Below are positions 1 to 34,850 of a stretch of 34,850 nt of DNA, piece by piece. The translations under genes and the position numbers were made by a program. The notes below the pieces were generated by a model. That model made no database searches and was not told where the DNA came from. It saw nothing but the letters and a program-made list of their open reading frames with translations. Each line of letters begins with the position of its first letter. Within the stretch, counting starts at the first letter, position 1. This DNA is from Bacillota bacterium (lineage in GTDB: Bacteria; Bacillota; Clostridia; Clostridiales; Clostridiaceae). The DNA is taken from NCBI GenBank assembly GCA_021781655.1, contig JAJXWJ010000034.1, positions 1-34,850 on the forward strand. Reading direction: 5' to 3'.

Positions 1-1
1 A

Positions 2-46
2 ATAGAAGCTGTAAAAAATAAGCTGAAGAATAAAAAGGAAGGTTAA
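2..46 (+). CDS. C-terminal fragment of gene upstream of fliP (probably fliO)
   Basis: An open frame enters from the left edge and stops with TAA at 44-46; the visible end reads IEAVKNKLKNKKEG. The lysine-rich tail and the position directly before fliP fit a FliO/FliZ-type flagellar export accessory protein, which commonly precedes fliP. The fragment is too short to identify by sequence, so the name rests on context only. Its last codons contain the AAGGAAGG ribosome-binding site used by fliP, so the two genes are closely coupled. Confidence 0.5.
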   Translation: MEAVKNKLKNKKEG

Positions 47-47
47 T

Positions 48-812
48 ATGAAAAAAAAGTCCTTTATTATAGCTGCTTTAGTATTAATGTGTGTTTTAAT
101 GGTTGGAACAAAAGCATATGCAGATACGACTACTTTTTCGGTACCGAAGGTAAATTTATCTGTTGATAATTCGACTAGTCCTACAGATTATGTAGATAAT
201 ATAAAAATTCTTATATTATTGACAGTATTAACATTGTTACCATCAATAATTATAATGACTACTTGTTTTACAAGAATAATTGTAGTATTTGGATTTTTAA
301 AAAGTGCCTTAGGCACTCAAAATGCACCACCTAGTCAAGTTTTAGTAGGTCTTGCTTTGTTCCTAACATTTTTTATAATGATGCCAACATACACTCAAAT
401 AAACAATACTGCGGTGCAGCCATATATTAATAATCAAATTTCTCAAACGCAAGCTATTACTACTGGCGAAAAACCATTAAAAACATTTATGCTTAAACAA
501 ACATACCAAAAAGATTTGCAGCTTTTTTTAGAAGAAGCTAAAATTACAAAAAAGATTCCAAATGATCAAATACCAATGCATGTTATAGTACCAGCATTTA
601 TTATAAGCGAGTTAAAGACTGCATTTATAATGGGATTTTTGCTTTATGTTCCATTTATGATTATAGACTTTGTCGTTGCAAGCGTTCTTATGTCTATGGG
701 AATGTTTATGGTACCTCCAGCTATGATTTCCTTGCCATTTAAACTGCTTTTATTTGTAATGGTAGATGGATGGTATCTAATAGTTAAATCTTTAATAATA
801 AGTTTTTCGTGA
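48..812 (+). CDS. fliP: Flagellar type III export gate protein FliP
   Basis: FliP forms, with FliQ and FliR, the export-gate core of the flagellar type III secretion apparatus in the inner membrane. The 254-residue product begins with a cleavable-looking signal peptide (MKKK, hydrophobic core, AYA at 23-25 before D26), as known FliP proteins do. It then has two hydrophobic helices around residues 50-120, a polar periplasmic loop of about 80 residues, and two C-terminal membrane segments. The stretch containing FTRIIVVFGFLKSALGTQNAPP is characteristic of the family, as is the MGMFMVPPAMISLPFKLLLF region near the end. It is followed after 14 bases by fliQ. Confidence 0.97.
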   Translation: MKKKSFIIAALVLMCVLMVGTKAYADTTTFSVPKVNLSVDNSTSPTDYVDNIKILILLTVLTLLPSIIIMTTCFTRIIVVFGFLKSALGTQNAPPSQVLVGLALFLTFFIMMPTYTQINNTAVQPYINNQISQTQAITTGEKPLKTFMLKQTYQKDLQLFLEEAKITKKIPNDQIPMHVIVPAFIISELKTAFIMGFLLYVPFMIIDFVVASVLMSMGMFMVPPAMISLPFKLLLFVMVDGWYLIVKSLIISFS

Positions 813-826
813 GGTGGTAAAATATC

Positions 827-1096
827 ATGACTGAAAATATGGTTTTAAGTGTTTTAAAAGATGGAATTACAACAGGTTTATTAGTAGCAGCACCATTTTT
901 AATAGTTTCGGTAATCGTAGGCCTTATAATAAGTATTTTTCAAGCTACAACGCAAATCCAAGAACAGACTTTAACCTTTGTTCCTAAACTACTAGCAATT
1001 GCTGTTGTAGGTTTGATTCTTAGTACTTGGGTACTTCATATGATGACTGGATTAACAGAAAGAATGTTTGCTATGATTGCGAATATAACAAAATAG
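827..1096 (+). CDS. fliQ: Flagellar export gate protein FliQ
   Basis: FliQ is a small export-gate subunit that packs around the FliP-FliR core. The product is 89 residues, the usual family size, with two hydrophobic hairpin helices (about 15-40 and 50-75). The segment SIFQATTQIQEQTLTFVPKL is a near-consensus FliQ signature. A GAGGTGG ribosome-binding site precedes the ATG, and fliR-flhB starts nine bases after the stop, so it is co-translated with its gate partners. Confidence 0.97.
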   Translation: MTENMVLSVLKDGITTGLLVAAPFLIVSVIVGLIISIFQATTQIQEQTLTFVPKLLAIAVVGLILSTWVLHMMTGLTERMFAMIANITK

Positions 1097-1105
1097 GGTG
1101 ATTTA

Positions 1106-2941
1106 ATGTTAGATGTAGCATATTTCTCGGCTTTATTTCTTGTGTTTTTAAGGGTAATTACCTTTTTTGTTGCACTAAGTGTATTATTTCCACAAGGACT
1201 GCCAAATTCAATAAAAGTTTTCTTTTCGTTGATTTTAGCATTTTTTATTATGAGTACAATTAATTATTCTAATTTGAACTTCAATAACAATATTTTAATA
1301 TATGCTGAGTATTGTGCATGTGAAATTATAACAGGTTTAATTTTGGGATATTTGACTAATTTGGTATTTTTATGTAGTGAAGTGGCTGGTAATTTGTTAG
1401 ATTTGCAAATTGGTCTTTCAATGATGACTATGTTTGACCCAGCAACACAGTCAAATTCTTCGTTAATACAAAGATTACTTAATTTTTTGACAATAATAAT
1501 ATTTTTAATAATAAATGGTCACTTGATTTTAATAAAAGCACTTACAGATAGTTTTTCTACTGTCCATTTAGGACAATTTGTATTTGTGCAAGGTTCTGCA
1601 ATGCTTGCACTAAATGCATTTATACAATTTTTTATTATTGGTGTTAGAATAGCACTTCCAATTGTTTTAGTTTTAATGATGACAGATATAGTTCTTGGCT
1701 TAGTTTCAAGAACAGTTCCTCAATTAAATGTTATGATATTAGGACTTCCTTTAAAAATACTTCTTGGCTTTACAATATTTATGATGCTATTGACATCTAT
1801 CGCTAATTCTATTATTGACAATTTTAACTTAATTCCACAACTGTGGAGTGGGTTTTATCATACATTACCATTACCTTTATTGTTTGTCTTTGCTTCTGAG
1901 GAAAAGACTGAGGAAGCAACACCCAAGAAAAAAGGTGAAGCAAAGAAAAAAGGACAGACAGCTAGAAGTAAGGATATAGGACTTGCTTTGTCGCTTATGG
2001 TTGTGACTTTGGTTTTTGCTATATTTGGAGATTATTGTCTAAGTGTCTTGGAAAATATGTTCAATATTTTTTTTAGCGGTTATATGAATAAAACTTTAAC
2101 TGAAGGAGATATTCAAAATATTTTAATTTTTGCTATAAAAAATATAGGCATTATTGTTTTAATTATAGCGGTTCCAGTTATGGTAGTAGGTATAGCAGGT
2201 AGTATATTTCAAACAGGCTTTATTTTTAGCACTGAGGGTTTGAAGCCGGATTTTGGGAAACTAAATCCTATAAATGGTTTTAAAAAAATGTTTTCCTCCA
2301 GAACTTTAGTGGAACTATTAAAAAGCCTCGTTCTAGTTACTATTATCGGATATATAGGCTATAACTTTATAATGTCTAACCTCGGAAATATTTTGCAAAT
2401 GAACACTTTGAATTTTAGTTATATTCCTTCATCCTTTAAAGGTCTTTTAGTCTCAATATTTTTTCAAATTTGTATAGCACTAATAGTAATTTCTATTGTA
2501 GATTACCTTTATCAAAGATTTATGTTTAATAAAGATTTAAAAATGACTAAACAGGAAGTTAAAGAAGAATATAAACAGGATGAAGGAGACCCTACTATTA
2601 AGTCTAAAAGAAGAAGACAAATGAAAGAAATGTCAGCTAGAAGAATGATGGCTAGTGTTCCAACTGCTACCGTAGTTGTTGCAAATCCTACCCATTTTGC
2701 AGTTGCTTTATCATATGTGGAAGGAAAAAGTTCAGCTCCTATTGTTGTAGCAAAGGGAGCAGATAGGATAGCTTTAAAAATAAAAGAAGTAGCAAAAGAA
2801 AATGATGTGCCGGTTATTGAAAATAAAAGTCTTGCAAGATTACTATATGCAGAAGTAGAAATCGATAAGGAAATACCAATGGATATGTATCAAGCTGTTG
2901 CAGAAATACTGGCTATTGTTTATAAAATGAAAAAGAGATAA
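1106..2941 (+). CDS. fliR/flhB: Bifunctional FliR-FlhB flagellar export protein
   Basis: One 611-residue reading frame joins two export-gate proteins. Residues 1 to about 255 are FliR-like, with six predicted membrane helices and the conserved LDLQIGLSMMTMFDPATQ segment. From about residue 263 (SEEKTEEATPKKK, the usual FlhB N-terminus) it continues as full-length FlhB with four membrane helices and a cytoplasmic domain. The FlhB autocleavage motif NPTH is present at N527-H530, with cleavage expected between N527 and P528; this step switches substrate specificity from rod/hook to filament. No stop or frameshift lies at the junction. FliR-FlhB fusions are known in clostridia, and fixed stoichiometry fits the one FlhB per gate seen in structures. 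Confidence 0.96.
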   Translation: MLDVAYFSALFLVFLRVITFFVALSVLFPQGLPNSIKVFFSLILAFFIMSTINYSNLNFNNNILIYAEYCACEIITGLILGYLTNLVFLCSEVAGNLLDLQIGLSMMTMFDPATQSNSSLIQRLLNFLTIIIFLIINGHLILIKALTDSFSTVHLGQFVFVQGSAMLALNAFIQFFIIGVRIALPIVLVLMMTDIVLGLVSRTVPQLNVMILGLPLKILLGFTIFMMLLTSIANSIIDNFNLIPQLWSGFYHTLPLPLLFVFASEEKTEEATPKKKGEAKKKGQTARSKDIGLALSLMVVTLVFAIFGDYCLSVLENMFNIFFSGYMNKTLTEGDIQNILIFAIKNIGIIVLIIAVPVMVVGIAGSIFQTGFIFSTEGLKPDFGKLNPINGFKKMFSSRTLVELLKSLVLVTIIGYIGYNFIMSNLGNILQMNTLNFSYIPSSFKGLLVSIFFQICIALIVISIVDYLYQRFMFNKDLKMTKQEVKEEYKQDEGDPTIKSKRRRQMKEMSARRMMASVPTATVVVANPTHFAVALSYVEGKSSAPIVVAKGADRIALKIKEVAKENDVPVIENKSLARLLYAEVEIDKEIPMDMYQAVAEILAIVYKMKKR

Positions 2942-2952
2942 GGGTGAAATGA

Positions 2953-5031
2953 ATGGATAAGGATAAGAAAGGATTTTTTGATATAAAAAATAATTTAAAT
3001 ATCATAATTGCGTTTGTTGTCATGGGAATTGTACTTATGATAATTATTCCACTGCCAACAGAGCTTTTAGATGTTTTAATTGTAACAAATATGACCATTG
3101 CAATGATAATTTTGCTTCTTTCCTTATTTATAAGAGAAGCACTTGAATTGTCTACTTTTCCTACACTTCTTCTAATCACTACCCTTTATAGGCTTGGACT
3201 TAACATTTCCTCTACAAGATTAATTTTAAGTCAGGCAAATGCAGGAGCAGTTATTAATGCATTTGGAAGCTTTGTTGTTGGTGGTAATTACGTAGTAGGA
3301 ATAATGATATTCTTAATCATAATAGTTGTTCAATTTATAGTAATTACAAATGGTGCAGGTAGAGTTGCAGAAGTTGCAGCTAGATTCACTCTCGATGCTA
3401 TGCCTGGAAAGCAAATGAGTATCGATGCAGACCTTAACGCTGGTCTTATAGATGATAATGAAGCTAAAATAAGGAGAAAAAAAATCCAACAAGAAGCAGA
3501 CTTTTACGGAGCTATGGATGGTGCATCTAAATTCGTAAAAGGTGATGCTATTATTAGTATATTGATCGTTGTAATGAATATTATAGCTGGAATAATTATT
3601 GGTGCAGTTCAGCTTAATATGTCTATATCCGATGCAGCCCAGACTTATGTGAAATTAACTATTGGCGATGGTCTTGTAAGCCAAATACCTGCAATTTTAA
3701 TTTCAATTGCAACAGGTATAGTTGTAACAAGATCAGGAACAGGTAGCGATGATGACTTCGGCTCTTTATTAATTAGGCAGCTTACCAGTTTCCCAAAGGT
3801 TTTGGGAATAACTTCTGCTATTTTATTTATTTTATGTCTAATTCCTGGACTTCCTAATTTGGCGTTTTTTGCTCTATCTGCTGCTTGTGCTATCTTTGCA
3901 TTTCTTATATATAGAGAAGATAAGAATCAAAAGCTTCTAAGTGCGGAAAACATTGAAAATGAAGCTGCTGAAATTGAAAGAAGAGAGCCAGAGAATGTAA
4001 TGAATTTAATATCTGTTGAACCTATGGAAATAGAAATTGGATATGGATTGATTCCACTTGCAGACGAGAGTTCAGGTGGGGACCTGCTTCAAAGAATTGC
4101 CTCGGTAAGAAGGCAGTGTGCCATTGAAATGGGAATTGTTGTTCAGCCAATAAGAATAAGAGATAATTTGCAATTGAAAACAAATGAATATGTAGTAAAG
4201 ATTAGAGGAACAATTATAGCAAGAGGTGAACTTATGCCTAGCATGCTATTATGCATGGATCCAAACGGTGAAAACAGCGACATTCCTGGAATTAGAACTA
4301 TTGAACCTACCTTTGGGCTACCATCTATATGGATTAATATGGACCAAAGGGAAGATGCAGAAATAAATGGACTCACTGTAGTTGATCCAACAACAGTTAT
4401 GGTTACACATCTAACTGAAACTATAAAAAATCATTCTTTTGAATTGATAGGCAGACAGGAAGTTAAAGCAATTGTAGATTCTATGAAAGAAAAATATAAT
4501 GCTGTTGTTGAAGAGCTTATTCCTGATTTAATGACACTTGGAGAAGTCCAAAAGGTATTGCAAAGCTTATTGAAGGAAAAGGTACCAATTAAAGATATGG
4601 TTACAATATTTGAGAGCTTGGCGGACAATTCTAGAAACACAAAAGATATTGAGTTATTAACAGAATATGTAAGGATTTCACTAGGAAGAACAATTTGTAA
4701 TCCATTATTAGATGATAATAATGCTATAGTAGTGGCAACATTAGCTCCAGATATAGAGAAGGTTATTTCAAACAATATTCAAAAATCTATCCAAGGCTCT
4801 TTCCCAGCAGTTGACCCAAATACAACATCTAAAATTTTAGAATCTATAAAAAATGTTTTAGATACAGTGTATTTTCCAGAAAATCAACCAGCTCTTTTGG
4901 TAGCACCTAAAATAAGGCCTGCAGTTAGAAAATTAGTAGAAATGGTTTTCCCGCATATAACTGTTTTGTCGCTGAATGAAGTTCCAAATGAGGTTCAGAT
5001 TAAAACAGAAGGGGTAGTGAAATTTGAATGA
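2953..5031 (+). CDS. flhA: Flagellar export protein FlhA
   Basis: FlhA is the large gate protein whose cytoplasmic ring docks chaperone-substrate complexes and couples export to proton flow. At 692 residues it has the normal length. The N-terminal half carries about eight membrane helices, with the FHIPEP-family signature (GRVAEVAARFTLDAMPGKQM) around residues 136-155. The C-terminal half, from about residue 340, is the soluble export domain. The start is the ATG at 2953; an in-frame alternative upstream is not available because ATG 2949 meets a stop after three codons. The stop overlaps the flhF start by four bases (ATGA), indicating translational coupling. Confidence 0.97.
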   Translation: MDKDKKGFFDIKNNLNIIIAFVVMGIVLMIIIPLPTELLDVLIVTNMTIAMIILLLSLFIREALELSTFPTLLLITTLYRLGLNISSTRLILSQANAGAVINAFGSFVVGGNYVVGIMIFLIIIVVQFIVITNGAGRVAEVAARFTLDAMPGKQMSIDADLNAGLIDDNEAKIRRKKIQQEADFYGAMDGASKFVKGDAIISILIVVMNIIAGIIIGAVQLNMSISDAAQTYVKLTIGDGLVSQIPAILISIATGIVVTRSGTGSDDDFGSLLIRQLTSFPKVLGITSAILFILCLIPGLPNLAFFALSAACAIFAFLIYREDKNQKLLSAENIENEAAEIERREPENVMNLISVEPMEIEIGYGLIPLADESSGGDLLQRIASVRRQCAIEMGIVVQPIRIRDNLQLKTNEYVVKIRGTIIARGELMPSMLLCMDPNGENSDIPGIRTIEPTFGLPSIWINMDQREDAEINGLTVVDPTTVMVTHLTETIKNHSFELIGRQEVKAIVDSMKEKYNAVVEELIPDLMTLGEVQKVLQSLLKEKVPIKDMVTIFESLADNSRNTKDIELLTEYVRISLGRTICNPLLDDNNAIVVATLAPDIEKVISNNIQKSIQGSFPAVDPNTTSKILESIKNVLDTVYFPENQPALLVAPKIRPAVRKLVEMVFPHITVLSLNEVPNEVQIKTEGVVKFE

Positions 5032-6317
5032 TAATAAAGAAATATATTGTGAATAGCATGAATGAAGCGATGACTAGAATTAGATACGAGCTTGGCAATG
5101 ATGCTGTAATAGTTAGTCAGAGAAGGATTAGAAGAAAAGGCATTGGTGGTTTTTTTTCTAAAAAGGTAATTGAGGTTACAGCAGCGGTAGATAACAATTC
5201 TGGTAAAAAAAGAATGAATGCCAGAGAAGATGACGTAAAAGAAAGCATAGAAGTATTAAAAAAAGTGATGAATTATCCTAATGAAAAGGTTGAAAATGAA
5301 AATAATATTTATTCTAAGAGCGGAAGATTAACATCAGTTACTAACACAGTGAAATCAAATGAGGACAATCAAAGGGATGTTTGGCAGGTTAGCCCAAATA
5401 ATATGAAGCCAATGGAAAGACAAGTTCAAAATTTCCACTATGATAAAGATATTAAGCAAGCAAATAGAGCTTCTTTTGATGGTGGAAAGCTTGCAGAAGA
5501 AATGGCAGAGATGAAAGCGATGCTAAATAAACTTGTTAAAAGTAGTAACTTTGAAGCTGCTGAGGATAAAACTTTAATAAAAGAACTTCAAAAATATGAT
5601 TTAAACGATGATGTTATATTGAAAATCGAAAATTACTTAAGCAAAGATAGCACAAATTTGACTGGAAATGAAAAGGTTAGAAATGCATTAATGAATATGT
5701 TTGAAATCTCAAAAAATAAAAATGAAGGGGTAATAGTATTAGTTGGACCTACAGGAGTTGGTAAAACTACAACTATAGCTAAACTAGCTGGTAAACTTTC
5801 ATTAATTGAGAAGAAAAAAGTAGGTTTAATAACCGTTGACACATATAGAATTGGTGCTGTAGAGCAATTGAAAACTTATGCTGATATTATGAATATACCT
5901 TTTAAAGTAGTATTTTCAATAAAAGAGATGGAACCAGCTCTTTCAAGTATGCAGGATTGTGATGTAGTGCTAGTGGACACTACAGGAAGAAGTAGCAAAA
6001 ACACTATGCAAATATCAGAGCTAAGAGCTTTTATAAATAAAATGAATGCTAAAAATGTACATTTGGTTTTAAGTGCTACCACTAAAAATAGAGATATTAA
6101 TTCTATAGTTGAGGGATTTAAAATTTTAGATTATAATAAAGTTATAATAACGAAATTAGACGAAACAACAACTTATGGCTCGATTATTAATATTTTAAAT
6201 AAGGCAGAAAAACCGCTTAGTTATGTAACTACAGGTCAAAATGTGCCGGATGATATTAAGGAGCTTACGAAAGAGGACATATTAAATCTAATTTTAGGAG
6301 ATGAAACTGTATGTTAG
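5028..6317 (+). CDS. flhF: SRP-type GTPase FlhF, flagellar placement
   Basis: FlhF is a signal-recognition-particle-type GTPase that helps decide where flagella are built. The 429-residue protein has a basic N-terminal B domain with a poorly conserved linker up to about residue 170, an N domain, and the NG GTPase core. The P-loop GPTGVGKTTT lies at 240-249, followed by DTYRIGAVEQLKTYA and DTTGRS, the typical SRP-GTPase switch motifs, and TKLDE for guanine recognition. It overlaps flhA by four bases and flhG by seven. FlhG is its known regulator, so the tight coupling fits joint function. Confidence 0.96.
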   Translation: MIIKKYIVNSMNEAMTRIRYELGNDAVIVSQRRIRRKGIGGFFSKKVIEVTAAVDNNSGKKRMNAREDDVKESIEVLKKVMNYPNEKVENENNIYSKSGRLTSVTNTVKSNEDNQRDVWQVSPNNMKPMERQVQNFHYDKDIKQANRASFDGGKLAEEMAEMKAMLNKLVKSSNFEAAEDKTLIKELQKYDLNDDVILKIENYLSKDSTNLTGNEKVRNALMNMFEISKNKNEGVIVLVGPTGVGKTTTIAKLAGKLSLIEKKKVGLITVDTYRIGAVEQLKTYADIMNIPFKVVFSIKEMEPALSSMQDCDVVLVDTTGRSSKNTMQISELRAFINKMNAKNVHLVLSATTKNRDINSIVEGFKILDYNKVIITKLDETTTYGSIINILNKAEKPLSYVTTGQNVPDDIKELTKEDILNLILGDETVC

Positions 6318-7171
6318 ATCAGGCACAGATTTTAAGGCAAATGGCAAATGGTAAGCAAGAAAATTTAAGACAAGATACAAAAATAATTACAGTTGCATCA
6401 GGAAAAGGTGGCGTTGGTAAAAGCAATATTGTTGTTAATGTTGCTATAGCACTACAAAAGATGGGTAAAAAGGTTTTGATTTTTGATGCTGATGTAGGTA
6501 TGGGAAATGATGATGTCTTGATGGGATTTTTGCCCAAATATAATGTTTTTGATATTATTTTTAATAATATGGAAATAGATGATGTGGTTATAACAGGTCC
6601 ATATGGAGTCAAGCTTCTTCCAGGTGGCTCTGGAATAAATAGAGTTTATGAAATAACAGAATACCAAAGAAATAAATTTTTAGAAAAACTCACCAGCTTA
6701 AAGGATTTAGATTATATTTTTATGGATACAGGTGCAGGAATTAGTAAAAGGGTACTTGAATATGTATCTTGTTCAGATGATTTGATTGTTATTACTACAC
6801 CAGAACCTACAGCACTTATGGATGCCTACAGCCTCTTAAAATCTGTAGTGAATTTTAAAATAAAAGACAATGCTAAAGTTATAATTAACAGAACTGTTGA
6901 GATGAAAGAAGGAAAAGATACTTTCGATAAATTTAGACATGCAGTTCAAAATTTTTTAAAAATTGATATAGAATACTTAGGCAATATTAGTGAAGATAAA
7001 AAATTAATGCAAGCAGTAAGATTACAACAGCCAGTGATTATTTCAAATCCAACTTGTGATTGTGCAAAAGATATTCAGGTTATTGCAAACAAAATAATCG
7101 GAAATTCAACTGTTAACAACAATCTTGGAGTACAAGGCTTATTCAAAAAATTGATGAATATATTTTCCTAA
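6311..7171 (+). CDS. flhG: MinD-like ATPase FlhG, flagellar number control
   Basis: FlhG (also FleN, YlxH) is a MinD/ParA-family ATPase that stimulates FlhF GTPase activity and limits flagellar number. The 286-residue product opens with DQAQILR (D3-R9), matching the DQAxxLR activator helix known to contact FlhF. A deviant Walker A follows, GKGGVGKS at 31-38 with the signature lysine K32. The DADVGMGN and DTGAGIS segments are the switch and Walker B regions. The C-terminal region around residues 270-285 (VQGLFKKLMNIFS) is a plausible amphipathic membrane-targeting helix. The ATG lies inside the last codons of flhF. Confidence 0.95.
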   Translation: MLDQAQILRQMANGKQENLRQDTKIITVASGKGGVGKSNIVVNVAIALQKMGKKVLIFDADVGMGNDDVLMGFLPKYNVFDIIFNNMEIDDVVITGPYGVKLLPGGSGINRVYEITEYQRNKFLEKLTSLKDLDYIFMDTGAGISKRVLEYVSCSDDLIVITTPEPTALMDAYSLLKSVVNFKIKDNAKVIINRTVEMKEGKDTFDKFRHAVQNFLKIDIEYLGNISEDKKLMQAVRLQQPVIISNPTCDCAKDIQVIANKIIGNSTVNNNLGVQGLFKKLMNIFS

Positions 7172-7183
7172 GGAGTCGAAGCT

Positions 7184-7837
7184 ATGAATAACCAACCAAA
7201 AGTAAATATGAAATGCGAAGTAATTTATGAAGGAAAGACATATAAAAGTATAGTTCAAGACGTTACTGAAGAATATGTAGGCATTGCCATACCTATTCGA
7301 AAGGGTAGTTATTTAAATCCACAAAGGAACGAACCATTAGAAGTAATATACTATGATGGAGAAAAAAATGTATTGAAGTTTATTTCAAAGGTTATAGGTA
7401 GAAAAAACGATGGTATTACTATGCTGCTGCTTTCACTACCAACAACGATTAATAAGGTTCAAAGAAGAGAATTTTTTAGAATTGAGCTTGTGGAAAATGT
7501 AAAATACAAAATAATAGAAAAAAATATTTCTGATGAACAATTCGAAGAAATAATAAATAATTCAGATAGTTTTGATAGTGCCGTTTTATTAGATTTAAGT
7601 GGCGGTGGACTTAAAATTAGGACAAAGTCTGAAATAAAAGAAGGGGATACTGTTATTATTCAAATGCCTCTTATTAATGAAAAGATTTCTGTTATGTGTG
7701 AATGCGTAAGATCATTAAAGGATCTAGAATCAAAGTTTTATACTTGTGGGTTGACATTTACTCAATTAGAAAATGGAATTAGAGAAAAACTTATTTCTTA
7801 TGTATTTCAATTAATGCGTAAGTTAAAGCAAAAATAA
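7184..7837 (+). CDS. YcgR/PilZ-type c-di-GMP-binding flagellar brake protein
   Basis: This 217-residue protein has the two-domain plan of YcgR-like proteins: an N-terminal PilZN beta-barrel (about 1-90) and a C-terminal PilZ domain. Both parts of the c-di-GMP site are present: RxxxR within QRREFFR at 93-99 (R95 and R99) and DxSxxG in DLSGGG at 137-142. In characterised relatives, binding of c-di-GMP slows the flagellar motor or alters motility. The gene sits between flhG and the flagellar sigma factor with gaps of 12 and 13 bases, so its supply is tied to flagellar assembly. An exact name such as ycgR or dgrA cannot be chosen from sequence alone. Confidence 0.9.
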   Translation: MNNQPKVNMKCEVIYEGKTYKSIVQDVTEEYVGIAIPIRKGSYLNPQRNEPLEVIYYDGEKNVLKFISKVIGRKNDGITMLLLSLPTTINKVQRREFFRIELVENVKYKIIEKNISDEQFEEIINNSDSFDSAVLLDLSGGGLKIRTKSEIKEGDTVIIQMPLINEKISVMCECVRSLKDLESKFYTCGLTFTQLENGIREKLISYVFQLMRKLKQK

Positions 7838-7850
7838 TGGGGGGATAGTT

Positions 7851-8576
7851 ATGGCTGTAACGGGTGTAATCGATAGTAAAGAACAAATTGTTACTAAATA
7901 CATTCCACTTGTAAAGTACATTGCATCTAGAGTTATTATAGGTAAAAGCAAGCATATTGAATATGAAGATTTGGTAAGTTATGGAATGATAGGATTAATG
8001 GATGCACTTTCAAAATTTGATGAAAAAAGAGGAATGAAATTTTCAACTTATGCTTCAATTAGAATCAAAGGTGCTATGATTGATGAACTTAGAAAAAATA
8101 GCCCAATTTCAAAAGGTGCAATGGACAAGTTAAATAGATATAATCTTATCATAGAAACTCTTCAAAAAGAAAACATGAGAGAACCTACTATAGAGGAGAT
8201 TGCAAAGGCATTAAAAATTACTATACAAGAAGTAAGTGATATTGAAAGTTATATTAACTATATTTCGGTAGTATCTTTAGAAGATTTAATATCATCGGAT
8301 GATGATGAAATGCCAATAATTGGGACTATAGAAGATAAAAAGAGTCCAAGTCCTGAAAAAACTTTGGAAGATAAAGAGGAAATTGAATATTTAACTAAAT
8401 CTTTGGATACACTAAATGAAAAAGATAAAACAGTGTTATCATTATATTATTATGAAGGTTTAACTTTAAAACAAATTGGCAAGGTTTTAGAAGTTTCAGA
8501 ATCTAGGGTATGTCAGCTACATACTAGAGCCATTGTTCACCTTCGACAGGCACTAAAAAAGTTAAAATATTCATAG
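7851..8576 (+). CDS. fliA: Flagellar RNA polymerase sigma factor (sigma-28, FliA/SigD)
   Basis: A 241-residue group 3 sigma factor. Region 2 is visible in KYIPLVKYIASRV and in the YEDLVSYGMIGLMDALSKFD segment, followed by KFSTYASIRIKGAMIDELRK, typical of FliA/SigD/WhiG proteins. The C-terminal helix-turn-helix of region 4 lies in LTLKQIGKVLEVSESRVCQL. In related bacteria it directs late flagellar and chemotaxis genes and is held inactive by FlgM until the hook is complete. It is preceded by a run of six G's acting as ribosome-binding site. Its place in the operon that builds the export gate is the usual Firmicute arrangement. Confidence 0.95.
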   Translation: MAVTGVIDSKEQIVTKYIPLVKYIASRVIIGKSKHIEYEDLVSYGMIGLMDALSKFDEKRGMKFSTYASIRIKGAMIDELRKNSPISKGAMDKLNRYNLIIETLQKENMREPTIEEIAKALKITIQEVSDIESYINYISVVSLEDLISSDDDEMPIIGTIEDKKSPSPEKTLEDKEEIEYLTKSLDTLNEKDKTVLSLYYYEGLTLKQIGKVLEVSESRVCQLHTRAIVHLRQALKKLKYS

Positions 8577-8590
8577 GTTGGGGTGTTAAG

Positions 8591-9049
8591 ATGACAGCTT
8601 TAATTTTAATAATAGTAGGTGCCCTATTAATTTATTTTAATAGAAAAGAGTTTCCTAAAAAAGAAAATTTTTTAGAAACATTTAATAATGCTTCTAAAAA
8701 TATTACAGATAATGATTTAGATATGTTAAAGCTTAGAAAAGAGTTTGCTGAGACTATTGTTGAACTTCAACATGATATTGAGCAAATTAAAGATAAAATT
8801 TCAATTAATAATGTAGAAAATATTCCAGATGATATTTTGATTTTTGATGCCGAGGAAGTTAATATAAAAGAAGAACAAAAGGTCACGGTAGAAGATAATA
8901 ATAACGAAAATGAATTAGGCATAAATAATATTAAAATTGCAGAAGTTGATAGGCTTAAAAAAGAAGGCTTGTCTGTAGAACAAATCTGTGAAAAACTTGG
9001 AATTGGCAAGGGGGAGGTATTATTAATAGAAAAATTATATTTAGAATAA
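8591..9049 (+). CDS. DUF6115-like membrane-anchored protein of the flagellar operon
   Basis: A 152-residue protein of unknown function. It starts with one membrane segment (residues 2-15, TALILIIVGALLIYF), then has a polar, acidic, probably coiled-coil region from about 45 to 115, and ends with a helix-turn-helix-like block (EVDRLKKEGLSVEQICEKLG, about 120-140). This layout matches proteins labelled DUF6115 that recur next to fliA or flgF/flgG in clostridia. The linkage suggests a flagellum-related task. The final helix resembles a resolvase-type HTH but may serve protein binding, as the protein is membrane anchored. Its 3' end overlaps the next small gene. Confidence 0.8.
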   Translation: MTALILIIVGALLIYFNRKEFPKKENFLETFNNASKNITDNDLDMLKLRKEFAETIVELQHDIEQIKDKISINNVENIPDDILIFDAEEVNIKEEQKVTVEDNNNENELGINNIKIAEVDRLKKEGLSVEQICEKLGIGKGEVLLIEKLYLE

Positions 9050-9228
9050 AGCAATACTTGTTTTTTCTTACCGATAAAAAAATTTTACTAGGTATAGGCA
9101 TAGGAATTATAATTTCAACTATTATAATGCTTACAAACCAGACTATTTACACAATGAGCAAAAGTAGCATTGAATCGCAGGCATATTCATATGGAATGAG
9201 ATACCCTGCAGACATGAAAGTTAAATAG
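9022..9228 (+). CDS. Small single-pass membrane protein with a non-standard start codon
   Basis: An open frame, -1 relative to the preceding gene, ends with TAG at 9226-9228 and fills the gap before flgF. It encodes a basic N-terminus (NRKIIFRIK), one strong membrane helix (ILLGIGIGIIISTIIML) and a polar tail ending AYSYGMRYPADMKVK. No ATG precedes the helix. The best ribosome-binding site, AAGGGGGAGG at 9008-9017, points to ATT at 9022 (68 residues). TTG at 9058 (56 residues) is the alternative, nine bases after the upstream stop. A small protein at this position is plausible for clostridial flagellar operons. Function unknown; the start is uncertain. Confidence 0.65.
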   Translation: MNRKIIFRIKQYLFFLTDKKILLGIGIGIIISTIIMLTNQTIYTMSKSSIESQAYSYGMRYPADMKVK

Positions 9229-9242
9229 GGGGAAATATCAAT

Positions 9243-10025
9243 ATGATAAGAAGTATATATACCGCAGTTTCCGGCATGGTTACTGAAGAAGCAAAACAAA
9301 ACACTATTACTAACAATTTGGCAAATGCTAATACTAATGGCTTTAAATCTGACAATCAAGTAATAAAAGAATTTAAAGATGTTTTGATAATGAACCATCA
9401 AAATGTTTCAAATGGAGTAAACATGCCTAATGTACTAGGAACTCTTAGCTTAGGCAGTCAAGTTGATGAGACCGACACAAATTTTGTACAAGGTTCTTTA
9501 ACTAACACAAATGTGAAAACAGATTTCGCAATAAATGGAAATGGATTTTTCACAGTAAGCAGTGGAAACGGAAACACATCTCAAAATTACTATACAAGAA
9601 ATGGACACTTTATGGTAGATTCACAAGGCTACTTAGTAGATGGTAATGGAAACTATGTTATGGGTAAAAATTTGACTACAGGAACAGACGGAAGAATACA
9701 AGTAGGAAATAGCAACATAACTTCAGATACAAAGGGTAACTTAAGTTTAGATGGTAAGCCTTCCTATTCCTTAGATTTAGTAGACTTTTCAAATTACAAA
9801 TCACTTACTAAGGTGGGTGATAATTTATATCAAGGTGCAAATCCCATTACAAACGCAAACGTTAATGTCGTTCAAGGCTCTTTGGAAGGTTCAAATGTAA
9901 ATGTAGTAAATCAAATGATAGATATGATGAGTACTATGAGAAATTTTGAATCTGATCAAAAAGTTGTTCAATCTATTGACGAAACACTTGGACAAACTGT
10001 TAATGATGTAGGAACTGTTAAATAA
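9243..10025 (+). CDS. flgF: Flagellar rod protein, FlgF/FlhO-like
   Basis: A 260-residue flagellar basal-body rod protein. The N-terminus MIRSIYTAVSGMVTEEAKQN followed by TITNNLANANTNGFKSD is the conserved rod/hook signature, and the C-terminus NVVNQMIDMMSTMRNFESDQ is the matching coiled-coil end. These two ends pair in the assembled rod. The central D1 domain has the DFAINGNGFFTV segment. It corresponds to FlgF of Gram-negatives and FlhO of Bacillus. It is followed by a paralogue, so the two probably form adjacent layers of the rod. A GGGGGA ribosome-binding site precedes the start. Confidence 0.9.
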   Translation: MIRSIYTAVSGMVTEEAKQNTITNNLANANTNGFKSDNQVIKEFKDVLIMNHQNVSNGVNMPNVLGTLSLGSQVDETDTNFVQGSLTNTNVKTDFAINGNGFFTVSSGNGNTSQNYYTRNGHFMVDSQGYLVDGNGNYVMGKNLTTGTDGRIQVGNSNITSDTKGNLSLDGKPSYSLDLVDFSNYKSLTKVGDNLYQGANPITNANVNVVQGSLEGSNVNVVNQMIDMMSTMRNFESDQKVVQSIDETLGQTVNDVGTVK

Positions 10026-10048
10026 AAAAGTTATTAGGAGGGTATATA

Positions 10049-10822
10049 ATGCTTGAATTATTGCTTCATAATAAAAGTTCAATGAGTGCAGATCAGCAAA
10101 TGATAGATACAATTTCAAATAATATTGCAAACATGAATACAGACGGTTATAAAGCTGAGACTGGTGAATTCAGCGATTTAGTTTATGATTCTTTAAATAG
10201 AAATGGAATTCCAGTGAATGGAGCATCTGCTACAACACTTCAAACTGGAACAGGAGCTAAAATTAACGGCTTTGTAAGAGATAATACAGAAGGAACTCTT
10301 AATCAAACAGGTCAAAACACAGATTTTGCTCTTGATGGACCTGGATATTTTAAAGTAATAACTTCCAATGGTACAGCGGCATACGAAAGAAATGGTGATT
10401 TTAGTATAGATGCTTCAGGTACATTGGTTGATCAAAGTGGAAATAGGGTTGAAGTTCAATTTACAAATGGCAAGGTTCCGCTAAAAGAGGATAATTTTAC
10501 TGTTGCCAACGATGGAACTGTTTCTGAAAAGAATGGTAATGTAACTAATGTAATAGGAAAAATTAATGTATATGATGTTATTGGACAAAATGCCTTTACA
10601 TCTGTTGGAAATAACTTATATGTTCCGAATCAAGGAGCACAAATTTATAAAACATTAAATACAAATATTAAGCAAGGATATACTGAAGGCTCTAATGTAA
10701 ATTTAGTTAGTGAAATGACAAATATGCTTTCAGTACAACGGTCTTTTCAGTTAAATTCTAAAGGGCTTAGCACTGCGGATCAAATGTGGCAAATGGTAAA
10801 TAGTATGGCATCAAATCAATAG
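10049..10822 (+). CDS. flgG: Flagellar distal rod protein, FlgG/FlhP-like
   Basis: A 257-residue paralogue of the gene before it. The N-terminal QQMIDTISNNIANMNTDGYK and the C-terminal SNVNLVSEMTNMLSVQRSFQ ending in VNSMASNQ are typical of FlgG-class rod proteins; the central DFALDGPGYFKV segment is also conserved. It probably forms the distal rod, as FlgG or Bacillus FlhP does. The LVYDSL segment after GEF matches the FlgG-specific N-terminal stretch, which favours FlgG over FlgF. It has a strong AGGAGG site and is the last gene of the operon: a bidirectional terminator follows four bases after the stop. Confidence 0.9.
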   Translation: MLELLLHNKSSMSADQQMIDTISNNIANMNTDGYKAETGEFSDLVYDSLNRNGIPVNGASATTLQTGTGAKINGFVRDNTEGTLNQTGQNTDFALDGPGYFKVITSNGTAAYERNGDFSIDASGTLVDQSGNRVEVQFTNGKVPLKEDNFTVANDGTVSEKNGNVTNVIGKINVYDVIGQNAFTSVGNNLYVPNQGAQIYKTLNTNIKQGYTEGSNVNLVSEMTNMLSVQRSFQLNSKGLSTADQMWQMVNSMASNQ

Positions 10823-10825
10823 AAA

Positions 10826-10858
10826 AAAACCAGCTTTAAGCTGGTTTTAATTTTTTTT
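10826..10858. terminator. Bidirectional intrinsic terminator between flgG and ppaC
   Basis: A perfect 9-bp stem (AAAACCAGC, 10826-10834, with GCTGGTTTT, 10840-10848) has a five-base loop. Eight T's follow at 10851-10858, and seven A's at 10823-10829 give a T-run on the other strand. It lies between convergent genes and can stop transcription from both sides. Confidence 0.92.
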
Positions 10859-12497
10859 ACAGATTTTCAATCGTAGTTGTAAGTGGAGGAATAACCTGTT
10901 TCTTTCTTGATAAAATTCCTTCTGCATAAGCACAATTATCAATTAGGGTTACGTCAAAAGCTTTTGCAACAACTTCCTTATCTTGTCCAGCAGCAATTAG
11001 CTCAGAGCCTCCCTTTAGTATATCAGTTAATAGTAGCAATAAAAAATTAAAATTTTCACTATCTGCTTTTTTATTCATAAGTTCAAGCATTTCTGGTTTC
11101 ATTGGCATGAAGCCATCTATGTCCATTGTGTTAACTTGTGCTACACCAATTTTGAAATTTGAAAGAGAGAAGGTTTTATAGTCTTGATAAAATATTTCAC
11201 TGCATGATTTTCCTTCTAATGAAGTACCTGCCTTAAACAGTTCAGCAGCAAAATTTTCTGGAACTATATCACAAATTTCTGATAATCTTTTTACTATTTC
11301 TCTATCCTTTTGAGTTGTTGTAGGAGATCTAAACATTAAGGTGTCTGAAATTATTGCACCACATAAAAGTCCTGCTGCTTCTTTAGATGGTCTTATTCCA
11401 TTTTCAAAGAAAATAGAAGCTACTATTGTAGAAGAACTTCCAACAGGTTCATTTCTAAAATAAATAGGAGATCCAGTTTGAATGTCTGCTAATCTGTGAT
11501 GATCGATAATTTCAGTTATTTCTGCATCTTCTAGTCCTTCTACCGTTTGTGATTTTTCATTATGATCTACTAATATTAACTTCTTTTTTAACGCAGAAAT
11601 TAAATGATATCTAGAAATTCCACCAATAACTTTGCCTTCTTCATCAACAACTGGATAACTTCTATATCTTGTTTTTAACATAACGTCTTTAACATCTTCA
11701 ACATAGTCAAAGCTCTTAAAGCTAATTATATTTGATGTTGTCATTACATAGCTAATTGGAATGCTTTGAACTATAAGTCTTGCAGTTGTAAAAGAATCAA
11801 AAGGTGTTGAGATAATTGAGCAACCTTTTAGTTTTGCTTTTTCAATTATTTCTTCACTTATTGGATGATTTCCCGAAACTATCATAAGTGCAGCTTCAGC
11901 TTCTAGTATTGTATCTTGTGAATCCGTCCTGTCTCCAGTAATTACTATGTCGCCTTTATCGATGTGTTCTTCTGCACTGCTTGGTTGCATTGCTACAACA
12001 ACTATTTTACCAGGAAGTTTTGGTTCATCCTCTGCAAGGAAAATAGTTTTTGCCGCAAGTGTATCAATTATATTATTAATTCTTGTTTTTGATTTAGATA
12101 AAATGTGATTATCCCAAATATCCATGTAAGTATTAATTAAATTTGAAACAGAAGCAAGACCTATTAGTTTACCATTAGCATCAACTACAGATAAAGTTTT
12201 AACGTTGTTCTTGCTCATTATTTCCCAAGCCATTTTTAAAGAAACGTCTGGAGAAATTGGAGATATGCTATCGAAAGTCAAATCGGAAACTTGTGCTTTC
12301 ATTGTAACCTTAAGTTGTGGCTCCTTAACACCAAAATAATTAAGGATAAATTTTGTTTCTCTACTTAATTCACCTTGTCTAAGTGGTATTGCATTTACAT
12401 CTGAAACTTTATTTTTATATTCTGCATAAGCAACTGCGGCACAAATCGAGTCTGAATCTGGATTTTTGTGACCAGTTATGTAAATTGTCTCTTTCAT
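10857..12497 (-). CDS. ppaC: Manganese-dependent inorganic pyrophosphatase with CBS-DRTGG regulatory insert
   Basis: A family II pyrophosphatase that hydrolyses cytosolic PPi. The N-terminal DHH domain has HKNPDSDS (H10, D14, D16), and later DHN at 311-313 and DHH at 332-334 complete the metal site; the C-terminal DHHA2 domain ends with the substrate-binding SRKKQ motif. Between about residues 70 and 305 is a regulatory insert: CBS (70-125), DRTGG-like domain (about 135-245) and a second CBS (250-305). At 546 residues it is about 240 longer than the plain enzyme, as in the known clostridial CBS-PPase, where AMP/ADP inhibit and ATP or diadenosine polyphosphates activate. Start ATG follows an AGGAGG site. 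Confidence 0.95.
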   Translation of the reverse strand: MKETIYITGHKNPDSDSICAAVAYAEYKNKVSDVNAIPLRQGELSRETKFILNYFGVKEPQLKVTMKAQVSDLTFDSISPISPDVSLKMAWEIMSKNNVKTLSVVDANGKLIGLASVSNLINTYMDIWDNHILSKSKTRINNIIDTLAAKTIFLAEDEPKLPGKIVVVAMQPSSAEEHIDKGDIVITGDRTDSQDTILEAEAALMIVSGNHPISEEIIEKAKLKGCSIISTPFDSFTTARLIVQSIPISYVMTTSNIISFKSFDYVEDVKDVMLKTRYRSYPVVDEEGKVIGGISRYHLISALKKKLILVDHNEKSQTVEGLEDAEITEIIDHHRLADIQTGSPIYFRNEPVGSSSTIVASIFFENGIRPSKEAAGLLCGAIISDTLMFRSPTTTQKDREIVKRLSEICDIVPENFAAELFKAGTSLEGKSCSEIFYQDYKTFSLSNFKIGVAQVNTMDIDGFMPMKPEMLELMNKKADSENFNFLLLLLTDILKGGSELIAAGQDKEVVAKAFDVTLIDNCAYAEGILSRKKQVIPPLTTTIENL

Positions 12498-12554
12498 ATA
12501 ATCCTCCTGTGTAATGTTATAGTTATTTTACATAAGTAATAATTATCCTATATC

Positions 12555-12583
12555 ATTTTATAATTTATATGAATAAAAGTAAA
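12555..12583 (-). promoter_or_regulatory. Probable sigma-A promoter of ppaC
   Basis: On the - strand, TTTACT (12578-12583) and TAAAAT (12555-12560) are separated by 17 bases, a fair housekeeping promoter about 60 bases upstream of the ppaC start. Surrounding DNA is AT-rich, so chance matches are possible. Confidence 0.4.
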
Positions 12584-12641
12584 GTAATGAAGTTTATTTT
12601 TTCATAAATGATAGGGCTATATACATATAAATATTGAGAAG

Positions 12642-12666
12642 GTTGTCTTTGAAAAACAACTTTTTT
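12642..12666 (+). promoter_or_regulatory. Weak hairpin and T-run in the leader of the P-type ATPase gene
   Basis: GTTGT (12642-12646) pairs with ACAAC (12656-12660) and is followed by six T's, ending 27 bases before the GTG start. This resembles a small attenuator, but the stem is only five base pairs and may be fortuitous. Confidence 0.25.
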
Positions 12667-12693
12667 AAGTTAAAGTGTGAGAGGTGATTAAAA

Positions 12694-15228
12694 GTGATAA
12701 ATGAAAAAGAAATAATATATGGACTAAGTAGCCTTGAGGCTGAAAAAAGAATTAAAAAATATGGTTTAAATATAATTGAAAAGAAAAAAAAAATATCTCC
12801 TTTAAAAATATTTATATCTCAATTTAATGATTTTATTGTATGGGTTTTAATTGTAGCAACTATAATTTCAGCTTTTATCGGAGAACAAGCTGATGCAATT
12901 ACTATATTGATAATAATTGTATTAAACGCATTTTTAGGCTTTTTTCAGGAGTATAGAACAGAGAAATCATTAGAAGCTTTAAAGAAGATGGCAGCTCCAA
13001 ATGCTAAAGTTTATAGAGATAAAAGAATTCAAGTTATTAAGGCAGAAAAAATTGTTCCAGATGATATTATATTGGTTGAAAGTGGGGATAGAGTTCCAGC
13101 AGATTGTGAGATAATTAAGTCAACAAATTTATTAGTTGATGAAGCACTTCTAACTGGTGAATCTGTAGGGATTTTAAAGTCAAAGGAAAACAATAAAGTA
13201 TATATGGGTACGACTGTTTTAGTAGGAAAAGGAGAAGGAAAAGTTATAAAAACAGGAATGAATTCTGAAATGGGTAAAATAGCTTCTCTTCTAAATGACA
13301 TAGAGGAAGAAAGAACACCTTTAAAAGAAAAACTTACTTCTTTGGGAAAGGTTTTGGTTTTTTGTTGTGTAATTATATGCATTATTGTAACCTTCTTAGG
13401 CATAATAAGAGGCCAAGATAAATATCAAATGTTTTTAGTTGGTGTAAGTTTAGCTGTGGCAGCAATTCCTGAGGGTTTAGCCGCTATTGTTACAGTAGCA
13501 CTTGGATTAGGTGTTTCAAGAATGTTAAAGAGAAAGGCATTAGTTAGAAAGCTTCCGGCTGTTGAAACATTAGGCTGCACATCAATAATATGTAGCGACA
13601 AAACAGGTACCTTAACTAAAAATGAGATGACAGTAAAAAAAATTTATTATGATGGAATAACTTACGAAAAAGATTTTAATAATAGAAAATTAGTATTACT
13701 AAAAAAGGCAGTATTATATTGTAATGATTGTACTATAGTTAAAAAAGGCAAAGATATTTCAAAGAACATAATTGGTGACCCAACTGAAGCAGCACTTATA
13801 AAAGCATTTTTTAATAAGGAAAAAGAATATGCTAACTTTATTAAAGATGGAAATAAAATTAAAGAAATTCCCTTTGATTCCAGCAGAAAATTAATGTCTG
13901 TATTAATATCAGAAAATGGGGAAAGGACAGCCTACGTTAAAGGGGCTCCAGAAAAAATTATTAAAAAATGCAAATTTATATTATTAAATGAGAAAGTTAT
14001 ATTATTAAGTCAAATGCATAAAAAAAAGTTGGAAAACATAATAGAGAGAATGGCTGGCGATGCATTAAGGTGTATAGCGGTGTCATACAAGAAAGTTACA
14101 AATATTAGAGAATTTGATGAAGAAAATAATCTAATATTTCTTGGAATATTAGGAATGATAGACCCTCCAAGAGAAGAAGTTAAAGAAGCAGTTAGAATTT
14201 GTAAAAAAGCTGGTATTAAACCTATTATGATTACAGGAGATCATAAAATTACAGCATTCTCAATTGGCAAGGAATTAGATATTTGCAGTAATAAACTGGA
14301 GGTTATGACTGGCGAAGAATTAGATAAGCTTTCAGATAAAAAATTTTCTGAGATTATTGACAGTGTTAAGGTGTATGCAAGAGTAAATCCAGAACATAAA
14401 TTAAAAATTGTTAAGGAATTTAAAAGGAAAGGTAAAATTGTAGCTATGACAGGTGATGGAGTGAATGATGCACCAGCTGTAAAGGAAGCAGATATTGGAA
14501 TTGCCATGGGCATTAGCGGTACGGATGTAACAAAGGAAGCAAGTTCAATGATATTACTAGATGATAATTTTACAACTATAGTAGCTGCAGTAGAGGAAGG
14601 AAGAATAATTTATAACAATATAAGAAAGTTTATTAGATACTTGTTGTCCTGTAACTTAGGAGAGGTGTTGACAATGTTTTTAGCATCTCTATTCTATTTG
14701 GAAACTCCACTATTGCCTATTCAAATACTGTTAGTCAATTTAGCCACTGATGGACTACCTGCAATTGCATTAGGAGTAGACCCATCGGATTTAAATGTAA
14801 TGGATGAAATACCAAGAGATAAAAATGAAAGCATATTTTCAAAGGGTTTAAAGGAAAAAATAATAATTAGAGGCTCGTTAATAGGTGTCTGCACTATTTT
14901 TTCATTTTTAGTTGGAAAGTATTTAAAAATGAATATTTCAACATGCAGAACGTTAGCTTTGGGTACACTAATAATGTCACAGCTTATACATGTTTTTGAA
15001 TGCAGGTCTGAAAAATATTCGATTTTTCAAATTAAGTTTTTTACAAATATATATTTAGTTATAGCAGTTTTAATTTCTATAGGCATGCTTTTATCCGTAA
15101 TTTATCTTCCTTTTTTTAGGGATATATTTCATACAAGTAGTATAGGATATATTCATTGGGTAATAATTATATTTTTTTCTGGTGGAATTTCACTAATTAA
15201 TAGTTTATATTTATGGCTGAATAGATAG
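12694..15228 (+). CDS. Cation-transporting P-type ATPase, Ca2+ (type IIA) class
   Basis: An 844-residue P-type ATPase that should export cations, most likely Ca2+. The actuator motif TGES is present, phosphorylation takes place at D302 in DKTGTLT (302-308), and the hinge TGDGVNDAP is at 586-594. Calcium-site residues are kept: PEGL in M4 (AAIPEGLAA), N and E in M5 (SCNLGEV), and N, T and D in M6 (VNLATDGLPA). The architecture matches SERCA/YloB-like bacterial Ca2+ pumps. The start is GTG at 12694, nine bases after AGAGG. It stands alone between two hairpin structures. A role in another divalent cation cannot be excluded without assays. Confidence 0.92.
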   Translation: MINEKEIIYGLSSLEAEKRIKKYGLNIIEKKKKISPLKIFISQFNDFIVWVLIVATIISAFIGEQADAITILIIIVLNAFLGFFQEYRTEKSLEALKKMAAPNAKVYRDKRIQVIKAEKIVPDDIILVESGDRVPADCEIIKSTNLLVDEALLTGESVGILKSKENNKVYMGTTVLVGKGEGKVIKTGMNSEMGKIASLLNDIEEERTPLKEKLTSLGKVLVFCCVIICIIVTFLGIIRGQDKYQMFLVGVSLAVAAIPEGLAAIVTVALGLGVSRMLKRKALVRKLPAVETLGCTSIICSDKTGTLTKNEMTVKKIYYDGITYEKDFNNRKLVLLKKAVLYCNDCTIVKKGKDISKNIIGDPTEAALIKAFFNKEKEYANFIKDGNKIKEIPFDSSRKLMSVLISENGERTAYVKGAPEKIIKKCKFILLNEKVILLSQMHKKKLENIIERMAGDALRCIAVSYKKVTNIREFDEENNLIFLGILGMIDPPREEVKEAVRICKKAGIKPIMITGDHKITAFSIGKELDICSNKLEVMTGEELDKLSDKKFSEIIDSVKVYARVNPEHKLKIVKEFKRKGKIVAMTGDGVNDAPAVKEADIGIAMGISGTDVTKEASSMILLDDNFTTIVAAVEEGRIIYNNIRKFIRYLLSCNLGEVLTMFLASLFYLETPLLPIQILLVNLATDGLPAIALGVDPSDLNVMDEIPRDKNESIFSKGLKEKIIIRGSLIGVCTIFSFLVGKYLKMNISTCRTLALGTLIMSQLIHVFECRSEKYSIFQIKFFTNIYLVIAVLISIGMLLSVIYLPFFRDIFHTSSIGYIHWVIIIFFSGGISLINSLYLWLNR

Positions 15229-15284
15229 AAAAAATTAGTTTCATTGTCTATATAAATTTTAGAGCGTTTTTTTAGATAAAAGAG

Positions 15285-15312
15285 CTGCTGCTCTAAATAT
15301 TGAGTGCAGCAG
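15285..15312 (+). terminator. Possible terminator after the P-type ATPase gene
   Basis: CTGCTGC (15285-15291) pairs with GCAGCAG (15306-15312), about 55 bases after the stop. The stem is the only GC-rich element in this AT-rich gap, but a clear T-run is missing (TACCTTTCTTACTTTATT follows), so termination strength is uncertain. Confidence 0.4.
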
Positions 15313-15440
15313 TACCTTTCTTACTTTATTATTATTAACATATTTAGTTTAATGAGAATGTGGTTTTTAGTCGAAAAAGTTAGATATTCCACGAAATAAT
15401 GAAAAATAACGAGTTTAATATATATAATTCGGCAAATAAT

Positions 15441-15471
15441 AGGTATGACCAATTAATGGTATGACCAATTA
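15441..15471 (+). promoter_or_regulatory. Two direct operator-like repeats, GGTATGACCAATTA, upstream of cfa
   Basis: GGTATGACCAATTA occurs at 15442-15455 and again, identically, at 15458-15471, a 16-bp period. Each copy holds an odd-centred palindrome, GGT-ATG-ACC; the second is the fuller TGGT-ATG-ACCA. TGGTNNNACCA is a site type bound by GntR/FadR-family regulators. The repeats cover the -35 region and spacer of the cfa promoter, which suits a repressor. The regulator is not in the window. Confidence 0.6.
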
Positions 15472-15482
15472 TGAGCTATAAT
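15453..15482 (+). promoter_or_regulatory. Probable cfa promoter
   Basis: A consensus -10 box TATAAT lies at 15477-15482, 34 bases before the likely start codon. The only -35 candidate at 18-base spacing is TTAATG (15453-15458), a poor match, so expression may be weak or factor-dependent. The GGTATGACC operator pair overlaps this region. Confidence 0.5.
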
Positions 15483-15516
15483 ATTATTTAAACACGATAA
15501 AGAGGAGATGTATGTT

Positions 15517-16689
15517 ATGATAATTGACAAATTATTTTATAAGACGCTGTTCAAGAATTTATTTTCAGATACTTATGAATTGACACTTTGGGATGGCAGT
15601 ACAGAAATCTATGGGGAAGGAGAAGTTCAATTTAAAATAAAATTTAATGAAGCTATTCCTAAAGCAGATATTATTAAAGATCCTTCATTAACTTTTGGTG
15701 AAGCTTATATGACCAAGAAAATCGACATTGAAGGAAGCGTTCAAAAGGTTATAGAATCTTTATATAATAACAAGGAAAGTTTTTTAAGAAATAGTAATCA
15801 ATATGCTAGTTTATTAAAAATGGCAACAAATAACGTTAAAAATAGCAAAAAGAATATTGAATTTCATTATGATATAGGAAATGATTTTTATAAATTATGG
15901 CTAGATGATACAATGACATACTCTTGTGGCTATTTTAAATCTTATGAAGACTCTTTAACTCAAGCACAAAGGAATAAAGTTGAGCATATTCTTAAAAAGC
16001 TAAATTTAAAAGAAGGTGAAACTTTACTTGATATAGGTTGTGGTTGGGGTGAACTTATCATTTCAGCAGCTAAAAAATATAAAGTAAAGGCTTTAGGAAT
16101 TACTTTGAGTAATGAACAGTTAGACAAGGTTAATGAAAAAATAAAAAAAGAAGGCTTGGAAAGTTCAGTTGAGGTAAAACTTATCGATTACAGAGAATTA
16201 AAGAATAGAACTTTTGATAAGATTGTAAGTGTAGGAATGCTTGAACATGTTGGACAAGACCATCTTGCTGAATACTTTAAAGCGTTAAATGATTTATTAA
16301 ATGATAAAGGTGTATCATTACTTCATTGCATAACAGGAACAAAAATTGGAGGAAATAATACATGGATTAATAGATACATATTTCCAGGAGGTTATGTACC
16401 AGCAGTTAAAGAATTAGTTAATTGTATGTCAGATGAAGGATTTAGTTTAAATGATGCAGAAAATTTGAGACTTCATTATGGAAGAACTTTAGAGCATTGG
16501 GCAAAGAATTTCGAAAATGCCTTGCCTGAAATTAGTAAAACAAAAGATGAAACTTTTATAAGAATGTGGAGATTGTATTTAAATGCTTGTGCAGCATCTT
16601 TTAATTGTGGGAATATAAGCATTCACCAATTTTTGTTTAATAAAGGCGTGAATAATGAGTTGCCATGGACTAGAGATTATATGTATTAA
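15517..16689 (+). CDS. cfa: Cyclopropane-fatty-acyl-phospholipid synthase family methyltransferase
   Basis: This enzyme transfers a methylene group from S-adenosylmethionine to cis double bonds of membrane phospholipid acyl chains. The SAM-binding motif LDIGCGWGE lies around residues 171-179, preceded by the family segments IEFHYDIGNDFYKLWLDD and MTYSCGYF. C-terminal HYGRTLEHWAKNFE and the MWRLYLNACAASFNCGNISI stretch are also typical. ATG 15508 directly abuts the AGAGGAG ribosome-binding site (15501-15507), leaving no spacing, so the start is placed at ATG 15517, giving 390 residues. It is a single-gene unit with its own promoter and terminator. Cyclopropanation usually rises in stationary phase or under acid or solvent stress. 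Confidence 0.92.
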   Translation: MIIDKLFYKTLFKNLFSDTYELTLWDGSTEIYGEGEVQFKIKFNEAIPKADIIKDPSLTFGEAYMTKKIDIEGSVQKVIESLYNNKESFLRNSNQYASLLKMATNNVKNSKKNIEFHYDIGNDFYKLWLDDTMTYSCGYFKSYEDSLTQAQRNKVEHILKKLNLKEGETLLDIGCGWGELIISAAKKYKVKALGITLSNEQLDKVNEKIKKEGLESSVEVKLIDYRELKNRTFDKIVSVGMLEHVGQDHLAEYFKALNDLLNDKGVSLLHCITGTKIGGNNTWINRYIFPGGYVPAVKELVNCMSDEGFSLNDAENLRLHYGRTLEHWAKNFENALPEISKTKDETFIRMWRLYLNACAASFNCGNISIHQFLFNKGVNNELPWTRDYMY

Positions 16690-16793
16690 GAAAGAGTTCA
16701 ATACATGAATTTATTTTAACTTTACTGCATTTGTTTTTTTATTAATCCATTCCGTTACACTTTATTTGATCTAAATATAATACATAAAAAATA

Positions 16794-16838
16794 AAAGGGA
16801 TTAAATCTTTATAATTAAAAATTTAATCCCTTTCTATT
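16794..16838. terminator. Terminator-like hairpin after cfa
   Basis: A perfect 13-bp stem (16794-16806 with 16821-16833, AAAGGGATTAAAT and its complement) has a 14-base loop and is followed by CTATTTTC. It ends the cfa transcript about 105 bases after the stop. It could also stop transcripts of the - strand gene at 17072-17470 after they pass the 96-bp repeats. Confidence 0.7.
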
Positions 16839-16864
16839 TTCTAAGTTAAGAATATTGACGGACG

Positions 16865-17067
16865 AAACCCCTAGTAGAGTGTAGGAGTAAAATTAGGCTC
16901 ACGTCACCATCTATATAGAGTGATTAATTATAGTTTATGAGGAAACATGGGCTAAAGCCCAAACCCCTAGTAGAGTATAGGAGTAAAATTAAGTTCACGT
17001 CACCATCTTTTGAGAGTGATTAATTATAGTTCATGAGGAAACATGGGCTAAAGCCCAAACCCCTAGT
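16865..17067. repeat. Tandem 96-bp repeat (two full copies plus 11 bp), candidate structured RNA
   Basis: Copy 1 is 16865-16960, copy 2 is 16961-17056, and the first 11 bases (AAACCCCTAGT) recur at 17057-17067. The copies differ at 7 of 96 positions. Each unit can fold into CCTA/TAGG (unit 6-9 with 18-21), a TCAC/GTGA plus TCT/AGA hairpin (40-59) and a GGGCT/AGCCC hairpin (85-96). Three of the seven differences fall in the four-base loop of the middle hairpin, which suggests that pairing is conserved. There is no coding potential. The gap 16690-17071 contains only this and the cfa terminator. Identity unknown; a transposon-end or guide-RNA scaffold relic and an independent ncRNA are both possible. 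Confidence 0.75.
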
Positions 17068-17071
17068 TGGT

Positions 17072-17470
17072 TTACCTAAATTTTTGAACCTGTTTCATTT
17101 GTTTTAGCTGATCTGCATCAAGTGGGATGAGTTCTTTTTTTGTAGTGAAATTTATTATGTTTAAAACTTCTATGGTATCCTTAACTTTACCACCCTTTAA
17201 TCCTTGAATAGAAACTGAGTTTCCTTGATTAACTGCAATGCAAGTAGGTTTTTTAAAAAACTTTTTAGCTTCGTAAATACATTTTACAACTGCTTTGCTT
17301 CTTTCAGGTTTTATAATAATTGAAACTATTAATTTATGATAAATAAAAAAAACAGTTTTTTCAGTAATTTTAACTGACAAAACACTTCCTTGAACACCTG
17401 TCATTCTATCTTTATTTTTATCAAACCACATTTCTTGATTTTTCTTTAAAATTTTATCCTTTAACCCCAT
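17072..17470 (-). CDS. Unrecognised small cytosolic protein
   Basis: A 132-residue, lysine-rich protein that I do not recognise. The N-terminus MGLKDKILKKNQEMWFDKNK looks helical; residues 25-55 (GSVLSVKITEKTVFFIYHKL) and 75-110 alternate hydrophobic and polar residues as beta strands do, and the C-terminus (DADQLKQMKQVQKF) is helical. No signal peptide, clear membrane segment or cysteine motif is seen. The pattern could suit a small beta-barrel or PH-like fold, but that is a guess. It has a good promoter and an AGGAG site, so it is probably a real gene. It is transcribed toward the 96-bp repeats, which begin five bases beyond its stop. Confidence 0.75.
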   Translation of the reverse strand: MGLKDKILKKNQEMWFDKNKDRMTGVQGSVLSVKITEKTVFFIYHKLIVSIIIKPERSKAVVKCIYEAKKFFKKPTCIAVNQGNSVSIQGLKGGKVKDTIEVLNIINFTTKKELIPLDADQLKQMKQVQKFR

Positions 17471-17520
17471 TTGTATGACTCCTTTATTAATGATTTATTA
17501 AAATTACGAACTTATTAAAC

Positions 17521-17548
17521 ATTATAGCATATTATATTTGAAATTCAA
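17521..17548 (-). promoter_or_regulatory. Sigma-A promoter of the 17072-17470 gene
   Basis: On the - strand, TTGAAT (17543-17548) and TATAAT (17521-17526) are 16 bases apart, and TG one base before the -10 gives an extended -10 element. It lies about 50 bases upstream of the ATG. Confidence 0.65.
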
Positions 17549-17600
17549 AGAATTGTTTACATAAGAAAAGGAAATAGATGCATTTTTAAAATAACAATAA

Positions 17601-17629
17601 TTTACTATTAATGAAAAATATGATAATAT
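17601..17629 (+). promoter_or_regulatory. Possible promoter of the hyp operon
   Basis: TTTACT (17601-17606) and TAATAT (17624-17629) are 17 bases apart and end about 38 bases before hypC. The match is moderate in AT-rich DNA. No clear operator was seen. Confidence 0.4.
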
Positions 17630-17667
17630 ATAAATGTAATAAAATGAATTGAAGGGAGGACTTTTGT

Positions 17668-17886
17668 ATGTGTCTATCTGTTCCTTTTAAAATTGTAGAA
17701 GTCCATGGAACTTCTGCTATGGGAGACTATATGGGTTTGAAAAAAAATATAAGAATAGATTTTGTACCTAGTGTAAAGGTAAATGATTTTGTAATGGTAC
17801 ATGCTGGTTTTGCAATGCAAATAATAGATAATAAGACATCAAAGGAAGTAGTGGAAATTTTAGAGGAAATTAAAAATGATAAATGA
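17668..17886 (+). CDS. hypC: Hydrogenase maturation chaperone HypC
   Basis: HypC is a small chaperone that, with HypD, assembles the Fe(CN)2CO centre and delivers it to the [NiFe]-hydrogenase large subunit. The 72-residue product begins MCLSVPFKI, with the essential Cys2 that becomes the new N-terminus region after Met removal. The segment VNDFVMVHAGFAMQII is the usual HypC core. A GGGAGG site precedes the ATG. Its end overlaps hypD by 11 bases, in keeping with the HypC-HypD complex. Confidence 0.95.
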   Translation: MCLSVPFKIVEVHGTSAMGDYMGLKKNIRIDFVPSVKVNDFVMVHAGFAMQIIDNKTSKEVVEILEEIKNDK

Positions 17887-18937
17887 ATTGAAAGCATATA
17901 AGGACACGGTTGATTATATTACAGAAAAAGGAAATTATAACATTATGGAGGTTTGTGGTACCCACACAGAAGCAGTAAATAAGTTTGGAATAAGAGAGGC
18001 ATTAAACAATATTAACTTGATTTCCGGTCCAGGATGTCCGATTTGTGTTACTCCCAGTTCATATATTGATTATATTTACAAGCTATCCTTTAAAAAAGAC
18101 TTTGTTGTAAGTGTATTTGGGGATTTACTAAAAGTAATAGGTACAAGGGATGAAATTACTCTTTTAAATGCTAAAGCTAAAGGAGGTAAAATCCTAACTG
18201 CTTTTTCAAGCGTTGAGGCTGTAAATTATGCAATTAAAAATCAAGATAAGAAGGTTGTTTTTGTTGGAATCGGCTTTGAAACTACCATTCCTAGTACAGC
18301 AATAGCTATTAATGAAGCGATTAAAAATAAATTAAACAATTTTTATGTATTATCTCTTCATAAAAAAATAAGACCAGTTATGGAGGAGCTAATGAAAGAC
18401 GAAAAAACAAAAATAGATGGTTTTATTTGTCCCGGTCATGTAGCTATGGTTACTGGTGCAGAACAATTTAATTTTTTAAATGATTATAATGTTCCTGGTG
18501 TCATTGCAGGTTTTCAAGCAATGGATATATTAAATGCAATAAAAAAAATTGTGGATATGCTTGAAAAAAAAGAAATATGTGTTGTTAATAATTATGCTTC
18601 AGTAGTTAGAAAAAACGGAAATAAAGTAGCTTTGGAATTGATAGAAAAAATATTTTGCACTAGAAATGACATATGGAGAGGTATTGGAATGGTATCTGAA
18701 AGCGGATATAAAATAAAAAATGAATATGAAAATTTCGATATAGAAAAATTAATACCTATAAAAATTGAAATAGAAAGGGAAAAGGAATGCTATTGCAAAG
18801 ATGTAATTAAAGGCATAATAAAACCCTTTGAATGTAAGAGCTTTGGACGAGAATGTAATCCCAATAATCCTAAGGGACCTTGCATGATTTCAAAAGAAGG
18901 AAGCTGTTCAGCATTTTATCGAAATAGAGGTGTTTAA
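17876..18937 (+). CDS. hypD: Hydrogenase Fe-cyanide assembly protein HypD
   Basis: HypD is the [4Fe-4S] scaffold on which the CN and CO ligands are placed on iron. The 353-residue protein has the catalytic motif EVCGTHTE (C27-H30), GPGCPICVTP at 51-60 (C54, C57), and the GFETTIPSTA segment. The C-terminal cysteine cluster (CYCKDVIKG, ECKSFGRECNP, GPCMI) binds the Fe-S cluster. All key cysteines expected for the family appear present. The start overlaps hypC, with GAGGAAA within hypC acting as ribosome-binding site. Confidence 0.96.
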   Translation: MINELKAYKDTVDYITEKGNYNIMEVCGTHTEAVNKFGIREALNNINLISGPGCPICVTPSSYIDYIYKLSFKKDFVVSVFGDLLKVIGTRDEITLLNAKAKGGKILTAFSSVEAVNYAIKNQDKKVVFVGIGFETTIPSTAIAINEAIKNKLNNFYVLSLHKKIRPVMEELMKDEKTKIDGFICPGHVAMVTGAEQFNFLNDYNVPGVIAGFQAMDILNAIKKIVDMLEKKEICVVNNYASVVRKNGNKVALELIEKIFCTRNDIWRGIGMVSESGYKIKNEYENFDIEKLIPIKIEIEREKECYCKDVIKGIIKPFECKSFGRECNPNNPKGPCMISKEGSCSAFYRNRGV

Positions 18938-18938
18938 A

Positions 18939-19943
18939 TTGGAAAAATTTATAACTATGTCTTATGGCAGTGGAGGAAAAAAGACATCAGAACTTATAGA
19001 AAAGATAATACTACCTAAAATAAATAGTAGTGAACTAAAAAAATTAGGTGACGGGGCTATTTTAAAAATAAGTACTGAAGATATAGTGTTTTCTACAGAT
19101 AGCTTTGTTGTTAACCCTATTTTTTTTCCAGGTGGAGATATTGGAAAGTTAAGTGTTTGTGGAACTGTAAATGATTTGCTTGTATGCGGCAGTGTCCCAA
19201 AGTTTATTAGCCTATCCTTCATAATTGAGGAAGGCTTTGAATTAAATAAATTTGAAAAACTTCTTGATTCAATAAGTGAAGCGGCTGTAAAAGCAGGTGT
19301 TAAAATTGTAACTGGTGATACAAAGGTAGTAGAAAAGGATTTTGGAAATGATATATATATAAATACAGCAGGTATAGGAGAAAAAATAAAAAACGTAGCT
19401 TTAGATAAAGATAAAATTAAAAAAGACGATGTTATAGTAGTTAGCGGTGAAGTTGGAAACCACGGTATTGCTGTTTTTGCTGAAAGGGAACATCTTTTTG
19501 AGGAACAATTATTATCTGATTGCAATAATCTAAATAATGTAGTTTTTGAAATTTTAAAAAATAAAGATGATGTAAGGTTTTTAAGGGATCCAACTAGAGG
19601 AGGATTAGCCACAACTCTTAATGAGCTTTGTGAGAACATGGATTTTTCATTTCAGCTTTTTGAAGAGGAAATACCAATAAATAGAAAGGTAAAGTCGGTA
19701 TGTGATTTGTATGGATTAGATCCATTATATAGTGCAAATGAAGGTATTGTTATAGCGATTGTTTCTGAAAAAGTAGGTATAAAGATTGTAAAAGCTTTAA
19801 ATAAAATGGATGATGGGAAAAATGCCAAGATTATCGGTTATGTAACAGAAGAAATAGGAGGCAAGGTGTTGTTAAAAAATAAATTTGGTTCAATTAAAGT
19901 ATTGGATAAATTAGCTTATGATATGCTTCCTAGAATTTGTTGA
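18939..19943 (+). CDS. hypE: Hydrogenase maturation protein HypE (thiocarboxamide dehydratase)
   Basis: HypE, a PurM-like ATPase, dehydrates a carbamoyl group on its own C-terminal cysteine to make the cyanide ligand passed to HypC-HypD. The C-terminus PRIC is the required carrier motif, and SYGSGGKKTSELI at the N-terminus is the conserved ATP-binding start. DRDPTRGGLA-like LRDPTRGGLATTLNE is also present. A GTG at 18930 would extend the frame but lacks a ribosome-binding site; TTG at 18939 sits seven bases after AGAGGTG and is preferred (334 residues), with no overlap with hypD. The carbamoyl donor step needs HypF, which is not in this window. Confidence 0.95.
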   Translation: MEKFITMSYGSGGKKTSELIEKIILPKINSSELKKLGDGAILKISTEDIVFSTDSFVVNPIFFPGGDIGKLSVCGTVNDLLVCGSVPKFISLSFIIEEGFELNKFEKLLDSISEAAVKAGVKIVTGDTKVVEKDFGNDIYINTAGIGEKIKNVALDKDKIKKDDVIVVSGEVGNHGIAVFAEREHLFEEQLLSDCNNLNNVVFEILKNKDDVRFLRDPTRGGLATTLNELCENMDFSFQLFEEEIPINRKVKSVCDLYGLDPLYSANEGIVIAIVSEKVGIKIVKALNKMDDGKNAKIIGYVTEEIGGKVLLKNKFGSIKVLDKLAYDMLPRIC

Positions 19944-19955
19944 TGAGGAAAGTTT

Positions 19956-20291
19956 ATGCATGAGATGCCTATTGCACAAAACATTTTAAATATTATTTTA
20001 GAGGAAGCAAATAAAATTAAAGCACATAAGATTTTAAATATTAAAATTGTTGTTGGAGAATTTTCTTATATTGTCCCTCAGTGTATTCAAACATATTTGG
20101 ATTTTTTATGCGTTGGAACTAAAGCTGAAGGTGCAAAATTAATTGTGCTTGAAGTGCTGGCAAAGAAACAATGTGAAGGGTGTAAATTTGTGATGAATAA
20201 AGATTTAGAAGTTTGTCCTAAGTGCCATGGAAGGTCAACACGGTTTATAAGCGGTTTCGAATTTTATATTGAAAGTATAGAGGTAGAATAA
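19956..20291 (+). CDS. hypA: Hydrogenase nickel metallochaperone HypA
   Basis: HypA carries nickel to the hydrogenase large subunit together with HypB. The 111-residue protein starts MHEMPIAQ, with His2 and Glu3 of the nickel site, and has a structural zinc site made by CEGC (C73, C76) and CPKC (C87, C90). Length is normal. The last base of the stop codon is the first base of hypB, so translation is coupled. Confidence 0.96.
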   Translation: MHEMPIAQNILNIILEEANKIKAHKILNIKIVVGEFSYIVPQCIQTYLDFLCVGTKAEGAKLIVLEVLAKKQCEGCKFVMNKDLEVCPKCHGRSTRFISGFEFYIESIEVE

Positions 20292-20956
20292 TGGAAATCA
20301 AAGTTGTAAGGCAAATATTAGAATGGAATGAAAAATGTCATGAAGAAATACAAGAGCAATTAAACAATAAAAAGGTTTTTATGATAAATATAATGGGTTC
20401 GCCAGGCTCAGGAAAAACATCTTTTATAATTAAATTATTTGAAAAATTAAATAAAAATTATAAAGTAGGTGTAATAGAAGGAGATATCGAGGGTAAGGTT
20501 GATGCGATGAAAATTGCAGAGCTTGGTATACCGGTCGTTCAATTAAACACAAAAGGTGCTTGTCACATAGAAGCAAAATCTGTTAAAGAAATATTAAAAT
20601 ATTTTAATTTGGAGGAAATAGATGTTATACTGGTTGAAAATATCGGCAATTTGGTTTGTCCTGCTGAATTTGATATTGGTGAACATTTAAAAATAGCTTT
20701 ACTAAGCATTCCAGAAGGTGATGATAAAGTAATAAAATACCCTTTGATGTTTGTTAAGTCAAACATAGTTGTTTTGAGCAAATACGATATGAAAAAATAT
20801 TTTGATTTTGAAGATGATAAAGTAATAACGGATACTACAAGTAAAAATAGTAAAGCTAAAATATTCAAGGTTAGTTCAATTAATGAATTTGGAATAGACG
20901 AAGTGTGCGATTATTTAACTAAATATATTGAAAAGTATAAGAAAGAAAATGATTAA
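20291..20956 (+). CDS. hypB: Hydrogenase nickel incorporation GTPase HypB
   Basis: HypB is the GTPase that drives nickel insertion with HypA. The 221-residue protein has the P-loop GSPGSGKT at 36-43, metal-site residues C91-H92 in GACHIEAKSV, and ENIGNLVCPAEFDIGEH (114-131) with C123. There is no N-terminal His-rich or CxxCGC nickel-storage extension, so only the G-domain metal site is present. The guanine-specificity motif reads SKYD (163-166) in place of NKxD, a variant that may still bind GTP. It ends the hyp operon; a 12-bp hairpin follows. Confidence 0.95.
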   Translation: MEIKVVRQILEWNEKCHEEIQEQLNNKKVFMINIMGSPGSGKTSFIIKLFEKLNKNYKVGVIEGDIEGKVDAMKIAELGIPVVQLNTKGACHIEAKSVKEILKYFNLEEIDVILVENIGNLVCPAEFDIGEHLKIALLSIPEGDDKVIKYPLMFVKSNIVVLSKYDMKKYFDFEDDKVITDTTSKNSKAKIFKVSSINEFGIDEVCDYLTKYIEKYKKEND

Positions 20957-20971
20957 GTTCCCAATAACCAC

Positions 20972-21000
20972 ATACTCACATATATATAATATGTGAGTAT
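20972..21000 (+). promoter_or_regulatory. Perfect 12-bp inverted repeat between hypB and the lon-like gene
   Basis: ATACTCACATAT (20972-20983) and ATATGTGAGTAT (20989-21000) flank a five-base loop. The right arm ends one base before the GGAGGGG ribosome-binding site (21002-21008). No T-run follows, so it fits an operator, an RNA stabiliser or a start-control hairpin better than a terminator. An alternative pairing CCAATA (20961-20966) with TATTGG (20998-21003) would reach into the ribosome-binding site. Confidence 0.6.
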
Positions 21001-21013
21001 TGGAGGGGATTTT

Positions 21014-23293
21014 ATGGTTGGAATTTTAAATTGTAATGAGGTAATTTATAATACTCAAATTGGCGAAGCTAAAGTTAAAGAGCAGAATTTTCTGCCTCAG
21101 TATAAAAAAATATTTAAAGAGATTAAAAATGCAATAGATATAGATAAAAGTGGATATAATGCATATGTAATAGCAGAAATGAAGGATGATATAATAGAAT
21201 TTATTAAAACCATATATAAAAATAAAGGAAAGCCAAAAGATATTTGTTATGCAGCATATGGAAATGAAAAAGAGCCTAAAAGCATAAAGCTAGACAGTGG
21301 TAAGGGAACGGAATTAAAAAAATATGTTGAAGATATAAAGGATATGTACGTAGAAGTAATATATGAGTTTTATAATGATAATAGCAATAAGGAAAAAATT
21401 GAAATAATAGATAATTTGGAAAAAAAGAAAAATAATTTAGTAGGTATTTTGATAGAAAATGCTAAAAAAGAAGGATTTGAAATAAAATCAACAGAAACCG
21501 GATTTAACTTTATACCTATAATTGGGGAAGGATTAATGACAGAAGGTCAATACGAATTGTTAACTTCTGAGGCAAAAGATGAAATTTTGTTCAAGCTAAA
21601 AAATTTAAAGTTTCAAGCACAGATGCTAATAGAAAATCTTAAAGGTATGGAAAATGATCAAATAGAAAAACTAAAAGAGCTTTTAAGTATTCATTTTAAA
21701 AATGAACTAAAACATAAAAAGACTTTTTACCTTGAAAAATTTAATGATAACATTGAGGCTAAACAATATATATTAGAAATGTTTCGTAATATTGAGCAGG
21801 AGGTTATTGATAATTATAAAATCAGCTATGAAGAAGATGAGGAAAAGATATCAGAAATTGTAGGAAGGTATTATGTAAATATTATTGTTGATAATAGCGA
21901 TAATGAAAATCCAAATGTGATTTTTGAAGATGATCCTAGTCTCGAAAATTTAATTGGAACAATAGAATATGAAAACAGAAACGGAAATTATTATACAGAT
22001 ACAAATTTAATTAAGGCAGGAGCACTTATAAAGGCAAATGAAGGTTGTTTGGTTTTGAAAATGAATTCTCTTTTAATGCATCCTAATTCCTATTATTATT
22101 TGAAAAAGGCTCTCTTAAATGACAAGGTTTCTTTTAATTATAACAAAGGATATTTGGAGTTAATATCTTTAAATGGAATAAATCCAGAACCTATCGATAT
22201 TAAAGAAAAAGTTATTATAATTGGTGATATTTTAACTTATGACTATCTTTATAATTTTGATGAGGATTTTAGAAAAATTTTCAAAATAAGAATACAATTT
22301 GATGAGGAACAAAATGTAAATGAAGAAACAATAAATTCTATATCAGATTTTCTTGATAATTATTCAAAAATAAATGATATAAACAAAATTGAAAATTGTT
22401 GTAAAAAGGAAGTAATAAAATATCTTTCTAGAAAAATAGAAAATAGAAATAAAGTGTTGTTTGACCTTGAAACTATAAAAACAATAGTAACACTTTCTAA
22501 TAATGTGGCTAAAGAAAAAAATAAGGAAAATATCGATGATGAAGATGTAAGAGATGTAGTATATAAAAAAGACTCTTTACAGTTAGATATAGAAAAAATG
22601 TATAGTGATAAAAAAATATTATTTAATATATCTAACAGAAAAATTGGTCAAATTAACGGCTTAAGCGTAGTAGATACAGGTTATATTTCTTTTGGAAGAC
22701 CTTTAAAAATTACTTGTACAGTATTTAAAGGAAGCGGAGATATTATTGATATTCAAAAGGAATGTAATATGAGCGGAAATATTCATTCAAAATCCATAGC
22801 TATTTTGAAAGGATTTATTAATTATCTGATTGGAGATTATGGGAAATTACCAGTAGATTTTCATTTATGCTTTGAGCAGTTATACGGAAAAATTGAAGGC
22901 GATAGTGCAACAGTAGCAGAGGCGGTTTGTTTATTGTCTGCCATAAGTAAAATTCCAATAAGACAGGATATTGCAGTTACTGGATCTATTAATCAATTTG
23001 GAGAGGTACAGCCAATTGGAGGAATCAATGAAAAAATAGAAGGTTTTTTTTATGTATGTAAGGCAATGGATAAGGTTGATGGGAAAGGGGTTTTAATGCC
23101 TTTAATAAATAAAAATAATATTGTATTAAACAAAGAAGTGGAAGATGCCATAAAAGAAAGAAAATTCACCTTGTATACTATGGAAAACTTTCAAGATGCA
23201 ATTGAAGTTTTAATGGGTGATAACAAGATTGATTACAAAAAAATAATTGAAGCTTCAAAATACGAATTAAAAAGATACAATGGTAAGAGGTAA
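21014..23293 (+). CDS. Lon-family (AAA_32 class) protease with degraded ATPase motifs
   Basis: A 759-residue relative of the LonB/AAA_32 group of Lon-like proteases. The C-terminal domain (about 565-745) has the Ser-Lys dyad: S631 in EGDSATVAEAV and K674 in GGINEKIEGF, 43 residues apart as in E. coli Lon. The AAA-type part looks inactive: after GYNAYV (48-53), where relatives carry a P-loop such as SGTGKTS, this protein has AEMKDDII, and the Walker B position in CLVLKMNSLL holds K349. The linker is highly charged and coiled. Start is ATG 21014 after GGAGGGG; an upstream GTG (20993) would run through the hairpin and the ribosome-binding site. Substrates are unknown. Confidence 0.85.
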   Translation: MVGILNCNEVIYNTQIGEAKVKEQNFLPQYKKIFKEIKNAIDIDKSGYNAYVIAEMKDDIIEFIKTIYKNKGKPKDICYAAYGNEKEPKSIKLDSGKGTELKKYVEDIKDMYVEVIYEFYNDNSNKEKIEIIDNLEKKKNNLVGILIENAKKEGFEIKSTETGFNFIPIIGEGLMTEGQYELLTSEAKDEILFKLKNLKFQAQMLIENLKGMENDQIEKLKELLSIHFKNELKHKKTFYLEKFNDNIEAKQYILEMFRNIEQEVIDNYKISYEEDEEKISEIVGRYYVNIIVDNSDNENPNVIFEDDPSLENLIGTIEYENRNGNYYTDTNLIKAGALIKANEGCLVLKMNSLLMHPNSYYYLKKALLNDKVSFNYNKGYLELISLNGINPEPIDIKEKVIIIGDILTYDYLYNFDEDFRKIFKIRIQFDEEQNVNEETINSISDFLDNYSKINDINKIENCCKKEVIKYLSRKIENRNKVLFDLETIKTIVTLSNNVAKEKNKENIDDEDVRDVVYKKDSLQLDIEKMYSDKKILFNISNRKIGQINGLSVVDTGYISFGRPLKITCTVFKGSGDIIDIQKECNMSGNIHSKSIAILKGFINYLIGDYGKLPVDFHLCFEQLYGKIEGDSATVAEAVCLLSAISKIPIRQDIAVTGSINQFGEVQPIGGINEKIEGFFYVCKAMDKVDGKGVLMPLINKNNIVLNKEVEDAIKERKFTLYTMENFQDAIEVLMGDNKIDYKKIIEASKYELKRYNGKR

Positions 23294-23316
23294 GAAGTAA
23301 GAGGTAAGAAGTAATG
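23282..23316 (+). repeat. Heptanucleotide tandem repeat, (R)GTAAGA x5
   Basis: Five seven-base units follow in register: GGTAAGA, GGTAAGA, AGTAAGA, GGTAAGA, AGTAATG. The tract overlaps the last codons and stop of the lon-like gene, so changes in unit number would alter its C-terminus (currently NGKR). Confidence 0.75.
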
Positions 23317-23352
23317 CGTGTTATATTATGTAACAATACTTTATTTCTTACC
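23303..23352. terminator. Convergent terminator hairpin between lon-like gene and ychF
   Basis: GGTAAGAAGTAA (23303-23314) pairs over 12 bases with TTATTTCTTACC (23341-23352), one pair being G-T, with a 26-base loop that can itself pair GTTA with TAAC. T-rich DNA follows to 23380. It lies between convergent genes. Confidence 0.6.
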
Positions 23353-23379
23353 TAAAGTTTTCTTTATTTTTTTACTTTT

Positions 23380-24477
23380 TTATACATTAAACCTAAAGTT
23401 AACTACGTCCCCATCTTTCATTACATATTCCTTACCTTCCAGTCTATAAAGACCTTTTTCCTTTGCAGAACTTTCGCTGCCACAGTTTACAAGGTCATCG
23501 TAGGAAACAATTTCAGCACGTATAAAGCCTCTTTCTATATCTGAATGGATTTTTCCGGCAGCGGCAGGTGCTTTTGTCCCAATTTGGATAGTCCAAGCTC
23601 TAACCTCTGTTTGACCAGCAGTTAAAAAGCTCATTAATCCTAGCAATTTGTAGCTGCTATGTATTAATCTATCTAGACCAGATTGTGAAAGTCCATATTC
23701 GGATAGCATTTCATTTAGCTCTTCTCCTTCTAAAGAGGATAATTGCTCTTCAAGGCTTGCACAAATTATTATTACCTCAGCATTTTCCTTTAACGCTAGT
23801 GATTTTACCTCTTTAACATAATCGTTCTCAGCATTGCCGCTTAATAAATCATCTTCAGATACATTTGCTGCATAAAGTACAGGCTTAGAAGTAATTAAAA
23901 ACAATTCTTTTATAAAATCCTTTTCTTCTTCAGAAGTTTCTAACGTTCTAGCAGGATTACCAGCTTCAAGATGGGCTTTTAATCTTTCCATTATTTCCAA
24001 GTCTATTTTTGCTTTTTTGTCTCCAGAACGAGTCAGTTTTATAGTTTTCTCCATTCTTCTATCTAAAACTTCAAGATCTGCAAAAATAAGTTCAAGATTT
24101 ATTGTTTCGATGTCTCTAATTGGATTTACGGAGCCTTCAACATGTACTATATTTTCATCTTCGAAGCATCTAACTACATGAACAATTGCAGCGGATTCTC
24201 TAATATGGGATAAAAATTTGTTGCCTAAGCCTTCTCCTTTGCTAGCACCTTTTACAAGTCCAGCTATATCGTAAAATTCAATAGAAGCATGAACTACTTT
24301 CTTTGAATTATAAAGTTTTTCAAGCACTTCCAGTCTTTTGTCTGGAACATCAACAACCCCAACATTTGGTTCAATAGTACAGAAGGGATAATTTGCTGAT
24401 TCAGCACCAGCTTTTGTAATTGCATTAAACAATGTACTTTTGCCTACATTTGGAAGTCCTACAATTCCTAATCTCAT
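23380..24477 (-). CDS. ychF: Ribosome-associated ATPase YchF (OLA1 family)
   Basis: YchF is a universally conserved TRAFAC-class P-loop protein that binds ribosomes and prefers ATP over GTP. The 365-residue product has the P-loop GLPNVGKST at 7-15, DIAGLVKGASKGEGLGN as switch II, and NVSE (205-208) at the base-specificity position, the N-x-x-E form behind its ATP preference. The catalytic His of the family corresponds to H112 in ENIVHV. The C-terminal TGS domain ends in KDGDVVNFRFNV, a standard ending. It is transcribed away from the mraZ cluster by a strong promoter. Family members affect stress and oxidative responses. Confidence 0.97.
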   Translation of the reverse strand: MRLGIVGLPNVGKSTLFNAITKAGAESANYPFCTIEPNVGVVDVPDKRLEVLEKLYNSKKVVHASIEFYDIAGLVKGASKGEGLGNKFLSHIRESAAIVHVVRCFEDENIVHVEGSVNPIRDIETINLELIFADLEVLDRRMEKTIKLTRSGDKKAKIDLEIMERLKAHLEAGNPARTLETSEEEKDFIKELFLITSKPVLYAANVSEDDLLSGNAENDYVKEVKSLALKENAEVIIICASLEEQLSSLEGEELNEMLSEYGLSQSGLDRLIHSSYKLLGLMSFLTAGQTEVRAWTIQIGTKAPAAAGKIHSDIERGFIRAEIVSYDDLVNCGSESSAKEKGLYRLEGKEYVMKDGDVVNFRFNV

Positions 24478-24517
24478 CTACTTACATTCCTTTCAAATTG
24501 TATTTAATATCTTAACA

Positions 24518-24546
24518 ATTATAACCTACAATTAAACCTATTTCAA
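24518..24546 (-). promoter_or_regulatory. Sigma-A promoter of ychF
   Basis: On the - strand, TTGAAA (24541-24546) and TATAAT (24518-24523) are separated by 17 bases, close to consensus, about 40 bases upstream of the ychF start. Confidence 0.75.
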
Positions 24547-24623
24547 AGAATTTAAAAAAATCTTAAAAAAATTATTAAAAAAAGAAGGAATTTTAGATTT
24601 TTTATAGAATTAATAGTTTGAAT

Positions 24624-24648
24624 AGTGGATGAAAGTGGTTTAAAGTGG
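24624..24648 (+). promoter_or_regulatory. MraZ-type operator: three AGTGG boxes with 10-bp period
   Basis: AGTGG occurs at 24624-24628, 24634-24638 and 24644-24648, exactly one helical turn apart; copies two and three extend to AAAGTGG. MraZ is known to repress its own operon by binding spaced repeats of this kind (AAAGTG or TGGG cores). The array ends 25 bases before the mraZ start. No convincing -35/-10 pair was found for mraZ. Confidence 0.7.
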
Positions 24649-24673
24649 AGAGAAAGAATCAGAGGTGCCCAAA

Positions 24674-25102
24674 ATGTTAATTGGTGAATTTCAACATGCC
24701 CTTGATAATAAAAACAGAATAATCGTTCCTTCTCGAATAAGAGAAGATTTGGGTGATGTTTTTATTTTAACTAAGGGGTTAGATGGGTGCTTATACGGTT
24801 ATCCTATGAATGAGTGGAAAATTCTTGAGGATAAGTTAAAAAAACTTCCTCTCACCAATAAAGATGCAAGAGCCTTTGTAAGGTTTTTCTTCTCCGGTGC
24901 AAATGAAATATGTGTTGATAAACAAGGGAGAGCACTTTTACCACAAAACCTAATAGAATATGCATCTATTGATAAGGAAATTATAAGTATAGGTGTTTCA
25001 ACTAGGGTGGAAATTTGGAGTAAGGAAAAATGGAATGAATATAATGAATCTGAAATAGATATGGATGGAATTGCAGAAAAAATGAATGAACTTTTATTAT
25101 AA
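24674..25102 (+). CDS. mraZ: Transcriptional regulator MraZ
   Basis: MraZ is an AbrB-like DNA-binding ring protein that controls the division and cell-wall (dcw) operon it heads. It has the two duplicated DxxxR motifs: DNKNRIIVP near the N-terminus and DKQGRALLP in the second half, each in a swapped-hairpin barrel. A GTG at 24665 lies within the AGAGGTG ribosome-binding site; ATG 24674, eight bases beyond AGAGG, gives [11 protein letters not shown], matching the usual MraZ start and a normal length of 142 residues. Three AGTGG boxes upstream suggest autoregulation. rsmH starts 10 bases after its stop. Confidence 0.95.
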
Positions 25103-25112
25103 GGAGAAAGCT

Positions 25113-26045
25113 ATGGAATTTAAGCATGTTTCGGTTTTACTAAACCAATGTATTGAAGGCCTAAAAATTAAAGAAGATGGAATTTATGTAGATTGTACGC
25201 TTGGTGGAGCTGGGCATTCATATGAAATTTTAAAATGCTTAAGTAAAAATGGAAGACTTATCGGCATAGATCAAGATATGGATGCTATAAATGCTGCAAA
25301 GGAAAGATTAAAGGAGTTTTCTAATTTTACAGCTGTTCACGATAATTTTTATAATATCACCAATGTTTTACATAGTTTAAATATAGAAAGGGTAGATGGG
25401 ATACTCATGGATTTAGGAGTTTCTAGTTATCAGCTAGATGAGGCATCAAGAGGTTTTAGCTATATGCACGATGCACCTTTAGATATGAGGATGAATAGAG
25501 AAAATTCTTTTAGTGCTTTCCAAATTGTAAACGAATATAGCGAAAAACAATTAGAAGATATAATAAAAAATTATGGGGAAGAAAGATTTGCTAAAAGAAT
25601 TTCGTCGTTTATTGTAAAGAATAGAGAAATAAAGACGATAAATACAACATTTGAATTAGTAGATATAATTAAGAGTGCTATTCCGGCTAAATTTAGACGA
25701 GAAGGACCACATCCTGCAAAAAGAACTTTTCAAGCAATAAGAATAGAGGTTAATAAAGAACTTGAGATATTAAAAAATGCTATAGAGGATAGTGTTCAAA
25801 AATTAAATACTGGGGGTAGAATTGCTATAATAACATTTCACTCCTTAGAAGATAGAATAGTAAAAACAACCTTCAAGAAGCTTCAAGACCCTTGCGAATG
25901 TCCAAAAGAATTTCCGATTTGTATTTGCGGTAAGGAGTCGATGCTTAATATAATTACAAAACGGCCGATTGAAGCAGATGAAAAAGAATTAAGTGATAAT
26001 CCAAGGAGCAGAAGTGCAAAGCTGAGAGTGGGAGAAAGAATATAA
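25113..26045 (+). CDS. rsmH: 16S rRNA m4C1402 methyltransferase RsmH (MraW)
   Basis: RsmH uses S-adenosylmethionine to methylate N4 of C1402 in 16S rRNA at the ribosomal P site. The SAM-binding motif [11 protein letters not shown] is at 26-36, followed by [32 protein letters not shown] and the ending [15 protein letters not shown] are family hallmarks. ATG 25113 is six bases after AAGGAG, giving 310 residues; the in-frame ATG at 25086 lies inside mraZ and adds a tail not seen in the family. It is the second gene of the dcw cluster, as usual. Confidence 0.96.
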
Positions 26046-26066
26046 CATGAGATAGGGGGAAATGTT

Positions 26067-26564
26067 TTGTCAGCTTTAAAGGAAAGATACGATTATAATG
26101 GAAATGCGGTAATAGTTCCAAAAAGGGAACCGGAATTTGATGATGAAAAATTAAAAAAGATAAAAAAAGAAAGGCAGGAAGAACTAAGAAGAAAACTTAA
26201 CGAAAGAAATAAAGCAAGAGCAAAACTTATTTTGTTTATATTTGCATGCTTTATTATAGGTTTTTCTTTGCTTTATAGATATTGTGAAATCTATACTTTG
26301 CAAAATAATTTGGTTGCAGCACAGTTAAAGGAAAATAATATTAAGAGAAGCAATCAAGACTTGCAGTATAGCTTAGCACAAAATAATAATATTGGAACTT
26401 TAGAGCAAAAGGCGGCGGCATTAAACATGACTCTTCCAGACAGCAATTCAGTAGTATATGTGAATTTAAATAAAAAAACTGTTGTTGCTCCGTCAGTTAA
26501 TAATACTGACAGTTCAAAAAAAGTTTCTTTTATAGATTTTATAAAAAATATATTTGCTTTTTAA
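26067..26564 (+). CDS. ftsL: FtsL-like cell division protein (septum formation initiator family)
   Basis: A 165-residue bitopic membrane protein. It has a long charged cytoplasmic N-terminus (about 1-52), one membrane helix at about 53-70 (KLILFIFACFIIGFSLLY), then a coiled coil (TLQNNLVAAQLKENNIKRSN) and an extracytoplasmic tail. This topology and its place between rsmH and the PBP gene identify it as FtsL, which links the divisome core with DivIC and DivIB. Sequence conservation in FtsL is low, so position carries much weight. The start is TTG 26067, six bases after GGGGGA. Confidence 0.85.
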   Translation: MSALKERYDYNGNAVIVPKREPEFDDEKLKKIKKERQEELRRKLNERNKARAKLILFIFACFIIGFSLLYRYCEIYTLQNNLVAAQLKENNIKRSNQDLQYSLAQNNNIGTLEQKAAALNMTLPDSNSVVYVNLNKKTVVAPSVNNTDSSKKVSFIDFIKNIFAF

Positions 26565-26588
26565 AAAAATAAAGCCTTCTAAAGGTTT

Positions 26589-26662
26589 GATTTGTTTTGT
26601 TACATATAATATTGTAATAATTTTATTGGATAAACAATAAAATTATTGTAACAAAACAAATC
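26589..26662 (+). repeat. Long two-part hairpin in the ftsL-spoVD gap
   Basis: Outer arms of 15 bp (26589-26603 with 26648-26662) and inner arms of 13 bp (26616-26628 with 26635-26647) are both perfect complements. They are joined by a six-base loop and by a 12-base insertion on the left side only (26604-26615), which holds TATAAT. The right arm ends seven bases before the GGAGG site of spoVD (26670-26674). It could regulate spoVD translation or transcription, or be a small palindromic insertion. Confidence 0.7.
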
Positions 26663-26683
26663 GCTTTATGGAGGTTTCTTATT

Positions 26684-28876
26684 TTGGGAAAAAAACAATT
26701 TAGAGATTTGATTACTACAAAGTATAAACTAGTTATCGTTCTTATTATTTTATTTTCATTTGTGATACTGTTAACATATAGATTGTTTTATGTAATGGTT
26801 ATATTGTCTCCTAAATATAAAAAAATGGCAATCGATCAATGGACAAGTGAAGTTAAAATTTCTGCAAAACGGGGAAGGATTCTAGATAGAAACGAAAAAG
26901 AGTTAGCTGTAAGCGGCAACGTATATAGAATAGATTTAGATTTGATAACTATTAGAAATTATATTGCTGCAAATAAAAGTTTATCCTTGGATATAATTGC
27001 AAATAAACTAAGTTTAGATACTGGAATGAAGAAGGAAGATGTAAGTAAATTATTAAACTATAGATTGAAAGATGGAAATTTAGCTGGTTCTTCAAGTTTG
27101 TGTAGAAGGGTAGATAAGGATGTAGCTGATAAAGTTAATGGTGAAAAGATTAAAGGTGTTATAGTTTCACCAGATACAAAGAGATATTATCTTAATGATA
27201 ACTTTTTATCACAAGTAATTGGACATACTAATTCTGATGGTAAAGGACTTACAGGGATAGAACTTCAGTATGACAGCTATCTTTCTGGTACCCCTGGTAA
27301 AAGAATGTCTGAAATCGATAAAAATAGTGACAATCTTTATTACACAGTTTCCGAGTATAATAAACCTATACCAGGAGATGACGTGGTATTAACTATCGAT
27401 GAAATAATACAAGATTTAGCAGAAAAAAATGCACAGCAAGCACTAGTTGATAATAAAGCAAAAGCGGTATCTATTATTGTCATGAACCCTAAAAATGGTG
27501 AAATATTAGCTATGGCAAATAAGCCGGACTATAATCCTAATGAGCCCTTTGATAAGACAAAAAGCTTTGCTGAACTTCAAGGTGAATGGAGAAACAGGGC
27601 GGTAAATGATGCTTTTGAACCAGGCTCAATATTTAAGGTTATTACTGCTGCCGCTTCTTTAGAAGAAAAAGTTGTTAGCGATAAAGATAAATTCGTTTGT
27701 AATGGAAGCATAACAATAGCAAATAAAGTAATTCATTGTTGGAAACGAACGGGTCATGGAACTGAAAATTTTGTGGATATATTAAAAAATTCCTGTAATG
27801 TTGGGTTTGCAACACTTGGACAAAGGCTAGGAGCATCTAATCTTAATAAATGGATTCAAAAATTTGGCTTTGGGCAGAAAACGGGAATAGATCTTCCTGG
27901 TGAAGCTAAAGGGATTGTAAAACCAACAGCTAAAATTGGACCTATAGATTTAGCTACTATTGCTTTTGGTCAGGCAAATACAGCATCTATGATACAATAT
28001 TTAAAAGCTTTTAATGCTGTTGCTAACAATGGTATTGAAACAACACCTCATATAATGAAAAAAATTGTAAGCTTTGATGGTAATAATAATGAAATTGTTC
28101 AAAAGGCTTATAGCCAGCCTAAAGAGGTAGCTGTTATTTCACAATCTGTGGATAAAGAATTAAGAGCAGATTTAGAAAAGGTTATTTCGGAAGGAGGAGG
28201 TAAGAAAGCATATATCGAAGGTTACCATATAGCGGGTAAGACAGGAACAGCACAAAAGCCTAATCCTAAAGGTGGAGGATATGAAGCTGGAAAATATATA
28301 GCTTCCTTTGCAGGTATGGCACCAGCAAATAATCCTCAAATTACTATAATGGTTTCAATAGACGAACCGGATCCATCAAATTATTATGCAGGACAAATTG
28401 CAGCACCAGTTGCAAAACAAATGTTTTATGATGTATTTAATTATTTAAATATAAATACAAATGTGGTTTCTAATGAGGTGACTGAAAGTATGCTAAAAGA
28501 TGTGACGGTTCCCAATGTTAGAGGCATGAAAAAAGAAGATGCTTTTAAAGTTTTAAAAGAAAATAATTTAACTTTTAATGTTGATGAAAATGGTGATTAT
28601 ATAAGCAATATAGTACCTATGCCTGGTGCAACGGTTAAAGAAGGCACAAAAGTAGTACTTTACACAGGTAATAGTCCAAACTATAATAATAATGATATTG
28701 AAGTGCCAGATTTAACAGGGTTAAGTAAAGAAAAAGCAGAAGAAAAATTAAATGGGTTAGGGTTAAAATGTAAGTTTAATGGAACAGGAATGGTATCAGA
28801 GCAAAATATAAGCTGTGGTACTAAAGTAAATAAAGGTACAGTTGTTACAATGGATTTAGATGTTGTTGGAGATTGA
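26684..28876 (+). CDS. spoVD: Class B penicillin-binding protein with two PASTA domains (SpoVD/PBP2B type)
   Basis: A transpeptidase that cross-links peptidoglycan. The 730-residue protein has an N-terminal membrane anchor (about 15-38), a PBP dimerisation domain, and a transpeptidase domain with all active-site motifs: SIFK at 315-318, SCN at 370-372 and KTG at 519-521. Two PASTA domains follow (about 605-665 and 670-730; VPNVRGMKKEDAFKVL and VPDLTGLSKEKAEEKL). SpoVD of Bacillus has one PASTA domain and PBP2B has two, so this may be the vegetative division PBP, the spore-cortex one, or serve both. It starts at TTG 26684, nine bases after GGAGG, behind a long hairpin. Confidence 0.93.
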   Translation: MGKKQFRDLITTKYKLVIVLIILFSFVILLTYRLFYVMVILSPKYKKMAIDQWTSEVKISAKRGRILDRNEKELAVSGNVYRIDLDLITIRNYIAANKSLSLDIIANKLSLDTGMKKEDVSKLLNYRLKDGNLAGSSSLCRRVDKDVADKVNGEKIKGVIVSPDTKRYYLNDNFLSQVIGHTNSDGKGLTGIELQYDSYLSGTPGKRMSEIDKNSDNLYYTVSEYNKPIPGDDVVLTIDEIIQDLAEKNAQQALVDNKAKAVSIIVMNPKNGEILAMANKPDYNPNEPFDKTKSFAELQGEWRNRAVNDAFEPGSIFKVITAAASLEEKVVSDKDKFVCNGSITIANKVIHCWKRTGHGTENFVDILKNSCNVGFATLGQRLGASNLNKWIQKFGFGQKTGIDLPGEAKGIVKPTAKIGPIDLATIAFGQANTASMIQYLKAFNAVANNGIETTPHIMKKIVSFDGNNNEIVQKAYSQPKEVAVISQSVDKELRADLEKVISEGGGKKAYIEGYHIAGKTGTAQKPNPKGGGYEAGKYIASFAGMAPANNPQITIMVSIDEPDPSNYYAGQIAAPVAKQMFYDVFNYLNINTNVVSNEVTESMLKDVTVPNVRGMKKEDAFKVLKENNLTFNVDENGDYISNIVPMPGATVKEGTKVVLYTGNSPNYNNNDIEVPDLTGLSKEKAEEKLNGLGLKCKFNGTGMVSEQNISCGTKVNKGTVVTMDLDVVGD

Positions 28877-28890
28877 CTTTTTTTAAAATA

Positions 28891-28924
28891 GATAGAATAA
28901 AATTTAGAAAAGTTTTATTCTATC
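28891..28924 (+). repeat. Perfect 12-bp inverted repeat between spoVD and murE
   Basis: GATAGAATAAAA (28891-28902) and TTTTATTCTATC (28913-28924) surround a 10-base loop. No T-run follows and murE begins 38 bases later, so partial termination, RNA processing or protein binding are all possible. Confidence 0.6.
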
Positions 28925-28962
28925 ATCTCACACTATAGATATTAAAAATAGGAGTTGGTATT

Positions 28963-30411
28963 GTGAAGCTTAAGAACATATTAGAAGGTGTAGATTTTAA
29001 GCTAATTAAGGGTGACCTAGAAATAAATATAAATAACATCGCTTATGACTCAAGAAAAATTAAACAAGGGGATATGTTTGTATGCATAGAAGGCTTTTTA
29101 ACTGATGGTCATAAATATATTGATAGTGCTATTAATTGTGGTGCAACTGTTATTGTATGCACAAAACTTCCTGCAGTTATTGGCGATTGCACGGTTATTT
29201 TGACTAAAGATAGCAGAAAAGCATTGTCTTTAATAGCTGCAAACTATTTTGATAAACCTGCAGAGAAGATGAAAATTATTGGAATAACAGGCACAAACGG
29301 AAAGACCACATCTGCTTTTATGATAAAAAGGATGCTAGAGGTAGCTGGTCATAAGGTGGGACTTATTGGTACAATTGCAAATTACATAGGTGACAAAAAA
29401 ATCAAAACGGAAAGAACTACGCCAGAATCATTGGAGCTCCAACAGCTTTTTAATGAAATGGTATTATCGGGAGTAACATATTGTGTTATGGAAGTTTCTT
29501 CTCATTCCTTGTATCTTGATAGAGTATACGGAATACGATTTGAAGAAGGGGTTTTTACAAATCTTACTAGAGACCACTTGGATTTTCATAAAACCTTTGA
29601 AAATTATTATAATGCAAAGCTTATTTTATTTAAAAATAGCAAAACTAGTATTATAAATATAGATGATGAATATGGCAAAAGGGTATTTGAAGATATAAAT
29701 AATGAAAAGCTAACATATGCCATAGAAAATAAAGAGGCAAAAGTAAAAGCAGAAAATATACTTATGAATTCAAAAGGTGTTAACTTTGATTTAGTGAGTG
29801 GAAATGATAAAATTAATATCAATATAAAAATTCCAGGAAGATATAATGTTTATAATTCATTAGGTTGTGCAGCTGTAGGAATATGTGAAAAGCTAACTTT
29901 AAAACAAATAAAAGAAGGCCTTTTAAATAGTGTAGTTCCAGGTAGACTTGAGGCTATTGGAGAAAAATTCAATTTAGATTTTGAAATTATTTTAGATTAT
30001 GCACATACGCCTGATGCATTAAATAATGTGCTAAAAACGGCTAGAGAGTTTACAAGAGGAAGACTTATTTCAGTATTTGGTTGTGGTGGTGACAGAGATA
30101 AAACAAAGCGTCCGATAATGGGTGAGATTGGTACTGACCTAAGTGATTTTGCAATCATTACATCAGATAATCCGCGCTCAGAAGAACCTATGGATATTAT
30201 AAATGATATTATGGTTGGCGTAAAAAAAGATAATATGATAATAGAAGTAAATAGAAAAGAAGCTATCAAAAAGGCTATATTAGAAGCAAAAAAAGACGAT
30301 GTAATAGTGATAGCTGGGAAAGGTCATGAAGATTATCAAGTATTAAAAAATGAAACAATACATTTTGACGAGAGAGAAGTTATTGCACAGATTTTAAAGG
30401 AGCTGTTTTAA
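28963..30411 (+). CDS. murE: UDP-MurNAc-tripeptide ligase MurE, meso-diaminopimelate adding
   Basis: MurE adds the third residue to UDP-MurNAc-L-Ala-D-Glu in the cytosol using ATP. The 482-residue protein has the Mur-ligase P-loop [10 protein letters not shown] at 107-116 and the substrate loop DNPRSE at 402-407. DNPR marks enzymes that use meso-diaminopimelate; lysine-adding enzymes differ here. The cell wall should therefore be of the A1-gamma diaminopimelate type usual in Clostridium. GTG at 28963 is the start, eight bases after AGGAG. The stop directly abuts the start of murF. Confidence 0.96.
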
Positions 30412-31797
30412 TTGGAAGATATTACGTTAAATGAAGTACTAGAGGCTGTTAAAGGTCAGCTTATTAATGAAGGAATATTAAATAAATTTAATGTTATAAG
30501 TACTGATACAAGAAAAATTGAAGAAGGCAGTATTTTTATAGCTTTAAAAGGTGAAAATTTTAATGGAAATGAATTTATATTAGAAGCAATAAAAAAAGGT
30601 GCAGCTCTTTGTATTATTGATGAGCTAAAATTTCCCAAAGAAAGCCTTGACATAAATGCTTCAATAATAAAGGTGGAAAATACAAAGACCGCTCTTTTGA
30701 TGTTAGCAGAGTATTATAGAAGTACCCTTCCAATAAAGATAATAGGGCTTACAGGTAGTACTGGTAAAACTACAACAAAAGATATTACATCGGCACTATT
30801 AATGGGGAAATATAAAGTTTTTAAAACACAAGGAAACTTTAATAATGAAATTGGACTTCCGCTTATGATTTTCAATTTAGATAAAAGCTATGAAGTAGCT
30901 GTACTTGAAATGGGAATGAGTAATTTAAATGAAATTCATAATATGTCAAAGGCTGCAAAACCTGATATTGCATTAATAACAAACATTGGAGTTTCTCACC
31001 TGGAAAACCTTAAAACAAGACAAAATATATTAAAGGCTAAAATGGAAATAACACATTTTTTTCAAGTAGAAAACACTTTGATTTTGAATGTTGATAATGA
31101 TTTATTAAGTGAAGCTTCAAATGAAGAAAGAAACTATAATTTAATAAAAACAGGTACAACTTTAGCAGCAGATTACGTAGCAAAAAATATAATATTAACA
31201 GAAAATAGTGTCACTTTTGATGTGTATTATAAAGAAAAGTTGGAGTATAGTGGATTTAAGCTAAATATTCCTGGAAAGCATAATGTACTAAATGCTATTC
31301 TTGCAATTGCAGCTGCAAAGTTATTAGGAGTTACATACGAACAAATGCAAGAAGGTTTAAAAACATTAACAATGACGTCTATGAGATTGGATATTATAAA
31401 AGGTAGAAGATTTACGTTAATAGATGATTGTTATAATGCAAGTCCAGATTCTATGAAAGCAGCTATAGATGTATTAAATGACGTAAAAGGTAAAAGAAAG
31501 CTTGCTATAGTTGGTACTATGAGGGAACTTGGAGACAATGCTTATGAATTACATAAAGAAATAGGGGAATATTTAAAAAATAAAAGGATAGATTGTCTAA
31601 TAACAACTGGGGAATTTGAGAATGCATATAAAGATGGCTATGATAAAAGTGAATGTTTTTATTGCTTTGAAAGTATAGATAAAATAAATGAATTTTTAAA
31701 AGGATTTTTAATGGAAGAAGATGTAGTAATGGTAAAAGCATCAAGGTCCATGAAATTTGAAAAAATCGTTAACGAAATAAAAACATTAAACTTTTAA
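30412..31797 (+). CDS. murF: UDP-MurNAc-tripeptide:D-Ala-D-Ala ligase MurF
   Basis: MurF completes the cytosolic precursor by adding D-Ala-D-Ala. The 461-residue protein has the P-loop GLTGSTGKT at 112-120, QGNFNNEIGLPLMIFNL after it, LEMGMSN as the metal-binding Glu segment, and DDCYNASPDSM in the C-terminal half, all MurF hallmarks. The start is TTG 30412, immediately after the murE stop, with AAAGGAG nine bases upstream inside murE. The zero-base gap suggests coupled translation of consecutive enzymes. Confidence 0.96.
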   Translation: MEDITLNEVLEAVKGQLINEGILNKFNVISTDTRKIEEGSIFIALKGENFNGNEFILEAIKKGAALCIIDELKFPKESLDINASIIKVENTKTALLMLAEYYRSTLPIKIIGLTGSTGKTTTKDITSALLMGKYKVFKTQGNFNNEIGLPLMIFNLDKSYEVAVLEMGMSNLNEIHNMSKAAKPDIALITNIGVSHLENLKTRQNILKAKMEITHFFQVENTLILNVDNDLLSEASNEERNYNLIKTGTTLAADYVAKNIILTENSVTFDVYYKEKLEYSGFKLNIPGKHNVLNAILAIAAAKLLGVTYEQMQEGLKTLTMTSMRLDIIKGRRFTLIDDCYNASPDSMKAAIDVLNDVKGKRKLAIVGTMRELGDNAYELHKEIGEYLKNKRIDCLITTGEFENAYKDGYDKSECFYCFESIDKINEFLKGFLMEEDVVMVKASRSMKFEKIVNEIKTLNF

Positions 31798-31812
31798 GAA
31801 TAGGAGAAAATT

Positions 31813-32769
31813 ATGAACATATTAATTTATGCAGTATTAGTTTCTTTTTTAATATCACTTCTTCAAGGACCGTTATTTATACCTATACTTAGGAGGCTTA
31901 AATTTGGGCAAAATATAAGAGAAGAAGGACCTAAAAGCCACCAAAAGAAGGCTGGAACTCCAACAATGGGAGGAATAATTTTTATAATTACGGCTGCTTT
32001 AACCTTAGTAATTATGTCAAACCAAATTAAAGGCAGCACTTCAGCAATATTTTGTTTTGTATGTTTTTTTGGTTTTGGAATTATAGGTTTTTTAGACGAT
32101 TATTTAAAAATACTTCGAAAAAAAAATGAAGGTTTAACTGCAAAGCAAAAAGCAGGATTACAGCTAATATTTTCATTTGTTATTGCAATATATGCTGCGA
32201 TCAATATAGGAACGGATTTATATATACCAGTAATTGGACGTTCTCTTCAACTAGGAACTGTACCGTATGTTATTTCTATAGTATTCTTTTTACTTGCAGT
32301 TAGTAATGGTGTCAATTTAACGGATGGCTTAGATGGGCTTGCAACCTCAGTAACTTTATTGGTATTAACTTTCTTTGCTATGGTAAGCTTCTCTTGGCAT
32401 AATTTTCAGCTTGCTATATTTTGTGCTATAATAGCGGGTGCACTTTTAGGCTTTCTAAGATATAATTCCTTTCCTGCCCAAATTTTTATGGGGGATACAG
32501 GCTCCCTTGCACTTGGAGGTGCAGTGGCAGCAATAGCAATAGTGCTTAAACTTCCGCTAATAATTTTAATTGTAGGTGGAATTTACGCTGCAGAAGTATT
32601 ATCGGTAGTAATTCAGGTAACTTACTATAAAATGACTAAAAAGAGATTTTTTAAGATGGCACCTCTTCATCACCATTTTGAACAGTTAGGTTGGCATGAA
32701 AGCAAAGTTGTAGCTGTATTTTCTATTGTAACTGTAATATTATGTTTGTTTGCATTCTTATCTCTTTAA
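31813..32769 (+). CDS. mraY: Phospho-MurNAc-pentapeptide transferase MraY
   Basis: MraY transfers phospho-MurNAc-pentapeptide to undecaprenyl phosphate, giving lipid I on the inner face of the membrane. The 318-residue protein has about ten hydrophobic helices. Catalytic and Mg2+ residues are present: D95-D96 in GFLDDYLKI, and NLTDGLDG at 168-175. The MGDTGS segment and the histidine-rich loop APLHHHFE are also conserved. It sits 15 bases after murF and 35 bases before the SEDS gene, within the dcw operon. Confidence 0.97.
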
Positions 32770-32804
32770 ACTGAGCATATTAAAAATTTCCTTGGAGGTA
32801 TATT

Positions 32805-33920
32805 ATGAAAAAAACCAAACTTTTAAAAAAGGTTGAGGTTGATTTTACTTTATTTATTGTTATATTAGCAATTTTGGTTATTGGAGTTATAATGGTTTAT
32901 AGTGCAAGTTCCTATAGTGCACTTAATAATCCAGCTATTCATGATGATATGTATTACTTTAAAAAGCAACTTATAGCTGCTTTTCTTGGACTTTTTTTGA
33001 TGCTCGTAATCGAGAAAATAGATTATCATAAAATAAAGAAATATACAAATATAATTTTGATTATTACATTTGTACTTCTAATATTAGTAGTTTTAATTGG
33101 ACCATCAATAAATGGAGCAAAGAGATGGATAAATGTAGGACCGTTGGGGCAGCTTCAGCCTTCGGAAATTGCAAAGTATGCAATAGTTTTGTTGCTTGCA
33201 AAAGGTATAGAAAAGACTGGTGAGAGAATAAAAAAATTTAGTACAGTCATTGTGTATCTATTTGTAGCAGCGTTTTTTGCAGGAATGGTTTATATAGAAA
33301 AGAACTTAAGTATTGCCTCTGTTATAATGATAGTAAGTATAATCATTATTTATGTTGGAGGTGCAAAGTGGCAATATATAGCTGCTCTTATTGGATCTCT
33401 TTTGCCGATTGGTTTGGTTTTTATATATGCTGAAGCTTATAGAATAAATAGGCTTATGACATTTTTGAATCCATGGCAAGACCCTAAAGGCAAAGGATAT
33501 CAAATAATACAGTCCTTTTATGCACTAGGCTCTGGAGGAATATTAGGTTTGGGCTTCGGACAATCAAGACAAAAATGTTATTATATTCCTGAGCCCCATA
33601 ATGACTTTATATTTGCTATAATAGGTGAAGAACTAGGCTTAATTGGATGTGTTTTTATTATTATACTATTTCTTATTATGATACAAAGAGGAATTTCCAT
33701 TGCAATGAATGCAAAGGATACTTATGGAACACTTCTAGCAGTAGGCATAACTTCAGTAATTGCGATTCAGGCAATAATAAACATTGCAGTTGTTACTGGT
33801 TCAATGCCAGTAACAGGAGTACCACTTCCCTTTATAAGTTATGGAGGGTCATCTTTATTATTTAATTTAATGGCAATGGGTATTTTGCTAAATATATCTT
33901 CTCAAAAGGAAAGAAAATAA
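32805..33920 (+). CDS. spoVE: SEDS-family peptidoglycan polymerase FtsW/SpoVE
   Basis: SEDS proteins are lipid II glycosyltransferases that act with a class B PBP, here presumably the one encoded at 26684-28876. The 371-residue protein has about ten membrane helices, the GAKRWINVGPLGQLQPSEIAK segment after the third, and PEPHNDFIFAIIGEELG, which carries the catalytic Asp of the family (HND). VPLPFISYGGSSL near the end is also typical. Sequence alone does not separate FtsW from SpoVE; clostridial genes at this place are often named spoVE. No murG follows, unlike the common order. Confidence 0.9.
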   Translation: MKKTKLLKKVEVDFTLFIVILAILVIGVIMVYSASSYSALNNPAIHDDMYYFKKQLIAAFLGLFLMLVIEKIDYHKIKKYTNIILIITFVLLILVVLIGPSINGAKRWINVGPLGQLQPSEIAKYAIVLLLAKGIEKTGERIKKFSTVIVYLFVAAFFAGMVYIEKNLSIASVIMIVSIIIIYVGGAKWQYIAALIGSLLPIGLVFIYAEAYRINRLMTFLNPWQDPKGKGYQIIQSFYALGSGGILGLGFGQSRQKCYYIPEPHNDFIFAIIGEELGLIGCVFIIILFLIMIQRGISIAMNAKDTYGTLLAVGITSVIAIQAIINIAVVTGSMPVTGVPLPFISYGGSSLLFNLMAMGILLNISSQKERK

Positions 33921-34024
33921 GGAATTTTTAGAGTATATTCAAATAATAATTTAATAATTTATTTATTTTATTAGATATAGTAGTATGGTATTATTTAATA
34001 TATAAATACTTACAGGGTGAGATA

Positions 34025-34783
34025 ATGGTTAAAAGTAATAATGAGTTAATTCAAAGACGAAAAAGAAAAGTGCGTATAAAGAGAATGTTTTTATTTACTA
34101 TTATTTTAATAGCAGCGTTAGTTACTTTATGTTTGAAATTACCATATTTCAACATTAAAAATATAAATATTTCAAATAATAAAATTGTTAAAAGTGAACA
34201 AATACAAAATTATATTAAAAGTGCATATGGCACTAATATTTTTTATTTAAATACTTCCAAACTTGAAGCTTCTTTTAAAAGTGACCCGTATATTTCCAGT
34301 GTTCAAATCACAAAAAAATTGCCAAATACTTTAAACGTTGAAGTAGCAGAAAGAAATGCTGTGTTTTTTGTAAAAAAAGGCAATAAATACGATGTTATTG
34401 ACAATAATGGGATGGTTTTAGAAGAAAGTAGTAGCATACAAAATATGAATTTAATAGAGCTTATAGGAGTAGATGCTAATAAACTTCAAGTTAGTAAGCA
34501 AATAAGTGTTAATGATCCTAGTGAACTAAGCTTTATTAATAGTATCACAGCTATTATTTTAAATAATGCAAGTTGTAAAAGTATAAACAAAGTTGATATT
34601 TCAAATAGCTCAGCTATAAGCGTATATTATAACAATATTTGCATCAAACTAGGCTCTGCTGATGATTTAGTTAAACAATTAAATGAAGCAATTAATATTA
34701 TACTTGCTGAAAATCTTCAAAAATCCAATGGTTATGTAGATGTAAGTTCAGTGACACATCCAGTGTATGCAGTACAAAAATAG
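34025..34783 (+). CDS. ftsQ: Cell division protein FtsQ/DivIB
   Basis: A 252-residue bitopic division protein: a basic cytoplasmic N-terminus (RRKRKVRIKR), one membrane helix (about 21-38), and an extracytoplasmic part starting with a POTRA domain (about 43-112; FNIKNINISNNKIVKSEQI, then SVQITKKLPNTLNVEVAERN). The C-terminal beta domain follows. DivIB joins FtsL and DivIC to stabilise the divisome. The 104-base gap before it is very AT-rich; TATGGTATTAT at about 33984-33994 could be an extended -10 element, so it may have its own promoter. The ribosome-binding site is AGGGTGAG. Confidence 0.92.
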   Translation: MVKSNNELIQRRKRKVRIKRMFLFTIILIAALVTLCLKLPYFNIKNINISNNKIVKSEQIQNYIKSAYGTNIFYLNTSKLEASFKSDPYISSVQITKKLPNTLNVEVAERNAVFFVKKGNKYDVIDNNGMVLEESSSIQNMNLIELIGVDANKLQVSKQISVNDPSELSFINSITAIILNNASCKSINKVDISNSSAISVYYNNICIKLGSADDLVKQLNEAINIILAENLQKSNGYVDVSSVTHPVYAVQK

Positions 34784-34797
34784 GGGGAAGAAATTGT

Positions 34798-34850
34798 ATG
34801 AAAAAATTGATAGGTCAAATACCATTAGTATTAGTTTGTGCGATACTTGG
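34798..34850 (+). CDS. Start of a membrane protein, perhaps DUF881 family (partial)
   Basis: ATG at 34798 follows GGGGGAAG and opens MKKLIGQIPLVLVCAILG, a short basic start and a hydrophobic helix, before the window ends. DUF881 (YlxW/YlxX) proteins often follow ftsQ in Firmicutes, which makes that family likely, but 17 codons cannot prove it. An overlapping TTG start at 34794 gives a polar peptide and is not favoured. Confidence 0.6.
   Translation, partial: MKKLIGQIPLVLVCAIL

Follow-up and report, generated by a model that had tools for sequence, protein, structure and literature searches.

A tandem array behind a small gene

The window analysed here, i.e. the whole 34,850-nucleotide stretch of contig JAJXWJ010000034.1 from a Bacillota bacterium of the Clostridiaceae (assembly GCA_021781655.1), carries a tandem array between cfa and a small gene of 132 amino acids. 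It consists of two direct 96-bp copies at 16865-16960 and 16961-17056 (window numbering, forward strand), which are 93% identical with 7 differences (TRF score 357), and the 11-bp start of a third copy at 17057-17067. Repeat finding thus bears out the anatomy given in a preliminary description made from the sequence alone, and the three differences which it placed in the loop of a TCACTCT/AGA..GTGA hairpin are indeed present. The same description had left the strand undecided and a non-coding RNA possible. The strand is now settled: since arrays of this kind read with the gene whose stop codon precedes them, the array belongs on the minus strand, downstream of the 132-aa gene, for which a Pfam search gave no match; nothing, however, shows the element acting as an RNA. 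Read in this direction, the locus comprises the following features.

17072-17470, minus strand: anchor gene of 132 aa (from the ORF list), with its stop codon TAA at 17074-17072, 9 nt before the core
17070-17073, minus strand: flank tetranucleotide AAAC, overlapping the stop codon; putative insertion target, with AAAC, AATC or ACAC at the same position elsewhere
16971-17066, minus strand: unit 1 (5'-most, beside the stop codon), 96 nt, made up of CTAG, core and spacer
17045-17056, minus strand: core hairpin GGGC-TTTA-GCCC of unit 1
17000-17019, minus strand: TCAC..GTGA inverted repeat of unit 1 (the hairpin of the preliminary description), conserved in sequence within the source genome, without covariation
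16875-16970, minus strand: unit 2, 96 nt, 93% identical to unit 1
16949-16960, minus strand: core hairpin GGGC-TTTA-GCCC of unit 2
16904-16923, minus strand: TCAC..GTGA inverted repeat of unit 2
16865-16874, minus strand: truncated third copy at the array end, of which only CTAGGGGTTT is left
16787-16840, no strand assigned: AT-rich inverted repeat resembling a terminator, situated between cfa and the array and outside the element (inverted-pair search)

Incomplete or altered last (3'-most) copies are frequent and occur at several other loci as well. Folding of the array somewhat beats that of shuffled sequence on both strands (z of -3.1 for plus and -2.2 for minus).

Core, spacers and distribution of the family

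The array is one locus of a family of short direct repeats that are non-coding and dispersed. A BLASTN search for dispersed copies, proposed as a check in the preliminary description, found many of them: at E<=1 the 96-bp unit has 29 matches in the source genome, the weakest of which are doubtful, a recurrence far above chance. Arrays are present on contigs C46 (the window), C106, C99, C88, C60, C167 and C155, alongside single and partial copies. An exact core pattern, GGTTTGGGC-N2-6-GCCCATG, occurs 26 times in the source genome (G000), 39 times in C. hydrogenum (G162), 19 times in C. guangxiense (G161), four times in G096 and once in G001, so that 5 of 206 family genomes and 5 of 225 genomes of the order carry it; the reversed control pattern was found in one genome, once. 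Such exact patterns miss diverged copies, and the 6 of 206 family genomes matched by BLAST with the whole unit were scored for at most four candidates each, which makes these counts floors. The source genome is the only species of its genus among the genomes compared. Among 84,980 named genomes, a stricter exact pattern recovered 30 stretches, 28 from C. hydrogenum, one from C. guangxiense and one from a deltaproteobacterial MAG, the last of which is probably a chance match. A phage or plasmid origin was rejected, as blastn found no match to the repeat in the plasmid and phage collections and viral contigs held no exact core.

In the direction of the upstream gene, the parts of a copy follow in this order: the flank AAAC, AATC or ACAC, about 4-6 nt, GGGG-TTT-GGGC, 2-6 nt of loop, GCCC-ATG, some 5 nt, TC-n-TGAAC (or a variant thereof) and a spacer. 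The nucleotides before GGGG vary among loci (CTAG, CTGG, ATGG, CGCG, ATCG) and are usually constant inside an array, and units fall into two length classes of 58-63 bp or 92-98 bp. Between loci only the core of about 36 nt (GGGGTTTGGGC-loop-GCCCATG-n-TC-n-TGAAC) is conserved, with identities over the first 38 nt of 0.88 in the source genome, 0.81 in C. guangxiense and 0.93 in C. hydrogenum. The spacers are specific to their locus. Their mean identity between loci is 0.60, 0.48 and 0.73 in these three genomes, with single pairs up to 0.93, and within a locus it is 0.96 (n=6 pairs), 0.97 (n=3) and 1.00 (n=1), i.e. 10 within-locus pairs in all. Because spacers are near-identical inside a locus and divergent between loci, the arrays probably grow locally, by duplication after dispersal.

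An important question is whether the hairpins are maintained as structures. The preliminary description had taken the unchanged TCAC/GTGA stem as a sign of selection for RNA shape. In an alignment of 15 units of the source genome (drawn from 22 rows by dropping duplicates, IS-cut copies and partial last copies), however, the TCAC/GTGA+TCT/AGA stem has undergone no compensatory change, 13 of 105 cells are unpaired and shuffles do as well. Because of these missing double changes and unpaired cells, this second stem appears to be conserved as sequence rather than as shape, and we rejected it as a selected structure. Two tandem copies with loop changes, it should be cautioned, are no evidence for RNA selection. 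The GGGCT/AGCCC stem, which the same description had listed as kept, fared better. Among 71 distinct cores, 65 have GGGC/GCCC, 4 have GGGT/ACCC, one has GGGC/ACCC (at an IS junction) and one GGGC/GTCC, in a search whose regular expression demanded GGG[CT] and [AG][CT]CC, so that other stem breaks could not appear. The C-G to U-A change, one compensatory pair, is seen in 3 of 24 chosen cores, an alignment that was hand-picked with the GGGT/ACCC rows included on purpose and whose shuffle figures are therefore biased. The core palindrome thus seems to be retained, be it as DNA or as RNA.

An Rfam scan of the window gave nothing at gathering score, in agreement with the earlier failure to match any riboswitch, and permissive scans of the array region and five related loci produced only low-scoring matches to unrelated families; with no Rfam match at gathering score, known RNA families (riboswitches, sRNAs, ribozymes) were rejected. 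By title and the start of the abstract, no paper among the matches listed describes the repeat. In our reading, the repeat defines a new family of STAR-like, non-autonomous mobile hairpins, undescribed among the papers listed and in Rfam.

Stop codons and putative insertion sites

Copies of the family are over-represented at stop codons. In 22 of 40 5'-most copies, 9 of 23 in the source genome and 13 of 17 in C. guangxiense, the core (GGGTTTGGGC) is preceded at 0-9 nt by a stop codon on its own strand, counting stops of ORFs of at least 50 codons in the stretches read rather than in whole genomes. Counted in this tally are the copies L163 -1155 and -1809, both in a duplicated gene, and L162 -174, which follows an ORF of 53 codons; an initial scan gave 22 of 39 (9 of 22 in the source genome), to which the exact core C167:39041, with its nearest stop 15 nt away, was added. 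As a background, AAAC sites from -9 to +3 of a stop make up 3 of 39 intergenic or near-stop AAAC sites in the window, 14 of 803 at C. hydrogenum loci and 15 of 594 at orthologue loci, a range of 2-8% (3/38 and 18/795 in an earlier version of this null), where the controls are window and locus sequence rather than whole genomes and use an ORF threshold of 80 aa against the 50 codons of the test. The binomial P for 22 of 40 is <=8.9e-15; for the source genome by itself the signal is weaker, 9 of 23 giving P 2.8e-5 with the window as background.

Eighteen of the 40 copies lie away from stops. Six are inside a larger repeat (C15, C52, C54, C78, C91, C167), three are divergent (C104 and, twice, C90), three are separated from a true 5' flank by an IS, the end of a contig or a gap in the sequence (L053, L056, the second of L155), two lie antisense and directly next to the ribosome-binding site of a divergently oriented gene (L057, L150), and the remaining four are elsewhere (L149, L156 and two at L158). 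The larger repeat (GCACCTTTGGGG...) encloses core copies in the source genome at C15, C52:73072, C54, C78, C91:16537 and C167:39041 (L143-L147, L260), three of which adjoin TTGACAGTTGACAATGG-type minisatellites. On C. guangxiense contig C1 (L163, 1050-1250), two facing copies fill the entire gap between convergent genes, each starting at the TAA of one gene, and the end of the second gene together with its copy recurs further on.

Comparison with orthologous genes bears on the question of insertion. For six C. guangxiense anchor genes, 18 orthologues from G160, C. hydrogenum and G163 were compared: in 15 the gene end is no more than one codon away from the same point, in the other three it comes 5, 5 and 9 codons later, and none of the 18 carries an array. 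Arrays are likewise absent from all orthologues compared for the source-genome anchor genes SigG (10), RlmI (7) and SpoVAE (8). The RlmI orthologues have terminal residues of the same type, those of SpoVAE end near the same residue, and those of SigG end in KYV, KYI or a close variant. SigG itself ends in KYV-N, with AAC TAA at the junction; its protein is one residue longer, and the flank AAAC is not clearly host-coded there. At three loci the flank is host-coded, namely in GTA ATC of RlmI, in GCAAAC and in GATATACAC, the latter two each also present in one orthologue. A fuzzy core search in the fetched stretches of 44 orthologue loci (43 plus one aconitase, an orthologue that was not judged because its gene end does not align) gave two weak, chance-like matches and no array.

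In C. hydrogenum, copies are mostly situated inside another, abundant palindromic repeat of the host, which allows empty and filled versions to be compared among the matches listed: AAGGAT-GATTTACCTTTCC-TTGCGTCAGG versus AAGGAT-(ACACATACTAGGGG...AATAAAC)-TTGCGTCAGG and, in a second context, ...CCGC-TTTGCTACAG versus ...AATAATC-TTTGCTACAG. Filled sites are without 13 nt that are found in empty ones, and insertion there was therefore not clean.

Two other kinds of repetitive DNA were encountered alongside the family. At L059-L088, C. hydrogenum has an abundant palindromic repeat of about 250 bp with outer arms of TTCACAATT-type or AGTACAGAGT-type tandem motifs, and arm types match and are complementary in the majority of the copies read, as though the arms had been mutually corrected. 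In the source genome, an IS has two kinds of end, each with GCTTGATGGCTATGGG, and at the ends of five contigs (C60, C57, C167, C91 and C99; L055, L056, L054, L049 and L053) it continues into the GGGC/GCCC core hairpin, three of these ends being of one type and two of the other, i.e. by at least three insertions; two more of its ends, on C69 and C88, are located at GGGTCACTCCC. Apparently this IS targets the core palindrome, much as some insertion sequences target REPs, a use of REPs described in PMC2817692.

Candidate mechanism, alternatives and known repeat systems

We consider it probable that the family represents a dispersed, non-autonomous hairpin element that is inserted at AAAC-like sites and grows in tandem in place. 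The core of about 36 nt would become inserted 3' of an AAAC-like tetranucleotide, often at a stop codon and in the orientation of the gene, with the copies arising as insertions made by a trans-acting mover. Replication slippage or unequal recombination may then multiply the core plus a spacer of 20-60 nt into a tandem array, yielding units of 58-63 bp or 92-98 bp. Behind a stop codon and in the orientation of the gene, the core would be transcribed behind that gene; most likely, the element is chiefly selfish and influences the mRNA 3' end at most as a side effect.

As to the mover, Y1 transposase searches at E<=0.001 gave three matches in the source genome, two partial ones in C. guangxiense, three in G163, three in G096 and none in C. 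hydrogenum; one of those in the source genome is a fragment near a copy on C32, and one C. guangxiense partial lies about 80 bp from an intact core. TnpB is matched three times in the source genome and 12 times in G096, with no match at E<=0.001 in C. guangxiense, C. hydrogenum, G160 or G163. Among 726 ORFs of at least 70 codons around copies, no transposase-like gene recurs, as judged by reading clusters from the ORF starts and in a repetition without identity filter, and an autonomous copy with a recurring gene of its own was rejected on this ground. These searches yield no candidate mover. Nor does an inverted pair join the array ends at the window locus, i.e. terminal inverted repeats of the MITE kind were not found there. 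Integron attC sites, whose core site GCCCAAAC presumably resembles, were dropped on inspection, since the order of the half-sites does not fit.

The preliminary description had pointed to IS200/IS605 right ends and TnpB guide-RNA scaffolds, with which the repeat presumably shares a hairpin near a short conserved flank. Because C. hydrogenum has neither a TnpB nor a Y1 transposase match, both readings are disfavoured, and these systems also differ from the present one in that no transposase or TnpB is linked to the repeat here. A scaffold relic, suggested by GC-rich hairpins within an AT-rich gap, is barely worth entertaining: neither C. guangxiense nor C. hydrogenum has a TnpB match, the source genome's three tnpB genes lie on contigs (C85, C165, C143) without an exact core and have no core in the surrounding 2.9-3.7 kb, and no transposon gene recurs beside copies. 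Single-strand ends of the REP or IS200/IS605 type, with AAAC as cleavage site, GTTT at the hairpin foot as guide and a Y1 transposase as mover, would fit the succession of tetranucleotide, short linker, GTTT and hairpin, a geometry we take to be like that of IS605 ends, as well as the Y1 matches in the source genome, C. guangxiense and G096, two of which are the fragments near copies. Yet this explanation is quite improbable, as C. hydrogenum, the genome richest in exact cores, has no Y1 match, and nine other Y1 loci read have no such hairpin within about 1.5 kb. Moreover, the flank varies between AAAC, ACAC and AATC while GTTT stays constant, on which ground AAAC/GTTT pairing as a guide was rejected, and arrays are direct, with facing pairs of copies seen only at L163, L152 and L158. 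REPs, as portrayed in PMC2817692, are similarly short extragenic hairpins with a head sequence, e.g. GTAGGGTGGGCTTtAGCCCACC of H. influenzae, but alternate in orientation within BIMEs, and their RAYTs are Y1-type tyrosine transposases.

A different view would be that of a functional 3'-UTR RNA element, i.e. hairpin arrays kept behind stop codons because the transcribed RNA stabilizes or regulates the mRNA. The sense orientation directly behind the stop in 22 of 40 copies, the conservation of the core across species and the replacement of C-G by U-A in its stem are all consistent with this. We nevertheless think it unlikely, given that the anchor genes are unrelated (SigG, RlmI, SpoVAE, GlgB-like and others, as named from sequence), that their orthologues do without arrays, that the second hairpin lacks covariation and that no Rfam family matches. 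With the non-autonomous mobile element as the preferred reading, it is conceivable, if on the whole rather doubtful, that we are dealing with a class of mobile DNA whose unrecognised machinery, linked to neither Y1 nor TnpB, is directed to the ends of reading frames. Such elements would insert 3' of AAAC-like sites where translation stops, for instance into DNA exposed behind the last ribosome, leaving host proteins intact and being transcribed with the gene, and STAR elements would be their staphylococcal counterpart.

Purves et al. (PMC3532100) asked whether STAR elements exist outside staphylococci and urged that other species be searched; according to these authors, the function and origin of the elements are not known, nor is the way in which they spread. 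Several traits which their paper ascribes to STAR recur in the present family: short GC-rich direct repeats in intergenic regions of an AT-rich genome with recurring spacers, one to seven motifs per sequenced locus in STAR with spacers that are distinct for each locus and near-identical inside it (here found in 10 within-locus pairs), a distinct last or anchor spacer (in STAR at gapR), and genomic locations that differ in each species. STAR motifs on S. aureus-associated contigs are spaced by 55-59, with one gap of 165, near the 58-63-bp class seen here; the Clostridiaceae family has the 92-98-bp class in addition. Among unannotated records filed as Staphylococcus phage, OR844990, OR844993 and OR844997 (L252-L256) carry STAR arrays and are probably host contigs.

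The core, in contrast, is unrelated. The 14-bp STAR consensus T(G/A/T)TGTTG(G/T)GGCCC(C/A) is absent from the array, and its one match in the window, with 2 mismatches at 12311, compares with 0.74 expected by chance. The STAR start signature GTGGGACAGAAATGAT is missing at the array starts read, where AAAC-like flanks are found instead. Stop anchoring of STAR elements is at most weak, with a stop (ORF of at least 60 codons) within 15 nt in 2 of 10 signature-plus-motif rows from S. aureus-associated contigs, two of these rows being only 94 nt apart. STAR-like direct repeats have been known for years. The stop-codon anchor provides a concrete handle on how such repeats may choose their sites, or on why they are tolerated there, and the presence in Clostridiaceae of a family that matches in architecture but not in core suggests recurrence of this architecture.
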